A stretch of 64,000 nucleotides of DNA from Hyunsoonleella jejuensis. Its GTDB lineage: Bacteria > Bacteroidota > Bacteroidia > Flavobacteriales > Flavobacteriaceae. The notes beneath the pieces were generated by a model. That model worked only from the letters and a program-made list of their open reading frames with translations, did not search any database and was not told where the DNA came from. The stretch is from contig NZ_FOFN01000001.1 of assembly GCF_900111025.1 (NCBI RefSeq), positions 806,001 through 870,000 on the forward strand, written 5' to 3'. Both the position numbers and the translations under genes were made by a program. This document shows, in pieces, positions 1 to 64,000 of this stretch; position 1 is the first letter of the stretch; every line of letters begins with the position of its first letter.

Positions 1-1070
1 GTAGCACAACCAAGGTTTACCAAACGTCCTTCTGCAAGTATAATAATGTCTTTGCCGTTAACGGTATATTTGTCAACCTGTGGCTTAATAGTGTTTTTGG
101 TATGGCCATGATTTTTGTTCAACCAAGCCATATCAATTTCATTATCAAAATGCCCAATGTTACACACAATAGCTTTGTCTTTTAAAGCTTCGAAATGTTT
201 TGCTTGAACGATGTCTTTGTTTCCTGTGGTTGTAATTACAATGTCGGCAACAGGCGCAACAGTTTCTAATTTTTTCACCTCAAAACCATCCATCGCAGCT
301 TGTAATGCGCAAATTGGGTCTATTTCGGTAACGGTAACAATACTTCCAGCGCCTCTAAAAGATGCAGCCGTACCTTTACCAACATCGCCATAACCACAAA
401 CTACTACGCGTTTTCCAGCCAACATTACGTCGGTTGCACGACGAATAGCATCTACAGCACTTTCTTTACAGCCGTATTTATTATCAAATTTAGATTTTGT
501 TACAGAATCGTTTACATTAATAGCAGGCATTGGTAATGTGCCTTTTTTTACACGCTCATATAACCTATGCACCCCGGTTGTAGTTTCTTCACTAAGCCCT
601 TTAACACCCGAAACTAATTCTGGGTATTTATCTAAAACCATATTAGTTAAATCACCGCCATCATCCAAAATCATGTTTAATGGCTGCCTGTCTTCTCCAA
701 AGAAAAGCGTTTGTTCTATACACCAATCAAATTCTTCCTCGGTCATGTCTTTCCACGCATATACAGCAGTTCCAGCAGCAGCAATAGCAGCAGCAGCTTG
801 GTCTTGTGTTGAGAATATATTACAAGAACTCCAAGTAACCTCTGCACCTAGTGCTTGTAAAGTTTCAATCAACACAGCCGTTTGAATCGTCATGTGCAAA
901 CATCCTGCAATTCTTGCACCTTTTAAAGGTTGTTCGTTTTTGTATTCTTCACGTAAACTCATCAACCCAGGCATTTCAGCTTCGGCTAACTCTATTTCTT
1001 TTCGTCCCCAATCTGCTAAAGAGATATCTTTTACTTTGTGGGCTACGTAAGGCAATGTTTTTGTACTCAT
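1..1070 (-). CDS. ahcY: Adenosylhomocysteinase, 3' end cut by window edge
   Basis: Hydrolyses S-adenosylhomocysteine to adenosine and homocysteine in the cytosol, closing the methyl cycle; NAD-dependent. The complement opens [20 protein letters not shown] and carries family motifs in order: a CLHMT segment, [12 protein letters not shown], a DDGGD segment, and the Rossmann loop GYGDVGKG near residue 223. The start codon is the ATG read leftwards from 1070. About 356 residues are present; relatives are about 435-440 residues, so the C-terminus lies outside the window. It stands alone and diverges from the phosphopantetheinyl transferase gene. The leader may be structured (see the 1123-1179 entry). 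Identity is very secure. Confidence 0.97.
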
Positions 1071-1122
1071 AGTAACTTTTTTCTTTTGTTTAAAAACCTA
1101 AAGTTGATTGTGATTACTGCGT

Positions 1123-1179
1123 AATTTGGTTAAATTCGCCTACCAAATTGTTTCATCCGTCTTAGGCGGTGCAAAGATA
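1123..1179 (-). promoter_or_regulatory. ahcY promoter -7 element and possible leader pseudoknot
   Basis: Read on the minus strand, TATCTTTG (1179-1172) fits the Bacteroidota -7 consensus TAnnTTTG. Just downstream, CGCCTA (1168-1163) can pair with TAGGCG (1142-1137), and AATTTGG (1149-1143) with CCAAATT (1129-1123). The order makes an H-type pseudoknot with a 13-base first loop and a 7-base last loop. The leader to the ATG is about 100 bases. The expected transcription start lies close to 1167, so the first strand may be partly untranscribed. The -7 element is fairly sure; the pseudoknot is inference. Confidence 0.45.
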
Positions 1180-1202
1180 ACTATTAAGTTTTAGAATATT
1201 AA

Positions 1203-1829
1203 ATGCCGTTATATAAAACCATTACTCCAAATTCACAAACTACTGTTAAAATCTGGAAGATTACAGAAAGTTATGATGAACTAATGGCTATAGTGGATTT
1301 AAAACCCAACTCTTTAGAGCGTGTTTTAGGTATGAAGAGCGAACTGCACCAGCGCGGTTTTTTAAGTGTAAGATGGTTGTTAAGGGAGTTTGGGTACACT
1401 GATAAGGATTTGTTTTATGACGATTTTGGAAAACCCCATTTAAAAGATGGTAAACAAATTTCTATATCGCATTCCTTTAATTTTTCGGCGGTCATTATTA
1501 GTGATTTGATTGTAGGAATTGATATAGAAAAGCAGCGGGATAAAATTTCGATTATCGCTCATAAATTTGTGGATTATGAATTTGATTATTTAGACAAAAC
1601 TTCTGGTGATTACATTAAAAAATTAACCGTGATTTGGTGCGTAAAAGAATCGCTTTATAAATTATATTGCACAACAGGATTGAGTTTTAAAAACCATTGT
1701 TTGGTGGTTCCCTTTACTATTCAAGATGAGGCGACCATTGCTTGGATTGATTATAAGGATGCCAAAAGCCGATACTATGTGGAGTTTATAGAATTTGAAG
1801 GCTTTACTTGTGCCTACGCCATTGCCTGA
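1203..1829 (+). CDS. 4'-phosphopantetheinyl transferase superfamily protein
   Basis: Transfers the phosphopantetheine arm of CoA to a Ser of carrier proteins. The Sfp/AcpT superfamily signature is present: ISISHS (residues 86-91), the Mg-binding VGIDIE (104-109), and W-C-V-K-E-S-L-Y-K (145-153), where K148/E149 and K153 match the WxxKEAxxK box. The length of 208 residues suits the Sfp-like two-repeat type rather than short AcpS. Its stop overlaps the next ATG (TGATG), so it is translationally coupled to the GGGP synthase. The carrier protein served is not visible in this window. Confidence 0.88.
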   Translation: MPLYKTITPNSQTTVKIWKITESYDELMAIVDLKPNSLERVLGMKSELHQRGFLSVRWLLREFGYTDKDLFYDDFGKPHLKDGKQISISHSFNFSAVIISDLIVGIDIEKQRDKISIIAHKFVDYEFDYLDKTSGDYIKKLTVIWCVKESLYKLYCTTGLSFKNHCLVVPFTIQDEATIAWIDYKDAKSRYYVEFIEFEGFTCAYAIA

Positions 1830-2551
1830 TGTCTATTTATAAAAACATATTAGATGCTATTACTAGGGGTGAAAAACTATTCGCGGTTTTAATTGACCCT
1901 GATAAATTCCCGGTTAGTCGTTCAGAACAGTTTATTAAAAAAGTAAAAGCGTCTATTGCTACTCATATTTTTGTTGGTGGAAGTACTGTCTCGAGTGGTG
2001 CTACCGAAATCCTTGTTCAAGCCATTAAAAAACATACTCATTTACCAATAGTTTTATTTCCTGGTGATGTAACTCAAATTACAGATGCTGCTGATGCATT
2101 ATTGTTTTTATCGTTGCTTTCTGGGAGGAATCCAGAATATTTGATAGGGAAACATGTTGAAGCAGTCTCAAAATTAAGAAACACCAATTTAGAAGTTATC
2201 CCAACAGGTTATATTTTGATTGAAAGTGGTAAAGAAACAATGGTTTCGAGAGTCACCCATACAGAAGCAATTTCAAGAGATGATTTGCAAATAGTAGTTG
2301 ATACCGCCAAGGCAGGCGAGCTTTTGGGAATGCAACTAATGTATTTAGAAGGTGGTAGTGGAGCCAAAACACCAATAACAAAAAATGTTATTGAATCTGT
2401 TAAAAATGAATTGAATATTCCGCTAATTGTAGGTGGAGGCATCCGAAGCATGTCACAAATAGAAGACACATATAGTGCAGGAGCTGATATTATAGTAGTT
2501 GGCACTGCTTTTGAAGAAGATGACGAGTTGTTTGAGGAATTGAAAAAATAG
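1829..2551 (+). CDS. Geranylgeranylglyceryl/heptaprenylglyceryl phosphate synthase family (PcrB/GGGPS)
   Basis: A TIM-barrel prenyltransferase that joins a polyprenyl diphosphate to sn-glycerol-1-phosphate, the first ether-lipid bond in Archaea; Bacteroidota carry group II homologues. Visible motifs: FAVLIDPDKF near the N-terminus, HIFVGGST, LFPGDVTQI, IPTGYILIESG, MYLEGGSGAK, PLIVGGGIRS (phosphate-binding loops) and ADIIVVGTAFEE at the end. The ATG at 1829 overlaps the upstream stop and gives about 240 residues, the usual size; an in-frame ATG at 1808 lies inside the previous gene and is unlikely. The prenyl chain length and the fate of the product in this organism are unknown. Confidence 0.9.
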   Translation: MSIYKNILDAITRGEKLFAVLIDPDKFPVSRSEQFIKKVKASIATHIFVGGSTVSSGATEILVQAIKKHTHLPIVLFPGDVTQITDAADALLFLSLLSGRNPEYLIGKHVEAVSKLRNTNLEVIPTGYILIESGKETMVSRVTHTEAISRDDLQIVVDTAKAGELLGMQLMYLEGGSGAKTPITKNVIESVKNELNIPLIVGGGIRSMSQIEDTYSAGADIIVVGTAFEEDDELFEELKK

Positions 2552-2558
2552 CTTGTAT

Positions 2559-2622
2559 GGTCGCTGAGGTTCTCAAAGCGATAAGAATTTAAAGCAACGT
2601 GACTTCGAGAGCCTTAGTCACC
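2559..2622. repeat. REP-like imperfect palindrome
   Basis: The left arm GGTCGCTGAGGTTCTC (2559-2574) and right arm GAGAGCCTTAGTCACC (2607-2622) are imperfectly complementary (12 of 16). They enclose a GTGACTTCGAG segment recalling interspersed flavobacterial repeats. A second small imperfect hairpin, TTCCCACCTTCGTGAGAA, follows at about 2639-2656. The element may end GGGPS transcription or be a degenerate mobile repeat; there is no clear U-tract. Confidence 0.5.
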
Positions 2623-2673
2623 AAAAACTATATAAAGATTCCCACCTTCGTGAGAATAACAAAAAGATAAACC

Positions 2674-2934
2674 ATGAGAATATCCGTAGAACTAACATTA
2701 ACACCATTACAAGACGATTTTGAGCCAGCAATTATCCATTTTATTAAGAAGTTAAGAGCTTCAAATTTAAAAGTGTTAGAAAACCCTTTAAGCACTCAAG
2801 TTTACGGAGATTATGACGAAGTAATGCAGGTTTTAAACTCTGAAATAAAAGAAGCTTTCGAACTTATTGAAAAGGGATTGCTCTACATGAAAATTGTAAA
2901 ATCAGACAGACATGACTATGAGCCCCATTTTTGA
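2674..2934 (+). CDS. Thiamine-binding protein, MTH1187/YkoF-like (DUF77)
   Basis: A small 86-residue ferredoxin-like-fold protein. The opening RISVELTLTPLQDDF and the alternating strand/helix pattern match the MTH1187/DUF77 family, in which several members bind thiamine. There is no signal peptide, so it is cytosolic. Its 3' end overlaps the start of the PnuC-like permease by about 23 bases, so the two are almost certainly cotranscribed. The permease and the TPP riboswitch 3 kb downstream support a thiamine role. No riboswitch is visible directly upstream of this gene. The family call is good; the ligand is inferred. Confidence 0.78.
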   Translation: MRISVELTLTPLQDDFEPAIIHFIKKLRASNLKVLENPLSTQVYGDYDEVMQVLNSEIKEAFELIEKGLLYMKIVKSDRHDYEPHF

Positions 2935-3550
2935 TTTTTTTCTTGAGCCTTATAGAAATAGGGAAACATTTTTAATAATTTTAGAAGCCATAGCTTTTGT
3001 GTTTGGCATCGCAAGTGTAATTTATGCGAAGCGAGAAAATATTCTAGTCTATCCCACGGGTTTGGTAGCTACAATTATTACAGTTTACATCTTTTTACAA
3101 GATGAATTGATGGGAGATATGATGATGAATTTCTATTATTCTATAATGAGTATTTATGGATGGTGGAATTGGTCTAGAAAAAAAGAAGATAAATATGTGT
3201 TGCCGATTTCTAGAACGACTTCAAAAGAAAAAATTATTGGTTTCGGCATGTTTTTACTAACGATGTTAGTTACATATTTTGTATATAAAGGTTATGGAAC
3301 CGAAATAACATCATCAAACTATATTGACATTTTTACATCGGGTGTATTTTTTACAGCAATGTGGTTTATGGCTAACAAAAAATTAGAAAATTGGACACTC
3401 TGGATTTTCGCTGATATCATCACAGTGCCATTATATGCATACCGAGGTTGGGGTATGTTGTCGCTACAATATTTAATCTTTACTATATTAGCCATCCAAG
3501 GCTACATCACATGGAAGAAAAGTATAAACAGCAACCTGCAAGCTGCGTAA
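2912..3550 (+). CDS. pnuT: PnuC-family permease, probable thiamine transporter PnuT
   Basis: An inner-membrane facilitator of the PnuC (SWEET-fold-like) family, which moves vitamin precursors that are trapped by phosphorylation inside the cell. The 212 residues hold about seven hydrophobic segments, the family motif region WWNWSRKKED after residue 80, and the C-terminal ending YAYRGWGMLSLQYLIFTILA. The start may be the ATG at 2912 or the one at 2918. Neighbours decide the substrate: a thiamine-binding protein overlaps it upstream, a P-loop kinase overlaps it downstream by 40 bases, and a TPP riboswitch lies further on. Nicotinamide riboside is the main alternative, because the kinase resembles the NadR kinase domain. 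Confidence 0.82.
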   Translation: MTMSPIFDFFLEPYRNRETFLIILEAIAFVFGIASVIYAKRENILVYPTGLVATIITVYIFLQDELMGDMMMNFYYSIMSIYGWWNWSRKKEDKYVLPISRTTSKEKIIGFGMFLLTMLVTYFVYKGYGTEITSSNYIDIFTSGVFFTAMWFMANKKLENWTLWIFADIITVPLYAYRGWGMLSLQYLIFTILAIQGYITWKKSINSNLQAA

Positions 3551-4074
3551 AGGTAGTATTGTTTGGTCCTGAATCTACAGGAAAAACAACCTTATCACGT
3601 CAATTAGCACGATATTACAATTCGGTTTGGGTACCAGAATACGCCCGGGAGTATCTGCAAAATAAATGGAATAACGAACGTAAAACCTGCGAGCCTCATG
3701 ATTTATTACCAATTGCCGAAGGACAAATGAAACTAGAAAATGAGTTGGCACAAAAAACAGATAGTGTATTAATTTGTGATACCGATTTACTGGAAACCAA
3801 AGTATATTCTGAAGCATATTACATTGGAACGTGCGACCCAATCCTTGAAAAACACGCCTTACAGAATACTTACGATTTGTATTTTTTAACCTATATTGAC
3901 ACGCCTTGGGAAGCTGATGATTTGCGTGATAAACCAAATGCCAGAGAAGAAATGTTTGAGGCATTTAAAAATGAATTAATAAAACAAAACAGGCCATTTG
4001 TTCTGCTTAAAGGCAATAAAAAAGAACGATTGGAAACAGCTGTAAAGCATATAGACAAACTATTAAAGACTTAA
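3511..4074 (+). CDS. NadR-like P-loop kinase (AAA_28 type)
   Basis: Cytosolic ATP-dependent kinase of 187 residues. The Walker A motif GPESTGKTT (19-27) is followed by a VPEYAREYL segment, both typical of the ribosylnicotinamide kinase domain of NadR; ICDTDLLETKVYSE gives the Walker B region. No nucleotidyltransferase or HTH domain is present, so it equals only the NadR C-terminal module. The chosen ATG at 3511 overlaps the end of the permease gene; longer readings start inside the permease. By context it probably phosphorylates the imported vitamin. Whether that is thiamine or nicotinamide riboside cannot be told from sequence alone. Confidence 0.8.
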   Translation: MEEKYKQQPASCVKVVLFGPESTGKTTLSRQLARYYNSVWVPEYAREYLQNKWNNERKTCEPHDLLPIAEGQMKLENELAQKTDSVLICDTDLLETKVYSEAYYIGTCDPILEKHALQNTYDLYFLTYIDTPWEADDLRDKPNAREEMFEAFKNELIKQNRPFVLLKGNKKERLETAVKHIDKLLKT

Positions 4075-4077
4075 ATA

Positions 4078-5628
4078 ATGTTTACTGAAAAAGACATCGA
4101 GCAAATTCATAGAAAGGGAATAACTTTAGATCAAGTAAATGCTCAAATAGACCGTTTAAAAAATGGGATGACTCATTCCCGATTGTTAGCAGCAGCAACA
4201 GTTGGTAGGGGCATTCATAGATTTGATGAAAGTGAGATTGATGGACTTATAAAACTATATGATGAAAAAAAGGAAGAGTATGACCTTCTAAAATTTGTGC
4301 CAGCATCGGGAGCAGCAACCAGAATGTTTAAATTTCTTTTCCAATTTTTAAAGCGGTTCAGTATTACAAAGGATAACATAAAGAAATATGTTGAAAAGTA
4401 CGGTGATGAATTGATAGAAGTATTCGTTACAAATCTTTCTAATTTTCCTTTTTATGAGGAAGTTATGGATAAAGTAAAAACGCAAGTCCCAAATTTTAAC
4501 AGCTTAACAGAAGAAGAACAATATGTGCAGTTTATAAAAACAATGCTAGACGAAAATGAACTAAACTACAGCTTTTTCCCAAAAGGCTTGTTGCCTTTTC
4601 ATAAATATGGAGATGGCTATATTACTGCATTTGAGGAACACTTATACGAATCTACACTTTACGCCTCTTCAAAAGGAAATGCTAATTTGCACTTTACGGT
4701 TTCAGAAAAGCACCAAGATTATTTTTTAGAGCTGTTAAAAGAAATAAAACTACGATTAGAAAAAACAACTAATGTTGCCTTTAATGTGTCTTTCTCTTTT
4801 CAAAAAGAGGCGACAGAGACTATAGCTTTAACTAAAGACGATAAAGTTTTTAGGAATGAAGATGAATCTATATTATTTAGACCTGGAGGCCATGGTGCCC
4901 TACTAGAAAATTTAAATGATTTAGAAAGTGATATCATTTTCATAAAAAATATCGATAACATTACTGTAAAAGATAGAAATGAGGAAGACTCAAAGTACAA
5001 GAAATTACTGGCAGGTGTTTTGTTAAAAATACAAAACCAAGTGTTTGATTATTTACACGAGTTGGATAAAGGCAATATTGATGATGCAGATATTACCGCT
5101 ATGGCTTATTTTTTAAGAAAGCAATTAGGTGTTTATATCCATCCTGATTTTAGCGACTTTAGTTTTGAAGGAAAAATAAATTATTTGAGATATAAATTTG
5201 ATCGTCCAATTAGAGTTTGCGGTATGGTGAAAAATGAAGGCGAACCTGGTGGTGGCCCATTTTGGGTAAAAGATAAAAATGATGAGATTTCACTGCAAAT
5301 TGTAGAGTTTGCACAAATAGATTTTAGTAAAAAACAACAACAATCTATCGTATATAAGGCGTCTCACTTTAATCCAACTGATTTGGTATGCGGTGTTAAA
5401 AACTATAAAGGAGAGAAATTTAATTTATTGGAATATGTTGATCCCGAGGCCGCTTTTATCACTATGAAAACCCAGAATGGTGTTGATATACACGCATTAG
5501 AGCTTCCTGGATTATGGAATGGTAGTATGGCACATTGGAATTCTATTTTTGTTGAAGTTCCTTTATCAACATTCAATCCTGTTAAAACAGTAAACGATTT
5601 ATTAAAACCTGCCCATCAAAGTTCGTAA
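4078..5628 (+). CDS. DUF4301 family protein, possible sugar nucleotidyltransferase fold
   Basis: A 516-residue cytosolic protein, widespread in Bacteroidota and without an assigned function. I see motifs resembling nucleotidyltransferases: PASGAATRM (residues 75-83) recalls the LAGGxGTRM nucleotide loop, FPKGLLPFHKY (167-177) recalls the PK-L-P substrate motif, and FRPGGHGALLENLNDL (about 265-280) recalls the GGHG segment of UDP-sugar pyrophosphorylases. GEPGGGPFWV lies further on. It starts three bases after the kinase gene and its stop overlaps the arfB start, so it belongs to the same operon. The fold assignment is inference. Confidence 0.8.
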   Translation: MFTEKDIEQIHRKGITLDQVNAQIDRLKNGMTHSRLLAAATVGRGIHRFDESEIDGLIKLYDEKKEEYDLLKFVPASGAATRMFKFLFQFLKRFSITKDNIKKYVEKYGDELIEVFVTNLSNFPFYEEVMDKVKTQVPNFNSLTEEEQYVQFIKTMLDENELNYSFFPKGLLPFHKYGDGYITAFEEHLYESTLYASSKGNANLHFTVSEKHQDYFLELLKEIKLRLEKTTNVAFNVSFSFQKEATETIALTKDDKVFRNEDESILFRPGGHGALLENLNDLESDIIFIKNIDNITVKDRNEEDSKYKKLLAGVLLKIQNQVFDYLHELDKGNIDDADITAMAYFLRKQLGVYIHPDFSDFSFEGKINYLRYKFDRPIRVCGMVKNEGEPGGGPFWVKDKNDEISLQIVEFAQIDFSKKQQQSIVYKASHFNPTDLVCGVKNYKGEKFNLLEYVDPEAAFITMKTQNGVDIHALELPGLWNGSMAHWNSIFVEVPLSTFNPVKTVNDLLKPAHQSS

Positions 5629-6035
5629 TGTTTGATGAAGAAGCATTATTAAAAGAGTTGAGTTTTAAGGCTGTAAAAAGTTCTGGTAGCGGTGGTCAGC
5701 ATGTTAATAAGGTGGCTTCAAAAATTGAATTATATTTTAATCTGAATATATCTGAAGTATTTAACGATGCACAAAAGAGCAATATTCAAGAAAAACTCAA
5801 AAATAGATTAACGAAAGATGGCGTTTTAATTTTACAATGCGACGAATCTAGAAGCCAGCATAAAAATAAAGAGATAGTAATAAAGCGATTTTTAAAGCTG
5901 CTAAAAAATACTTTAGTAGAAGAAAAAAAACGCGTACCAACTAAAATTCCTAGAGCTGTCGTACGCAAGCGACTAAAAAATAAGAAATACCGATCTGAAA
6001 AAAAGGCAAATAGAAAAAAGCCTGATATAGATTAA
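5628..6035 (+). CDS. arfB: Alternative ribosome-rescue factor ArfB / peptidyl-tRNA hydrolase
   Basis: Releases nascent chains from ribosomes stalled on truncated mRNA by entering the empty A site with a catalytic GGQ loop. The protein has 135 residues; GSGGQHVNKVASKIEL holds GGQ at residues 22-24, as in YaeJ/ArfB. The C-terminal third is very basic (RKRLKNKKYRSEKKANRKK), the tail that probes the mRNA channel. There is no codon-recognition domain, so it is not RF1 or RF2. Its ATG overlaps the DUF4301 stop (TAATG). Confidence 0.92.
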   Translation: MFDEEALLKELSFKAVKSSGSGGQHVNKVASKIELYFNLNISEVFNDAQKSNIQEKLKNRLTKDGVLILQCDESRSQHKNKEIVIKRFLKLLKNTLVEEKKRVPTKIPRAVVRKRLKNKKYRSEKKANRKKPDID

Positions 6036-6077
6036 AAAAAATAACCTATTTCATAGCGCTAATTACAAATTCGTTCT

Positions 6078-6085
6078 TAAATTTG
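6078..6085 (+). promoter_or_regulatory. -7 promoter element upstream of the TPP riboswitch
   Basis: TAAATTTG matches TAnnTTTG. It lies about ten bases before the first riboswitch helix, where the transcription start would be expected. No clear -33 TTTG is present at the usual spacing. Confidence 0.45.
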
Positions 6086-6095
6086 CAGCGTTCTC

Positions 6096-6170
6096 AAAAA
6101 GGGGTGCCTATAAGTGGCTGAGATCATACCCATTGAACCTAGAACAGGTAATGCTGTTTAGGAAATCGAA
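6096..6170 (+). promoter_or_regulatory. TPP riboswitch (THI element)
   Basis: The classical conserved blocks appear in order: GGGGTGCC (6101-6108), GGCTGAGATCATACCC (6117-6132), GAACCTAGAACAGGTAATGC (6135-6154), then TTAGGAA closing the outer helix. These are the CUGAGA, ACCC, GAACCU and GGUAAUGC landmarks of the thiamine pyrophosphate aptamer. The aptamer lies about 125 bases upstream of the TonB-dependent receptor. No strong terminator with a U-tract follows, so the switch more likely acts on translation or on an element not resolved here. Confidence 0.95.
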
Positions 6171-6296
6171 TTTATAATGTGATTGCGAGAAGTTTGAAAA
6201 ACAAATTGGCAAACTCTTAATAAATTCAAAAAATTAATTTATTAACATTAAAGAATAATTACCTCTTTTTATTCGATTATTATTTATGTAATCGAC

Positions 6297-8432
6297 ATGA
6301 AAAATTTATTTCTTTTATTGGCACTTTTTGTGCTATCGGTCTGCGCCAATGCGCAAAACAATCAAAAACAACAAGATTCAACTAAAACAGAAAAATTAGA
6401 CGAGGTTTTAGTTAGCGCAGTTCGTGTAAGTGCAGATGCGCCAATTACACACTCTAACGTTTCAAAAGAAGAATTGGCAAAGCGCAACTTAGGGCAGGAC
6501 ATTCCAATTTTACTCAATTATTTGCCATCGGTAGTTACTACTAGTGATGCTGGAGCAGGAATTGGCTACACTGGTATTCGTGTTCGTGGTACCGATGCAA
6601 CAAGAGTTAATGTTACCATTAACGGAATCCCTTACAACGATCCCGAAAGTCAAGGGACATTTTGGGTAAACTTGGGTGATTTTGCATCATCAACAGAGAG
6701 TTTACAGTTGCAGCGAGGTGTAGGTACATCAACCAATGGTTCTGGAGCATTTGGAGCAAGTTTAAACTTATTGACTGATGCGTTTTCTAAAGAAGCCTCA
6801 GCAGAAATAGCCAATAGTTTTGGTAGTTTCAATACTAGAAAACACACAGTTAAGGTAAGTACAGGGTTGCTTAACGATCATTTTGAAGTGTCTGGACGAT
6901 TTTCAAAAATAGATTCTGATGGTTATGTAGACAGAGCTTTTACAGATTTAAAATCGTATTTTCTTCAAGGTATTTATAAAGATGATAATACATTAATTAA
7001 AGCGTTGACTTTCGGAAATATAGAACGCACCTATCAATCGTGGTTTGGTTTAACCGCTGAACAGTTGCGAGAAAATCGTCGTCAAAACCCATACACTTAT
7101 GAAAATGAAACCGACAACTATTGGCAAGACCACTATCAGTTGCATTGGAATCAGCGTTTTGATAATAATTGGTCTACAAACTTAGGTTTGAATTATACCA
7201 AAGGGCGTGGTTATTTTGAGCAATATAAACCAGACGAATCTGCTGAGGATTTTGCCAATTTAATAGAAGATGATTCCGATGTTATAGTTCGTAGATGGTT
7301 AGATAACAATTTTTATGTATTGAATGCCAATGTAACTTATAAAAACAATAGTTTAGAAATTATTTCTGGAGTGTCTATGAGCTCATATACTGGAGACCAT
7401 TTTGGGGAAGTAATTTGGGGAAGTAATTTAGCGCCTAACACTCAAATAAGAGACAGGTATTACGATGGTGATGCCACTAAAAATGATTTTAGCGTGTTTT
7501 CTAAAGCTACCTTTAGATTTGCTGAAAAATTTACTGGATTTATTGATTTGCAAGGGCGTTTTGTAAGTTATAAAACCAACGGAACAAGCTCCGATGTTGT
7601 GCCCTTTGTTACAGATGCAAATTTCAACTTCTTTAACCCAAAAGTTGGATTAACCTATCGCCATTGCGATTTTAATAGTTTTTATGCGTCTTTTGCGGTA
7701 GCTAACAGAGAACCAAATCGTGATGATTTTCAAGGTGGTGTAACTGAACACGAAACGTTGAACGATATCGAATTAGGGTGGCGCTATACCAGTAAAAAAG
7801 CGAGTATTAATACCAATTTGTATTATATGTTTTATAAAAATCAATTGGTGCTAACTGGTGAGTTAGACGATGTTGGCAGTCCGCTTAGAGCATCATCGGG
7901 AAAAAGCTATAGGCTTGGTCTAGAAGTGGATGCTAACATTCAATTCTCTAAATTTTTAAGTACTTCAACAAATGTTGCCTTAAGTAGTAATAAAAATCAA
8001 AATTTTACGACGTCCCTTAATGGTGAATTGGTAAATCTTGGCGATACAAATATTTCGTTTTCACCAGAAGTGGTTGTTGGAAATGCCATAAACGTTTTTC
8101 CTGTTGAACGCCTACAGGTATCACTGTTAAACAAGTACGTTGGGGAACAATTTATGGGCAATACCGATAACCCTGAATCTATCCTAGAAAGTTATTTTGT
8201 AAATGATTTTAACGTGAATTATGAGATTATACCAAACAAACTGTTTAAATCTATTGTGTTGTCTGGTTTAATAAATAATATTTTTAATGTGGAGTATGTA
8301 TCCAACGGCTATTTTGGTTCGTTTGATTTTGATGATAACACGAGCCCAACGGGAACTACTACAGGTTTTTTTGCTGGGTATTATCCGCAGGCCACAACTA
8401 ACTTTTTGTTAGGGGCAACTTTAAAATTTTAA
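6297..8432 (+). CDS. TonB-dependent outer-membrane receptor, probable thiamine uptake
   Basis: A 22-strand-type outer-membrane receptor energised through TonB. The 711 residues begin with a signal peptide (MKNLFLLLALFVLSVCANAQ), a TonB-box-like stretch (LDEVLVSAVRVS), then a plug domain with RVRGTDATRVNVTINGIPYN and LQLQRGVGTSTNGSGAFG, followed by a long barrel ending in an aromatic residue (GATLKF). There is no N-terminal CarboxypepD_reg domain. The TPP riboswitch in its leader indicates thiamine, or a thiamine derivative, as substrate, since such receptors are known members of Bacteroidota thiamine regulons. The family is certain; the substrate comes from regulation. Confidence 0.93.
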   Translation: MKNLFLLLALFVLSVCANAQNNQKQQDSTKTEKLDEVLVSAVRVSADAPITHSNVSKEELAKRNLGQDIPILLNYLPSVVTTSDAGAGIGYTGIRVRGTDATRVNVTINGIPYNDPESQGTFWVNLGDFASSTESLQLQRGVGTSTNGSGAFGASLNLLTDAFSKEASAEIANSFGSFNTRKHTVKVSTGLLNDHFEVSGRFSKIDSDGYVDRAFTDLKSYFLQGIYKDDNTLIKALTFGNIERTYQSWFGLTAEQLRENRRQNPYTYENETDNYWQDHYQLHWNQRFDNNWSTNLGLNYTKGRGYFEQYKPDESAEDFANLIEDDSDVIVRRWLDNNFYVLNANVTYKNNSLEIISGVSMSSYTGDHFGEVIWGSNLAPNTQIRDRYYDGDATKNDFSVFSKATFRFAEKFTGFIDLQGRFVSYKTNGTSSDVVPFVTDANFNFFNPKVGLTYRHCDFNSFYASFAVANREPNRDDFQGGVTEHETLNDIELGWRYTSKKASINTNLYYMFYKNQLVLTGELDDVGSPLRASSGKSYRLGLEVDANIQFSKFLSTSTNVALSSNKNQNFTTSLNGELVNLGDTNISFSPEVVVGNAINVFPVERLQVSLLNKYVGEQFMGNTDNPESILESYFVNDFNVNYEIIPNKLFKSIVLSGLINNIFNVEYVSNGYFGSFDFDDNTSPTGTTTGFFAGYYPQATTNFLLGATLKF

Positions 8433-8505
8433 GAATTTAATTAAGGGTTGAAGGCGCGGTTGGTTTTAATACTAACTGCGTTTTCTTTTTTAGAGTAAGA
8501 GTGGT

Positions 8506-8619
8506 GCGTTAGGGATTGCAGTGGTAGCTTTTGGTCCCGCCAATGTGGGAAGCCAAAACTTTTAACAGAAAGCCCGACCACTTGCACTGAGCTTGTTGAA
8601 GTGTTGTGGTAACGCCCAA
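8506..8619. repeat. Interspersed palindromic repeat, copy 1 (GCGTTAGGG...AACGCCC family)
   Basis: Begins GCGTTAGGGATTG and ends TGTGGTAACGCCCAA; the ends are partly complementary. The right third shares CTTGCACTGAGCTTGTTGAA with copy 2 at 21014-21126, which reads CCTGCACTGAGCTTGTCGAA there. The centre differs and can form its own hairpin (TTTTGG...CCAAAA). It sits between the convergent receptor and lipoprotein genes. Confidence 0.8.
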
Positions 8620-8624
8620 TAGGT

Positions 8625-9053
8625 TTAATTAAAAACAACTAAGATGTTACCATTTTGTTCTACACGATAACGCCTTAATGTACAACGTAAATTTCCGTTA
8701 TTCACAGGCTGGCCTGTGAATAAATTGTATTCATTTTCATCGTCGCAACCGCATTTTGCAGTAAGACCTTCTATGGTTAAAATAGAACAGGTATTGAAAA
8801 CATGGTTTGGGTCGGCCGCATCAAATGCCGCGTAACCGCTTCCTGTATTGGTAATGATAATGCCACCATTACCAGCATTTGGGATATATACTGGATTGCT
8901 CGGAAAATTTAGTTGACTGAATTGAGGAAAATTTAAATTTATAGATTCGTTTACGTTAACATCTAACAAAAATTGACAGTTTTCATCGTTTAAGGAATTG
9001 CTACTGCACGTAGTTAGCATTAACAGACAGATGAAGGCAATGAGGATTCTCAT
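8625..9053 (-). CDS. Small lipoprotein with Rieske-like sequence but degraded ligands
   Basis: A probable lipoprotein of 142 residues: MRILIAFICLLMLTTCSSNS gives a signal peptide with lipobox LTTC. I start it at 9053 because the longer reading adds a hydrophilic extension before the signal sequence. The body (FPSNPVYIPNAGNGGIIITN, GYAAFDAADPNH, KCGCDDENEYNLFTGQP) recalls Rieske-fold domains, in which C-P-H and C-x-C-H coordinate a [2Fe-2S] cluster. Here those positions read DPNH and CGCD, so normal cluster binding is doubtful. It is separated from greA by a divergent promoter region. Function unknown. Confidence 0.72.
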   Translation of the reverse strand: MRILIAFICLLMLTTCSSNSLNDENCQFLLDVNVNESINLNFPQFSQLNFPSNPVYIPNAGNGGIIITNTGSGYAAFDAADPNHVFNTCSILTIEGLTAKCGCDDENEYNLFTGQPVNNGNLRCTLRRYRVEQNGNILVVFN

Positions 9054-9113
9054 AAAATCTTTAAAATTAGATGGCAATTTACGATAAAATACAATGGACA
9101 TTTAAATATTTTG

Positions 9114-9121
9114 TATATTTG
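9114..9121 (+). promoter_or_regulatory. -7 promoter element for greA
   Basis: TATATTTG matches TAnnTTTG and lies about 80 bases before the greA start, giving a leader of moderate length. No good -33 element was found. Confidence 0.4.
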
Positions 9122-9202
9122 CCTTACTATCTCGTGAAAGCGGGATTTTTTTATTTTATCCCTGTCAGCTACAGGGGTTTTGTTAATTTAAACGATGAAG
9201 TT

Positions 9203-9676
9203 ATGAGTAAAGTATCTTACTATACACCGGAGGGGTTAAAAAAATTGCGAGACGAATTACAACAATTAAAAGATGTTGAACGTGTAAAGGCATCTAAAGC
9301 TATTGCAGAGGCTAGAGATAAAGGTGATTTGAGTGAGAATGCCGAATATGATGCTGCCAAGGAGGCTCAAGGCATGCTAGAAATGCGAATTGCAAAATTG
9401 GAAGAAGCTTTAGCAGGTGCGCGTATCATCGATGAATCTCAATTAGATATGTCTAAGGCCTTAGTGCTATCTAAAGTGAAAATAAAAAACCAAACCAATG
9501 GTATGGAAATGACGTATACGCTGGTTGCTGATGGTGAGGCAGATTTGGCTTCAGGAAAAATCTCCGTGAATTCTCCTATTGGAAAAGGACTTTTAGGAAA
9601 GTCGGTTGGTGAAGTAGCAGAGATTCAAGTACCTAATGGCGTGATGAAATTTGATATTATTGAAATTTCTAGATAG
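9203..9676 (+). CDS. greA: Transcript cleavage factor GreA
   Basis: Rescues backtracked RNA polymerase by stimulating transcript cleavage through the secondary channel. The ATG at 9203 gives MSKVSYYTPEGLKKLRDELQ and 157 residues, the normal GreA size; upstream in-frame codons encode an unrelated stretch. The coiled-coil tip carries the acidic DLSENAEYDAAKEAQG motif and the C-terminal FKBP-like domain contains SPIGKGLLGKSVGE. The HIT gene follows eight bases later, a common pairing in flavobacteria. Confidence 0.96.
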   Translation: MSKVSYYTPEGLKKLRDELQQLKDVERVKASKAIAEARDKGDLSENAEYDAAKEAQGMLEMRIAKLEEALAGARIIDESQLDMSKALVLSKVKIKNQTNGMEMTYTLVADGEADLASGKISVNSPIGKGLLGKSVGEVAEIQVPNGVMKFDIIEISR

Positions 9677-9684
9677 AAAACCTT

Positions 9685-10074
9685 ATGGCTTCAATTTTCA
9701 CTAAAATAGTTAACGGCGAGATACCTTGTTATAAGGTGGCAGAGACTGATGCATTTTTAGCGTTTTTAGACGTTAACCCTAATACAGAAGGTCATACTTT
9801 ATGTATTCCAAAGAAAGAAGTTGATAAGTTGTTTGATTTAGATGAAGCTACTTACAGCGGTTTAATGGCATTTTCTAGGAAGGTAGCTTTGGCTATAGAA
9901 AAAACAATTCCTTGTAATCGTGTAGGGCTTACCGTTATAGGTTTGGAAGTGCCACATGCCCATGTACATTTAATTCCCTTAAAATCTATGGATGATGCGC
10001 GCTTTATTAAAAAAGTTAAAATGATGCCTGAAGATTTAAATAAAATAGCCGCCAAAATACGTGCTAATCTCTAA
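9685..10074 (+). CDS. HIT-family nucleotide hydrolase/transferase
   Basis: A cytosolic 129-residue histidine-triad protein. The signature HAHVHL (residues 91-96) supplies the catalytic histidine, and the N-terminal ASIFTKIVNGEIPCYKV is typical of the HINT branch, which hydrolyses purine phosphoramidates. The usual Gly-Gln segment before the triad is changed to GLTVIGLEVP. It is cotranscribed with greA and converges with the next gene, overlapping its end by four bases. Confidence 0.92.
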   Translation: MASIFTKIVNGEIPCYKVAETDAFLAFLDVNPNTEGHTLCIPKKEVDKLFDLDEATYSGLMAFSRKVALAIEKTIPCNRVGLTVIGLEVPHAHVHLIPLKSMDDARFIKKVKMMPEDLNKIAAKIRANL

Positions 10075-10430
10075 TATTTCCCTACGTAAAACGCTAAAAA
10101 GCCAATTATAGTAAAAGCAATAATTAATGCTGAAATTACTATAGTCCAGAATATTTTTTTGAAGTATTTTGATGCTGGTTTTGGTACAAATGCTTTTTGC
10201 TGATATTCAAATACGCGTTCTATATCATCCGTCCATCGTTCTGGATAAATAATACTTTCGCAAGTGTTGCAATACAATTCGTGACTTATCTCGTTAGAAA
10301 TTGATTTATAGAAAGCCGTTTCAATAAACTTTTGCCTAAAGGTAAGTTGCAAGCCGTCTGTACTAAAACATTCAGGACAGTTATTTTTTAATGCTACTTT
10401 TTTTATGGTTTTTAACGCTTCAGTTTTCAT
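10071..10430 (-). CDS. Membrane-anchored zinc-ribbon protein, unknown function
   Basis: A 119-residue protein with two CxxC pairs, NCPECFS (near residue 18) and YCNTCES (near 53), that look like a zinc ribbon. One C-terminal membrane span (IFWTIVISALIIAFTIIGFLAFY) follows. I do not recognise a family. It overlaps the 3' end of the histidine kinase gene by one base, so the two are probably translated from one message. This may tie it to the kinase's signalling, but that is only context. Confidence 0.7.
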   Translation of the reverse strand: MKTEALKTIKKVALKNNCPECFSTDGLQLTFRQKFIETAFYKSISNEISHELYCNTCESIIYPERWTDDIERVFEYQQKAFVPKPASKYFKKIFWTIVISALIIAFTIIGFLAFYVGKY

Positions 10431-11584
10431 TAGTTATAGCGTTTTAAACTAATTTGAAAGGTTGTGCCTTTTCCAATAGTAGATTGGAGTACTCTTATTC
10501 TGCCTTTATGAAAATCTTCTACAATACGTTTAGTTAAAGACAGTCCTAAACCCCAACCACGCTTTTTTGTTGTGTATCCGGGCTCAAAAATGGTATTAAA
10601 ATTCTTTTTCGGGATACCTTTTCCAGTGTCAGATATTTTAATCTTAACATCATTTTCTAAAGGTGTAATTTCGATAGTTATTTTACCTCTCCCTTTCATG
10701 GCGTCAATACCATTTTTTACTAAATTTTCAATGGTCCAGCTATAAAGTTGTTTGTTTATTTTCACAGGGATTTCATCATAAGGAGCTATCATTTCAAACG
10801 CAACCAAATCAGAAGAACGTCGTTTTAAGTAGTCGTAAGCTTGTTTGGTCTCAAAAATAATATCGGCAGTTTCTAGTGTTGGTAAAGAGCCAATTTTACT
10901 AAAACGCTCTGTAATGGTTTGCAGTCTATCAATATCTTTTTCAATTTCTATAATGTAGTCAGGGTTTACATTTTCAGTTTTCAATAACTCGGTCCATCCT
11001 ATTAAAGATGATAAGGGTGTACCAATTTGATGCGCTGTTTCTTTAGCCATACCAGACCAAAGTTTGTTTTGGCTTGCGTTTTTAGTGCTTTTGTAAAAAA
11101 AGAAGATAACACCTGCAAAAAGAAAAATTATGAGCAATAGAGCCAGAGGATAGTACTTTAGTTTGTTTAGTAGCGGTGAGTTACCGTAATATATGGTTTG
11201 TAATAGTTTACCGTCGTAAGTTACCTTAATAGGGTTGTACTCATTTTTAAACTTAGCAATAAGTTTTTGAACTTTAATAGAATCATTCGCTACATTTTCC
11301 TTAATGTTTCTAGTGTCATAACTACCGTCTTTATGAACAATAATCATTGGTGTGGTTTTGTTGCTTTGAAGCACTTCAATAGGAAGGTTTCCAATGTTAG
11401 CATCAAGGTTGTCAGTAGTTGATAACTCCTTAGAGGCAAAAGACCAATTTTTCATTTTTACACGTTCTTCTTCCTTAAAATTCTGAAAAAATACGTAAGT
11501 ATTCCACAAGATTAACAATACGATAATGAAGGAAACGGCTATCATTATCCAACGAAATGTATTAGAATATTTGGTAAAAAGCAT
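10430..11584 (-). CDS. Membrane sensor histidine kinase
   Basis: Sensor kinase of 384 residues: membrane helix at about 12-33, an extracytoplasmic domain of about 110 residues, a second helix at 146-164, then HisKA with the phospho-acceptor in MAKETAHQIGTPLSS (H185). The HATPase domain shows an N box (ENLVKNGIDAMKG), a G1 box (SDTGKGIP) and a G2 box (RGWGLGLSLTKRIVEDF). No HAMP domain is visible and no response regulator is adjacent, so its partner lies elsewhere. HxxGTPL is typical of flavobacterial orphan kinases. Confidence 0.92.
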   Translation of the reverse strand: MLFTKYSNTFRWIMIAVSFIIVLLILWNTYVFFQNFKEEERVKMKNWSFASKELSTTDNLDANIGNLPIEVLQSNKTTPMIIVHKDGSYDTRNIKENVANDSIKVQKLIAKFKNEYNPIKVTYDGKLLQTIYYGNSPLLNKLKYYPLALLLIIFLFAGVIFFFYKSTKNASQNKLWSGMAKETAHQIGTPLSSLIGWTELLKTENVNPDYIIEIEKDIDRLQTITERFSKIGSLPTLETADIIFETKQAYDYLKRRSSDLVAFEMIAPYDEIPVKINKQLYSWTIENLVKNGIDAMKGRGKITIEITPLENDVKIKISDTGKGIPKKNFNTIFEPGYTTKKRGWGLGLSLTKRIVEDFHKGRIRVLQSTIGKGTTFQISLKRYN

Positions 11585-11655
11585 TCAAATTCTGATTAGG
11601 CAGTAATATAATGCAAATCTGTTAATATTATTGCCCAAGTTGTTAGTAAATCGGT

Positions 11656-11686
11656 TTTTATAAGCCTATAAGAATAGTTACATTTG
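11656..11686 (+). promoter_or_regulatory. Promoter of the flavin reductase-like gene
   Basis: TTTT (11656-11659) lies 19 bases before TACATTTG (11679-11686), matching the -33/-7 layout of Bacteroidota promoters with one mismatch in the -33 TTTG. The ATG follows 20 bases later. Confidence 0.55.
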
Positions 11687-11705
11687 TTCAAATCTAAAAA
11701 AACGG

Positions 11706-12575
11706 ATGGCTTCATTTACCCCAAATACATTATCTACTAGCAAATTACATGGTTATTTGTTAAGTGCTGTTGCACCAAGGCCAATTGCTTTTGCAAGTAC
11801 TATTGATGCTGATGGGAACGTGAATTTATCACCATTTAGTTTTTTTAATGTCTTTAGCGCAAACCCTCCGGTGATGGTTTTTTCACCGGCAAGACGTGTT
11901 AGGGATAATACAACCAAACATACGTTACACAACGTTGAAGCCACCAAGGAAGTGGTAATAAACGTGGTTAATTATGACTTGGTTCACCAAATGTCCTTAG
12001 CAAGTACAGAATATGCTGAAGATATAAATGAGTTTGAAAAAGCGGGGTTAACGATGTTAAAATCTGACGTTGTTAAACCATTTAGGGTTGCAGAATCTCC
12101 TATACAATTTGAATGTAAAGTAAATCAAATAGTAAAATTAGGAACTGAAGGAGGTGCGGGAAATTTAGTGATTTGTGAAGTAGTAAAATTTCATATTGAT
12201 GACGAACTTTTGAATAAAGATGATACCATAAATCAAAAAAAGTTAGATTTGGTTGCGAGAGCAGGTGGAAGTTATTATACTAGAGCCAATAAAGGTTTTT
12301 TCGAAATACCAAAACCGTTATCAACCTTAGGAATTGGAGTTGATAACTTTCCAGATCATGTTAAAAATAGTATGATTTTAACAGGAAATAATTTGGGGAT
12401 GCTTGGTAATGTTGAAGCATTACCATCAAAAGAAGAAGTTGATGCGTTTGTGGCAGATTTAGGTTCTCGATATCCAAAGATTAAAGAGGCAAACCACAGG
12501 GAAAAACATACTTTGGCGCGCAAATATTTGAGTTATGGCGACGTACAAAGTGCTTGGAAAATCCTCCTGTCATAA
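11706..12575 (+). CDS. Flavin reductase-like, FMN-binding split-barrel protein
   Basis: Cytosolic 289-residue protein of the flavin reductase (DIM6/NTAB) family. The N-terminal half holds the conserved AVAPRPIAFASTIDADGNVN, SPFSFFNVFSANPPVMVFSP and DTxxN-like elements that bind FMN and dimerise. The extension of about 90 residues after the split barrel is seen in the longer bacterial subfamily. It could act as an NAD(P)H:flavin oxidoreductase, but the physiological acceptor is unknown. It has its own promoter and is followed 45 bases later by the DUF3127 gene. Confidence 0.88.
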   Translation: MASFTPNTLSTSKLHGYLLSAVAPRPIAFASTIDADGNVNLSPFSFFNVFSANPPVMVFSPARRVRDNTTKHTLHNVEATKEVVINVVNYDLVHQMSLASTEYAEDINEFEKAGLTMLKSDVVKPFRVAESPIQFECKVNQIVKLGTEGGAGNLVICEVVKFHIDDELLNKDDTINQKKLDLVARAGGSYYTRANKGFFEIPKPLSTLGIGVDNFPDHVKNSMILTGNNLGMLGNVEALPSKEEVDAFVADLGSRYPKIKEANHREKHTLARKYLSYGDVQSAWKILLS

Positions 12576-12620
12576 AAACAACATTAATAAAAAAGAATAG
12601 ATAATAAACAATAGATAACA

Positions 12621-12998
12621 ATGGAAGTTCAAGGAAGAATTAAAATGATTGGTGAAACCCAAACCTTTGGAAGTAACGGATTTAGAAAAAGAGAAGTAGT
12701 AGTGACTACTGAAGAGCAATACCCACAACATATTTTAGTGGAGTTCGTACAAGACAAAACAGATTTGTTAAACAACTATCAGGTTGGACAACAGGTAAAA
12801 GTTAATATTAATTTGCGAGGAAGAGAGTGGGTGAATCCACAAGGAGAAACTAAATATTTTAACTCTATACAAGGCTGGAGAATAGAAGCATTGCAACCTG
12901 CAGCTCAAGTAGAAAATATGCCGCCAGTACCTCCTGCTGATGCTTTTGAGCCTGCTGGAGATTTAAATGAAGATGATCACGACGATTTGCCGTTCTAG
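12621..12998 (+). CDS. DUF3127 family protein, OB-fold/SSB-like
   Basis: A 125-residue protein of the Bacteroidota family DUF3127. The N-terminal 95 residues (MEVQGRIKMIGETQTFGSNG, FRKREVVVTTEEQYPQH, VNINLRGREWVNPQGETKYF) are strand-rich and look like a single-stranded-DNA-binding OB fold. The tail is acidic and proline-rich and ends DDHDDLPF, strikingly like the DDDIPF interaction tip of true SSB proteins. This suggests a DNA-associated role, but no function is established to my knowledge. A terminator follows. Confidence 0.85.
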   Translation: MEVQGRIKMIGETQTFGSNGFRKREVVVTTEEQYPQHILVEFVQDKTDLLNNYQVGQQVKVNINLRGREWVNPQGETKYFNSIQGWRIEALQPAAQVENMPPVPPADAFEPAGDLNEDDHDDLPF

Positions 12999-13045
12999 GT
13001 AACCACAATTGTGGTGTTTACGTCATCAAAAAATCAATATACGAG

Positions 13046-13085
13046 CCTCATTGTTTTTAAAAAACAATGAGGTTTGTTATTTTTA
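13046..13085 (+). terminator. Terminator after DUF3127 gene
   Basis: The stem CCTCATTGTTT (13046-13056) pairs with AAACAATGAGG (13062-13072) and is followed by a T-rich stretch. Confidence 0.75.
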
Positions 13086-13134
13086 TAACAAACGTAATTA
13101 TCTATAAGTTGATAGAGAAAATTTAAAATAAGTA

Positions 13135-13764
13135 ATGAAATTCTTAACCGAAGATTTATGGTTTCCAAATGTTTCTGAAGCATCAGAAGATGGTATTTTA
13201 GCCATTGGCGGCGATCTATCTGTAGCACGTTTGTTATTAGCATACCGTTCGGGTATTTTTCCTTGGTTTGAGACAGACGAGCCTATTTTATGGTGGAGTC
13301 CAGATCCTAGATTTGTACTTTTTCCAAAAAAATTGAAGGTTTCAAAAAGCATGCGACAAGTATTGCGTAATAAGAACTACACTGTTACTGTAAACAAAGC
13401 ATTTGTTGATGTTATTAAGGCTTGTGCAAAAGCTAAACGTGGTGGGCAAACGGGTACTTGGATTACTCAAAATATGATTAATGCTTTTACAGAATTACAC
13501 AATTTGGGATATGCGAAATCGGTTGAGGTTTGGAAGAGCGATGATTTAGTTGGGGGATTATATGGCATAGATTTAGGTAACGGTATTTTTACGGGTGAAA
13601 GTATGTTTGCTACAGAAAGCAATGCCAGCAAGGTGGGGTTTATAACATTTGTTCAAAACACAGACTATAAATTAATAGACTGCCAGGTTTTTACAAATCA
13701 TTTGGCAAGTTTAGGTGCCGAGGAGATTTCTAGAGATGCGTTTTTAAAATTTTTAAAAGGTTGA
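13135..13764 (+). CDS. aat: Leucyl/phenylalanyl-tRNA--protein transferase
   Basis: Adds Leu or Phe from aminoacyl-tRNA to proteins with N-terminal Arg or Lys, marking them for the ClpS/ClpAP N-end pathway. The 209 residues show the whole signature: FPNVSEASEDGILAIGGDLS, AYRSGIFPWF, WWSPDPRFVLFP, GTWITQNMINAF, SVEVW and GGLYGIDLGNGIFTGESMF. The start at 13135 gives the expected N-terminus. It is monocistronic, between a terminator upstream and a convergent gene downstream. Confidence 0.95.
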   Translation: MKFLTEDLWFPNVSEASEDGILAIGGDLSVARLLLAYRSGIFPWFETDEPILWWSPDPRFVLFPKKLKVSKSMRQVLRNKNYTVTVNKAFVDVIKACAKAKRGGQTGTWITQNMINAFTELHNLGYAKSVEVWKSDDLVGGLYGIDLGNGIFTGESMFATESNASKVGFITFVQNTDYKLIDCQVFTNHLASLGAEEISRDAFLKFLKG

Positions 13765-13820
13765 ATTTTTGGCGTTTTAAATCTTAATTCAGTAAGATAA
13801 AAGCTGTGTGAGTTGTAGAA

Positions 13821-14507
13821 TTAAATTTTTATAATAGCGCTAGTTAATACGAATAAAAAATGATTTGCTTTTAAATTAAAAGCCTCTAACCTATGTTCTA
13901 AACCTGTTTGTAATTTTAGTTTTTCATTGATTTGCCATCCTATTTGAGTTGCAATCCTCACGTCTGTTTCGGGTTTATCTAGTTTGCTTAAACTTAAAAG
14001 CGCTTCAATAGTATTCACCATATAGGTTTCACCAATATCTAGTTTTTCACCATTTAAAGGAAAATCTACTGCAAACCTGTACCGTTGCCTAAAAATAGTT
14101 TTAGCATCTAGAATACGCTGTTCCGAGCGCAAGCGATGGCCAAAATGTACACCCAAGGTTTGTTTTGTATAGTTGTATTGTTGAGTTATACGTGTTTCGT
14201 CACTTCCAGTTTCGAACCAGTCTCTATTTCGGTAATAAATTCCAATACTTAGTTTGTGGTAATAGTTTAGTTTGAAGGTTGAAAAGTGAAAAACATCCAT
14301 CTGCTGTTGTTGATATTGCAAACCATCATCATTATATAATACGTACCTGCTTCTAAAAGCAAAATTTACTTTATAGGTTTCTGATATGCTATGATTAAGC
14401 GATATAGCAGATTCACCAAGAGAAGAAAAGCTATTCTGTGCTTCTATTAAGAAACATATAAAACTCAAGGTTACGAAACATAAACTTTTAATACAAGGCA
14501 TGCTCAT
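13821..14507 (-). CDS. DUF2490-like outer-membrane beta-barrel protein
   Basis: About 228 residues with a signal peptide (CFVTLSFICFLIEAQN) and then amphipathic strands typical of DUF2490 proteins (YNDDGLQYQQQQ, HRLRSEQRIL, FRQRYRF). Such proteins are probable outer-membrane barrels of unknown function. The start may be the first ATG (14507) or the second (14501). It overlaps the preceding gene's end by about 20 bases, and the order tag - PepSY-like - DUF2490 suggests one transcript. The family call is moderate. Confidence 0.7.
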   Translation of the reverse strand: MSMPCIKSLCFVTLSFICFLIEAQNSFSSLGESAISLNHSISETYKVNFAFRSRYVLYNDDGLQYQQQQMDVFHFSTFKLNYYHKLSIGIYYRNRDWFETGSDETRITQQYNYTKQTLGVHFGHRLRSEQRILDAKTIFRQRYRFAVDFPLNGEKLDIGETYMVNTIEALLSLSKLDKPETDVRIATQIGWQINEKLKLQTGLEHRLEAFNLKANHFLFVLTSAIIKI

Positions 14508-15066
14508 AGGAAGATGAGGTTACTTTTCTGGATTTTTCAAAAACTCCGTTTTTGTCAAAAGTCAGTTCTCTTAGTTCGTGTTCGTCTTCAGTTTTTACTT
14601 CAGCAATTATTTCAAAATGGGTGTGTTCATTAAAAGGTTTTTCAATTACATGTTGAATAAATTGCCTATCAGTTTTATTGGTAGTATTCACATATTGTTT
14701 TTGAACTTTAACGATAGTGAATTTTTTATAGTTAGCATTAAAATAATCAGAAATATTATGATATGTCTTTTTAGGAATATGTCTTTTCTTTATAACAATT
14801 TCTATATCCTCTAGCTGACCCAACGTGTCAAACTCAACACTATAATGCTCTTTTTTATATTTGAATTTAACCTCAAAACTTTTTTTTTCACCATCGCTTT
14901 CTCTGTAATACTTCAAGTAGTTTACATCTTGCGAAATAGTATTAAAATAACTTTTAGCATTTGCGGGAAACTCTGAGGCAGGAATACGCTCTTCTTTTTC
15001 ATTTTTAGACTGTGAAAACGAAAAGGAAAACCATAAAACAAAAAACAACAAACTATACTTCATCAT
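14488..15066 (-). CDS. Exported protein, PepSY-like/beta-lactamase-inhibitor-like repeats
   Basis: A 192-residue protein with a signal peptide (MMKYSLLFFVLWFSFSFSQS). After it come two similar units with a pattern like IPASEFPANAKSYF...VKFKYKKEHYSVEFDTLGQLEDIE and ISDYFNANYKKFTIVKV. These recall the small PepSY-like periplasmic domains common in Bacteroidota. The function is unknown. It overlaps the tag gene by 14 bases and the next gene by 20. Confidence 0.65.
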   Translation of the reverse strand: MMKYSLLFFVLWFSFSFSQSKNEKEERIPASEFPANAKSYFNTISQDVNYLKYYRESDGEKKSFEVKFKYKKEHYSVEFDTLGQLEDIEIVIKKRHIPKKTYHNISDYFNANYKKFTIVKVQKQYVNTTNKTDRQFIQHVIEKPFNEHTHFEIIAEVKTEDEHELRELTFDKNGVFEKSRKVTSSSYEHALY

Positions 15067-15619
15067 ATCTAAAACAATTTACTTCATGATCATTTACCAT
15101 ACCCGTTGCTTGCATATGGGCATACACTACAGTAGTGCCCACAAATTTAAAGCCTCGATTTTTTAAATCTTTACTTATCGTATCGCTTAAGGCTGTATTG
15201 GCTGGCGCTTTTCTATAATCTTTAATAGTGTTTTTAACTGGCTTACCATCTACAAAGCCCCATATGTACTTGCTAAAACTTTCAAACTCTTCTTGAATTT
15301 TTATAAAAGCCCGTGCATTGGTAACTGTTGCATTTATCTTTAGTTTATTGCGAATGATGCCTGCATCTTGAAGTAACGCATTAATTTTATCCTCCCCATA
15401 ACTGGCAATCTTTTTATAGTTGAAGTTATCAAAAGCTTTTCTAAAATTTTCACGTTTTCGCAGCACAGTAATCCAACTTAAACCCGCTTGAAAAGTTTCT
15501 AAAATTAAAAACTCGAATAGTTTATCGTCATCATAAACAGGAACACCCCATTCTTCATCATGATAGGTTTCATAAAGCGTGTCCCCTTCGCACCAACCAC
15601 ATCTGTGTTTTTTTATCAT
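15053..15619 (-). CDS. tag: DNA-3-methyladenine glycosylase I
   Basis: Base-excision repair enzyme that removes 3-methyladenine from alkylated DNA. The 188 residues contain the Tag zinc ligands: the N-terminal C in HRCGWC, the H of YHDEEWGVP, and the C-terminal NDHEVNCFRY supplying His and Cys. ETFQAGLSWITVLRKRENFRKAF and AGIIRNKLKINATVTNA are the helix-hairpin-helix core. The length is normal. It is first gene of a three-gene overlapping set. Confidence 0.95.
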   Translation of the reverse strand: MIKKHRCGWCEGDTLYETYHDEEWGVPVYDDDKLFEFLILETFQAGLSWITVLRKRENFRKAFDNFNYKKIASYGEDKINALLQDAGIIRNKLKINATVTNARAFIKIQEEFESFSKYIWGFVDGKPVKNTIKDYRKAPANTALSDTISKDLKNRGFKFVGTTVVYAHMQATGMVNDHEVNCFRYDEV

Positions 15620-15786
15620 AATGCTATTAAAATCTAAATGTACTTTTTTTAATTATTTTTTAGTAGAAACCCTTGTAATTTTTTCTTGCATTCAGCAACC
15701 TATGTTACATTCTATGTTTAAGATATAAACTTACTTTGTAATGTAATGAGAATAAAACAGACAAACCACTTGTAAATAAATAGAAA

Positions 15787-16407
15787 ATGATAGACCCAAT
15801 AATAAAAAGAAGTTTAGACAAAGCCATGTCTTATGATGATTACACGGTTTTGATGAATACGTTAGTAGAGAACGATGCTACTACTGGAACTGAGCAAACA
15901 GAAGCCCTAGTTGCCTATACAAAACTTAATGCAAGACGCATGAAACGCTGGGATAAAACGTTAAAAATTACCTCTGAAGCACAACAAAGCATCACTGGTA
16001 TTTCAAAAAAATTAACTTGGTTGGTTATTACAGAAAGTTGGTGTGGTGATGCTGCACATGTGGTTCCTGTTTTAAATAAACTTTCGGAATTAAATGATAA
16101 TATTGATTTTAAAATAGTACTTCGTGATGAAAACTTGGAGTTAATGGATATGTTTTTAACCAATGGAGGTCGTGCTATTGCAAAACTTATAATAATTGAT
16201 AATGAAACAGGCCAGGTGTTAAATACGTTTGGGCCAAGACCAAGTAAAGCCACAGCTTTAGTAAATAATTATAAAGCTGAACACGGTGTATTAACACCAG
16301 AGTTTAAGGAAGATTTACAATTATGGTACAATAAAGACAAAGGGCAAAATATTATTGAAGATATTGCGCTTATACTTCAAGAGCTTCAACTAGAAATGTG
16401 TGTTTAA
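15787..16407 (+). CDS. Thioredoxin-fold protein, copy 1, monothiol and lacking cis-Pro
   Basis: A 206-residue cytosolic protein with an N-terminal helical extension (about 70 residues) and a thioredoxin fold. The active-site region reads TESWCGDAAH (C86), so only the first cysteine of a CxxC remains. The position before beta-4, where thioredoxins have cis-proline, is RAIAKLIIID here (Ala132), while the tandem paralogue has RAIPKLIIID. No signal peptide. The lack of both resolving Cys and cis-Pro argues against ordinary disulfide reduction. A terminator separates it from copy 2. Confidence 0.85.
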   Translation: MIDPIIKRSLDKAMSYDDYTVLMNTLVENDATTGTEQTEALVAYTKLNARRMKRWDKTLKITSEAQQSITGISKKLTWLVITESWCGDAAHVVPVLNKLSELNDNIDFKIVLRDENLELMDMFLTNGGRAIAKLIIIDNETGQVLNTFGPRPSKATALVNNYKAEHGVLTPEFKEDLQLWYNKDKGQNIIEDIALILQELQLEMCV

Positions 16408-16440
16408 CATAAAAAAAGCTTAAAGTATAAATGCCTGATA

Positions 16441-16472
16441 AAAATGCGATTCTTATGAATCGCATTTTTATT
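16441..16472 (+). terminator. Terminator between thioredoxin paralogues
   Basis: The stem AAAATGCGATTC (16441-16452) pairs with GAATCGCATTTT (16457-16468), followed by T residues. Confidence 0.8.
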
Positions 16473-16570
16473 GCAGAAAGGTTATGGTTATTTTTTTAAA
16501 CATGATAAAAGTCAGCAGATTACAGAAAGCAACCTATTAAATTTGTTTTGTTGTCTTAAAAGCATGTATC

Positions 16571-17191
16571 ATGAAAACTATTATAGAATCTGGTATCAAA
16601 AAAAGTATGCCTTATCAAGCATATCGAGATTTAGTTGAAGATTTAGTTGAAAAAAGAGCTACTACCGGTCATGAGCAATCTACGGCATTAATTAACTATA
16701 CCAAGTTAAACGCTAAACGCATGAGGCGTTGGGACAAAACCTTAAAAGTATCGGATGCGGCGAAAAAGCGACTCTCTAAATTCGATATGAAAGTTACATG
16801 GTTAGTTATAACAGAGAGTTGGTGTGGTGATGCTGCCCATATATTGCCTGTGCTAAATAAAATTGCAGAAATGAATCCTAATATAAACTATCGCCTAGTA
16901 TTGCGTGATGAGAATCCCAAATTAATGGATGCCTTCCTTACTTATGGTAATAGAGCTATACCAAAGTTAATTATTATCGATAATGCTACAGGTAATATTT
17001 TAAATACTTACGGGCCGAGACCAAGTGAAGCAACCGGTTTTGTAAATAGATTTAAAGCAATGAATGGAACATTAACCGAAAGTTTTAAACAGGACTTACA
17101 ACATTGGTACAATGATAATAAGGGGCAAAATGTAATTGACGATATCACCGAAATATTAAGTCAGTTACAATCGGCTACCGTTTACCAATAA
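16571..17191 (+). CDS. Thioredoxin-fold protein, copy 2, monothiol
   Basis: Tandem paralogue of the preceding gene, also 206 residues, with the same layout: the extension shares TGxEQ and YTKLNAxRMxRWDKTLK with copy 1, the active site is TESWCGDAAH (C85), and cis-Pro131 is present (RAIPKLIIID). The shared C-terminal LQxWYNxxKGQNxIxDI indicates a recent common ancestor. It probably binds a thiol or thioester partner through a single cysteine; the target is unknown. It converges with the TonB-like gene, overlapping its end by 17 bases. Confidence 0.87.
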   Translation: MKTIIESGIKKSMPYQAYRDLVEDLVEKRATTGHEQSTALINYTKLNAKRMRRWDKTLKVSDAAKKRLSKFDMKVTWLVITESWCGDAAHILPVLNKIAEMNPNINYRLVLRDENPKLMDAFLTYGNRAIPKLIIIDNATGNILNTYGPRPSEATGFVNRFKAMNGTLTESFKQDLQHWYNDNKGQNVIDDITEILSQLQSATVYQ

Positions 17192-17897
17192 AATTAAAAG
17201 TAATAGAGCCTATTTGGGTTGGTTTTGCGCTGTTTTTGCTAAACCTAGAATCTCTAGCATATTGAAGAGCGTGCTCTATTAAACATTCGTTTGAAGACGT
17301 TGAAGAGGTATTGGTATAAGCATCAATAACATCGCCATCGGCATTAACCGTAATATTTACCACTATTTTACCGCTTGTTTCGCATAAGTAAACAGGTATA
17401 GGTAGGTAAATATCATCACGGTTTTTTAGAGAATAGCTTACGGTACTTTTAGTATTGGCTCCTTCACCTTTTTGTTTTTTAAGAAGTTCGTTTACTTTAC
17501 TAAATGAAGAGAGGTCCTCGTTTTTTAGTTTGGCGGGATTACTTTCCTTGTATTTGGATTTATAACTCTCAATGGCGCTAGAATTATCTAGGTTACTCGA
17601 TTTAGGTTCGTAATCTTCGGGAGGGGCTATAGGTTTATAAGCCTCGGCAAAATGTTTATTGTTTTTTGTTTCGTTAAACGCCTTATTCGTTTCGGCTTTC
17701 GCATTATTCATATTCTCTAATGCCTCAAGAATTTTAATTTCCTCTTCCGTTAGTTCAGGTTCAGGTTCAATTTCGTAATAGCTTTCGGCAGTTTTCTCAT
17801 TTTGTTTTTTTAGGCTTAGGTTGAAAACAGAGAGTACCACCGTACCTGTAATAAGTAGGGTGATTAATAGGGCTTTATGTTGATTTGTTAGGCTCAA
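17175..17897 (-). CDS. TonB-like energy transducer
   Basis: A 240-residue protein anchored by an N-terminal membrane helix (ALLITLLITGTVVLSVFNLS). It has a Glu-rich periplasmic stretch (EIEPEPELTEEEIKILEALE) and a C-terminal TonB-like domain of about 75 residues (PVYLCETSGKIVVNITVNADG, ..., IGSITFNFIGK). It would carry proton-motive energy from ExbB/ExbD to outer-membrane receptors. No exbBD is adjacent. The Pro-rich spanning segment is short, so reach across the periplasm may depend on the charged linker. Confidence 0.82.
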   Translation of the reverse strand: MSLTNQHKALLITLLITGTVVLSVFNLSLKKQNEKTAESYYEIEPEPELTEEEIKILEALENMNNAKAETNKAFNETKNNKHFAEAYKPIAPPEDYEPKSSNLDNSSAIESYKSKYKESNPAKLKNEDLSSFSKVNELLKKQKGEGANTKSTVSYSLKNRDDIYLPIPVYLCETSGKIVVNITVNADGDVIDAYTNTSSTSSNECLIEHALQYARDSRFSKNSAKPTQIGSITFNFIGKR

Positions 17898-17949
17898 ATC
17901 TATATTTTAACAATGTCTTTACATTGAAATATACGTAAATATACAGAAT

Positions 17950-18639
17950 TTAGTTTTTTAAGCTATTTATGAAGCGTTCAATAGACATTGCATTTTCAAT
18001 AGAAAAGTCACCAATTTTAGTACGTTTTAATGCTGAAAGGTGGGCACCAGAGTTTAGAGCTTTTCCAAAATCGTTAGCAAGTGAGCGGATGTAAGTACCT
18101 TTACTACACACTACTCTAAAATCAAGATGTAACCCTTCAATCTTTGTAATTTCAAATTCTAGAATACGAACTGTTCTAGATGTAATTTCCACCGTTTCAC
18201 CAGCACGGGCAAATTCATATAAGCGTTTCCCGTCTTTTTTTATTGCAGAAAATACAGGCGGAAATTGTTGAATGTCTCCAATAAATTCGGTCGTAGTTTT
18301 ATGAACTAAATCTTTAGAAATATGGTCTGTTGGATAGGTTTCGTTAATTTCTGTTTCTAAATCAAAAGAAGGTGTTGTACTTCCTAATACAAAGGTGCCA
18401 GTATATTCTTTAATCTGCCCTTGATAGGTATTAATCTCTTTGGTTTTTTTTCCAGTACAAATCACCAATAAACCAGTAGCTAGGGGATCTAAAGTACCTG
18501 CATGTCCTACCTTTATTTTTTTTATATTGAATGCTTGCCTAATTTCCCAGCGTAGTTTGTTCACTACCTGAAAAGACGTCCAATTCAAAGGTTTATCTAC
18601 CAATAAAATTTGTCCGGAAAGGAAATCTTCAGCAGTCAT
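17950..18639 (-). CDS. truB: tRNA pseudouridine-55 synthase
   Basis: Isomerises U55 in the T-loop of tRNA. The 229 residues contain QILLVDKPLNWTSFQVVNKL, the catalytic HAGTLDPLATGLLVICTG (nucleophilic Asp), the PPxFSAIKKDGKRLYEFAR segment and CSKGTYIRSLANDFG. It has the short form without a long PUA domain, normal for Bacteroidota. Its ATG overlaps the uppP stop by one base, so the two are coupled. Confidence 0.96.
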   Translation of the reverse strand: MTAEDFLSGQILLVDKPLNWTSFQVVNKLRWEIRQAFNIKKIKVGHAGTLDPLATGLLVICTGKKTKEINTYQGQIKEYTGTFVLGSTTPSFDLETEINETYPTDHISKDLVHKTTTEFIGDIQQFPPVFSAIKKDGKRLYEFARAGETVEITSRTVRILEFEITKIEGLHLDFRVVCSKGTYIRSLANDFGKALNSGAHLSALKRTKIGDFSIENAMSIERFINSLKN

Positions 18640-19436
18640 TATTTGTTAATTAAGGCTACGACAATGGCAATAATGCCAACTATAACGCAGTACATTGCAA
18701 AGTAGGATAGTTTACTTTTTCTTACTAAAGCAATCATCCACGTACAGGCAAATAATCCTGCAACAAAAGCAGCAATAAAACCAATGGAGAGTGCTGCAAA
18801 GTTCTGGCTTTGTGTAGAAATTTCACCGCTTAAAATATCCTTTGCAATTTTTCCGAAAATTAGTGGTACCACCATTAAAAATGAAAAGCGCGCAGCCTTC
18901 GTTTTGTCATTTCCTAATAATACCGATGTTGAAATTGTAGCACCGGAGCGAGATATTCCTGGAAGCATCGCTATAGCTTGAGAAATGCCAATTACAAAAG
19001 CATTGCTAAAACTTACTTTTTTATTAGTGTTTTTAGCTTTGTCTGCTAAAAATAAAAGTAGTGCAGTTATAATGAGCATGCAGCCAACAAGTAGAATATT
19101 ACCTCCAAAAAGTGCTTCCAATTGTTGTTCAAAAAATAAACCAACAACTACGGCGGGTATCATAGACACTACAATTTTAGCTAGAAATTGCATGTCTTCA
19201 TTCCATTGGAATTTTAAAATACCTCTTATAATTTCATAAATATCCTTTCTAAATACCACCATAGTACTTAAGGCAGTGGCAAAGTGAAGCACAACGGTAA
19301 AAAGTAAACTTTCCTTTGGGTCGGGAATATCTCCCAAAATAGCTTTCCCCAATTCTAAATGACCACTAGAGGATACAGGTAAAAATTCGGTGAGCCCTTG
19401 AATAATTCCTAATATAATAGCATCGATTACATCCAT
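18639..19436 (-). CDS. uppP: Undecaprenyl-diphosphate phosphatase
   Basis: Integral membrane enzyme that dephosphorylates undecaprenyl diphosphate to recycle the peptidoglycan carrier lipid; it can confer bacitracin resistance. The 265 residues are almost all hydrophobic spans and hold both signature regions, GIIQGLTEFLPVSSSGHL near the N-terminus and LPGISRSGATISTSVLLG after residue 160. It is followed directly by truB. In many flavobacteria it lies next to DUF3098 and ftsX; here glycerate kinase intervenes. Confidence 0.96.
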   Translation of the reverse strand: MDVIDAIILGIIQGLTEFLPVSSSGHLELGKAILGDIPDPKESLLFTVVLHFATALSTMVVFRKDIYEIIRGILKFQWNEDMQFLAKIVVSMIPAVVVGLFFEQQLEALFGGNILLVGCMLIITALLLFLADKAKNTNKKVSFSNAFVIGISQAIAMLPGISRSGATISTSVLLGNDKTKAARFSFLMVVPLIFGKIAKDILSGEISTQSQNFAALSIGFIAAFVAGLFACTWMIALVRKSKLSYFAMYCVIVGIIAIVVALINK

Positions 19437-19511
19437 GGCGCAAAAATATTAAAATACTCATACAATTAAGTTTTTGAACATTAAACTTTAGATAAAGTGT
19501 ATTTTAGAGGT

Positions 19512-20636
19512 ATGAAAATTGTGGTTGCACCAGATAAATTCAAAAAATCTTTAACAGGATTACAGTTTTGCGATTCGGTGGAAGCCAGTATTCTCAAAGT
19601 TTTACCCAATTGCGAGATTTTAAAATTACCGTTGGCTGATGGTGGTGACGGCACAATTGAAATTGTAAATTACTATTTGAAAGGTACTGTTATTACAGTA
19701 ACAGTAAACAGTCCGTTTTTTAAAAAAATTAAAGCAACCTATTTATATGCTGAAGTAGAGCAAACTGCGTTTCTTGAAATGGCAGAAGCTTCTGGAGTAA
19801 AATTGTTAAGACCTAAGGATTTTGATTGCAAAAATGCAACGACTTTGGGCACTGGGGAAATGATTCTGGATGCTATTAATAGAGGGGCAAAAAAAATTAT
19901 ACTAGGTATTGGCGGAAGTGCCACAAACGATTGCGGTATGGGTATGGCAACCGCTTTGGGTTATCGGTTTTTAGATGCAGACAACAGAATAGTAAAACCA
20001 ATAGGGGCTAACTTATCAAAAGTTAGCACCATTGATACTTCACAAATGCACCCAAAACTAAAAGAAGTAAAATTTAATATCGCATGTGATGTTTCCAATC
20101 CGCTTTATGGCAAGAACGGATCAGCGTATGTCTATGCAAAACAAAAAGGAGCAACAACTGATGATATAGTGCTGTTGGATAAAGGGCTTCAGGATTTTGC
20201 AAAAGTAATTGAAGCTATATTTGGTATTAATCCACAACAGGTTGAAGGAGCAGGAGCAGCAGGTGGTATGGGTATTGCATCAAAGGTGTTCTTAAAAGGT
20301 ACTTTACAACGAGGGGTGAATCTTGTGAAAGACTTAGCGCAATTTGATAAAAAATTAATAGATACAGATTGGATTATTACTGGTGAGGGAAATTTGGATG
20401 CGCAAACCTTTTCTGGAAAAACGATTCAAGGAGTATTAGCTTCTGCAAAAGCGAAAAAGATAAAAGTAGCTGCCTTTTGTGGAGGTGTAGATTTAAATAA
20501 GGAAGAAATTAAGGAGTTAGGGTTGGTATATGTGGATGCAGTTTTGAATTATACAAACAATACTGAAGATGCGATGAAAAATAGTTTGGGATATTTGAAA
20601 ATTATAGCTAAAAACTTTGCTAAAAACTTGATATAA
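19512..20636 (+). CDS. Glycerate kinase, GlxK/GarK type
   Basis: Phosphorylates D-glycerate (to 2- or 3-phosphoglycerate) with ATP. The start at ATG 19512 gives MKIVVAPDKFKKSLTG, the exact family N-terminus; a TTG five codons upstream is less likely. Further motifs are LPLADGGDGTIEI, GIGGSATNDCGMGMATALGY, CDVSNPLYG and GAGAAGGMG. About 374 residues, normal for type I glycerate kinases. It lies opposite in strand to the surrounding uppP/truB and DUF3098/ftsX genes, an insertion into an otherwise familiar order. Confidence 0.93.
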   Translation: MKIVVAPDKFKKSLTGLQFCDSVEASILKVLPNCEILKLPLADGGDGTIEIVNYYLKGTVITVTVNSPFFKKIKATYLYAEVEQTAFLEMAEASGVKLLRPKDFDCKNATTLGTGEMILDAINRGAKKIILGIGGSATNDCGMGMATALGYRFLDADNRIVKPIGANLSKVSTIDTSQMHPKLKEVKFNIACDVSNPLYGKNGSAYVYAKQKGATTDDIVLLDKGLQDFAKVIEAIFGINPQQVEGAGAAGGMGIASKVFLKGTLQRGVNLVKDLAQFDKKLIDTDWIITGEGNLDAQTFSGKTIQGVLASAKAKKIKVAAFCGGVDLNKEEIKELGLVYVDAVLNYTNNTEDAMKNSLGYLKIIAKNFAKNLI

Positions 20637-20685
20637 AACTTATGTTAATCTAGAGCAATCAAAGTATGAGAAACTGTATTGATAA

Positions 20686-20940
20686 CTACTTCTTATCCGG
20701 ATTTAACAAAATAGCATAAATCTGAATGCCAAACCCAATAAGTACAAGTGTTGGTGCTAATCTTATACGTCTCCAAGAGAAGATTTCAGGGTTAAAAAGG
20801 TTAGGGTCGTCACTACCGCCACCGGCCATTAAAATAAAACCAAGTGCAATACAGCCTAGACCAATAAACATCCATTTATAGTTTTTCTTGCCGAAAACAA
20901 ATATTGGTTTTGTAGCTTCTTTGCGTTTTTTTTCTCCCAT
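20686..20940 (-). CDS. DUF3098 small membrane protein
   Basis: An 84-residue inner-membrane protein with two spans (WMFIGLGCIALGFILMAG and APTLVLIGFGIQIYAILLN) linked by a short FNPEIFSWRRIRL loop, matching the Bacteroidota family DUF3098. It typically accompanies ftsX and uppP, suggesting an envelope or division role that has not been worked out. Here it is 190 bases downstream of ftsX with a palindromic repeat between. Confidence 0.88.
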   Translation of the reverse strand: MGEKKRKEATKPIFVFGKKNYKWMFIGLGCIALGFILMAGGGSDDPNLFNPEIFSWRRIRLAPTLVLIGFGIQIYAILLNPDKK

Positions 20941-21013
20941 AGTTTCAAAGAATTAGTGCAAATTAAGTGATTTATTTAAGATGAAATGTTAATATGAGTT
21001 TAAAATTTCTTTT

Positions 21014-21126
21014 GCGTTAGGGATTGAGTCCCGCACGTGCGGGATTGGAGCTCCTCGCAGAGAGCGACTCGCGAAAGCTCGACCCACCTGCACTGAGCTT
21101 GTCGAATTGTTGTGGGTAACGCCCAA
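21014..21126. repeat. Interspersed palindromic repeat, copy 2 (GCGTTAGGG...AACGCCC family)
   Basis: Same ends as copy 1 at 8506-8619: GCGTTAGGGATTG at the left and TTGTGGGTAACGCCCAA at the right, with CACTGAGCTTGTCGAA inside. This copy has a perfect internal palindrome CCCGCACGTGCGGG and a GAGCT...AGCTC outer pairing. It lies between ftsX and DUF3098 in what is normally a tight operon. Confidence 0.82.
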
Positions 21127-21132
21127 ATAACA

Positions 21133-22011
21133 CTAATAATACAACTCATCTGTTTTTAAATTCAAGAAGCGTTGTGTCGCAATATGTGTACTTATCCAAG
21201 TAATAACGATGCCCAATCCCAAAATAAGTACAAACAATAACACCATTAAAACTGGGTTTGCCAACAATTCCAATTCGGGGAAGGTTTTATTGATGTAATA
21301 CAATACAATGGCCATTCCTATCATTGCTAAAACAGCGCCAATAATGCCCAATCTTATACTTTTCCATACAAACGGACGCCGAATAAACCGTTTGGTAGCA
21401 CCCACCATTTGCATGGTTTTTATCGTAAAACGTTTAGAATATACTGCTAGTCGCAGCGAGCTGTTTATTAATAAAACAGCAATTAAAGTAAAAAGGCCAC
21501 TAATCACTAATACCCAAAAACTTATTTTCTTTACGTTATCGTTCATTAGGTTTACCAAATCGTTATCATAAGTTACTTCATCTACAAAGGTCTTATTCAG
21601 GGCTTCGGCTGAAATTTTTTCCAAATGTTCAGAGGTTACAAAATCTGCCTTTAAGTGCACATCTATAGAATTCTGCAATGGGTTGTAACCTACAAAATCC
21701 ATAAAATCCTCACCAGTTTCGGCTTTCATAAACTCAGCGGCCTGTTCTTTAGAGACGTACTCGGTAGATTTTACATAATCGGCCATAGCCAAACTTTTTT
21801 CAAGCTGCTTACGTTCTACTTCCTTGGCGGTATCTTTTAAATAAATGGTAACTACCACTTGTTCTTTAAAATGATCGGAGACTTTTTTGGCATTCAAAAC
21901 CAACATACCCAATAAACCCAATAAAAACAACACTAATGCAATACTAACAACAACCGAAACATATGAAGATACCAAGCGACGTTTTTGATGTTTTTCAAAG
22001 GATGAACTCAT
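21133..22011 (-). CDS. ftsX: Cell-division permease FtsX
   Basis: Membrane partner of FtsE; controls periplasmic peptidoglycan hydrolases during division. The 292 residues give an N-terminal membrane helix after a basic cytosolic start (HQKRRLVSSYVSVVVSIALV), an extracytoplasmic domain containing VVVTIYLKD and EQAAEFMKAETG, then three spans including a MQMVGATKRFIRRPF loop typical of ABC-permease coupling regions. No ftsE is adjacent, as is usual in Bacteroidota. It diverges from leuS. Confidence 0.93.
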   Translation of the reverse strand: MSSSFEKHQKRRLVSSYVSVVVSIALVLFLLGLLGMLVLNAKKVSDHFKEQVVVTIYLKDTAKEVERKQLEKSLAMADYVKSTEYVSKEQAAEFMKAETGEDFMDFVGYNPLQNSIDVHLKADFVTSEHLEKISAEALNKTFVDEVTYDNDLVNLMNDNVKKISFWVLVISGLFTLIAVLLINSSLRLAVYSKRFTIKTMQMVGATKRFIRRPFVWKSIRLGIIGAVLAMIGMAIVLYYINKTFPELELLANPVLMVLLFVLILGLGIVITWISTHIATQRFLNLKTDELYY

Positions 22012-22080
22012 AGAGGAACTGGATTAATGCTGTAAAAATAATAAAGTATTCTAATTCGTTGTTCTTTACAACGTGTAAAC

Positions 22081-22111
22081 TTTTAACATTGGTATAATAA
22101 GTTTAAATTTG
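22081..22111 (+). promoter_or_regulatory. leuS promoter
   Basis: TTTT (22081-22084), a 19-base spacer, then TAAATTTG (22104-22111) fits the -33/-7 layout. It lies 33 bases before the leuS ATG. Confidence 0.55.
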
Positions 22112-22143
22112 CGCTTTTATTAAGCGGAAGAGATTAAAAGAGA

Positions 22144-25032
22144 ATGAAATACAATTTCAACGAGATAGAAGCCAAATGGCAAAAGTATTGGGCAGACCAT
22201 CAAACATTTAAAGCTGAGAACAATAGCGACAAACCAAAATATTACGTTTTGGATATGTTTCCTTACCCAAGTGGTGCAGGTTTACATGTTGGGCATCCCT
22301 TAGGGTATATTGCTTCAGATATTTATGCGCGATACAAGCGCCACCAGGGCTTTAATGTGTTGCACCCACAAGGCTATGATAGTTTTGGATTACCTGCAGA
22401 GCAATATGCGATTCAAACCGGGCAACACCCGGCGATTACTACTGCAGAAAATATTAAGACTTACCGCCGTCAACTAGATCAAATTGGATTCTCGTTCGAT
22501 TGGTCTCGTGAAGTACGAACGTCCGATCCAAGTTATTACAAATGGACGCAGTGGATTTTCATTCAACTATTCAATTCTTGGTATAATAATGATTCTAACA
22601 AAGCTGAAGATATTTCGGAATTAGTTAAAATTTTTGAAACTGAAGGAAATGCAACCGTAAATGCGGTTTGTGACGATGATATAAAGGCATTTTCTGCTGA
22701 AGAATGGACTAGTTTTTCTTCGGAAGAACAACAAAAGATATTACTACAATACAGATTGACGTATTTAGCTGAAACTGAAGTGAACTGGTGTCCTGCATTG
22801 GGAACTGTTTTAGCAAATGATGAAATTGTTAATGGTGTTTCAGAGCGTGGTGGACATCCTGTTATCAGAAAAAAAATGACCCAATGGAGCATGCGCATTT
22901 CTGCTTATGCAGAACGGTTGCTTCAAGGTTTAGATAAAATAGACTGGACAGATAGTTTAAAGGAAAGTCAGCGTAACTGGATTGGGAAATCGGTGGGAGC
23001 CTCGGTAACTTTTAATGTGAATGACCATGACGCCGTTATTGATGTGTTTACCACAAGACCTGATACCATTTTCGGTGTAAGTTTTATGACATTAGCTCCA
23101 GAACACGAATTAGTATCGCAAATAACAACTCCAGAACAAAAGGAAGACGTTGATGCTTATATTGAAGCCACTGCAAAACGCAGTGAACGTGATAGAATGG
23201 CAGATGTAAAAACCATTTCAGGTGCGTTTACGGGTGCCTACGCAGAACATCCATTCACAAAAGAACCCATTCCAATTTGGATTGGTGATTATGTGTTGGC
23301 AGGGTACGGAACAGGGGCAGTAATGTCAGTACCATGTGGAGACCAGCGCGATTATGATTTCGCGAAGCATTTTAATATACCCATTCCTAATATATTCAGC
23401 CCCCTAGCCCCCAAAGAGGGAACAGATGCGGATGATTTAATAGCAACTGAAGCTTTTGCTGAAAAATCAGGGTTTGTTTTAAAGAATTCAGGTTTCTTAA
23501 ATGGATTGAAATATAAAGAGGCTACGAAAAAAGTAATAGCCGAACTTGAAACTATTGGACAAGGAAAAGGAACAACTAACTATCGTTTACGTGACGCCGT
23601 ATTTTCCAGACAACGCTATTGGGGGGAACCGTTTCCGGTGTATTATGATGAAACTGGGATGCCTCAAATGATAGACGAGCAATTTTTACCATTAGAGTTA
23701 CCCGAAGTAGATAAATATTTACCAACAGAAACAGGTGAACCGCCTCTAGGCAATGCCAAAAAATGGCATTGGTTGCAATACGGTGATAGGGCGGAAATCG
23801 TCTCCAAAGAGGAGTTTGAGAATTCCTCCCCTTCGGGGAGGTTAGGTGGGGCTCTTGAATTGAACACCATGCCAGGGTGGGCAGGAAGTTCGTGGTATTT
23901 TAACCGCTATATGGACGCGAATAACCCCAATGAATTTGCGAGTAAAGAAGCGTTGGCGTATTGGCAAGATGTAGATTTATACATTGGCGGTAGCGAGCAC
24001 GCTGCAGGCCACTTGTTATACTCTCGTTTTTGGCAAAAATTCTTGTTTGATAAAGGCCTAGTGCCCGTTGATGAATACGCCAAAAAGCTGATTAATCAAG
24101 GGATGATTTTGGGGACTAGTGCAATAGTGTATCGAATTTCTGGAACAAATAAGTATGTATCAAAGGGGTTGAAGGATAAATATGATATCGAAGAGCTTAG
24201 AGTCGATGTGAATATGGTAAACTCATCAGATGAAATTGATGTAGAACAGCTTAAACAATGGCAACCTCAGTTTAAAGATGCTGAGTTTATAATGGAGGAT
24301 GGCAAATACATTGTTGGTAGAGAGGTTGAAAAAATGTCTAAGAGATGGTTCAACGTCGTTAATCCAGACGATATCGTTGCGGATTATGGCGCAGATAGCT
24401 TACGTTTATACGAAATGTTTTTAGGACCGTTAGAGCAATACAAACCTTGGAATACTGCGGGTATTACTGGCGTACACAACTTCCTTAAAAAATTATGGAA
24501 ACTATACCACCAAGGAGAAAACGGCAGTTTCTACGTTTCGGGTGAGAGTTCCCCTCCTTCGGAGGGGTTAGGGGAGGCCTTAAAAACACTTCATAAAACC
24601 ATCAAAAAGGTACAAGAAGATATCGAGAACTTCTCATTCAACACATCGGTGTCAACATTTATGATCGCAGTGAATGAATTGACGGCACAAAAATGTACTT
24701 CAAAAGAAATTTTAGAACCTTTATTGATATTGATTTCGCCTTATGCACCGCATATTGCTGAAGAATTATGGAGTCAGTTAGGAAATAGCGGTTCAATTTC
24801 AACAGCGCCATTTCCAGAATTCGATGAAAGTCATTTGGTAGAAAGCAGTAAAAATTACCCAATTTCATTTAATGGTAAAATGCGTTTCACTATGGAATTG
24901 CCTTTAGATTTAAGTAAAGACGAGATTGAAAAAGCAGTTCTAGAAAACGAAAAAACTCAAGACCAATTACAAGGGAGAACACCTAAAAAAGTAATTGTAG
25001 TACCTGGGAAAATTGTAAATATAGTTGGCTAA
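22144..25032 (+). CDS. leuS: Leucyl-tRNA synthetase carrying three in-frame repeat insertions
   Basis: Charges tRNA-Leu. The class I signatures are clear: YPSGAGLHVGHPLGY near residue 40 (HIGH) and EKMSKRW (KMSKR at 730-734). The editing domain has the T-rich segment TTRPDTIFGV, and the C-terminus ends VPGKIVNIVG. At 962 residues it is slightly long. Three C/G-rich palindromic repeats are translated in frame as SPLAPKEG (about 420), SSPSGRLGG (about 561) and SSPPSEGLG (about 803), all in regions that vary among LeuRS proteins. Its stop overlaps the DUF4286 start. Confidence 0.97.
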   Translation: MKYNFNEIEAKWQKYWADHQTFKAENNSDKPKYYVLDMFPYPSGAGLHVGHPLGYIASDIYARYKRHQGFNVLHPQGYDSFGLPAEQYAIQTGQHPAITTAENIKTYRRQLDQIGFSFDWSREVRTSDPSYYKWTQWIFIQLFNSWYNNDSNKAEDISELVKIFETEGNATVNAVCDDDIKAFSAEEWTSFSSEEQQKILLQYRLTYLAETEVNWCPALGTVLANDEIVNGVSERGGHPVIRKKMTQWSMRISAYAERLLQGLDKIDWTDSLKESQRNWIGKSVGASVTFNVNDHDAVIDVFTTRPDTIFGVSFMTLAPEHELVSQITTPEQKEDVDAYIEATAKRSERDRMADVKTISGAFTGAYAEHPFTKEPIPIWIGDYVLAGYGTGAVMSVPCGDQRDYDFAKHFNIPIPNIFSPLAPKEGTDADDLIATEAFAEKSGFVLKNSGFLNGLKYKEATKKVIAELETIGQGKGTTNYRLRDAVFSRQRYWGEPFPVYYDETGMPQMIDEQFLPLELPEVDKYLPTETGEPPLGNAKKWHWLQYGDRAEIVSKEEFENSSPSGRLGGALELNTMPGWAGSSWYFNRYMDANNPNEFASKEALAYWQDVDLYIGGSEHAAGHLLYSRFWQKFLFDKGLVPVDEYAKKLINQGMILGTSAIVYRISGTNKYVSKGLKDKYDIEELRVDVNMVNSSDEIDVEQLKQWQPQFKDAEFIMEDGKYIVGREVEKMSKRWFNVVNPDDIVADYGADSLRLYEMFLGPLEQYKPWNTAGITGVHNFLKKLWKLYHQGENGSFYVSGESSPPSEGLGEALKTLHKTIKKVQEDIENFSFNTSVSTFMIAVNELTAQKCTSKEILEPLLILISPYAPHIAEELWSQLGNSGSISTAPFPEFDESHLVESSKNYPISFNGKMRFTMELPLDLSKDEIEKAVLENEKTQDQLQGRTPKKVIVVPGKIVNIVG
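23399..23422 (-). repeat. leuS-internal C/G-rich palindromic repeat, copy A (reverse orientation)
   Basis: GCCCCCTAGCCCCCAAAGAG followed by GGAA. Its complement reads TTCCCTCTTTGGGGGCTAGG, the same plan as copies B and C. In frame it encodes SPLAPKEG. Confidence 0.8.
23801..23853 (+). repeat. leuS-internal palindromic repeat, copy B
   Basis: CTCCAAAGAGGAG (23802-23814) is followed by CCTCCCCTTCGGGGAGG (23825-23841) and TTAGGTGGGG (23842-23851). The hairpin plus TTAGG-GGGG tail matches copy C. It is translated as part of the synthetase, replacing a variable loop. Confidence 0.82.
24549..24579 (+). repeat. leuS-internal palindromic repeat, copy C
   Basis: CCCCTCCTTCGGAGGGG (24551-24567) is a perfect hairpin with a TTC-type loop, followed by TTAGGGGAGGCC. 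This is the most complete copy and encodes SSPPSEGLGEA between the catalytic body and the anticodon-binding domain. Confidence 0.85.
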
Positions 25033-25355
25033 TGTACATTTATAACGTTACAGTAAATATAGACGAATCCATTCACGACGAGTGGTTAATATGGATTAAA
25101 GAACATATTCCGCAAGTTTTAGGTACTGGCAAATTTGAAAAGGCTACCTTAACCAGAGTTTTGGTAGAGGAAGATATGGGAGGCGTAACGTATTCTATTC
25201 AATACCGTTCTTATTCTAGAGAAGCTTTGGATGCTTATTATAAAGAAGATGCCGAAAAATTGAGAAGCGCTGGTATGAAAAAGTTTGCCGACAAAATGTT
25301 AGCCTTTAGAACCGAACTTCAAATTATTGACGAATACACAGTAAATTTCACGTAA
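25032..25355 (+). CDS. DUF4286 family protein
   Basis: A 107-residue cytosolic protein of the Bacteroidota family DUF4286, with an alpha/beta pattern resembling small ferredoxin-like dimers: MYIYNVTVNIDESIHDEWLI, GGVTYSIQYRSYSREALDAY, and FADKMLAFRTELQIIDEY at the end. No catalytic residues stand out. Its ATG overlaps the leuS stop (TAATG) and rsmA follows 32 bases later, so it sits in a translation-related operon. Function unknown. Confidence 0.85.
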   Translation: MYIYNVTVNIDESIHDEWLIWIKEHIPQVLGTGKFEKATLTRVLVEEDMGGVTYSIQYRSYSREALDAYYKEDAEKLRSAGMKKFADKMLAFRTELQIIDEYTVNFT

Positions 25356-25386
25356 AGCTAAAGGCCAAAAGCCAGTAGCTAAAAGC
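25356..25386. repeat. Short degenerate GCTAAAAGC repeat
   Basis: The spacer reads GCTAAAGGCCAAAAGCCAGT and then AGCTAAAAGCT, a run of GCTAAA/GGCCAAA/AGC units. Such low-complexity units occur as interspersed spacers in flavobacteria. Only this one tract is seen here. Confidence 0.4.
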
Positions 25387-25387
25387 T

Positions 25388-26167
25388 ATGTCTGTAAAAG
25401 CAAAGAAACATCTAGGTCAGCATTTTTTAAGGGATGAAAGTATCGCCGAAAAAATAGCGGACACTCTTTCGCTTAAAGGTTATAAAAATGTACTTGAGAT
25501 TGGTCCGGGGATGGGTGTGCTTACTAAATATTTGCTTAAAAAAGATATTACTACTTACGTTATAGAAATCGATTCAGAATCTGTAGAATACCTGCAGGCC
25601 AATTACCTGAATTTAGCACCAAGAATTATAGAAAAAGATTTCTTAAAGTATGATTTAAACGATGTGTTTAAAGGCGAATCTTTAGCTATTATTGGCAACT
25701 TTCCGTATAATATTTCAACTCAAATTGTATTTAAAACTTTAGAAATGCGAAATCAAATTCCTGAGTTTTCAGGTATGTTTCAAAAGGAAGTTGCGCAGCG
25801 CATTTGCTCTAAAGAAGGCAGTAAAGTGTATGGGATTTTGTCGGTATTGACCCAAGCGTTTTATGATGCCGAATATTTATTTACCGTACCGCCATCTGTA
25901 TTTAATCCACCACCAAAAGTAGATTCAGGCGTACTTCGACTTACCCGAAAAGAAAACTACACATTGCCCTGCGATGAAAAATTATTCTTCAAAGTGGTAA
26001 AAGTAGGCTTCCAGCAACGAAGAAAAACATTGCGTAACAGTTTAAAAACATTGGATTTGTCTGATAATTTAAAAGCAAATGTTATATTTGGCAAACGTCC
26101 GGAACAATTGCAGGTTCAAGAGTTTATCGAACTTACGCAATTAATTGAAAACGACAGAAAACCATAA
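25388..26167 (+). CDS. rsmA: 16S rRNA (adenine-1518/1519-N6)-dimethyltransferase
   Basis: Dimethylates two adjacent adenines in helix 45 of 16S rRNA late in 30S assembly. The 259 residues show [15 protein letters not shown] at the start, the SAM-binding [16 protein letters not shown], the acidic VIEIDSES, and the catalytic [10 protein letters not shown] (NLPY-type). The C-terminal domain has [12 protein letters not shown]. The length is normal. Loss is known to cause kasugamycin resistance in other bacteria. Confidence 0.96.
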
Positions 26168-26186
26168 GCTACTGATAGGTCTAGTT

Positions 26187-26300
26187 ATTCCGATTGGTAT
26201 CGGAATCGTATCGAAACCCAAAAAGATTTCTAATCTATTAAGTGTTCTCGATACAATTATTTTTTCGCATTAGCTTAAAAATAGTCGCTCGGACTCATAT
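26187..26300. repeat. Hairpin and degenerate TTCTCGATAC-type repeat before mgtE
   Basis: ATTCCGAT (26187-26194) pairs with ATCGGAAT (26199-26206). From 26244, GTTCTCGATACAATTATTTT and later TCGCTCGGACTCAT resemble a decayed copy of the TTCTCGATAC...ACTCGAACTGAC repeat that flanks the GIY-YIG gene near 29 kb. Confidence 0.5.
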
Positions 26301-26321
26301 GAAAACGAAATAACCTCCACA

Positions 26322-27698
26322 ATGATGGAAGAGGAAGAAAAAGGAAAGATACAATTTGAGCTCACTGAAGAACTTTTGGAGCAGGTAGAAGGTCTTGTAG
26401 AATCGCAAGATGATAAGGCACTTCGAAACTTGTTAAAAGAGTATCACTATGCAGATATTGCTGAAATTCTAGACGAACTTAATCTAGAACAGGCGATTTA
26501 CGTTATTAAATTGTTGGATTCTGAAACGACTTCAGACATCTTAATGGAGCTCGATGAAGATAATCGAGAAAAAGTTCTAAAAAATCTTACTGCCAAAGAA
26601 ATTGCCGAAGAGGTAGAGGAATTAGATACCGATGACGCGGCAGATATCATTGCAGAGCTTCCTGAGGAACGTCAGCAAGCTGTAATATCTCAAATTGAAG
26701 ACCAAGAGCATAAAGAGGAAATCAAGGAACTTTTAGCTTACGATGAAGATACTGCCGGTGGTTTAATGGCAAAAGAGCTTGTAAAGGTTTATGAAACCTG
26801 GACTGTTGCGGGATGTTTAAGACGCATTAGAGGTCAAGCTAAAGAGGTGACTCGAGTACATTCGGTTTATGTAGTTAATAAAGAAGAAAAACTCATAGGA
26901 CGTCTATCTTTAAAGGATTTGGTAGTTGCGAAAAGCGATCAGAAAATAGCCGATATTTATATATCTAGTGTAGATTATGTTGATGTAAATGAAGATGTAG
27001 AAGAAGTTGCCAGAGTTATGGCGAAGTACGACTTAGAAGCCATTCCAGTTGTAGACGAAAACAAAACCCTCTTAGGACGCATTACTATTGATGATATTGT
27101 AGACGTATTAAAAGAAGAAGCAGAAAAAGACTATCAAATGGCTGCTGGTATTACGGGTGATGTAGATTCTGATGATAGCATACTGCAACTTACCCGTGCA
27201 CGTTTGCCTTGGTTATTTTTAGGATTGGTTGGTGGTATTGGCGCATTTATTATTATGGAAGGCTTTCAAGAATCCTTTAGCAAATATGCGGTATTGTTCT
27301 TTTTTACGCCTCTTATTGCGGCAATGGCAGGTAATGTAGGTGTACAGTCTAGCGCAATAATTGTGCAAGGTTTGGCTAATGATGACGTTAAAGGGAGTGT
27401 TAATAGTAGACTCCTTAAAGAAATGTTACTGGCCGCTCTTAATGGCGTTATACTCGCAATAGTTTTATTTCTTTTTGTATGGGCAACCAAAGGAGAAATC
27501 AATACGGCATTGGCAGTATCAGCATCTTTAGTAGCGGTAATCATTGTAGCGGGACTCATCGGAACGTTTGTGCCACTTTTTTTGGATAAACGTGGTATAG
27601 ACCCAGCCATCGCCACAGGCCCGTTCATTACAACAAGTAATGATATTTTCGGAATTCTTATCTACTTCTGGATTGCGAAAATGATTTTGGGCATATAA
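26322..27698 (+). CDS. mgtE: MgtE-type magnesium transporter
   Basis: Mg2+ channel of the inner membrane. The 458 residues follow the MgtE plan: an acidic N domain (EILDELNLEQAIYVIKLL, LDTDDAADIIAELPEE), tandem CBS domains (about residues 140-265, with YDEDTAGGLMAKE and DLEAIPVVDENKTLLG), a connecting helix, and five C-terminal spans with GNVGVQSSAIIVQGLA, which lines the pore. The start may be at 26322 or the second ATG at 26325. No Mg2+ riboswitch is visible in the upstream gap, which holds only repeats. Confidence 0.96.
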   Translation: MMEEEEKGKIQFELTEELLEQVEGLVESQDDKALRNLLKEYHYADIAEILDELNLEQAIYVIKLLDSETTSDILMELDEDNREKVLKNLTAKEIAEEVEELDTDDAADIIAELPEERQQAVISQIEDQEHKEEIKELLAYDEDTAGGLMAKELVKVYETWTVAGCLRRIRGQAKEVTRVHSVYVVNKEEKLIGRLSLKDLVVAKSDQKIADIYISSVDYVDVNEDVEEVARVMAKYDLEAIPVVDENKTLLGRITIDDIVDVLKEEAEKDYQMAAGITGDVDSDDSILQLTRARLPWLFLGLVGGIGAFIIMEGFQESFSKYAVLFFFTPLIAAMAGNVGVQSSAIIVQGLANDDVKGSVNSRLLKEMLLAALNGVILAIVLFLFVWATKGEINTALAVSASLVAVIIVAGLIGTFVPLFLDKRGIDPAIATGPFITTSNDIFGILIYFWIAKMILGI

Positions 27699-27838
27699 TA
27701 ACTACTACGGTTAGCCATCGGGAGGTCAGGGTTTGTTCATTGCCTTATATTTTAAATTAAATGAATATAAATATTTCACTACGCAATCCTAAAAGCAATA
27801 GGTAAAGCACAAACAGTACTTAAATAGAAATCTCATTA

Positions 27839-27870
27839 TTTTCATAACGTTTGGGGACTTCATACATTTG
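27839..27870 (+). promoter_or_regulatory. Promoter of the 2-hydroxyacid dehydrogenase gene, possibly leaderless
   Basis: TTTT (27839-27842), a 20-base spacer, then TACATTTG (27863-27870). The ATG at 27875 follows only four bases after the -7 element, so transcription would begin at or next to the start codon. Confidence 0.5.
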
Positions 27871-27874
27871 TAAG

Positions 27875-28810
27875 ATGAAAATACTTCACCTAGATACTAA
27901 TCATGAACTTTTACTAAATCAACTTAACGATTTAGGGTTTGAGAATCATGAAGATTACACCTCTTCAAAAGAAGAAGTTGAAGCTAGAATCGCTAAGTAT
28001 GATGGTATTATTATTCGAAGTCGATTTTCCATCGACAAACAATTTCTAGATGCTGCCACAAGTCTAAAATTTATTGGTCGTGTAGGTGCAGGACTAGAAA
28101 ATATAGATTGTGGCTATGCCGAAAAAAAAGGGGTATATTTAATTTCGGCACCGGAAGGTAATAGAAACGCTGTTGGCGAACATGCTTTGGGAATGTTACT
28201 ATCACTTTTTAATAAGCTAAATAAAGCAGATAACGAAGTACGACAAGGCAAATGGTTGCGTGAAGATAATAGAGGTATTGAGCTTGATGGGAGAACCGTT
28301 GGGTTAATTGGTTATGGTAATATGGGAAAAGCTTTTGCAAAAAAATTACGTGGTTTTGATGTTGAAGTGATCTGCTACGATATTAAACCTAATGTTGCAG
28401 ACGACAATGCTAGACAAGTTTCACTTAAAGAATTTCAAGAAAAAGTAGATATAGTAAGTTTACATACGCCACAAACACCTTTAACACTAAACATGATAAA
28501 TACAGGTTTTATCAATCAGTTTAAAAAATCATTTTGGTTAATAAATACAGCAAGAGGTAAAAGTGTGGTTACTTCAGACTTAGTTAAAGCATTGAAATCT
28601 GGTAAAATTCATGGCGCAGGACTCGATGTTTTAGAATATGAAAAAAAGTCCTTTGAGAGTTTGTTTTCTTCTGAGATGCCAGAGGCTTTTCAATATTTAA
28701 TCAATGCTGAAAATGTATTGTTATCGCCACATGTTGCAGGTTGGACAGTTGAAAGTAAAGAGAAGTTGGCACAAACTATAGTAGATAAGATTAAAGCTAA
28801 ATTTTGCTAG
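27875..28810 (+). CDS. D-isomer-specific 2-hydroxyacid dehydrogenase (SerA-like)
   Basis: NAD-dependent oxidoreductase of about 311 residues. The start at ATG 27875 gives MKILHLDTNHELLLNQLNDL. The NAD-binding loop GLIGYGNMGKAF is followed by the catalytic set: Arg in NTARGKSVV, the Glu-containing GLDVLEYE, and His in LLSPHVAGWT. There is no C-terminal ACT domain. It may be a short phosphoglycerate dehydrogenase or act on another 2-keto acid; no serC or serB is adjacent, so the substrate is left open. Confidence 0.88.
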   Translation: MKILHLDTNHELLLNQLNDLGFENHEDYTSSKEEVEARIAKYDGIIIRSRFSIDKQFLDAATSLKFIGRVGAGLENIDCGYAEKKGVYLISAPEGNRNAVGEHALGMLLSLFNKLNKADNEVRQGKWLREDNRGIELDGRTVGLIGYGNMGKAFAKKLRGFDVEVICYDIKPNVADDNARQVSLKEFQEKVDIVSLHTPQTPLTLNMINTGFINQFKKSFWLINTARGKSVVTSDLVKALKSGKIHGAGLDVLEYEKKSFESLFSSEMPEAFQYLINAENVLLSPHVAGWTVESKEKLAQTIVDKIKAKFC

Positions 28811-28969
28811 TTCTCGATACAAAATTTTTCGTGCCTCAAAATTACTCGAACTGACATTCAGATAAATCAATAGCTATCGTCGCATCACTCGAACTGACAA
28901 TAGGCTAAATTAACTTACAGTTGTCACTTCGAGTGGTTTCGACTTTTTGTCGAAATTGTATCGAGAAGC
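28811..28969. repeat. Left palindromic repeat of the GIY-YIG unit
   Basis: A composite: the partial unit TTCTCGATACAAAATTTTTC...TACTCGAACTGACATT (28811-28856), then the full 96-base repeat from CTATCGTCGCATCACTCGAA to ATTGTATCGAGAAGC. It starts on the base after the dehydrogenase stop. Confidence 0.88.
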
Positions 28970-28984
28970 TTCAAAAGTTTAAAC

Positions 28985-29278
28985 ATGAAAATTTACAACG
29001 TTTATATTTTAAGATGTTCGGATGACACTTATTATACAGGCATCACTTCAAATTTAGATAAAAGACTGTTAGAGCATCAGATAGGAAAACATGCAGATAG
29101 TTATACTTTTAAACGAAGACCTGTTTCGTTGGAGTTTTACGCAGAATTCACAAATGTTGAATTGGCCATTTCTTCAGAAAAGCAAATTAAAAAATGGTCT
29201 AGGGCTAAAAAAGAGGCTTTAATTAATGGTGAGTTTGATAAGTTGCCAAATCTGGCTAAAAAGAAGTTTAGAAAATAA
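28985..29278 (+). CDS. GIY-YIG nuclease-domain protein
   Basis: A stand-alone GIY-YIG domain of 97 residues related to the UvrC N-terminal and UPF0213/URI families. The motif parts are YNVYILRCSDDTYYTGIT (the GIY-YIG strands here read VYI...YTG), DKRLLEHQIGKHADSYT with the catalytic Arg, and a Glu in LEFYAEF, with an ISSEKQIKKWSRAKKEALI helix. It is followed by a basic tail. The gene starts 15 bases after the left repeat and ends just before the right one. Such small nucleases are frequent in Bacteroidota; their targets are unknown. Confidence 0.9.
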   Translation: MKIYNVYILRCSDDTYYTGITSNLDKRLLEHQIGKHADSYTFKRRPVSLEFYAEFTNVELAISSEKQIKKWSRAKKEALINGEFDKLPNLAKKKFRK

Positions 29279-29283
29279 TATGG

Positions 29284-29397
29284 TTCTCGATACGATGCTC
29301 CTATCGTCGCATCACTCGAACTGACAATAGGCTAAATTAACTTACAGTTGTCACTTCGAGTGGTTTCGACTTTTTTGTCGAAATTGTATCGAGAAGC
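29284..29397. repeat. Right palindromic repeat of the GIY-YIG unit
   Basis: TTCTCGATACGATGCTCCTA leads into the 97-base repeat, identical to the left copy apart from six rather than five T residues between GTTTCGAC and GTCGAAAT. It is followed 28 bases later by the LuxR-type gene. Confidence 0.88.
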
Positions 29398-29425
29398 ATA
29401 TAAAGATTTTTATTAGTTTTAATCC

Positions 29426-29836
29426 ATGAAAAAAACCATTCTAGTTTTTTCTGGCTTAATATTAGCGCTGGTACTTTTATTTCAGTTAAGCACCTATTCC
29501 ATCTATTCGGGCAATTTAAAGACTGAAGTTGCCGTGGCTGTAATTGCAGTTGTATTTTTAGTTGTTGGCATCTATATCAATAAAAAAACGCTTCATAAAC
29601 AACAAACGGATACAAAAGACATTAATCTTCAAAAAATAAAAGATTTAGAAATAACAGAAAGAGAATATGAAGTACTGCAAGCTATTTCAGAAGGATTGTC
29701 TAACAAAGAAATAGCGGATAAATTATTTATATCGGAAAGCACTATTAAAACCCATGTATCTAATCTCTTAGTAAAACTGAATGCCAAACGTAGAACGCAA
29801 GCACTTCAAATAGCAAAATTGTATCAAATCATTTAA
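29426..29836 (+). CDS. Membrane-anchored LuxR-type HTH regulator
   Basis: A 136-residue protein with two N-terminal membrane helices ([19 protein letters not shown] and [20 protein letters not shown]), a short linker, and a C-terminal LuxR/Ger[24 protein letters not shown] and [20 protein letters not shown]. There is no receiver domain. DNA binding would occur at the membrane face, or after release. Flavobacteria often pair this type with a DUF4199 membrane protein, which lies 500 bases downstream, so the two may work together. Confidence 0.88.
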
Positions 29837-29944
29837 AATTCATACATTTAAACAAAAGTACTAGTAGATTGGTACTTTAGTATGACCTCTAATTCTACCT
29901 GCAGTCCTAGTTTTGTTTCAAATTATTAATCAAAATTATATTAC

Positions 29945-30316
29945 ATGAAATTAGGTGCATTTTCTATTAGTTTAAGCGTGAAGGATATTCATAAATCCAA
30001 AACATTTTACGAAACTTTAGGCTTTAGCGTTTTCGCTGGAGATATTAAACACAATTACCTTATCATGAAAAACGGTAATGCGCTCGTTGGTTTATTCCAA
30101 GGCATGTTTGAGCAAAACATTTTAACTTTTAATCCAGGTTGGGATGAAAACGCAAACCCACTTGAAGCGTTTGATGATGTAAGAGATATTCAAAAGCATT
30201 TAAAAGGCGCAAACATAAAGCTAGAACGGGAAGCAGACCAAACAACATCAGGTCCGGCTAGTATGGTGTTTTATGACCCTGATGGAAATACTATTTTAAT
30301 AGACCAACACGTATAG
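29945..30316 (+). CDS. VOC family (glyoxalase-like) protein
   Basis: A 123-residue vicinal-oxygen-chelate protein: SISLSVKDIHKSKTFYETLG at the start, a middle strand region, and SMVFYDPDGNTILIDQH at the end. The family includes glyoxalases and resistance proteins; the ligand cannot be inferred. It is followed 24 bases later by DUF4199. It is only distantly similar to the second VOC gene at 31268. Confidence 0.85.
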   Translation: MKLGAFSISLSVKDIHKSKTFYETLGFSVFAGDIKHNYLIMKNGNALVGLFQGMFEQNILTFNPGWDENANPLEAFDDVRDIQKHLKGANIKLEREADQTTSGPASMVFYDPDGNTILIDQHV

Positions 30317-30339
30317 GAAACGTCAATACATTTTTAATT

Positions 30340-30798
30340 ATGAAACAAACAATTTTAAAATATGGCGGTTACGGTGCTATTGTTGGCTTTTTAATTTTTG
30401 TCATCCATTTAGCTTTAGGAAAAGATTTAGATTTCGGAACTCTAGAAATCTTAGGATATGTTTCCATTTTTGTGTCTCTCTCTTTTATTTATTTTGGAAT
30501 TAGATATTACAGAGATAAGATTAACAACGGCAAAATTTCTCTTGGAAATGCACTATTAATAGGTGTTTTAATTTCTGTATTGGTTGGTATTGGTATAGGC
30601 ATAGCAGATTATATTTATACGCAATATATCAATCCAAACTTTTTTAAGGATTATACACAAATGCTGATTGAAGAAGGTAGGGGCGATGAGGTTATTGAAA
30701 TGACGAGCACAACGGGCGCATTATTTATGTTGGTTTTAGTAACCATTATTGGATTTATTATATCTTTAATTTCAGGTTTAATTTTGCAGCGTAAGTAA
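30340..30798 (+). CDS. DUF4199 membrane protein
   Basis: A 152-residue inner-membrane protein with four spans: GAIVGFLIFVIHLALG, LGYVSIFVSLSFIYFGIRYY, ALLIGVLISVLVGIGIGIAD and LVLVTIIGFIISLISGLIL. The RYYRDKINNGKISLGNAL loop and the YTQYINPNFFKDYTQ segment are hallmarks of DUF4199 in Bacteroidota. Function unknown. It lies in a probable run of genes from the LuxR-type regulator to the TauE-like permease. Confidence 0.85.
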   Translation: MKQTILKYGGYGAIVGFLIFVIHLALGKDLDFGTLEILGYVSIFVSLSFIYFGIRYYRDKINNGKISLGNALLIGVLISVLVGIGIGIADYIYTQYINPNFFKDYTQMLIEEGRGDEVIEMTSTTGALFMLVLVTIIGFIISLISGLILQRK

Positions 30799-30805
30799 AC
30801 AATCT

Positions 30806-31264
30806 ATGCAATACGAAGCAACATCAATAGAAGATTACATCCGTCAGGTTCCCCAAGAAAGACAAGCTACATTGCAGAAACTTAGAACGGTAATTAATAA
30901 GAATTTGCCCAAAGGATTCGAAGAAGGTATTATCTATAAAATGATTGGGTATTATGTACCATACTCGGTATATCCTGACGGATACCATTGCGACTCTAAA
31001 ACACCTTTGCCATTTATGAGTTTTGCTTCACAGAAAAATTCTGTGAACTTATACCATAGCGGTATTTATGCAAAAAAAGAGTTACACGATTGGTTCGTAA
31101 ATGAATATCCTAAACATAGTCAGCGAAAGTTGGATATGGGAAAAAGTTGTATTCGTTTTAAATATTTAGATGATATTCCTTTTGAATTAATTGGTGAACT
31201 CACTAGAAAAATGACCTGCGAGGAGTGGATTAAAATTTACGAAAACGCTATAAAGAAGGCATAA
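30806..31264 (+). CDS. DUF1801 domain protein
   Basis: A 152-residue cytosolic protein of the DUF1801/YdhG family: SIEDYIRQVPQERQATLQKL at the start, EEGIIYKMIGYYVPYSVYPD, FASQKNSVNLYHSGIY, and KSCIRFKYLDDIPFELIGEL near the end. Relatives are small alpha/beta proteins, one branch of which includes the iron chaperone frataxin-like Fra/YdhG group. The role here is unknown. It lies eight bases after DUF4199 and four before the second VOC gene. Confidence 0.85.
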   Translation: MQYEATSIEDYIRQVPQERQATLQKLRTVINKNLPKGFEEGIIYKMIGYYVPYSVYPDGYHCDSKTPLPFMSFASQKNSVNLYHSGIYAKKELHDWFVNEYPKHSQRKLDMGKSCIRFKYLDDIPFELIGELTRKMTCEEWIKIYENAIKKA

Positions 31265-31267
31265 AAC

Positions 31268-31654
31268 ATGAAAAATAGAGTTACAGGAATAGGTGGTTTA
31301 TTTTTTAAAACAAAAGATCCAAAAGCCACTAAGGCATGGTATAAAAAACATTTAGGATTTAATACAGATGAATATGGCTGTACTTTTTGGTGGAAGGATA
31401 ACGAAGGCAATGCGTGTTCTACGCAATGGAGCCCGTTTCCCGAGGACACCAAATATTATGAGCCAACTAAAAAGGATTTTATGTTTAATTACCGCGTTGA
31501 AAATTTGGTAGAATTACTAGAGCTTTTAAAAGCGGAAGGTGTAACTGTAGTTGGAGAAATGGAAGAATATGAATATGGAAAATTTGGATGGATTTTAGAT
31601 AACGACGGTAATAAAATTGAGCTTTGGGAACCAGTTGATGAAGCTTTTAAATAG
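31268..31654 (+). CDS. VOC family (glyoxalase-like) protein, second
   Basis: A 128-residue VOC protein opening VTGIGGLFFKTKDPKATKAW and YKKHLGFN, with a Trp-rich middle (CTFWWKDNEG) and the metal-site ending EYGKFGWILDNDGNKIELWE. It resembles the bacterial subgroup annotated as glyoxalase/bleomycin-resistance-like. No substrate is inferred. Translation probably couples with DUF1801, since only three bases separate them. Confidence 0.85.
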   Translation: MKNRVTGIGGLFFKTKDPKATKAWYKKHLGFNTDEYGCTFWWKDNEGNACSTQWSPFPEDTKYYEPTKKDFMFNYRVENLVELLELLKAEGVTVVGEMEEYEYGKFGWILDNDGNKIELWEPVDEAFK

Positions 31655-31660
31655 ATAAAT

Positions 31661-32425
31661 TTGGGAATAGTAGAAACGCTTCAGTCATTTCATCTTTCGG
31701 TTTTTCAATGGATTGCTATAGTGTTGGCTGCCTTTATTTTGGGTTTTTCAAAATCTGGCATAAAAGGTATTGGTGTTATTATTATTTTAATTTTAGCTTT
31801 CGTTTTTGGGGAAAAGGCATCTACAGGTATTTTATTGCCCATGTTAATTTCGGCCGATATTATCGCGGTAAGTTATTACAATAGACATACGCAATGGCGT
31901 TTTATTAAGAAGCTAATACCATCTATGGTTATTGGTGTTTTGGTGGGCGTTTGGGTAGGCGATACTATATCAGAGCTTGTATTTAAGCGTATTATGGCTA
32001 TTATCATTATTGGTTCTGTAGGTATTATGTGGTTTTTTGAAAAGCGCAAAACCAATGCTATTCCACATAATAAAGTGTTTTCGAATTCAGCTGGATTTTT
32101 AGCGGGTTTTTCTACTATGATAGGTAATTTAGCAGGCCCAATTTCTAATATTTATTTTTTGGCAATGCGATTGCCTAAAAACGAATTTATAGGTACAGCT
32201 GCATGGTTATTTTTTATAATTAATGTGTTTAAATTGCCGTTTCATTATTTTGTTTGGGAAACCGTAACTAAAGAAAGTCTTATTCTAAATTTAGTCTTAG
32301 TTCCTGCAATAGTCTCTGGGTTTTTTATGGGAGCAGCACTTGTTAAAAAAATATCAAACGTTAATTACAGAAAGTTTATAATAATTGTTACGGGCGTTGG
32401 AGGTGTTTTGCTACTATGCCGATAG
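31661..32425 (+). CDS. TauE/SafE-family permease
   Basis: A 254-residue inner-membrane protein with seven or eight spans, of the sulfite/sulfoacetate exporter TauE/SafE family: AAFILGFSKSGIKGIGVIII at the N-terminus and the repeat-like SAGFLAGFSTMIGNLAGPIS in the second half. No ATG fits; the TTG at 31661 is the best start, as the next ATG would remove the first conserved repeat. It may export a small sulfonate or other anion. It closes the accessory run. Confidence 0.85.
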   Translation: MGIVETLQSFHLSVFQWIAIVLAAFILGFSKSGIKGIGVIIILILAFVFGEKASTGILLPMLISADIIAVSYYNRHTQWRFIKKLIPSMVIGVLVGVWVGDTISELVFKRIMAIIIIGSVGIMWFFEKRKTNAIPHNKVFSNSAGFLAGFSTMIGNLAGPISNIYFLAMRLPKNEFIGTAAWLFFIINVFKLPFHYFVWETVTKESLILNLVLVPAIVSGFFMGAALVKKISNVNYRKFIIIVTGVGGVLLLCR

Positions 32426-32520
32426 TATTACAAAACTTTTTATAGTTTGAAGCACATAGAGTTAGTAGTAAATGTATTTTTTACTATTTTTAAATACGAA
32501 TCAAAAAAAAACTAGAAATC

Positions 32521-32979
32521 ATGTCAGACGAAAAAAATTTAAGCGACGATTTAAACGATATGTTAGATGACGCTAAGGATGGTGCAAAAAAAGCAGCAGA
32601 TAAAGCTGGGGAAATGGCTAGTGAAGCCAAAGAAAAGGCGAAAGAAATTGCCAATGAAGCAAAAGAGTCGGCTAATGAGTTTGCTGAAAGCGCCAAGGAG
32701 ACGTTCGTTTCTAAGGACAATAAAAAGATTTTAGCTGGAATTTTAGGAATTCTAGTTGGTTGGTTGGGTATACATAAATTTGTTTTGGGTTACCAAAAGG
32801 AAGGTATAATTTTGCTCGTTATTTCACTCATTGGAATTGTTTTGTCTTGCGTTGGAGTTGGTGTTTTAGTGGTATGGGCTACAGGTTTAGTTGGTTTAAT
32901 AGAAGGAATCATCTATTTAACCAAATCAGACGAAGAGTTTTACAACACCTACCAAGTTGGCAAGAAACCTTGGTTCTAA
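32521..32979 (+). CDS. TM2-domain protein with LEA-like N-terminal repeats
   Basis: 152 residues in two parts. Residues 1-62 are an amphipathic Ala/Lys/Glu-rich stretch of 11-residue-like repeats (AKDGAKKAADKAGEMASEAK, EKAKEIANEAKESANEFAES) resembling LEA or YtxH-type stress helices. Residues 68-150 form a TM2 domain (LAGILGILVGWLGIHKFVLG, then a second membrane hairpin with GVLVVWATGLVGLIEGIIYL). The helix could lie on the inner membrane or on proteins. It has its own terminator. Function unknown. Confidence 0.85.
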   Translation: MSDEKNLSDDLNDMLDDAKDGAKKAADKAGEMASEAKEKAKEIANEAKESANEFAESAKETFVSKDNKKILAGILGILVGWLGIHKFVLGYQKEGIILLVISLIGIVLSCVGVGVLVVWATGLVGLIEGIIYLTKSDEEFYNTYQVGKKPWF

Positions 32980-32987
32980 AAATAACT

Positions 32988-33020
32988 AAAGCCTAAAGAA
33001 CTAGTTCTTTAGGCTTTTTT
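32988..33020 (+). terminator. Terminator after TM2 gene
   Basis: A perfect palindrome: GCCTAAAGAACT (32991-33002) and AGTTCTTTAGGC (33003-33014), then six T. Confidence 0.85.
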
Positions 33021-33084
33021 CACAATATAATTATAGCCTTTTAAGAGTATCTAAATTTGACAGTTATGTTGAACCATTAGCCAA

Positions 33085-33306
33085 ATGGTAGTAACAGTAA
33101 CTGCCTATGTACACACGATTTTACAATACATAAGTAAGCAGGAATCTTGCTTATATAATACTATTTTAGGTGAAGTTGTTTTGTTTCAACCCACCATTTC
33201 AAAACATTTGAAGACGATTTGCAATTTCTTAATTAGAGAGTGCTTACATGAGTTTCAAACCGTAAAATTGTTACTTCGACAAAACAAATCTAGCTGCTGG
33301 GTTTAA
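33085..33306 (+). pseudogene. Remnant of an ArsR-type HTH regulator
   Basis: The open frame ILQYISKQESCLYNTILGEV followed by VLFQPTISKHLKTICNFLIR matches the ArsR plan (KQES-C, then the recognition helix QPTxSxHLK). The parts before it (the usual LGxPxRxxIL) and after it (the wing and dimer residues) are lost or changed. With 73 codons and no proper start context, it is most likely a decayed gene. Together with flanking AT-rich sequence it fills the gap 33021-33406; I see nothing else there. Confidence 0.5.
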
Positions 33307-33406
33307 TCCTAATTCTTAGTTTAAAGCGTTAAACATCAACTAAGTCTTATCCATGATTTTCGGCAGCTATAAGCGTTTTTCCATTATTTTTTCAGACTTA
33401 AAAATA

Positions 33407-34420
33407 TCACAACCCATAATCAAAAGGCAGTAACTCGCCAACGCGTTGTTTTCCCATCACACCAGAAAACTGCACTTTATCTACATTTGTATAGTTTCCG
33501 TAAAAATCTATAAATATAGCAGGTGTTAAAAAATATATAGAAGATTGTTCCCATCTGCCGAACAAAATGTTTAATGGTTGTTCTATAGATACTCGTTTTA
33601 TGCTAGAGTTATTCTTATGTTCTATTTTAAAATAGTCTTTCGGGGTCACTTTGTTTTTTCCATCATAAATTTCGTAACCCCGTTCAGCTAATTTACCAGC
33701 ATACAAAGCTCTCATAAATTCTAGCCTTGAACCTTCATAGGCTTTTGCTCGATTTTTAAAGGCTTTTGCCTTATTAAATATTTTTAAATCTTTGTAAAAT
33801 GTAGTGCCATAAAAGCCAACAGAGGCAACATCAAAAGGATTAAAACTTTTGTTTAAAGGATGAAATTTTAAAGTAAATGTGGTCACATCATAAGTTATTA
33901 CGTACTGCAATGCTTTGTTTTCTATTTGTAATGGTGTTTTGGAGTAGGCTGTTAGCGTTCTATCGTTTTTATTATAGCGAAGAACAATGTCATCTTCATT
34001 TAATATTTTACATGAGTTTCCAAATCTTGAAGTCCCTAAAAACTCTTTTCTAAAAAACTTCAATTTTTGTCTTCTGGTCATGCCATCATTGGCATTTACA
34101 AGAACTTCACTTAAGGCTTCAGTATTTTCTTCTAGTAATACTGTTATCTTATTTTTACTTCTGTAATCAGAAATTATTTGTTTTTTATAACCTAGAAAAG
34201 ATATGATTAAAGGCGATTGTATAGCTTTTGTGTAGCGTATCGAGAATTCTCCGTTGCTATTGGTAATAACACCTAAGGTAGTATTATCAAAATAAACGGT
34301 AGCGGTTTCTATTGGTGTTTTGGTTTTTGCATCCAAAACCACACCTTCTAGGGTTTGCCCAATGGTTGTTTCACAAAGAAACAGAAAGCATGTAACAAGA
34401 AATACGTTACGTAGTTTCAT
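33407..34420 (-). CDS. Exported CarboxypepD_reg-like domain protein
   Basis: A 337-residue exported protein: signal peptide (NVFLVTCFLFLCETTIGQ), then a CarboxypepD_reg-like beta-sandwich of about 80 residues (LEGVVLDAKTKTPIETATVY, ISFLGYKKQ), followed by about 230 residues without a recognised domain. In Bacteroidota this N-terminal domain usually precedes TonB receptors, but no plug or barrel follows here. It overlaps the downstream end of the OlsF-like gene by 14 bases, implying cotranscription. The function is unknown; an envelope role is likely. Confidence 0.82.
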   Translation of the reverse strand: MKLRNVFLVTCFLFLCETTIGQTLEGVVLDAKTKTPIETATVYFDNTTLGVITNSNGEFSIRYTKAIQSPLIISFLGYKKQIISDYRSKNKITVLLEENTEALSEVLVNANDGMTRRQKLKFFRKEFLGTSRFGNSCKILNEDDIVLRYNKNDRTLTAYSKTPLQIENKALQYVITYDVTTFTLKFHPLNKSFNPFDVASVGFYGTTFYKDLKIFNKAKAFKNRAKAYEGSRLEFMRALYAGKLAERGYEIYDGKNKVTPKDYFKIEHKNNSSIKRVSIEQPLNILFGRWEQSSIYFLTPAIFIDFYGNYTNVDKVQFSGVMGKQRVGELLPFDYGL

Positions 34421-36236
34421 TATTCTCCATGAATTTACGCTCCAATTCTGCTTGAAATTCTTCCATAACAGGACGGACGGTGCTTTCTGGGAGATCTGCT
34501 ATTTTAATGTACATCAACCCATCAACAGAGTTGTTAAATAAAGGGTCTACATTAAATGCTACCAATTTTGCATTTTGTTTTATATACTTTTTAAGCAACA
34601 CAGGCAGGCGTAATGCACCAGGCTCTATTTCGTCAATGAATTTATCAAACTTGTTTAAATCGGCTTCAGTTTCATCAAAAACAAAATCTTTATCCGCATC
34701 TTTAAGCTTTACTTTGAATTCCTTTTTAGGGCGTACATACTGCGCAATATAAGGGTCGTAGTAATGTGATTTCATGAACTCAATCATCAAAGATTTGGAG
34801 AAATTTGAAAACTGATTACTAATGCTCACACCTCCAATCAAATAGTTGTGTTCAGGATAACGTAGTGTGGTGTGCACGATGCCTTTCCAAAGTAAGAACA
34901 GTGGCATTGGTTTTTGTTGGTATTCTTTAATGATGAATGCACGCCCCATTTCAATGGACTCGCTCATCATTTTATAGAGTTCTGGTTCAAAGCGAAATAA
35001 ATCTTGTAGATAGAACCCATCGATACCATAAAGTTTAAAAATTTTAGAACCTAAACCCATTCTATATGCGCCTGCAATGAGCTGTTTCTCGTTGTCCCAT
35101 AAAAACATATGGTGGTAATAATTGTCAAACGCATCTAAATCTATTGCTTCGTTGGTGCCTTCACCAACCTCTCTAAACGTAATTTCCCGTAATCTGCCTA
35201 TTTCCCTTAGGATATTTGGAATCTTTTTAGCATCAGCTAAAAACACTTCATAGTTTTTACTTTCTAAAAGTCTGGAGTTGTCTTCTCTCAGGGCCTCAAC
35301 TTCTTTTGCCATTATATCACTATCAATGGGAGTAACAATGTTTTTAGGAGATTTGGGCACTTTTAAGGATGACGGAATATTCAGTATTTTTGATTTATCT
35401 TCAAAGGTGTTGGATAGCATATAAGTTTTTTTCCGAATGAATTCCGAAAAGTCTTCTAAAGACTCATATTCCTTTTGATCGGTAACCGAAATGGGCTTTC
35501 CTATGCGTACTTTTATGGTACGTCGTTTTTGAGTTAACAATTCTGAAGGTAGTTTGGCAGTTCTAAACGTATCGCTAATCTTAGATAGCTTGTAAAACAA
35601 CTTACTATTTTTTGCATGAAAGTATATGGGTACAATGGGCACTTCAGCCTTTTTTACCAGTTTCATAGCGGCTTCCTCCCATGGTCTGTCCACTACTAGT
35701 TTCCCATCTCGGTATGTTGATACTTCGCCCGCAGGAAAAATACCTAATGGATGCCCCTCGCGCAAATGTAAAATGGCATTTTTAAACCCTGCAATACTAG
35801 ATTTAACGTCCTTTCTGTCCTCAAAAGGATTTACGGGCATAATATAGGGTTTTAAGGGGGTAATACGGTGTAATAAAAAGTTAGCGATAATTTTAAAATC
35901 GCTACGTTGTTCTAACATTAGTTTCAGTAATAGAATCCCATCAATACCTCCAAGTGGATGATTTGAGATTGTAATGTAAGCACCGTCTTTTGGCAGGCGT
36001 TTAAGGTCTTCTTCAGGAATTTCAAACTTAATTTGAAAATCTTCTAAAATTCCATTTAAAAAATCAACTTTCTCAAGATGTTTGTTGCGCTTATAAATTT
36101 TGTTCAGGGTGGATATTTTAAGAACTTTCATTAATAACCATCCTATAAAAGTGCCTATAAAGCCATATTTATCTAATTGTATGGCTTTTGCCACTTCCTT
36201 AGCGGTTACCAAACCTGTATCTTGTTGTTTCCCCAT
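34407..36236 (-). CDS. olsF: Bifunctional aminolipid acyltransferase, OlsF-like (PlsC + OlsB-type domains)
   Basis: A 609-residue fusion. The N-terminal half is a PlsC-type acyltransferase: TISNHPLGGIDGILLLKLML (NHxxxxD-type), LGIFPAGEVSTYRDGKLV and VPIVPIYFHAKNS. The second half is an OlsB/GNAT-like acyl-ACP N-acyltransferase: REITFREVGEGTNEAIDLDA, IAGAYRMGLGSKIF, MGRAFIIKEYQQKPMPLFLL. Fused proteins of this kind (OlsF, studied in Serratia and Flavobacterium) make ornithine lipid from an amino acid and two acyl chains. The amino-acid substrate here could be ornithine or glycine. Confidence 0.85.
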   Translation of the reverse strand: MGKQQDTGLVTAKEVAKAIQLDKYGFIGTFIGWLLMKVLKISTLNKIYKRNKHLEKVDFLNGILEDFQIKFEIPEEDLKRLPKDGAYITISNHPLGGIDGILLLKLMLEQRSDFKIIANFLLHRITPLKPYIMPVNPFEDRKDVKSSIAGFKNAILHLREGHPLGIFPAGEVSTYRDGKLVVDRPWEEAAMKLVKKAEVPIVPIYFHAKNSKLFYKLSKISDTFRTAKLPSELLTQKRRTIKVRIGKPISVTDQKEYESLEDFSEFIRKKTYMLSNTFEDKSKILNIPSSLKVPKSPKNIVTPIDSDIMAKEVEALREDNSRLLESKNYEVFLADAKKIPNILREIGRLREITFREVGEGTNEAIDLDAFDNYYHHMFLWDNEKQLIAGAYRMGLGSKIFKLYGIDGFYLQDLFRFEPELYKMMSESIEMGRAFIIKEYQQKPMPLFLLWKGIVHTTLRYPEHNYLIGGVSISNQFSNFSKSLMIEFMKSHYYDPYIAQYVRPKKEFKVKLKDADKDFVFDETEADLNKFDKFIDEIEPGALRLPVLLKKYIKQNAKLVAFNVDPLFNNSVDGLMYIKIADLPESTVRPVMEEFQAELERKFMENNETT

Positions 36237-36259
36237 CGGCGTAAAAGTAATAAATAAAA

Positions 36260-37510
36260 CTATTTAGTAACTATTTGCACAGTTTCTTGTGTTAATTGCT
36301 TTAGTAATACCGTTTTATCCTCTTCCAAGTGTTTAAGGACTTCGTTGTTGTAATGTCTTATAGTGTATAATGATACGTTTTCATCACAGGTTACCCTAAA
36401 TTTTGCTTTCAAATGCTGCAATAGTTTTTCTAAATTATTAAAGCTGTTTTCTAAACAAACGGAAAAACTAATGGCTGAATTTTGAATAACATCCACTTTC
36501 ATTTTATAAGTATGCAGTAACTTGAATATGTCGCTAATATTGTCCTCAACGATATACGAAAAATCCAAAGATGATAGTGAGATTAAAACTTGGTTTTTTT
36601 TCAGAATAAAACAAGGCACATTGGGTTGTAAAGTAATTCCTTTTCCAACCCTTGTACCGTCATCTTTTGGATTTAAAAACGACTTTACAAAGAGTGGGAT
36701 TTCTTTACGCTGCAAAGGCTGTAAGGTTTTTGGATGAATGACTGAGGCTCCATAAAAAGCCAATTCTATAGCTTCTTCGTATGAAATTTGATGTAACAAT
36801 TGTGCGTTATCAAAATAACGTGGATCTGCATTTAGAACCCCAGGTACATCTTTCCAAATGGTAACACTTTCGGCATTTAGGCAATAAGCATAAATTGCAG
36901 CAGTGTAATCGCTACCTTCTCTTCCTAGCGTAGTTGTAAAGTTGTTGGCATCACTACCTAAAAATCCTTGCGTAATATTTAGTGTTTTTTTATCAAAAGA
37001 GGATGTGATGTTCTGCTGGGTAGTTTCCCAATTTACATTAGCTCTTCGATAGTAATTGTCGGTTTTTATATGTGTTCTAGCGTCAATCCAGTCATTTTTA
37101 ATACCAATATTATTAAGGTAGGCACTGATTATGGTTGTAGCAACCAATTCTCCATAACTTATGGTTTGGTCGTAAACGTAATTGTAGTCTGGCGATTTAT
37201 TGGTTCTTAAAAAATCATCCAGTTCCCTGAATAGATGTGTTACTTTTTTGAAAATTGGGTGCGACTCATTTTCAAATAAATCTAATAAAATACTATTATG
37301 GTATTTTATTACATCTTGCACGGCGCTATTTAATTCTGCTTTGTTTTCAAAGTAATTTTTAATTACAATTTCTAATGCATTGGTGGTTTTTCCCATGGCC
37401 GAAACCACAATGAGTATGTTCTTATGTCCAACGAGTTTTAATATGTTGGCTAAATTCTTAACGCTATCAGCATCTTTTACTGATGCGCCACCAAACTTAA
37501 ATATTTGCAT
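36260..37510 (-). CDS. lysC: Aspartate kinase
   Basis: Phosphorylates aspartate, the entry step to Lys, Thr, Met and diaminopimelate. The 416 residues show KFGGASVKDADSVKNLANIL at the start, VVSAMGKTTNALE, the GREGSDYTAAIYAYCL segment, and WKDVPGVLNADPRYF. A C-terminal regulatory region (about 310-400) looks like ACT repeats (LISLSSLDFSYIVEDNISDI). No homoserine dehydrogenase is fused. It overlaps the GNAT gene by 14 bases and is followed closely by the OlsF-like gene. Confidence 0.95.
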   Translation of the reverse strand: MQIFKFGGASVKDADSVKNLANILKLVGHKNILIVVSAMGKTTNALEIVIKNYFENKAELNSAVQDVIKYHNSILLDLFENESHPIFKKVTHLFRELDDFLRTNKSPDYNYVYDQTISYGELVATTIISAYLNNIGIKNDWIDARTHIKTDNYYRRANVNWETTQQNITSSFDKKTLNITQGFLGSDANNFTTTLGREGSDYTAAIYAYCLNAESVTIWKDVPGVLNADPRYFDNAQLLHQISYEEAIELAFYGASVIHPKTLQPLQRKEIPLFVKSFLNPKDDGTRVGKGITLQPNVPCFILKKNQVLISLSSLDFSYIVEDNISDIFKLLHTYKMKVDVIQNSAISFSVCLENSFNNLEKLLQHLKAKFRVTCDENVSLYTIRHYNNEVLKHLEEDKTVLLKQLTQETVQIVTK

Positions 37511-37991
37511 CTTCTAATTTAGAAATATAGTTTTTAATTGCTTCTTGATTCATTTGAACAACATCCCAATCGCGCATAACTTTAGCGCCATTTTTTTCAT
37601 AGAATGTAATAGCGGGTTCATTCCAGTCTAGTACCTCCCAATTAATGCGTTTTACACCCAGGTTGTAGCCATATTTTACAACTTCATCTAATAATTTAGA
37701 TCCGATACCTTTACCACGCATCGATTCGCTTACGATTAAATCTTCCAAATGAATAGCTCTACCTTTCCATGTAGAATAACGATTATATACCAATGCAATA
37801 CCTTTTATTTGAGAATTAACCTCTGCTACAAAGCAATGAAATTGTGGATTTTCCCCAAAACCATCATTTTCTAATTCCGTAACCGTAACTTCAACAGCAT
37901 GCGGTTCTTTTTCAAATGTAGCCAGTTCTTGTATCAAACTCAGAACTTTTAACATATCCTCTTTTTTTGCGTCTCTGATTATTAGTTCCAT
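37497..37991 (-). CDS. GNAT acetyltransferase, SSAT-like
   Basis: A 164-residue GNAT enzyme resembling the spermidine/spermine acetyltransferase group: LIIRDAKKEDMLKVLSLIQE at the start, the FEKEPHAVEVT segment, the acetyl-CoA loop ESMRGKGIGSKLLDEV (RGxGIG), and EVLDWNEPAITFYEKNGAKV. Polyamines or thialysine-like amines are the usual substrates in this group. It overlaps lysC and is first of the set. Confidence 0.9.
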   Translation of the reverse strand: MELIIRDAKKEDMLKVLSLIQELATFEKEPHAVEVTVTELENDGFGENPQFHCFVAEVNSQIKGIALVYNRYSTWKGRAIHLEDLIVSESMRGKGIGSKLLDEVVKYGYNLGVKRINWEVLDWNEPAITFYEKNGAKVMRDWDVVQMNQEAIKNYISKLEDANI

Positions 37992-38061
37992 ACTTTTTTC
38001 AAATGAATTTCAAAGATAGTTTAAAGTTGCGCATTTTATAACAATTATAAATAGCGAAAAC

Positions 38062-38092
38062 GTTGTAGTTCGCTAAATTTTAATGATATTTG
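38062..38092 (+). promoter_or_regulatory. fbp promoter
   Basis: GTTG (38062-38065), a 19-base spacer, then GATATTTG (38085-38092). Each element differs from the -33 TTTG and -7 TAnnTTTG consensus by one base. It lies 21 bases before the ATG. Confidence 0.4.
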
Positions 38093-38113
38093 TATACGTA
38101 AATTTAGAAATCT

Positions 38114-39124
38114 ATGGCACCTAAAAAGCAAACACTTGGCGAATTTATTATTGAAAATCAAGCTTCTTTCAAATATTCTTCTGGGGAACTATCTAGTCTG
38201 TTAAATTCAATCCGTTTAGCAGCAAAAGTGGTAAATCATGAAGTGAATAAAGCAGGTTTGGTTGATATTATTGGAGCTGCTGGTGATACAAATATTCAAG
38301 GAGAAGACCAACAGAAGCTAGATGTGTATGCTAACGACAAATTTAAACAAACATTAACTCGCCGAAACATTATCTGTGGTTTGGCAAGTGAAGAAGAGGA
38401 TGATTTTATTTCGATCAATAGTCAGGATGAAAACCATCAAAATAAATATGTGGTTTTGATTGATCCTTTGGATGGTTCTTCAAACATAGATGTTAATGTG
38501 TCCGTGGGGACCATATTTTCTATTTACAGAAGGGTAACACCGATAGGAACACCTGTTCAGCTGGAAGATTTTTTACAGGAAGGTAGTGCACAGGTGGCTG
38601 CGGGTTATGTGGTTTATGGTACTTCTACGATGTTGGTTTACACTACAGGTGATGGCGTAAATGGTTTCACACTAAACCCTGCTATTGGCTCATTCTATTT
38701 GTCTCATCCAGATATGGAATTCCCTGAAGATGGTACTATCTATTCCGTTAACGAAGGTAATTATATTCATTTTCCTCAAGGTATAAAAAATTATATCAAG
38801 TACTGTCAATTAGAAGAAGAGGATAGGCCATATACATCGAGATATATTGGGTCTTTGGTGTCGGATTTCCACAGGAATATGATAAAAGGTGGTATTTATT
38901 TGTACCCACAAAGCTCTAAAAACCCTAATGGTAAGCTAAGATTACTATACGAATGTAATCCAATAGCATTTTTAGCAGAACAGGCCAACGGAAAAGCGAG
39001 TGATGGTTTTACTAGAATAATGGATATAAAGCCTACTGAACTACATGAACGTGTACCGTTTATTTGCGGCAGTAAAAACATGGTGGATAAGGCTGAGGAG
39101 TTTATGCAGAAAGCACGAAATTAA
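38114..39124 (+). CDS. fbp: Class 1 fructose-1,6-bisphosphatase
   Basis: Gluconeogenic phosphatase. The 336 residues give the metal-binding [35 protein letters not shown] and ASEEEDD sites, the substrate segment [20 protein letters not shown] and [21 protein letters not shown]. The N-terminus [20 protein letters not shown] is normal. It is monocistronic with a shared terminator towards gltD. Confidence 0.97.
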
Positions 39125-39186
39125 TATTAATTGCTTAGCTTAAGCAAAGTGAAAATATAAAGAGGTATAGTGCCTATTTTTAGGCA

Positions 39187-39221
39187 TAAAAAAAAGCGAA
39201 CTCCACGGTTCGCTTTTTTTT
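39187..39221. terminator. Bidirectional terminator between fbp and gltD
   Basis: AAAAAAGCGAAC pairs with GTTCGCTTTTTT around a short CTCCACG loop; A-rich left and T-rich right flanks serve both strands. Confidence 0.85.
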
Positions 39222-39237
39222 CTCAATACATCATCTT

Positions 39238-40704
39238 TTAATGTAAGCCCACTAAATCTCCAGCGTCATCTTTAGTTGGCAAATCTGTTTTCCCCATTAA
39301 GTAAATATCTACTTGTCTTGCAGCTTCTCTACCCTCGGAGATGGCCCATACGATTAAGGATTGTCCGCGACGCATATCGCCAGCTGTAAAAATATTTGGG
39401 ATATTCGTTTGGTATTTTCCGTATTCAGCTTTGTAATTTGAGCGTGCATCTGTTTTAATGCCTAATGTATCAGCAAGCGTAGATTCTGGCCCTGTGAAAC
39501 CAAGTGCCAATAAAGCTAAATCACATGGCCATGTTTTTTCTGTGCCTTCAATTTCTATTAGTTGCGGACGTTGCCCAGGCACCATCTTCCATTCGACATT
39601 TACAGTTTTTAATCCTGTTAATTTGTTGTTTTCGTCGGTAATAAACTCTTTTGTATTTATCAACCAATTACGCTCAACACCTTCTTCATGAGAAGAAGAG
39701 GTTTTAAGTTGTAATGGCCAAAAAGGCCAAGGTGTAGTTGGCGAACGATGCCCCGGTGGTTTCGGCATAATCTCGAAATTAACTACAGATTTTGCACCAT
39801 GCCGGTTAGAGGTGCCAATACAGTCTGAACCTGTATCTCCTCCACCGATAACTATAACGTTTTTATCGGTAGCCATTATTTGGTTTTCTACTTTTTTACC
39901 AAATAGTACTTTGGTTTGTTGTGTTAAGAAATCCATAGCCTGTACCACACCATCAGCCTCAATACCTGGGGTTGGTAAGCTTCGTCTTTCGGTAGCACCA
40001 CCACATAACACAACGGCATCAAACGCTTTTAATTCTTCAACATCATAATTTACGCCTACATTTACATTTGTTTTAAACGTGATACCTTCTGCTTCTAAAA
40101 TTGCTAAACGACGATCGATGATTTCCTTTTCCATTTTAAAATTAGGAATACCGTAACGTAATAAACCTCCTATTTCATCATCGCGTTCAAAAACAGTCAC
40201 GGTATGTCCAGCTCTGTTTAACTGCTGTGCAGCAGCTAAACCAGCGGGTCCAGAACCTACAACAGCAATTGTTTTACCAGTTCTTGTTTTTGGAGGTTGC
40301 GGTTTAATCCAGCCTTCTTGAAAGGCACGCTCAACAATTTGCTTTTCTATGTTTTCAATAGAAACAGGATCTTCTATAATACCTAAGACACATGATTTTT
40401 CACAGGGTGCAGGACATAATCTACCAGTAAATTCTGGAAAATTATTCGTGGAATGTAATATCCATGAGGCTTTTTGCCACTCGCCCTGATGTACCATATG
40501 GTTGAAATCTGGAATAAGATTCCCTAAGGGACACCCACTATGACAAAACGGAATACCACAATCCATGCAGCGCGATCCTTGTTTTGTGATTTCCTCTTCT
40601 GAAAGAGGTACTGTAAATTCTTTATAATGTTTTATACGGTCTTTTACAGGCACGTATTTTTCGTCCTGTCTTTCAAATTCTTTAAAACCTGTTACTTTCC
40701 CCAT
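39238..40704 (-). CDS. gltD: Glutamate synthase small subunit
   Basis: Feeds electrons from NADPH to GltB. The 488 residues begin with the Fe-S binding cysteines in RCMDCGIPFCHSGCPLGN and CPAPCEKSCVLG, followed by two Rossmann folds (VVGSGPAGLAAAQQL near residue 148 and VIVIGGGDTGSDCIGTSNRH near 285) and the C-terminal IFTAGDMRRGQSLIVWAISE. It starts four bases after gltB, in the same operon. Confidence 0.96.
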   Translation of the reverse strand: MGKVTGFKEFERQDEKYVPVKDRIKHYKEFTVPLSEEEITKQGSRCMDCGIPFCHSGCPLGNLIPDFNHMVHQGEWQKASWILHSTNNFPEFTGRLCPAPCEKSCVLGIIEDPVSIENIEKQIVERAFQEGWIKPQPPKTRTGKTIAVVGSGPAGLAAAQQLNRAGHTVTVFERDDEIGGLLRYGIPNFKMEKEIIDRRLAILEAEGITFKTNVNVGVNYDVEELKAFDAVVLCGGATERRSLPTPGIEADGVVQAMDFLTQQTKVLFGKKVENQIMATDKNVIVIGGGDTGSDCIGTSNRHGAKSVVNFEIMPKPPGHRSPTTPWPFWPLQLKTSSSHEEGVERNWLINTKEFITDENNKLTGLKTVNVEWKMVPGQRPQLIEIEGTEKTWPCDLALLALGFTGPESTLADTLGIKTDARSNYKAEYGKYQTNIPNIFTAGDMRRGQSLIVWAISEGREAARQVDIYLMGKTDLPTKDDAGDLVGLH

Positions 40705-40708
40705 GATT

Positions 40709-43700
40709 CTAAGCTGTTAATTCTTCTACCATTTGTTCTTCGGTCTCTAAACGTTTTAAAGCACGTTTATATTCAATTGGCATTACTTTTACAAAGTTGC
40801 CCAATGTTGTGTCCCAATCAGATAATAATGTTTTGGCAATTTCACTACTGGTGTACAATAGGTGTTTCTCAATAGCCGCTTTTAATTCATTTGCGTCTTC
40901 AGTAGAAATATCCTCAAACTCTATAGTTTCTGTATTACATAAGCCATTTACAAATTTATTGTCTGGATCATACACATAAGCAATTCCACCGCTCATACCA
41001 GCGGCAAAGTTTCGTCCTGTTTTACCAAGCACGATAACACGACCACCCGTCATGTATTCACAACAGTGATCTCCAACACCTTCTACAACTGCAGTAGCTC
41101 CAGAGTTACGGACTGCAAAACGCTCGCCAGCAATTCCATTTATATAAGCTTGCCCGTTTACTGCGCCGAATAAACAAACGTTTCCAACAATAATATTTTC
41201 ATTGGCTTTGAAATCGGCATTTTCAGGTTTTTTCACAATTAGTTTAGCACCTGAAAGCCCTTTTCCTAAATAATCATTGGTGTTTCCTTCTAAAGTAAAG
41301 GTTAATCCGAAAGCACCAAACGCCCCAAAACTTTGTCCTGCCGAACCTTTAAAATTGATGTTAAGTGTGTCTTCGGGCAAGCCTAGGTGACCGTAGATTT
41401 TTGAAAGTTCGTTGCTTACAATAGCTCCAACGGTACGATTGATATTGCTTATTGGATACTGTAAAGTCATTTTTTCCTTACGATACATAGCGCGATGTGC
41501 ATCCTTTAAAATCGTAAAATCTAATACGTTATCTAAATTGTGATCTTGCTTTTCTGTATTTCTAACAATCAATTTATTATATGCAGCTGGCCTGTGTAAA
41601 ATACTTGATAAATCTAAACCTTTAGCTTTATAATGCTTTATGGCTTTATTCGCATTAATTTTATGGGTTTGCCCTACCATTTCTTCCATGGTTCTAAACC
41701 CAAGTTGTGCCATGATGCCACGTAATTCTTCAGCTACATAAAAGAAGAAGTTGATAACATGTTCAGGTGTACCCTTAAAGTTTTTACGTAGTTCTTTATC
41801 TTGAGTAGCGATACCTACAGGACAGGTATTTAAATGACACTTCCGCATCATAATACAACCAGAAGCTACGAGAGGCGCAGTTGCAAAACCAAATTCCTCA
41901 GCACCAAGAAGTGCAGCTACGGCAACGTCTCGCCCAGTCTTTAACTGTCCGTCGCACTCCACCACGATTCTACTTCTCAAGTTGTTTAAAACAAGTGTTT
42001 GTTGCGCTTCAGACAAACCAAGTTCCCAAGGTAATCCGGCATGTTTTAATGATGTTAAAGGAGAAGCTCCTGTGCCACCATCGTATCCAGAAATTAGTAC
42101 AACATCGGCTTTAGCTTTTGCTACACCAGCAGCAATAGTACCTACACCAACTTCGGAAACTAACTTTACGTTAATTCTAGCATCACGGTTCGCGTTTTTT
42201 AAATCGAAAATTAATTGTGCTAAATCTTCAATAGAATAGATATCGTGATGTGGAGGTGGTGAAATTAACCCTACAAAAGGCGTTGAGTTACGTGCATTTG
42301 CAATCCATGGCAATACTTTTTCGCCAGGTAATTGTCCGCCTTCTCCGGGTTTAGCACCTTGTGCCATTTTTATTTGAATCTCTCTGGCATTCGTTAAATA
42401 GTGAGAAGTTACACCAAAACGACCAGAAGCTACTTGTTTTATCGCAGAGTTTCTACTATCTCCATTTACATCGGGATGAAAACGGTTTCTGTCCTCTCCG
42501 CCTTCACCAGAGTTAGATTTCCCGCCAATGCGGTTCATAGCAATTGCTAAATTTTCATGAGCCTCACGAGAAATAGAGCCGTAAGACATCGCGCCTGTTT
42601 TAAAACGCTTTACAATCTCTGTCCATGGTTCAACTTCATCTAAAGGAATAGGGTCTAAGTTGTCAAACTCAAACAACCCACGAATGGTCATTAAGTTTTC
42701 AGATTGTTCGTTTATAGCTTTAGAATATACATCATAACTTGCTTGATCGCTTAAACGAACTGCTTGTTGTAATTTGGCAACAGTAGTAGGGTTAAACATA
42801 TGGCGCTCGCCGTTACGTCTCCAACGATAATCACCGCCAATATTCAAACCTAATTTTTTGTCAATAGGTTTATCTGGATAAGCTTGTTTGTAACGTTGGT
42901 CTATTTCTTTTTCTATTTCATAAAGTCCGATACCTTCAATTCTAGAAGCGGTATAAGGGAAATATTTTTCTACGAAAGATGAGTTAAAACCAACAATTTC
43001 GAAAATTTGAGAACCTCGATAAGAATGTAGGGTAGAAATACCAATCTTATTCATGATTTTTAGAATGCCCTTACCAATAGCTTTATTGAAGTTTTCAACA
43101 GCTTGATCTTCATTTAAATCGGCAATAAATCCTTCTTTAACCTGCATTCTAATAATTTCGTTTACCATATAAGGGTTGATGGCACTTGCGCCATAACCAA
43201 ATAAAGTTGCGAAATGATGCGGTTCGCGAGGTTCAGCAGATTCAATAATAATATCAAAATACGATCGCTTACGTAAACGATTCATTTGATGGTTTACATA
43301 AGAACATGCCAATAGTGCAGGAATTGGTGCAAATTCTTGGTTAACACCCCTGTCGGACAATATGATAATGTTTGTTTTGCGCTCTAATGCTTTTTCTATC
43401 TGAACAATGATAGCGTCTAAAGCATCTTCTAAACCGTTCATTCCTTGCGCTTTTGGGTATAGCATTTGAATGGTTTCTGCTTTAAAGCTCTCAATTTTTA
43501 TAGTTCTGATTTTCTCTAAATCTGCATTTGAAATTACCGGGTTTTGAATTCTCAGTTTTCTACATTGTCTCTCTGTTATACTGAAAATATTACGGTCCTT
43601 TCCAAGATTCAAACTAATATCGGTAACAATTTCTTCACGAATCCCATCTAAAGGTGGGTTTGTAACTTGTGCGAATAATTGCTTGAAGTAGTTAGAAATA

Positions 43701-45226
43701 AGTTGAGGTCTATCTGATAAAACTGCCAAAGGCGTATCGATACCCATTGAACCTAAGGCTTCTTTACCTTTCATGGCCATGGGTGTAATTACCTCTTGTA
43801 TGTCTTCAAACGTGTAATTGAATAAACGTTGTCTTGTTTTGATATCAATGGTCTCTATGGGGCAAGTATCATTGGTATAAGGAACATCTCTTAAATGTAA
43901 ACGTGTTTTATCAAGCCACGCTTTATAAGGGCGTTGGTTTACAATTTTTGTCTTTATCTCTTCATCGTCGATAATGCGTCCTTCATTCATGTCTACCAAA
44001 AACATTTTTCCAGGTTCCAATCTTCCGTGGGATTCAATGTCTTCTGGCTCAATATCCACCACACCAACTTCTGATGCCATGATTAGTTTACCGCTTTTGG
44101 TTACAGTATATCTAGAGGGTCTTAATCCGTTTCTGTCTAATAAAGCACCAATGTAATCGCCATCTGTAAATGGCACTGATGCGGGTCCGTCCCAAGGTTC
44201 CATAATACAGCCATTGTACTCGTAGAACGATTTTTTGTCCTCACTCATGGTGGCGTGTTTTTCCCATGCTTCAGGAATCATCATCATCATAATTTCGGGA
44301 AGGGAGCGATCGGAATGTGTTAATAATTCAACCACCATATCCATTGAAGCCGAATCTGATTTCCCTGGAAGGATAATTGGAAATAATTTATCTATTTGAG
44401 GCCCAAAAACATCACTTCTCATAATTTCTTCGCGCACACGCATTCTACTTACGTTACCTCGTAGCGTGTTAATTTCACCATTCTGACACATAAAACGGAA
44501 TGGTTGTGCCAGTTCCCAAGTAGGCATTGTATTAGTAGAGAAACGTTGGTGTACCAAAGCTAATCGTGTAACAAGGTCTTCTTGTTGCAAATCAGTATAA
44601 TATGGACCAATATCTTCAGGCATTATAATACCTTTATATATTAAGGTAGTAGTTGATAAACTGGGTACGTAAAAATAAGAGCCTTCAGATATCTTTGATT
44701 TTCTTATGGTATGCTCTGTGATTTTACGTGCCGCATATAATTTAGCTTTGAACGTAGCTTCGTCAATAACGTTGGTTTTGCCAATAAATAATTGCTCTAT
44801 CCTTGGTTCGGAGGCCAATGCAATTTGCCCGAGTTGTGTAGAATCTACAGGTACTTTTCTCCATCCTAAAACAGTAAGTCCTTGTTCATTTACTTCCTTT
44901 TCAAAAATATCCTTACAGTATTTGTATTGGTTTTCAACTTTTGGTAAAAAAACCATTCCTACTGCGTACTCTCTTTGGTCGGGGATATTAAAATCACAAA
45001 CACGTTTAAAATAATCGTGAGGGATATCTATTAACAAACCAGCGCCATCACCAGTTCTGCCATCTGCACTTACACCTCCACGATGCTCCAGTTTAACGAG
45101 AATTTCTAACGCGTCGTGAATAATTTGGTTTGTTCGTTCTCCTTTAAGATTACAAATAAAACCTGCGCCACAATTTTCGTGCTCGAATTCGGGGGAATAT
45201 AAACCTTGTTTCTTCAACATAATCAA
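40709..45226 (-). CDS. gltB: Glutamate synthase large subunit
   Basis: Makes glutamate from glutamine and 2-oxoglutarate. The 1505 residues show the N-terminal nucleophile region [19 protein letters not shown] (Cys about 17-19, exposed after processing), the [20 protein letters not shown] motif, the FMN domain ([38 protein letters not shown]), the Fe-S cysteines in [20 protein letters not shown], and the C-terminal beta-helix with GGxxG repeats. The start could be either of two ATGs (45226 or 45220). It diverges from the porin/amt cluster across the gap with two palindromes. Confidence 0.97.
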
Positions 45227-45682
45227 CGATATATAAGATTAAAAAAAGCGTCGAATTACAAATGTAGGCATTGAAATTATATTTCTAATAAGGCAATTTC
45301 ATTATTTCGATTTTTTAATCGAACATTACTTTTAAATGGTTTTCTATCAATAATAATGAGATATTTTAATAAATATTCAATGGATAAAATTTAAGGATAA
45401 ATAAGAATTTGTGAATTATTGAAAGGGATTGCTGTTTTTGTTAAAAAAATACGCATCATAAGCAAACAAAACCTGACGATTATTCAATAAATAAGGTTAT
45501 TGATATTTCATAAAATTAAGTTAAAATAACAATACCCCTAAAAAAATGGGGGTAAAATTTGATAAATCATAAAAATGAATCAATTACCCCTATTTTTTTA
45601 TGGGGGTAAATCTTTTTTAAATAGTTTAGCCCCGTCTTAAGGAAATAAATTTTAAAAATTAATAACCAAAATTTAAACAATT
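45227..45682. promoter_or_regulatory. gltB/porin divergent regulatory region with two palindromes
   Basis: 456 bases without a gene. Dyad 1 (45533-45554): TACCCC, nine bases, GGGGGTA. Dyad 2 (45584-45609): TTACCCC, eleven bases, GGGGGTAA. Their centres are 53 bases apart, about five helical turns. Dyad 2 overlaps a possible -33 TATG (45599-45602) that is 19 bases from TAGTTTAG (45622-45629), a near-consensus -7 for the porin gene. On the minus strand, TACATTTG (45266-45259) could be the gltB -7 element. The two dyads suggest sites for an unknown regulator of nitrogen genes. Confidence 0.6.
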
Positions 45683-46699
45683 ATGAAAAAATTACTTACC
45701 CTTTCAATGCTTCTTATAGCAACTGTATTATTTGCGCAAGAAGATGAAAAACCAAAATTGAGTATCAGTGGTAGTGTTGATGCTTATTATCAAACATATT
45801 TAACTGCTTCTGATAATGATGCCCCAACTTTCGGAACGGCTTTCGCTGGTCAGTCTGGTTTCGCTTTAGGTATGGGGAACATTATTGCAACGTATGAAGG
45901 TGAAAAAGTAGGTGCTGTTCTGGATTTAGTTGCAGGTCCAAGAGGTGCCGGTGCCACTTTTAATACTGATATTGTAGATGGTATCGTTAACCAAGCATAT
46001 GTGTACTGGAATGTTTCTGAAGGAACTACCTTAACTTTTGGTAGATGGAACACGTTTTTAGGATATGAAGTAATTGCGCCAGCCGCAAACTTTAACTATA
46101 GCTGTTCTTACTTATTCTCAAGCGGACCATTTTCACACATGGGTTTAAAGGCTGATTTCGCTTTATCTGAGGATTTTAGTTTAATGTTAGCTATCACTAA
46201 CCCATGGGATACTAACGATATTTCAATGACAGGAGAGTACGCTCTTGGAGCTCAACTTGGTTATAAAGGTCAATTCTTAAACCTGTACTATGATAGTGGA
46301 AATAGCGGAGGTTTAGGTTTTGAAATCGATTATACGGGTGGTTTTGATTTGTCAGACTCATTTTTCTTAGGTATCAATGCCGCTTATAATGATAATGACG
46401 GATCTGGTTTCTATGGAGCTGCTTTGTACCCCCAAATAGCTACTTCTGATAGTTTTTCTATAGGATTAAGAGGGGAATACTTTGCTATTCATGGTGATGG
46501 TGATGATTTACCATCTGTATTTGCTACAACTTTAACAGGAAGCTATTCCGTAGACAACTTAATTATCAAGCCTGAAATTAGGTTAGATGCTTTGACTAAT
46601 CAAGATGATGGTCAGTTTTACGGAAACTTTGTTGATAGTGATGGAGTTGGCACTGACAGTTTAGCAGCTTTTACTTTAGCCGCAATAGTAACGTTCTAA
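45683..46699 (+). CDS. Outer-membrane porin-like beta-barrel protein
   Basis: A 338-residue exported barrel: signal peptide (KLLTLSMLLIATVLFAQ), then SISGSVDAYYQTYLTASDND, an INQAYVY-type strand pattern (VNQAYVYWNVSEGTTLTFGR), and a C-terminal strand ending FTLAAIVTF with a terminal Phe. It resembles the Bbp2/OprB-like porin group. It precedes amt-glnB-amt and diverges from gltBD, so it may let ammonium or small nitrogen compounds cross the outer membrane; that is contextual only. Confidence 0.85.
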   Translation: MKKLLTLSMLLIATVLFAQEDEKPKLSISGSVDAYYQTYLTASDNDAPTFGTAFAGQSGFALGMGNIIATYEGEKVGAVLDLVAGPRGAGATFNTDIVDGIVNQAYVYWNVSEGTTLTFGRWNTFLGYEVIAPAANFNYSCSYLFSSGPFSHMGLKADFALSEDFSLMLAITNPWDTNDISMTGEYALGAQLGYKGQFLNLYYDSGNSGGLGFEIDYTGGFDLSDSFFLGINAAYNDNDGSGFYGAALYPQIATSDSFSIGLRGEYFAIHGDGDDLPSVFATTLTGSYSVDNLIIKPEIRLDALTNQDDGQFYGNFVDSDGVGTDSLAAFTLAAIVTF

Positions 46700-46736
46700 G
46701 TAAAACGAGATTGATAAAAAAATAAAATAAAGAATA

Positions 46737-46770
46737 GAGCGAGTTCTTTATGAAAAGGAACTCGCTTTGT
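46737..46770 (+). terminator. Hairpin between porin and amt
   Basis: GCGAGTTC (46739-46746) pairs with GAACTCGC (46758-46765), followed by TTTGTTC. This could partly stop porin transcription, giving unequal porin and amt expression. Confidence 0.65.
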
Positions 46771-46806
46771 TCACATTATAATTACTAACCATAAAAAACA
46801 AATATT

Positions 46807-48090
46807 ATGTCATTATTAAACATGCCCCTTATAATGCAAGATACCGCCGCTGTAGAAGGCGATATGGGAATGATGTGGATGCTTATCTCTGGTATTCTAG
46901 TATTCTTAATGCAAGCAGGGTTCACATTAGTGGAGTCTGGCTTTACACGCTCTAAAAACGTGGTGAATATTGCTATGAAAAATGTATTGGATATAGCAGT
47001 AGGGTCACTAATGTTCTGGTTTGTTGGATACTCTTTAATGTATGGAGAATCTTCTTCTGGATGGATTGGTTGGAGTGGTTTTATGTTTAACCAAGGTCCA
47101 GCAGATTTGTTTTTCCAAACAGTATTTTGTGCTACTGCAGCTACTATTGTTTCAGGAGCTATTGCTGGTAGAACGAAATATACTACCTATATTATTTTCT
47201 CGATTATTATGACTGTAATCATTTACCCAATTGCTGGTGGATGGGAATGGAATGGTGGTTGGTTAAATGATACTGATGGTATCATGCCAGCTGAATTTAT
47301 TGATTTTGCAGGGTCTTCAATTGTACATGCTGTTGGTGGATGGGCTGCTTTGGTTGCTGCAATACTTGTAGGGCCAAGACTAGGTAAATACATTAATGGT
47401 AAGGCTGTAGACATTCCAGGTCATAACAAACTTCTTGCAACACTAGGTGTATTCATACTTTGGTTCGGATGGTTCGGATTCAACGGTGGGTCTCAATTAG
47501 CATGGGGTGGTGATGATGCCACTGGTGCTTCTATGGTAGTTTTAGTAACTAACTTAGCTGCCTCTGCAGGAGCTATAGGTGCCCTTTTCTTATCATGGTT
47601 AAGATATAAAAAGCCAAATTTAGATATGACCCTTAACGGTGCTTTAGCTGGTTTGGTAAGTATTACAGCGGGTTGTGGAAACATGACAGAAGGTGGTGCT
47701 ATAATTGCAGGTTTTATTGGAGGTATTATTGTTGTATTCTCTATGGAATTTGTAGAGCAAAAACTTAAGATTGATGATGCTGTTGGTGCTTTTTCAGTAC
47801 ACGGTGTAGCAGGTTTCTGGGGAACCATTGTAATTGGTCTTTGGGGTATTGATGGCGATACTGGTATTGGTTTATTCAATGGTGGTGGTGCTAATCAGTT
47901 TTTAGCGCAATTAATAGGTGCCTTGGCATATGCTATTTGGGCCGTGGTAACTTCTTGGATTTTCTTAACTATTCTTAAGAAAACTCTTGGATTAAGAGTT
48001 TCTGAGAAAGAAGAAATAGAAGGATTAGATCTTTCTGAGCACGGTGCTCTAGCTTATCCTGGTAAAAGGCAAAGAGAAATAGAAGACTAA
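46807..48090 (+). CDS. amt: Ammonium transporter, first copy
   Basis: Inner-membrane ammonium channel with 11 spans. The 427 residues include MQAGFTLVESGFTRSKNVVN, TAATIVSGAIAGRTKYTTYI, DFAGSSIVHAVGGWAALVAA (pore His), LGVFILWFGWFGFNGGSQLA, and VGAFSVHGVAGFWGTIVIG (second pore His). The C-terminal cytosolic tail, LRVSEKEEIEGLDLSEHGAL and AYPG, is the PII-binding region. The N-terminus MSLLNMPLIMQDTAAVEGDM is extracytoplasmic. A terminator separates it from glnB. Confidence 0.97.
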   Translation: MSLLNMPLIMQDTAAVEGDMGMMWMLISGILVFLMQAGFTLVESGFTRSKNVVNIAMKNVLDIAVGSLMFWFVGYSLMYGESSSGWIGWSGFMFNQGPADLFFQTVFCATAATIVSGAIAGRTKYTTYIIFSIIMTVIIYPIAGGWEWNGGWLNDTDGIMPAEFIDFAGSSIVHAVGGWAALVAAILVGPRLGKYINGKAVDIPGHNKLLATLGVFILWFGWFGFNGGSQLAWGGDDATGASMVVLVTNLAASAGAIGALFLSWLRYKKPNLDMTLNGALAGLVSITAGCGNMTEGGAIIAGFIGGIIVVFSMEFVEQKLKIDDAVGAFSVHGVAGFWGTIVIGLWGIDGDTGIGLFNGGGANQFLAQLIGALAYAIWAVVTSWIFLTILKKTLGLRVSEKEEIEGLDLSEHGALAYPGKRQREIED

Positions 48091-48145
48091 GCTAATTGAA
48101 ATACATTCAATAATTAATGTAAGTTTTCAAATTAGTTAGTTTGTT

Positions 48146-48187
48146 AAAAAAGGATGCTTTTTAATATAAAAAAAGCATCCTTTTTAT
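48146..48187 (+). terminator. Terminator after first amt
   Basis: AAAAAGGATGCTTTTT pairs with AAAAAAGCATCCTTTTT around a TAATAT loop. Confidence 0.85.
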
Positions 48188-48257
48188 ACGTTTTTTAGAA
48201 AACTAATAATAGTTTTTGATTAATCCATGAATATTCTTAGTCACCCTATTATTTTTC

Positions 48258-48265
48258 TATTTTTG
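48258..48265 (+). promoter_or_regulatory. -7 element before the PII gene
   Basis: TATTTTTG fits TAnnTTTG and is 30 bases before the ATG. Its position after the amt terminator suggests that glnB and the second amt have their own promoter. Confidence 0.4.
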
Positions 48266-48295
48266 AATTCTTACTAATCAAAATACAGGCATATT

Positions 48296-48634
48296 ATGAA
48301 AAAAATCGAAGCAATTATTAGAAAATCAAAATACAGCACCGTTAGAGACGCATTGCATGAAGTTGGTGTGAATTTTTTCTCCTACTGGGATGTAACTGGT
48401 TTGGGAAATGAAAAGGAAGGTCATGTTTACAGAGGTGTTAGTTACAGTACAAGTGATATACAGCGTAGATACCTCTCCATTGTAGTAAATGATGATTTTG
48501 AAGAGGTAACTATTAAAACAATTTTAGAATCTGCTTCCACTGGAGAAGTGGGAGATGGTAAAATTTTCGTTTCAGATGTAAGCGAATGTTACAGAATTAG
48601 AACAGGAGAAAAGGGTGGCGACACTTTAAAATAA
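48296..48634 (+). CDS. glnB: PII nitrogen-regulatory protein
   Basis: Small trimeric signal protein that reads ATP/ADP and 2-oxoglutarate and plugs Amt channels when nitrogen is ample. The 112 residues open KKIEAIIRKSKYSTVRDALH, carry the T-loop GLGNEKEGHVYRGVSYSTSD and end with the B-loop TGEVGDGKIFVSDVSECYRI and RTGEKG. The Tyr equal to the uridylylated Tyr51 is present (Y50), but the following IQRRYLSIVV differs from the common FLPKxxIEIVV. It lies between two amt genes, so GlnK is an equally fair name. Confidence 0.93.
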   Translation: MKKIEAIIRKSKYSTVRDALHEVGVNFFSYWDVTGLGNEKEGHVYRGVSYSTSDIQRRYLSIVVNDDFEEVTIKTILESASTGEVGDGKIFVSDVSECYRIRTGEKGGDTLK

Positions 48635-48669
48635 TAACCAATTAAAAATATATAGATAACTAAGATATT

Positions 48670-49902
48670 ATGGAACAAGGATTATTTACAGCAAACAATG
48701 TATGGATGATGATCTGTACGGCATTGGTTTTTTTCATGCATACAGGATTTGCATTTTTAGAAATAGGACTAACGAGACAAAAAAATACGATCAATATTTT
48801 ATTTAAAAATATTTTTATAATTACCGTAGGGTTATTATTATATTATATTGCAGGGTTTAACTTAATGTATCCTGGATTTGAAGAAGGTGCTGCAGGATTT
48901 ATTGATTTTGCAGGATTTGGAATAGCAGCTCCAGAAGGAGGAATGACTCCGGAATATGCGGATGGCGGTTACACATGGTGGACAGATTTCTTATTTCAAG
49001 GCATGTTCGCTGCGACCGCTGCAACTATTGTGTCTGGTGCTGTTGCTGAACGTATGAAAATAGGACCATTTATGATGTTTACCGTATTATACGTAGGCTT
49101 GGTGTATCCAATTGCTGGTTCTTGGAAATGGGGAGGTGGTTTCTTAGACCAAATGGGATTCTATGACTTCGCAGGTTCTACATTGGTGCACTCTGTTGGC
49201 GGTTGGGCTGCTTTAGTGGCAGTTTGGTTGCTTGGTGCTAGAATTGGTAAATTTAAAAACGGAAAACCACAGGCAATTCCAGGGCATAGTATTCCCTTAG
49301 CTACGGCAGGTGTTTTAATTCTTTGGTTGGGCTGGTTTGGATTTAATGGTGGCTCTGTGCTCTCAGCGGATCCAGAATTAACCTCTTTAACACTAGTTAC
49401 TACATGTTTAGCTGCAGCTGCAGGTGGTGTAGTTGCTGCATTTGTATCCTTTTTAAAGTATAAGAATTTAGATTTAACCATGTTCTTAAATGGTATTTTA
49501 GGAGGTCTTGTTGGTATTACAGCTGGTGCAGATGTAATGACACCAGAAAGCGCTATCATTATTGGTGCTATTGCTGGGTCGTTAATTGTATTTGCAGTTG
49601 CATTTATTGATGCTATTAAATTAGATGACCCAGTAGGGGCTATTGCAGTACACTTAGTTTGTGGTATCTGGGGGACTTTAGCAGTTGGTATCTTTTCAAC
49701 AAACCCAGAACACTCATTCTTAACACAATTAACAGGAGTAGCTTGTTATGCAGCGTTCTGCTTAGTGTCAGCGTTCCTTATCATATTTACACTTAAGAAA
49801 ACAGTTGGAATTAGAGTTCCTGAAAGAGAAGAACTGGAAGGTCTTGATGCTCATGAGCATGGAATGGATGCTTATCCAGATTTCCGATTGAACGAACATT
49901 AA
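48670..49902 (+). CDS. amt: Ammonium transporter, second copy
   Basis: Another 11-span Amt of 410 residues, clearly a paralogue of the first: FMHTGFAFLEIGLTRQKNTI, ATAATIVSGAVAERMKIGPF, FAGSTLVHSVGGWAALVAVW, LILWLGWFGFNGGSVLSADP and VGAIAVHLVCGIWGTLAVG. It has the PII-interaction tail REELEGLDAHEHGMDAYPDF. It starts 35 bases after glnB, the classical glnK-amtB order. The segment KKTVGIRVPEREELEGLDAH is close to the tail of copy 1, so both may be served by the one PII protein. Confidence 0.97.
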   Translation: MEQGLFTANNVWMMICTALVFFMHTGFAFLEIGLTRQKNTINILFKNIFIITVGLLLYYIAGFNLMYPGFEEGAAGFIDFAGFGIAAPEGGMTPEYADGGYTWWTDFLFQGMFAATAATIVSGAVAERMKIGPFMMFTVLYVGLVYPIAGSWKWGGGFLDQMGFYDFAGSTLVHSVGGWAALVAVWLLGARIGKFKNGKPQAIPGHSIPLATAGVLILWLGWFGFNGGSVLSADPELTSLTLVTTCLAAAAGGVVAAFVSFLKYKNLDLTMFLNGILGGLVGITAGADVMTPESAIIIGAIAGSLIVFAVAFIDAIKLDDPVGAIAVHLVCGIWGTLAVGIFSTNPEHSFLTQLTGVACYAAFCLVSAFLIIFTLKKTVGIRVPEREELEGLDAHEHGMDAYPDFRLNEH

Positions 49903-49926
49903 TATTTTATTAATTTAGTTGATATA

Positions 49927-49957
49927 AAATGCCCCACAATCGTGGGGCATTTTTTGT
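49927..49957 (+). terminator. Terminator after second amt
   Basis: AAATGCCCCAC pairs with GTGGGGCATTT around AATC, followed by a T-run. The remaining gap to ppc (49958-50179) is AT-rich and I see no gene or clear site in it. Confidence 0.88.
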
Positions 49958-50179
49958 TTGGAGGTTGGTACGGTTTTCAATGTATTTAATTTTTTCACAC
50001 TGTTTATGATCTCATTTAATTATCAAAAAAAACCTGTTATACTTTGGGCTAATAACATCGCTATTTACAGTATTTTGAAAAAGAAGAATGTTTTTCAACC
50101 ATCTAATAGTATAGTTTTTATTGAGAATTGTTAAGTACTTCAAGTAGCTACAGTGCCAAAAAACTAAACTAATGAAACA

Positions 50180-50222
50180 CAAAAAACCCCAATCCGCAAT
50201 TTGTGCGGATTGGGGTTGTTTT
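50180..50222 (-). terminator. ppc terminator
   Basis: AACCCCAATCCGCA pairs with TGCGGATTGGGGTT, with an A-rich left flank (T-run on the minus strand) and a T-run at the right. Confidence 0.88.
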
Positions 50223-50240
50223 TAATGCAATGCTTTTTTG

Positions 50241-52832
50241 TTAAGCAGAGTTTCTACTAGCATTAATATTACCAAATAACGAGCGTGTTACTATTTTTTC
50301 GTAAATCACTTTCTCAGGATCATCCTTCGGTACTCCAGCTTTTTCAAATTCTTGAATTTTCTTAAGAGCGTATTGCTGAATAGTTAATAACGGCAATACG
50401 ATAGACTCCCTAACCTCAATAGATGCTTTACTCGTTGGTTCGTTTTCCATAAGTTCATCGTATCCAGAAAGTTTAAGAAGTAAGCGTTTTGTATTAAGAT
50501 ACTCTTCAAATATAATCTTCCAAAAATCACCAAACTCTTCGTCTTTAGACATATATTTTGTTAGATCAAAAAACGATTTTGTTAGTGACATCATACTATT
50601 ATCAATAAGCGTTTTAAAGAATTTAGAGTTTTTGTAAAGTTGCTCTACTTTCACCCATTCATCTCTGTCTTCGTACTTCTTTAAAGCTGTTCCAACGCCA
50701 TAAAATCCAGGTACGTTTTGTTTTAATTGACTCCAAGATCCAACAAATGGGATGGCTCGTAAGTCTGAAAACACAAGTTTGTCTGATGTTCCACGTTTTG
50801 ATGGTCTACTTCCAATATTTGTTTTGGCATAGTATTTTAAAGTACTCATACGTTCCAAATAAGGAATAAACATCGGGTGGTTTTTAAAATCTTTATAAGT
50901 TTGGTAACTGGTTTCTGCCAGCTCTTCCATAACGGCCCTGTCTTCGTCAGATAGTTTATTGCGCTCACCGTCGATCCTGTTTTTAATACCAGAACTTATT
51001 AGCTGTTCTGCATTGTATTGAGCCGAGTCTAGCGTCCCAAAATTAGAACTAACTGTTTGTCCTTGAATGGTAACCTGTACTTCCTTATCTTCTATGGTTG
51101 GACCCAATGAAGAATAGAAGTTGTGTGTTTTACCACCGCCTCTTGCTGGCGGTCCACCCCGACCATCAAAGAATATGGCCGTAATATCATACTTTCTAGA
51201 CATTGCAGTAAGTAGCTCTTTCGCTTTGTAGATACCCCAATTGGCCATTAAATAACCACCATCTTTCGTGCCATCAGAGAATCCAAGCATTATGTTTTGC
51301 TTGCTACCTCTAGCCCTTAAATGTGCCATGTACTCTGGGTTTTGGTATAGTTGTTCCATTACGCCAGGAGCATTCTCTAAATCAGGAATAGTTTCAAATA
51401 GAGGCGCAATATCTACGGTGAGATTATCTTTAAAGGCAACAATTTTTAACATTGCAAATAGTTGCATAACGTTAAGCGCTGTTTGGTTGTTGCTAATAAT
51501 GTAACGATTTGCACCACGTTCGCCATTGCTCTTTTGAATGTCTTTAATTATCGCTATTGTTTTTAGCGTATTTCTAACCATTTCATCTTCAAAAACATCT
51601 AAATCATGAATTTCATCGGTAGCTTTTGATAAAATATCAATTTGTTTAGCTTCTGATAATTCATGGTAATTTTCAGGAAAAGATGTACTCCCTTTTTCTA
51701 TCAGATGATCAATTACCGTTGTAAAAACAGAATGGTGAATTCTACTATCTTGCCTAATATCCAACGATGCGAAATGGTATCCGAATAAATGAACCCTGTT
51801 AATAAGATGATTGAGTTCGCTCACGTAAAGCGACTGGTGCTCTTTTACTACTAGATTTCTAATGCTTAATAATTCAAGCCTTAGCTCTTTTTCGGTTATA
51901 GCTTTCTTATGGTTTAAATCTATACTGTAATCATACATTATAGTTTCTAAACGGATTATGCGTTCCTCAACGCCTCTAAAGGTTAATTTTTTTCGTAAAG
52001 ATTTTAGGTCTTCGTAGTATTTTTTTAGAATTGTTTTTTTAAGTTTATTTGCAACCTTAAGGGTAGTTTTTGGTTTTACAAAAGGATTACCGTCTCTATC
52101 GCCTCCAGGCCAAAACCCAACATTTATAATATCGTTGTGCTTTTTACCATCGGCATATATATTGGTTTGAATATAATTATAAATTTCTCCAAATGTTGAA
52201 TAAAATACATTGTCTAAATACCAAATTAAACTCTTTGCCTCATCATAAGGCGTAGGTTTTTTATGTTTGAAAAAAGGTGTTTTTCCAAGTTGTCCGAATA
52301 AATTATTGATTTCTGAAAGGTCGTTTTCCTTTATAGCTTTAGTTAATGAGGTTATGATACCTAAAACAGAACCCGGATAAAATTGGGTTGGGTGCGCGGT
52401 TAAAACAATACGTACTTTGAACTCTTCTAAAAATGCTTTAAGTTCTTCCATTTTACCTTCAGACATTGCAGAACCTTTCAAGTTTCTTAAAGTTCCTACA
52501 CCATCCATGTTGTTAACAACCGGGAAAGCGGCATCCTCTATAGCATCAAACAGTACCACTTGTCGCTCAATATATTGGATAAACCTGAACAATAGGTTGA
52601 TCTGACTTTGTTTATTGCGTCGAGCTTGATATTTTGTAAAAAACGTCTCTACAATGGTTGTGGGGTCATCACCGTTTTTAAAACCTTTCTCGCATGTTTC
52701 ATGAAATAATGGCAATAAAACTCCTGTTTTTGTAACTGCATCAAAAGGTAAGGTCATAAATATACTGTTGTATATTTGGTATTTAGACAGTACTGTTTGA
52801 TTGAATCTAATTAACTTTGGTTCTACAGACAT
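50241..52832 (-). CDS. ppc: Phosphoenolpyruvate carboxylase
   Basis: Carboxylates PEP to oxaloacetate, refilling the TCA cycle and feeding the aspartate family. The 863 residues hold VRIVLTAHPTQFYPGSVLGI (catalytic His), VGFWPGGDRDGNPFVKPKTT, FGYHFASLDIRQDSRIHHSV, IMLGFSDGTKDGGYLMANWG and AIFFDGRGGPPARGGGKTHN. The His-containing motif has TAHPTQ instead of the more usual TAHPTE. It stands alone between nitrogen and NAD genes. Confidence 0.96.
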   Translation of the reverse strand: MSVEPKLIRFNQTVLSKYQIYNSIFMTLPFDAVTKTGVLLPLFHETCEKGFKNGDDPTTIVETFFTKYQARRNKQSQINLLFRFIQYIERQVVLFDAIEDAAFPVVNNMDGVGTLRNLKGSAMSEGKMEELKAFLEEFKVRIVLTAHPTQFYPGSVLGIITSLTKAIKENDLSEINNLFGQLGKTPFFKHKKPTPYDEAKSLIWYLDNVFYSTFGEIYNYIQTNIYADGKKHNDIINVGFWPGGDRDGNPFVKPKTTLKVANKLKKTILKKYYEDLKSLRKKLTFRGVEERIIRLETIMYDYSIDLNHKKAITEKELRLELLSIRNLVVKEHQSLYVSELNHLINRVHLFGYHFASLDIRQDSRIHHSVFTTVIDHLIEKGSTSFPENYHELSEAKQIDILSKATDEIHDLDVFEDEMVRNTLKTIAIIKDIQKSNGERGANRYIISNNQTALNVMQLFAMLKIVAFKDNLTVDIAPLFETIPDLENAPGVMEQLYQNPEYMAHLRARGSKQNIMLGFSDGTKDGGYLMANWGIYKAKELLTAMSRKYDITAIFFDGRGGPPARGGGKTHNFYSSLGPTIEDKEVQVTIQGQTVSSNFGTLDSAQYNAEQLISSGIKNRIDGERNKLSDEDRAVMEELAETSYQTYKDFKNHPMFIPYLERMSTLKYYAKTNIGSRPSKRGTSDKLVFSDLRAIPFVGSWSQLKQNVPGFYGVGTALKKYEDRDEWVKVEQLYKNSKFFKTLIDNSMMSLTKSFFDLTKYMSKDEEFGDFWKIIFEEYLNTKRLLLKLSGYDELMENEPTSKASIEVRESIVLPLLTIQQYALKKIQEFEKAGVPKDDPEKVIYEKIVTRSLFGNINASRNSA

Positions 52833-53062
52833 ATATTCGGTTTTTATAAAATGAACAGTAAAAATACTAAAGGTTTGTTGAAACCAACGGCTTCACTTAA
52901 AATTTTGTCAATATTTGCTATTTAAGGAATTCCCATTGAAGATAATTAAAAAACTTTACGGTAATCTCAATATTTTTTAATTAAACACAGTCAAATATGA
53001 TTTATATCATGTTCTTCGCTGGCAATTAAGAATACATTAGCCGATTAATAAAAACTTAAATA

Positions 53063-54874
53063 ATGCATAATACACATTCATTTCATATCCCCGTGATGGG
53101 AATTGGGTTTACAGTAGACACGCCACTTAAAGTAGCTCATTTGGGTATAGATTCGGTAATTTCTTTAGTTGATGATATCCTTTTAGAGAAATTAAGAAAA
53201 ATGTACAGTGAAAAATTTAAAATACCATACACTGAGATTACTAATAAAATAGATGATTTTAGAGCAAAAAGGATTACTGCGTATTTAAATATGATAAATG
53301 ATTTTGTGGAACAAAAATTTGAGTCTATGAAGTATATGCCTTTGGAGAAAAATGATGAGCTTTTAAACCACATAAATATGCTGCCAAATGGTTCTAAACT
53401 TAAAGCTGAATTTAAAAAGTTTACATCAAATGCATTAGATTTTTCAGAGGTAAAACAATGGGTGTCAGATAAGCTAAGCTTAGGGCGTATTGATGTGAAT
53501 ATTATGACTAAAGTGGATAAAGATAATTACAAGGATGATGAAAAATTACCAGTAGAATATAATGATGCTCATGCTGCCTTAAGAGGTTTTGCAAAAAGTA
53601 AATTGAATTCATCTGTAGTACTTTCAGCAGGAATGAACCCGAGGTTATTTTCTTATATGGCTAAGTTTGATGATTTTTTTCCAGATGAAAAGGGATGCTT
53701 TAAGAAAAAAATTATTCTAAAAGTAAGTGATTACAGATCAGCTTTAATACAAGGTAAATTTTTGTCAAAAAAAGGATTATGGGTATCGGAATATAGAATT
53801 GAATCTGGCTTAAATTGTGGAGGTCATGCGTTTGCAACTGATGGTTATTTGCTCGGGCCAGTTTTGGCAGAATTTAACGAAAAAAGTGAAGAATTAAGAA
53901 TATCAATCTTAAATGTATTACGGCAAGAGTTATTGCAACAAAACAGGCCTGTTCCAAAAGAGACGCTTTCTTTTAAAGTGAGCGCTCAAGGTGGCGTAGG
54001 AACAAATGAAGAACATCAGTTTTTGTTAGACAATTACAATTTAGATTCTGTAGGTTGGGGCAGTCCATTTCTAGTAGTTCCAGAGGTAACAACTGTTGAT
54101 AAGGATACTTTAAAATTATTGGTGCAAGCAAAAGAAGACGATTTGTATTTAAGTAATATTTCGCCTCTAGGGGTGCCTTTTAATAATTTGAAAAACAATA
54201 CTAAAGACTTTGAGAAACAGGTTTTAATTGATAAAGGAAGACCTGGAAGTTCATGTCCTAAAAAATTTGTTGCACTTAATAAAGAGTTTAAAGAAAAGGG
54301 AATGTGTACAGCCTCTAGGGAATATCAATATTCAAAAATAAAGGCTCTTGAACATGAGAATTTACCCCATGCACTCTATAAAAAAGAATACTCAAAAATT
54401 ATTGAAAAGTCTTGCGTTTGTGTTGGGTTAGGTACATCGTCCCTACTAGCTTATAGTTTAGACACAAAGGTTGAAGGAGCGGGCGTTTCTATTTGTCCGG
54501 GGCCAAATATGGCATACTACGATAAGGTGGTTAGTCTAAAACATATGGTAGGTCATATATATGGTAAAAAGAATGTGCTTACTAGGCAAGATCGTCCTAA
54601 TATGTTTATTAAAGAACTGCAGTTATATATGGATTATTTAAAAAATAAGTTTGAAGAAGCTAAAACATCCATGAGTAAAAAAGAAGAAAAGTATTTTTTA
54701 ACCTTTACTGATAATTTGAAAGCGGGTATAGCGTATTATCAAAATATGTTTCGGGATGTAAAAAAGTCATACATAACGATAAAGGCTACTGTACAATCTG
54801 AATTAGAAAAGCACGAAGCTGCCTTAAATCAAATACAATTAGATATTCAAAATCTTTCGTATACTCAAAAATAA
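53063..54874 (+). CDS. Uncharacterised Cys-rich protein, upstream of nadAB
   Basis: A 603-residue cytosolic protein found, as far as I recall, mainly in Bacteroidota and annotated only as hypothetical. It starts FHIPVMGIGFTVDTPLKVAH with a TIM-barrel-like opening. Conserved-looking segments follow: SAGMNPRLFSYMAKFDDFFP, GLNCGGHAFATDGYLLGPVL, GVGTNEEHQFLLDNY, WGSPFLVVPEVTTVD, KGRPGSSCPKKFVAL, MCTASREYQYS, KSCVCVGLGTSS and VSICPGPNMAYYD. At least six Cys sit in Gly- or Pro-rich loops, as in Fe-S or flavin TIM-barrel enzymes such as nitronate monooxygenase. The C-terminal 100 residues look coiled. Function unknown. Confidence 0.75.
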   Translation: MHNTHSFHIPVMGIGFTVDTPLKVAHLGIDSVISLVDDILLEKLRKMYSEKFKIPYTEITNKIDDFRAKRITAYLNMINDFVEQKFESMKYMPLEKNDELLNHINMLPNGSKLKAEFKKFTSNALDFSEVKQWVSDKLSLGRIDVNIMTKVDKDNYKDDEKLPVEYNDAHAALRGFAKSKLNSSVVLSAGMNPRLFSYMAKFDDFFPDEKGCFKKKIILKVSDYRSALIQGKFLSKKGLWVSEYRIESGLNCGGHAFATDGYLLGPVLAEFNEKSEELRISILNVLRQELLQQNRPVPKETLSFKVSAQGGVGTNEEHQFLLDNYNLDSVGWGSPFLVVPEVTTVDKDTLKLLVQAKEDDLYLSNISPLGVPFNNLKNNTKDFEKQVLIDKGRPGSSCPKKFVALNKEFKEKGMCTASREYQYSKIKALEHENLPHALYKKEYSKIIEKSCVCVGLGTSSLLAYSLDTKVEGAGVSICPGPNMAYYDKVVSLKHMVGHIYGKKNVLTRQDRPNMFIKELQLYMDYLKNKFEEAKTSMSKKEEKYFLTFTDNLKAGIAYYQNMFRDVKKSYITIKATVQSELEKHEAALNQIQLDIQNLSYTQK

Positions 54875-55093
54875 TAGGTTTTTTTACTTTGGGCTTTTTA
54901 AGTTTTGTTAGCAATTCAATAGTTTGGCTATTAATATTTTAGTTTTTCCCATGAAAAATTAAAGGTCTTTAATTCAAATTAATTTTTTGTTTGGAATCGC
55001 ATGTCAGCAAACCAATTTATTAAGATATTTGCATCTTAAGGTATGTGGTATTTGAGGCAACTCTACTACTTATAAGCATCATTTAAAAGGACA

Positions 55094-56020
55094 ATGGATT
55101 TAGTAAAAGAAATAAACCGCCTAAAAAAAGAAAAAAACGCAGTAATATTAGCGCATTATTACCAAATTGGGGAAATACAGGATATTGCAGATTATGTTGG
55201 TGATAGTTTGGGTCTGTCTCAAAAAGCGGCTGAAACCGATGCGGATATGATTGTGTTCGCCGGTGTCCATTTTATGGCAGAAACCGCTAAAATTTTAAGT
55301 CCTTCAAAAAAAGTTGTTTTGCCAGATGTTAATGCGGGTTGCTCGTTGGCAGATTCTTGTCCGCCTGAGGCCTTTGAGGAATTCACAAAGGCTCATCCAA
55401 ATCATGTGGTAATTACTTATGTGAATTGTTCTGCTGAAATTAAAGCATTAAGTGATATAGTTTGTACCTCTTCGAATGCCTTAAAAATAGTAGAATCTAT
55501 TCCTAAGGATACACCAATTATTTTTGCACCTGATAAAAATTTGGGGCGCTACATCATCAGTGAAACAGGTAGAGATATGTTGCTTTGGGATGGTAGTTGC
55601 GTGGTTCATGAAGCGTTTTCTATGGATAAATTAATAGAGCTTCACAAGAAACATCCAGATTATAAAATTATAGCGCATCCAGAATCTGAAACGCATATTT
55701 TAAACACGGCTACTTATATTGGTTCTACATCAGGCATGATTAATTATGTGAAGGAGCATCAGGATCAGAAATTTATTGTAGCTACCGAAGCAGGTATTCT
55801 GCATAAAATGCAAGAAGAAATGCCAAATACAGAGTTAATCCCTGCTCCAGCAAAAGAAGATAACACTTGTGCGTGTAGTGAATGTCATTTTATGAAAATG
55901 AATACCATGCAAAAATTATACGATTGCATGTTGAATGAGTCTCCTGAAATTCAGGTGGATCCTGCAATTATAGATCGTGCATTATTGCCTATTGAACGCA
56001 TGTTAGAGCTTTCAAAATAA
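55094..56020 (+). CDS. nadA: Quinolinate synthase A
   Basis: Condenses iminoaspartate with dihydroxyacetone phosphate to quinolinate, using a [4Fe-4S] cluster. The 308 residues include [40 protein letters not shown], the cysteine motifs [20 protein letters not shown] and [14 protein letters not shown], and AHPESETH. It is compact and typical. nadB follows three bases after the stop. Confidence 0.97.
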
Positions 56021-56023
56021 ATT

Positions 56024-57592
56024 ATGATTATTACTAATTATTTGGTGATTGGATCTGGTATTGCTGGACTTACATTTGCTGTTAAAATTGCAGAACAATT
56101 TCCAGAGAAAAAAGTGGTAATTGTAACAAAAGCCAGTGAAGACGAATCTAACACCAAGTATGCCCAAGGCGGTGTTGCCGTGGTGTTAAATAAAGCACTG
56201 GACTCCTTTAAAAAACACATAAAAGATACGCTTATTGCAGGCGATGGCCTTTGTAAAGAAGATGTCGTTAAAATGGTAGTTGAAGAAGGGCCTAAACGAT
56301 TAGAAGAACTTTTGCTTTGGGGTGCTAATTTTGATACTGATCCTGATGGAGATTTTAACTTAGGAAAAGAGGGCGGACATTCCGAATATCGGGTAGTGCA
56401 CCATAAAGATGTAACAGGTTACGAAATAGAGCGGGCTTTATTAACCCGAGTGCACCAACTACCAAATATTGAAATATTACCATATCACTTTGCTATAGAT
56501 TTAATAACCGATCATCATATTGTTGATGCTAAAGTAAAGCCTAAAACATGTTACGGTGCTTATGTTCTAAACCAAAAAACAGGGCATATTTTCACGGTAA
56601 AGTCAGATACTACTTTGTTGGCAACTGGGGGCATTGGTTGCGTTTATGGCCATACTACAAACCCGGTAATTGCTACGGGTGATGGCATTGCTATGGCTTA
56701 CCGTGCTAAAGCAAGAATTAAGGATATGGAGTTTGTACAATTTCATCCCACAGCATTGTACGATGCTGAAGGTGGTTCGTCATTTTTAATTTCAGAAGCT
56801 GTAAGGGGCTTTGGTGCTTACCTTCGCAATGCAAAAGGCTATCGCTTTATGCCAGATTATGATGATCGTGCAGAATTGGCATCGCGCGATATTGTATCCC
56901 AGAGTATTGATAGTGAATTGAAAAAATCTGGAGACTCTCATGTGTTTTTAGATTGTACACATTTGGATATGGATGTTTTTATTGAACATTTTCCAAATAT
57001 TTATAACGAATGTTTAGAGCGCCATATCGATATCAAAACAGATTGGATTCCGGTGGTACCTGCTTCTCATTATTTATGTGGTGGGATTAAGGTGGACAAA
57101 AAGGGAAAAACTACAATTAAGAACTTGTTCGCCTGTGGGGAGTGTTCTAGAACCGGATTACACGGTGCAAATAGATTAGCATCAAACTCGCTACTTGAAG
57201 CTTTGGTGTATGCGCATAACATTTATAAATATCATACCAAGCATAAAATAGAAACAGTAGCGTTAGATATTCCAAGATGGAACGATGAGGGCACAACCAT
57301 CACCGAAGAGCATGTTTTAATTCAACATAACTTAAAAGAATTACAAGCCTTAATGCGCGATTATGTGGGAATTGTTCGTAATAACGTAAGATTAAAGCGC
57401 GCTATAAAGCGTTTAGATGTGATTTATAGCGAAGTTGAAGATTTGTATAAAGAATCTAAGGTAACCACTTCGTTATGTGAATTGAGAAACATGGTAAATG
57501 TGGCGCATTTAATTATTCAACAATCATTAGATCGAAAAGAGAACAGAGGAGGGTATTTTAATAGCGATAATATTGATGTAATAGTTGGGTAG
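56024..57592 (+). CDS. nadB: L-aspartate oxidase
   Basis: FAD enzyme that oxidises L-aspartate to iminoaspartate for NadA. The 522 residues start with the dinucleotide loop YLVIGSGIAGLTFAVKIA and include SNTKYAQGGVAVVLN, GGHSEYRVVHHKDVTG, ATGGIGCVYGHTTNPVIATG, DMEFVQFHPTALYD, HYLCGGIKVD and the C-terminal GECSRTGLHGANRLASNSL. It forms the operon nadA-nadB, and a terminator follows. Confidence 0.97.
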   Translation: MIITNYLVIGSGIAGLTFAVKIAEQFPEKKVVIVTKASEDESNTKYAQGGVAVVLNKALDSFKKHIKDTLIAGDGLCKEDVVKMVVEEGPKRLEELLLWGANFDTDPDGDFNLGKEGGHSEYRVVHHKDVTGYEIERALLTRVHQLPNIEILPYHFAIDLITDHHIVDAKVKPKTCYGAYVLNQKTGHIFTVKSDTTLLATGGIGCVYGHTTNPVIATGDGIAMAYRAKARIKDMEFVQFHPTALYDAEGGSSFLISEAVRGFGAYLRNAKGYRFMPDYDDRAELASRDIVSQSIDSELKKSGDSHVFLDCTHLDMDVFIEHFPNIYNECLERHIDIKTDWIPVVPASHYLCGGIKVDKKGKTTIKNLFACGECSRTGLHGANRLASNSLLEALVYAHNIYKYHTKHKIETVALDIPRWNDEGTTITEEHVLIQHNLKELQALMRDYVGIVRNNVRLKRAIKRLDVIYSEVEDLYKESKVTTSLCELRNMVNVAHLIIQQSLDRKENRGGYFNSDNIDVIVG

Positions 57593-57611
57593 TGCCTTTA
57601 GAAAAGTACAT

Positions 57612-57642
57612 AAAAAAGGCGCTTCCCTCAAAGCGCCTTTTT
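57612..57642. terminator. Terminator between nadB and ssb
   Basis: AAAAAGGCGCTT pairs with AAGCGCCTTTTT around CCCTCA; it serves both converging genes. Confidence 0.88.
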
Positions 57643-57662
57643 AGTTTTGGGCAAAAAAAGAT

Positions 57663-57995
57663 TTATTTGCTCAACATCAGCAATTCGTTACAAATAACCT
57701 CAGTTACATAACGTTTTTCGCCGCTTGCTGTTTCGTAACTTCTATTTGTTAATTTACCTTCAATGGCAACTTCTTTACCTTTTGAGATGTAGTTTTCAAC
57801 TACATTTACAAGGCCACCTCTAACTACTACGTTGTGCCAGTAGGCTCGCTCTACTTTATTACCATCCTTGTCCTTATAGCTGTCATCTGTGGCTAGCGAA
57901 AATTTCGCCATTTTATTACCATCTTTAAAGTTAATAATTTCAGGATCTTGTCCTAATCTACCAATCAACTGTACTTTGTTTCTAAGTGCGTTCAT
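57663..57995 (-). CDS. ssb: Short single-stranded DNA-binding protein
   Basis: An OB-fold SSB of 110 residues: MNALRNKVQLIGRLGQDPEI, KMAKFSLATDDSYKDKDGNK, AYWHNVVVRGGLVNVVENYI and YVTEVICNELLMLS. It stops right after the OB fold and has no acidic DDDIPF-type tail, so it cannot recruit SSB partners in the usual way. It is probably a secondary SSB; the main one would be elsewhere. On the minus strand a GATATTTG (near 58075) may be a variant -7 element. Confidence 0.92.
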   Translation of the reverse strand: MNALRNKVQLIGRLGQDPEIINFKDGNKMAKFSLATDDSYKDKDGNKVERAYWHNVVVRGGLVNVVENYISKGKEVAIEGKLTNRSYETASGEKRYVTEVICNELLMLSK

Positions 57996-58148
57996 AATTT
58001 TAAATTTTAATGTCTACCTGTTTCTGGTAGACGGGTTTAACAGTTAATACTATCGAGTTCTTATGTTTCGACACTGCAAATATCAAACAGCATCAAAAAA
58101 ATATTCGGTAATTACGCATTTAAATTCGTTTGTAAATATTTGTAGTCG

Positions 58149-58183
58149 TTTGTAAACGGATAATAGTTTATTTCGTATATTTG
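58149..58183 (+). promoter_or_regulatory. Promoter of the RimJ/RimL-type acetyltransferase gene
   Basis: TTTG (58149-58152), a 23-base spacer, then TATATTTG (58176-58183). The ATG follows 11 bases later, implying a very short leader. Confidence 0.45.
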
Positions 58184-58194
58184 TGTTTTATTAC

Positions 58195-58728
58195 ATGATG
58201 ACATTCCACATAGAGACAGAACGCTTAATTTTAAGAGAACTCCGATTGACGGATTTAGAAGGAATGTTTGAATTAGATTCAGATCCTGAGGTTCATAAAT
58301 ATCTAGGAAATAAACCTGTGAAAACAAAGGCAGAATCTCAAAAGATTTTGGAGAGTGTTATTCATCAATATAAAGACAGAGGTATCGGACGTTTTGCGGC
58401 TATTGAAAAATCATCTGGAGATTTCATCGGGTGGTCTGGAATTAGATTAAACACAGAATATAATATGAATGGCTTTACCAAATATTACGATGTTGGCTAC
58501 AGGCTTATAAAACGGTATTGGGGCCAGGGCTATGCAACCGAATCTGGAAAAGCAGCTGTAGATTATGCATTCAATATTTTAAAGCTTCAAAGGTTATATG
58601 CAACCACTGAAATTAATAACCAAGCGTCACACAATGCACTTTTAAAAATAGGTTTAAGTTTTATTGAAGATTTTTATTTTGAACAGGAAGATTTGCAATT
58701 ACGCTGGTATATAATTGAAAACAAATAA
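58195..58728 (+). CDS. RimJ/RimL-type GNAT acetyltransferase
   Basis: A 177-residue GNAT enzyme of the N-terminal/ribosomal-protein acetyltransferase type: FHIETERLILRELRLTDLEG at the start, EVHKYLGNKPVKTKAE, the acetyl-CoA segment YWGQGYATESGKAAVDYAFN, and LQRLYATTEINNQASHNALL. The start may be ATG 58195 or 58198; the GTG at 58183 falls on the promoter. The substrate is unknown. It ends three bases before the zinc-ribbon gene. Confidence 0.92.
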   Translation: MMTFHIETERLILRELRLTDLEGMFELDSDPEVHKYLGNKPVKTKAESQKILESVIHQYKDRGIGRFAAIEKSSGDFIGWSGIRLNTEYNMNGFTKYYDVGYRLIKRYWGQGYATESGKAAVDYAFNILKLQRLYATTEINNQASHNALLKIGLSFIEDFYFEQEDLQLRWYIIENK

Positions 58729-58730
58729 TT

Positions 58731-59081
58731 ATGAAAAAACAATGCTTAGAATGTGGGGACAAAATTGTAGGTAGAATTGATAAAAAGTTCTGTAGTGATG
58801 GTTGCAGAAATGCTTATAATAATCGCATAAACAAAGACAGTAAAAATCTAATTAGAAATACTAATAATAGGTTGCGTAAAAACCATAGAATTTTGGAGCA
58901 GTTAAATCCAGATGGTAAAGTTACGCGCTCTAAAGCCACCCTAGTGGAACGCGGTTTCGATTTTAATTATTTTACAAGTATTTATACCACAAAAGCAGGA
59001 AAAGTATACTATTTTGTCTACGATCAGGGCTATTTGCCATTAGATGGTGATTACTATGCATTGGTAAAACGAAAGCGATAA
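58731..59081 (+). CDS. Zinc-ribbon protein, unknown function
   Basis: A 116-residue protein. The N-terminus has a C2C2 site CLECGDKIVGRIDKKFCSDG and CRN, the pattern of a treble-clef or DUF2116-like ribbon. A basic helix (NLIRNTNNRLRKNHRILEQL) and a strand region ending YDQGYLPLDGDYYALVKRKR follow. Common in flavobacteria as a hypothetical protein. The basic character suggests nucleic-acid binding, without proof. It lies three bases after the GNAT gene and is probably cotranscribed. Confidence 0.75.
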   Translation: MKKQCLECGDKIVGRIDKKFCSDGCRNAYNNRINKDSKNLIRNTNNRLRKNHRILEQLNPDGKVTRSKATLVERGFDFNYFTSIYTTKAGKVYYFVYDQGYLPLDGDYYALVKRKR

Positions 59082-59138
59082 TTATGGTGTAACAATTATT
59101 TAAAATGAATAACTAATAAGTAAAACCTTTTGCTTTAA

Positions 59139-59831
59139 ATGTCATCCTCAATCATAATTCCTTCAATAATTGTAGTAGCTGTTACTATTGGTATTCTTTC
59201 ATATTACTTCGGGAAGAAGCAAAGTATTTTAAGAAGCCTCTCAAAATTAAAGTACAAGGATATTCTTCAATTTAGAACTAACGAACCTACAAAAGTTACA
59301 GGTAAGGTGCTGCATGTGCATGAGCCATTTATTGCACCTTTTACCAAACGAAAATGTGTGGCTTTTGAATTTAAAATTCAGCAGAAGAAAAGTTCAGGCA
59401 AAAACAGTTATTGGAAAACCTTAGTTAAGGAAAATAATATTCAAGACTTCTTTGTGGAACAAAAAGGAGAAGTCGTTATGATAAAACCCAATACAAACCC
59501 AGTAAATTTAAAAATATATTTGGAGGCAGACAAAAAAGTATCCTCTGGATTTTTGAACGACCCAACCCCAGAATTTCAAGACGTACTGTCTGCTTACAAC
59601 ATAAACAGCGCAAACCTATTTGGTTTTAATAGAACGTTGCGCTACACCGAGCGTATTTTAGAAGTTGGCGAAACCGTTACCGTTGGGGGAATTGCAAAAT
59701 GGAAAGCCTTAGATACAGCCATAAATGGTTACAGTTACTCTAAAATAGCAGCTTTAGAAAGTAGCGACAAACAAAAAATAATTATTACAGATTTACCAGC
59801 AGCTAGAGTACAAAAACAACAGCGCTTATAA
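59139..59831 (+). CDS. Membrane protein with MULAN/BAM-like domain
   Basis: A 230-residue protein with an N-terminal membrane helix (IIPSIIVVAVTIGILSYYFG). A domain TKVTGKVLHVHEPFIAPFTK and RKCVAFEFKIQ recalls the BAM (beside-a-membrane) region of the eukaryotic E3 ligase MULAN/MAPL and its prokaryotic relatives, in which a P-L/I-x-S/A-P-x-t motif precedes a Cys. There is no RING domain. The rest is strand-rich and ends ITDLPAARVQKQQRL. The function is unknown; prokaryotic members have been linked to stress or defence contexts, but no such neighbours are here. Confidence 0.65.
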   Translation: MSSSIIIPSIIVVAVTIGILSYYFGKKQSILRSLSKLKYKDILQFRTNEPTKVTGKVLHVHEPFIAPFTKRKCVAFEFKIQQKKSSGKNSYWKTLVKENNIQDFFVEQKGEVVMIKPNTNPVNLKIYLEADKKVSSGFLNDPTPEFQDVLSAYNINSANLFGFNRTLRYTERILEVGETVTVGGIAKWKALDTAINGYSYSKIAALESSDKQKIIITDLPAARVQKQQRL

Positions 59832-59836
59832 AGTGT

Positions 59837-60301
59837 TTATTTCCAAGTTTGCCCTTTCAGCTTCATAGCAGCCTTTAAGACATCTTTTTGACTAATTTGC
59901 CCTACCAATTTACCATCTTCAACTATTGGGAAACGTCGGCGTTTAGAATTCAAAAACTTATTTGCGGCGTCAAAAATATTCATATTGCCGTCTATAGTTT
60001 CAACGTCATTAACCATATGTTTTTCTATGGTTTGGTCTTGCATTGGCATGTTGTAATATCTACTTTCGCTTATTTGCTTAATACAGTCGCCCTCAGAAAT
60101 TATACCAATCAACTCATGTTTGTCATTTACTACAGGTCCTCCCGAAATTCTATTTTTTATAAGTGCTTGCATCACACTCTCAATAGTTTGATGAGGCGTA
60201 AAGGTTATCAAATTCCTTGTCATGTAATCACTCACTTTTAGTGGTGTATCTTCTGCTGTAGATTGTTGTCTTCTCGACCCTTGAAAACTTTTAATGCCCA
60301 T
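59837..60301 (-). CDS. CBS-pair protein
   Basis: A 154-residue cytosolic protein consisting almost entirely of two CBS domains: KVSDYMTRNLITFTPHQTIE, ISGGPVVNDKHELIGIISEG, then IEKHMVNDVETIDGNMNIFD and RRFPIVEDGKLVGQISQKDV. It likely binds adenine nucleotides and regulates a partner. No partner gene is adjacent. It converges with the MULAN-like gene and diverges from the peptidase. Confidence 0.92.
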   Translation of the reverse strand: MGIKSFQGSRRQQSTAEDTPLKVSDYMTRNLITFTPHQTIESVMQALIKNRISGGPVVNDKHELIGIISEGDCIKQISESRYYNMPMQDQTIEKHMVNDVETIDGNMNIFDAANKFLNSKRRRFPIVEDGKLVGQISQKDVLKAAMKLKGQTWK

Positions 60302-60428
60302 AATATTTAATTTTTGATTAAACTAAATGTAACTAAAAAAAATCAGTTTTCCTAAAAGTATCCTTTAACACCATAACCACATGTATAATTTATGTATTTT
60401 TATAAGAACTAACTACTAAACTATAATC

Positions 60429-62717
60429 ATGTTTAAAAAAGCTGTTGCAGTTCTGCTCATTGTACTTGCCGTATATTGGAGCTTTTCAACAATAATTCCA
60501 AGCAAGATTTCAACTATTGATGCGCCAGATCAAGAGTTTTCAACACAACGTGCACTTGTTCATTTAAAGGAAATTACAAAGGCACCACATTACCTTGGCA
60601 GTACTGCGCATGCAGAAGTTAGAGATTATATTGTTAGCGCCCTTGAAGATTTAGGCATAAAAACCGAATTACAAACCGACTATGCCATTGGAAAATGGGG
60701 AAACTTCTCAAAACCTACAAATATTTTGGGACGCATTGAAGGAACAGGAAATGGAAAAGCGTTGCTGCTCATGACGCATTACGATAGTCACCCTCATTCC
60801 TCATTCGGGGCGAGTGACGCAGGCTCTGGCGTAGTAACAATTTTAGAAGGATTGCGTGCTTTTTTAAGTAAAACAAAAACACCTAAAAACGATATTATAG
60901 TTTTAATTACCGATGGCGAGGAGTTGGGGTTAAATGGTGCCGATATTTTTGTTAATAAACACCCATGGGCAAAAGAGGTTGGATTAGCAGTGAATTTTGA
61001 GGCACGCGGGAGTGGAGGTCCTGGAATTATGTTCGTAGAGACTAACAGGGGAAATGCAAATTTAATTGAAGGGTTTGTAGATGCTAATCCCGAGTTTCCT
61101 TTGGCGAACTCCCTGTTTTACAGTCTTTATAAGTTATTACCGAATGATACCGATTTAACCCGATTTAGAGAAGATGGTGATATTGATGGTTTTAATTTTG
61201 CTTTTATCGATGATCATTTTGATTACCACACGGCATTAGATAATTATGAAAGGTTAGATAGAAATACATTAGAACACCAAGGGCATTATCTTATGGCAAT
61301 GCTAAATTATTTTAGTGAAGCCAATTTAGATCAATTAAAAAGCATTGATGACCTCGTCTATTTTAATTTACCGTTTTTTAAGATGCTTACCTACCCGTTT
61401 TCATGGGTTTTGCCCTTGTTCATAGTAGCAGTTTTAGGGTTTGTTTTATTAGTAGTTTATGGTTTTAAAAGGCGAAAAATAGAATTAAAACCTGTAGGTA
61501 AGGGTTTTGTTGCTTTTTTTGTAGCACTGTTACTCTGCGCGTTATTTGGGATATTCTTTTGGAAGTTTCTTGTTGCTGTGTACCCAGAATATTCAGAAAT
61601 GTTACATGGATTTACCTATAACGGTCATACTTATATCGCCGCATTTGCTTGTTTTGCTATAGCTATATGCATGTTGGCATACGGTAAAGTATATAAACCA
61701 AAAAATGTAGCAAGTTTAATGGTAGCACCTTTATTTTTGTGGATAGTCATTTGCGGTGCAATAACCTTTAAGCTCCAAGGCGCAAGTTTTTTTATTGTTC
61801 CAGTACTTTTTGGATTATTAAGTTTCTTTGTGTTATTGAAAAGAAAAAACCTAAGCCTAATCTTGTTAACACTGTTAGGGTTTCCGGCATTATTTGTGTT
61901 TTCACCTTTGGTACAACTATTACCAGTGGGGCTTGGGTTAAAAATGTTGGTGTCGTCAACGGTTTTAATAGTATTAATATTTGGCTTATTACTTTCGGTT
62001 TTTGCTTCTTTTAGACGTAAAAAAAGATGGGGATATTTGTTTTTAGTCTTCGGAATGTATTATCTAGTAAGTGCACACATGTCATCTGATTTTAATCGCG
62101 AACGACCAAAACCAAATAGTTTGTTGTATGTTTTAGATGCTGATAGACATACGGCAAAATGGATGTCTTACGATAAGTTGTTGGATGATTGGACGGCTAA
62201 CTTTTTTGATAAATCATCAAAAGATACAGCACATGTTGCGTTTAGTAGTAAGTACAATACTAAAATTGAATTTGCAAAAACTACCGAGCCTGCTATAATT
62301 CCAAAGCCCATTATTGAGATAGTGAACGATACTGTGATAGGAGATTTTAAATCTGTTGAAATTTGTATTACGCCACAACGAAATATTCAACGCATGGAGT
62401 TTTTTGCCGATACCAGTTACGTTTTTCATGAATTTAAAATTAACGGACTTGATGTGAAAAAAGATAAAGAAAAAACTGTTTTTAGCAATCGCAGCACAAC
62501 AGGGCTATTTAGGTATTATGTGTCTAAAAATGAACCTTTAGAGCTGCATATTATAATTCCTAAAAACCAAGACACCCAGTTTTTACTCTATGAAGCATCT
62601 TATGATTTATTGGATAATAAAGCCCTAAATGTGCCAAATCGTTATACCAGTATGATGCCCAAACCTTTTGTGCTAAATGATGCCGTTGTGATTAAGAAAA
62701 GTATACAAATAAACTAA
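60429..62717 (+). CDS. M28-family aminopeptidase-like protein with multi-span membrane domain
   Basis: A 762-residue membrane peptidase. An N-terminal anchor (AVAVLLIVLAVYWSFSTIIP) is followed by an M28 catalytic domain (about residues 40-290): MTHYDSHPHS, FGASDAGSGVVTILEGL, ITDGEELGLNGADIFVN, NFEARGSGGPGIMF and FIDDHFDYHTALDNY supply the two-zinc ligands and the catalytic Glu. Then come about eight or nine spans (about 310-560) and a C-terminal extracytoplasmic domain. The layout matches ERMP1/Fxna-like proteases. The substrates are unknown. Confidence 0.9.
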   Translation: MFKKAVAVLLIVLAVYWSFSTIIPSKISTIDAPDQEFSTQRALVHLKEITKAPHYLGSTAHAEVRDYIVSALEDLGIKTELQTDYAIGKWGNFSKPTNILGRIEGTGNGKALLLMTHYDSHPHSSFGASDAGSGVVTILEGLRAFLSKTKTPKNDIIVLITDGEELGLNGADIFVNKHPWAKEVGLAVNFEARGSGGPGIMFVETNRGNANLIEGFVDANPEFPLANSLFYSLYKLLPNDTDLTRFREDGDIDGFNFAFIDDHFDYHTALDNYERLDRNTLEHQGHYLMAMLNYFSEANLDQLKSIDDLVYFNLPFFKMLTYPFSWVLPLFIVAVLGFVLLVVYGFKRRKIELKPVGKGFVAFFVALLLCALFGIFFWKFLVAVYPEYSEMLHGFTYNGHTYIAAFACFAIAICMLAYGKVYKPKNVASLMVAPLFLWIVICGAITFKLQGASFFIVPVLFGLLSFFVLLKRKNLSLILLTLLGFPALFVFSPLVQLLPVGLGLKMLVSSTVLIVLIFGLLLSVFASFRRKKRWGYLFLVFGMYYLVSAHMSSDFNRERPKPNSLLYVLDADRHTAKWMSYDKLLDDWTANFFDKSSKDTAHVAFSSKYNTKIEFAKTTEPAIIPKPIIEIVNDTVIGDFKSVEICITPQRNIQRMEFFADTSYVFHEFKINGLDVKKDKEKTVFSNRSTTGLFRYYVSKNEPLELHIIIPKNQDTQFLLYEASYDLLDNKALNVPNRYTSMMPKPFVLNDAVVIKKSIQIN

Positions 62718-62764
62718 CTCACAATAATTAATAAACTTTTAAGACATTAAGTCCCAAATTTTTA

Positions 62765-62772
62765 TAGTTTTG
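62765..62772 (+). promoter_or_regulatory. -7 element before the TPR gene
   Basis: TAGTTTTG fits TAnnTTTG, 22 bases before the ATG; no proper -33 seen. Confidence 0.35.
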
Positions 62773-62794
62773 GGCATCAAATTAAAAATTTAGA

Positions 62795-63511
62795 ATGATG
62801 AAACGAATTATGATGTTGGCAATTTGCGCATTGACGTTACAAATAGGGGGTCAAAGCAATGCTGAATTAATAAAACACTTTGAGGCCTACGGTAAGCAAA
62901 TGCGTGCTCAAGGTGATGTACAAGGTATTATAAATGCCATGACGCACTTAAATATTTTAGAGCCATCGGAAGCAAGAAAAGATACTTTAGCTTACATCTA
63001 TATGAGCGAAGGACAGTATATGCAAGCATTAAACACTATTGGAATTGATGTAAAAGTTGACGATTCTGATATTGCCGTTGAGGTTAAAGCCATGTCGCTT
63101 AAAGCGGTTAAACAACCAGAGCGTGCTTTGGTGCATTTTAACGAAATGTTTAAAAGAAATCCTGGTCCTGAGTTGGCATATGAATTGGCGGAACTAAATT
63201 TACAATTACAAAAATTGGATGAAGCACTAAAGCATATTAATTATGGTTTGGCAAATGCTAAAGACGATATGAAACGAGCCTACTACGAAAAACAGCAGCC
63301 ATACCAAGTAGACCTTAAAAGTGCATTTATGTACCTAAAGGCCTTACAGTTGTTTCAACAGGATAGAAATAATAATATAGATGCTGCGGTTGATATTTTA
63401 GATGATACCCTAAAAGCGTCACCTAACTTTAATTTAGTAAATCTTACTAAAAACGAATTGTTAAGACAAAAACAGATAATGCAAGCCCAAGCGGCACAAC
63501 CAAAACAGTAA
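62795..63511 (+). CDS. Exported TPR protein
   Basis: A 238-residue protein with a signal peptide (RIMMLAICALTLQIGGQSNA) and helical repeats that look like degenerate TPRs: DTLAYIYMSEGQYMQALNTI, AMSLKAVKQPERALVHFNEM, PELAYELAELNLQLQKLDEA and LKHINYGL. A Gln-rich tail (MQAQAAQPKQ) closes it. It probably scaffolds envelope proteins. No conserved partner is adjacent; the M28 peptidase gene lies 77 bases upstream. Confidence 0.78.
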   Translation: MMKRIMMLAICALTLQIGGQSNAELIKHFEAYGKQMRAQGDVQGIINAMTHLNILEPSEARKDTLAYIYMSEGQYMQALNTIGIDVKVDDSDIAVEVKAMSLKAVKQPERALVHFNEMFKRNPGPELAYELAELNLQLQKLDEALKHINYGLANAKDDMKRAYYEKQQPYQVDLKSAFMYLKALQLFQQDRNNNIDAAVDILDDTLKASPNFNLVNLTKNELLRQKQIMQAQAAQPKQ

Positions 63512-63536
63512 GTGTTTTTGGCAATATAATGTACAA

Positions 63537-63566
63537 GGGGCATCAAAATTTTGATGCCCTATTTAT
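63537..63566 (+). terminator. Terminator after TPR gene
   Basis: GGGGCATCAAAA pairs with TTTTGATGCCCT (one mismatch at the base), followed by a T-rich stretch. The rest of the gap to 63842 is AT-rich; I see no gene or clear site in it. Confidence 0.82.
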
Positions 63567-63842
63567 ATATTAAACTTTTTAAAAGTCCAACATATTTTCA
63601 ATTTTCATATACATTAATTGGGTTCTAAGTTGTTAAAAATAAAATAATTTATGTGTATCACCTTTAGAAGACGTATTGCCTAAAAATCCTCTTCTCAGTT
63701 GTTTATTACAATGCCGAAATTATCGACAACAGCTATTTATGTTGAAGACAACAACATTTAAAATTTCCTTAAATCCGGTTTGATAACTTTAAAATAAGTA
63801 ATACCTTAAGAGTTTCAAAACGTATAATTATTGGACCCTTTG

Positions 63843-64000
63843 TTGTACGATATAACTATTGTGGGTGGCGGTATTGTTGGTGCAGCTACTGCATATAAAA
63901 TTCAAAATAAATATCCAGAGTTAAAACTGCTTCTTATTGAAAAAGAAACCAGTTTAGCGGCGCACCAAACAGGAAATAATTCTGGCGTTATTCATTCAGG
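63843..64000 (+). CDS. lhgO: L-2-hydroxyglutarate oxidase-like FAD enzyme, 3' end cut by window edge
   Basis: The first 52 codons of a FAD-dependent oxidase: [20 protein letters not shown] is the dinucleotide loop, LLLIEKE the FAD-ribose acidic residue, and [15 protein letters not shown] is the hallmark of the LhgO/L-2-hydroxyglutarate dehydrogenase group. It oxidises L-2-hydroxyglutarate, a wasteful by-product, back to 2-oxoglutarate. There is no in-frame ATG after the stop at 63825; TTG at 63843 (or 63840, 63831) must serve as start, and 63843 gives the family N-terminus. About 350 residues lie beyond the window. Confidence 0.85.

Follow-up and report, generated by a model that had tools for sequence, protein, structure and literature searches.

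We consider it likely that the analyzed locus represents a REP family with its own cognate structure-specific nuclease, an arrangement that resembles the REP/RAYT systems but is built on an unrelated enzyme, and for which we infer both cutting and mobilization. The locus is located in a window of 64,000 nucleotides, the whole stretch of DNA analyzed here (G000:C2:806001-870000), which belongs to a 3.48 Mb genome in 11 contigs. Several characteristic features of the system were observed: (i) the GIY-YIG nuclease genes are flanked by shared repeats, (ii) the type of the repeat is coupled to the type of the nuclease, (iii) the repeat units are dispersed in the genome, (iv) the stem of the repeat hairpin covaries, and (v) both empty and repeat-only alleles of the site exist in related genomes. 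The initial annotation had proposed a selfish or domesticated repeat-nuclease unit comparable with REPs and RAYTs, and this proposal is supported by the flank association and by the empty and repeat-only alleles.

The nuclease gene (28985..29278, plus strand) is located between genes encoding a 2-hydroxyacid dehydrogenase and a LuxR-type regulator, and its product is a 97-aa protein with a UPF0213-like fold. This assignment is based on Pfam, phmmer, homolog conservation, and an AF2 model. The ORF 28985-29278 matches the Pfam GIY-YIG domain (PF01541) at E 3e-16, the closest sequence found by phmmer is the UPF0213 protein 1zg2 (E 2e-11), and the nearest folds of the AF2 model (pLDDT 80) are UPF0213 proteins, Slx1, and the nuclease domain of UvrC. 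The UPF0213/YhbQ family and Slx1 are the closest known proteins by sequence (UPF0213) and by fold. The UPF0213 proteins of solved structure are annotated as hypothetical; Slx1 cleaves branched DNA in a structure-specific manner together with a partner. Searches with PADLOC and NCBIfam gave no meaningful name for the window nuclease. The catalytic Y, Y, G, R, H, and E residues of the GIY-YIG superfamily are present in the window protein together with the fold: Y7, Y17, G19, R27, H31, and E65 are intact and are conserved in 99-100% of 163 homologs. The dN/dS ratio among the GIY-YIG homologs is ~0.03-0.10, with dS saturated. The nuclease is under strong purifying selection, and its active site is intact and constrained.

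Comparison of the repeat copies confirmed that the gene lies between direct repeats of 96 and 97 nt (28874..28969 and 29301..29397, neither assigned to a strand), as stated in the initial annotation; the right copy equals the left one plus one extra T, inside a T run, and this is their sole difference. Both copies are imperfect palindromes and include the inner T-loop hairpin TTTCGAC-T5/6-GTCGAAA. Each repeat at the locus is a head-to-head pair of a dispersed unit, referred to here as family A. The right direct repeat makes up the last part of a complete dimer (29284-29397) composed of two complete units in head-to-head orientation, one on the minus strand (29284..29326; TGTCAGTTCGAGT-hairpin (GATGC/GCATC)-GTATCGAGAA) and one on the plus strand (29349..29395; TGTCACTTCGAGT-hairpin (GTTTCGAC-T6-GTCGAAAT)-GTATCGAGAA). 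The predicted fold of this dimer as single-stranded DNA has an energy of -24.8 kcal/mol (z -5.6), and none of 200 shuffled sequences was as stable. The left direct repeat, in which the first 17 nt of the complete dimer are missing, was resolved by repeat comparison into a truncated minus-strand unit (28874-28899) and a complete plus-strand unit (28922..28967). It is preceded by an extra half unit on the minus strand (28811..28856), which is situated at the left border of the nuclease insertion and is missing from the repeat-only allele of G005. The decayed relative previously suggested at 26244-26300 is real: a solitary family A unit at 26245..26300 (minus strand) has a local score of 45, compared with a maximum of 35 for 2000 random stretches of the window.

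To describe family A, we collected 35 units from the fetched loci using a pattern that fixes the ends TGTCANTTCGAGT and GTATCGAGAA and leaves the hairpin between them free. The unit starts with the invariant TGTCA(G)TTCGAGT, which is followed by a hairpin with a covarying stem and then by the invariant GTATCGAGAA; a TCGA:TCGA foot helix is predicted beneath the hairpin. The first six stem pairs are formed in 200 of 210 cells for these 35 units (shuffled maximum, 174). For the 23 distinct units with loops removed, the stem covariation score is 0.46 versus 0.155 in shuffled data, the signal collapses once the partners are slid by one column, and two-sided changes are found at 5 of the 6 stem pairs. 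The ends are invariant and the stem covaries, so what is preserved is the sequence in the former and the structure in the latter. In alignment A2, whose first row is a consensus used as a search probe, only the database loci were analyzed. Re-making of stems by quasi-palindrome correction is an alternative to selection, and the observed counts fit either process.

BLAST and pattern searches located the family A unit at ~10 other places in G000, mostly intergenic and either single or in inverted pairs, which excludes chance or a purely local duplication; at least 3 family A dimers occur in this genome besides those next to the nuclease gene. This dispersed, mainly intergenic, and mainly head-to-head dimeric occurrence is that of the CGTC/TGTC-tagged REP superfamily, and, as in REP/RAYT systems, most copies in one genome are located away from the nuclease gene.

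Recurrence of the layout was assessed in 80 regions from 148 Bacteroidota genomes and in a many-phyla set of 80 loci. For each gene, the best local alignment of 300 nt upstream versus 300 nt downstream was computed, with a threshold of at least 34, and genes from the same regions located more than 700 bp from the GIY-YIG gene served as controls. A shared flank repeat was detected for 65 of 84 GIY-YIG genes versus 7 of 259 controls in Bacteroidota (Fisher p 3e-44), and for 59 of 78 GIY-YIG genes versus 4 of 208 controls in the many-phyla set (Fisher p 3e-39). About a quarter of the GIY-YIG genes had no detectable flank pair in both surveys, and no flank pair was found around two other GIY-YIG-domain genes of G000 that were used as negative controls. 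The check suggested in the initial annotation, which asked for the genes next to repeat copies, came out in favor: repeats of this kind show a strong and specific tie to GIY-YIG genes in both related and distant genomes. If an intergenic palindrome had simply been duplicated locally around a small gene unrelated to it, two almost identical copies would also result; this explanation is extremely improbable, as the same layout is found in about three quarters of homologs from many phyla and the units are dispersed in G000 and its relatives, and we consider it refuted by the flank survey.

The type of repeat follows the type of nuclease. Raw flanks are inflated by synteny (for instance, the B-type flanks of G000 versus L125 score 226); hence, the coupling test was restricted to repeat segments common to both flanks at 127 loci and to comparisons between genomes. 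Under these conditions, protein similarity and repeat similarity are correlated with a Mantel rho of 0.34 (maximum of 0.22 in 1000 permutations). On the 86-row protein tree, 31 changes of repeat type are required versus 47.8 after shuffling, none of 200 shuffles being as low, and the A type needs one change. Of the 8 A-type nucleases, 7 are flanked by the sequence TATCGAGAA, compared with 1 of 157 others. The A-type loci have no neighbor genes in common; the same repeat accompanies these nucleases in seven unrelated neighborhoods. Within G000, paralogous nucleases carry unrelated repeats: the A and B repeats of this genome score 21 against each other, which is the chance level, whereas its A repeat scores 43 against that of a homolog from another genus. 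Further GIY-YIG homologs in the genus are associated with yet other palindromes.

The B-type repeats of G000 surround a second GIY-YIG gene (L024, G000:C4:521916-522203), which has a different palindrome on both sides (TGTCACACTGAGCGCAGTCGAAGTG / CACTTCGACTGCGCTCAGTGTGACA). At least in G000, G004, and G007, its neighbors are an RNA methyltransferase gene and an M48 peptidase gene, and this conserved position suggests vertical inheritance of the B-type lineage and possibly its domestication. A third GIY-YIG gene, broken by in-frame stops (L027/L085, G000:C2:1117986-1118248), was observed near GTGCCTTCGAGTGCCTCAGGCACC-type repeats.

These data bear on the explanation that small GIY-YIG genes insert in any intergenic palindrome, such palindromes being fragile cruciforms, without specific recognition. 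Such insertion would agree with the presence of different TGTCA dimers at one intergenic site in different species, an observation implying that some sites are hot spots; we nevertheless regard this explanation as quite improbable, because the repeat type follows the nuclease clade and paralogs of one genome differ in their repeats. The site in question (G000:C4:614166-614286 and the orthologous sites L286-L296) contains unrelated TGTCA-tagged dimers in different species of the genus and none in others, as if the repeat families replace each other there.

In 12 genomes of the genus, repeat copy number tracks the presence of the cognate nuclease only moderately (p 0.015 for A and 0.03 for B), and the case for coupling does not draw on this correlation. 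Repeats also occur in some relatives that lack the nuclease cognate to them, for example in G005, which contains 13 A cores and no nuclease of type A; present mobility of the repeats therefore need not depend on the nuclease.

Related genomes contain the empty sites that the initial annotation had proposed to look for. In G008, G030, and G035, the site is empty and the two neighboring genes almost touch, and at the position of the window locus G001 and G005 have a repeat-only allele with one dimer and no nuclease. The G000 allele consists of a dimer and a nuclease unit at the left edge of this dimer. The G005 allele is not simply a product of recombination between the direct repeats, since it lacks the extra left half unit, and on the simpler reading of the aligned alleles the nuclease unit appears to have been gained in the lineage of the window. 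A 9-bp sequence, TTTT(A/G)(C/T)TAG, flanks the dimer on both sides and is present as a single copy, TTTTG(C/T)TAA, in the empty sites. Comparison of the window with G008, G030, G035, G001, and G005 placed the left copy, TTTTGCTAG, at 28802..28810 (plus strand), where it includes the upstream gene's stop codon; the right copy, TTTTATTAG, is at 29408..29416 (plus strand). The two copies are identical at 9/9 positions in G001 and at 7/9 in G000. This sequence is a possible target duplication, which for one AT-rich site is only suggestive. Another A dimer of the same genome, at C3:83723, is absent in the ten relatives examined.

The REP/RAYT systems (TnpA-REP, GTAG REPs, and REPINs) resemble this locus in three respects: a dispersed palindrome flanks the gene to which it is cognate, the units are arranged in inverted pairs, and gene-less repeats are present at other sites. 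They differ in the tag, which is GTAG rather than TGTC, and in the enzyme, a Y1 HUH transposase rather than a GIY-YIG nuclease; the gene adjoining the repeats analyzed here encodes the latter and not a Y1 transposase. G000 has four matches to Y1 transposases, and the repeats might accordingly be moved in trans by RAYTs or by other IS elements, with the GIY-YIG gene as a passenger. This scenario is quite improbable, and we rejected it. The Y1 genes examined are flanked by palindromes other than those of families A and B, a passenger gene would leave the cognate coupling unexplained, and Di Nocera et al. (2013, PMC3733652) found no tyrosine transposase flanked by CGTC repeats.

A closer counterpart is provided by the CGTC-tagged REPs, which include Neisseria dRS3 and Rickettsia RPE-4/6 and which, as the authors who defined them concluded, are without a dedicated enzyme (Di Nocera et al. 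2013, PMC3733652). Like family A, these REPs have a TGTC/CGTC tag at one end, a hairpin, a short tail, head-to-head dimers, and mostly intergenic dispersal, and classical CGTC-1 units were also found in flanks of the wider GIY-YIG family. In contrast to the CGTC REPs, which are enzyme-less in the 2013 account, the repeats described here flank GIY-YIG genes, and family A has a long invariant tag and tail with a freely varying stem sequence. The unpaired TGTC tag is present in all A units, where the search pattern itself fixes it. In an unbiased scan, GTCA is the top tetranucleotide ahead of hairpins (168 of 330 GIY-YIG flanks versus 40 of 507 control flanks, p 2e-45), followed by TGTC and then by TGGA, the reverse complement of a CCA-type tail; such features characterize the CGTC/TGTC REPs of Di Nocera et al. 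The stem of 8-9 bp starting with A-T pairs, the 4-5 nt loop, and the CCA tail of these REPs recur in numerous flanks of the wider GIY-YIG family (for example, CGTCATTCCCGCGAAGGCGGGAATCCA), whereas family A differs in stem, loop, and tail.

The two elements also co-occur among genomes. A GIY-YIG match is present in 30 of 31 genomes with a classical CGTC-1 unit versus 50 of 117 without it (148 Bacteroidota genomes, p 8e-9); the same comparison by genus (21 of 22 versus 34 of 61, p 5e-4) is the safer figure, as genomes are not independent. The only CGTC-1 genome of the 31 without a GIY-YIG match at E 1e-15, G137, has 14 units, and its nuclease may be lost or divergent. The repeats are members of the published TGTC/CGTC-tagged REP superfamily or resemble it closely. 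Family A works like the CGTC REPs and is probably related to them, yet it is not a textbook member.

With regard to the mechanism, GIY-YIG homing endonucleases (e.g. I-TevI) may offer a partial parallel: the nuclease gene is located at its probable target, and empty sites exist. However, the window nuclease would have numerous dispersed repeats as its probable targets, in place of a single unique site, and the 97-aa protein is encoded without an intron or a separate DNA-binding domain. We infer that the nuclease binds its cognate repeat and cuts it, with a preference for single strands, and that cutting drives copying. It would recognize the invariant TGTCA..TCGA tag and the TCGAGAA tail at the hairpin foot, probably in single-stranded or extruded DNA, and would cut at the repeat unit or beside it. 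Repair at these breaks could copy repeat units to new sites and could allow the nuclease gene, located between repeats, to settle at sites already holding the repeat. The nuclease and the repeat would then spread and diverge together, as RAYTs and GTAG REPs do.

Another possibility is that the nuclease is a domesticated regulator, i.e. an enzyme of the host that cleaves repeat-containing DNA in single-stranded form when this DNA is incoming or exposed (for example, in natural transformation), the repeats being marks that are not currently mobilized. In line with this possibility are the strong purifying selection, the retention of the B-type nuclease at one locus in several species, and the Neisseria homolog L215, which falls within the same family tree and whose flanks carry dRS3-like CGTC units. 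GIY-YIG 'Ssn' nucleases, small proteins likewise paired with a many-copy genomic repeat, are reported in a 2025 paper to cleave repeats in single-stranded form in Neisseria, with an effect on transformation. We consider domestication the less likely reading, because the A-type nucleases accompany the same repeat in seven unrelated neighborhoods and both the repeats and the nuclease unit show lineage-specific gain at the window site; the domesticated role and a REP family with its own nuclease are compatible readings.

The initial annotation regarded the arrangement as uncharacterized. In the open-access literature we found no paper linking GIY-YIG proteins to REPs; given the reported Ssn work, the statement may no longer hold. 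Should that report be correct, this class of enzyme is a known one, and the contributions of the present analysis are its connection with TGTC/CGTC REPs, the pairing of cognate nucleases and repeats across phyla, the architecture of the A type, and the history of the site.

The associations described above suggest that the nuclease family is the partner that a widespread class of bacterial repeats had been lacking, and for the CGTC REPs, to which no dedicated enzyme was assigned in 2013, they now supply a candidate. A further generalization is tentative, and we would not yet call it probable: small GIY-YIG nucleases may serve the TGTC/CGTC-tagged REPs in general as their dedicated enzyme and constitute a second system of REP replication, RAYT-independent and widespread in bacteria, in which a homing-type nuclease reads the conserved tag at the base of a hairpin that varies freely and spreads the repeat together with its own gene. 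If so, two unrelated enzyme types, HUH transposases and GIY-YIG nucleases, would each maintain a class of bacterial hairpin repeats. The question can be tested with small proteins and short oligonucleotides, and the family offers many nucleases with distinct, predictable target hairpins.

Two further observations concern the genomic distribution of such elements. In G000, the Y1 (RAYT-like) genes L064 (G000:C2:208442-208627) and L062 (G000:C2:279864-280202) have their own palindromes nearby (GCTAGCGCTCGTTTGTAACGAGTGCC and GACCTGCAAGGTTTTGAAAACCTTGCAGGTC, respectively), and two repeat systems thus appear to coexist in this genome. In G124, three tandem GIY-YIG genes located ~419 bp apart (G124:C86:45033-46188) are each followed by a CGTC-1 unit, an array that looks like a tandem amplification of the repeat-nuclease unit.
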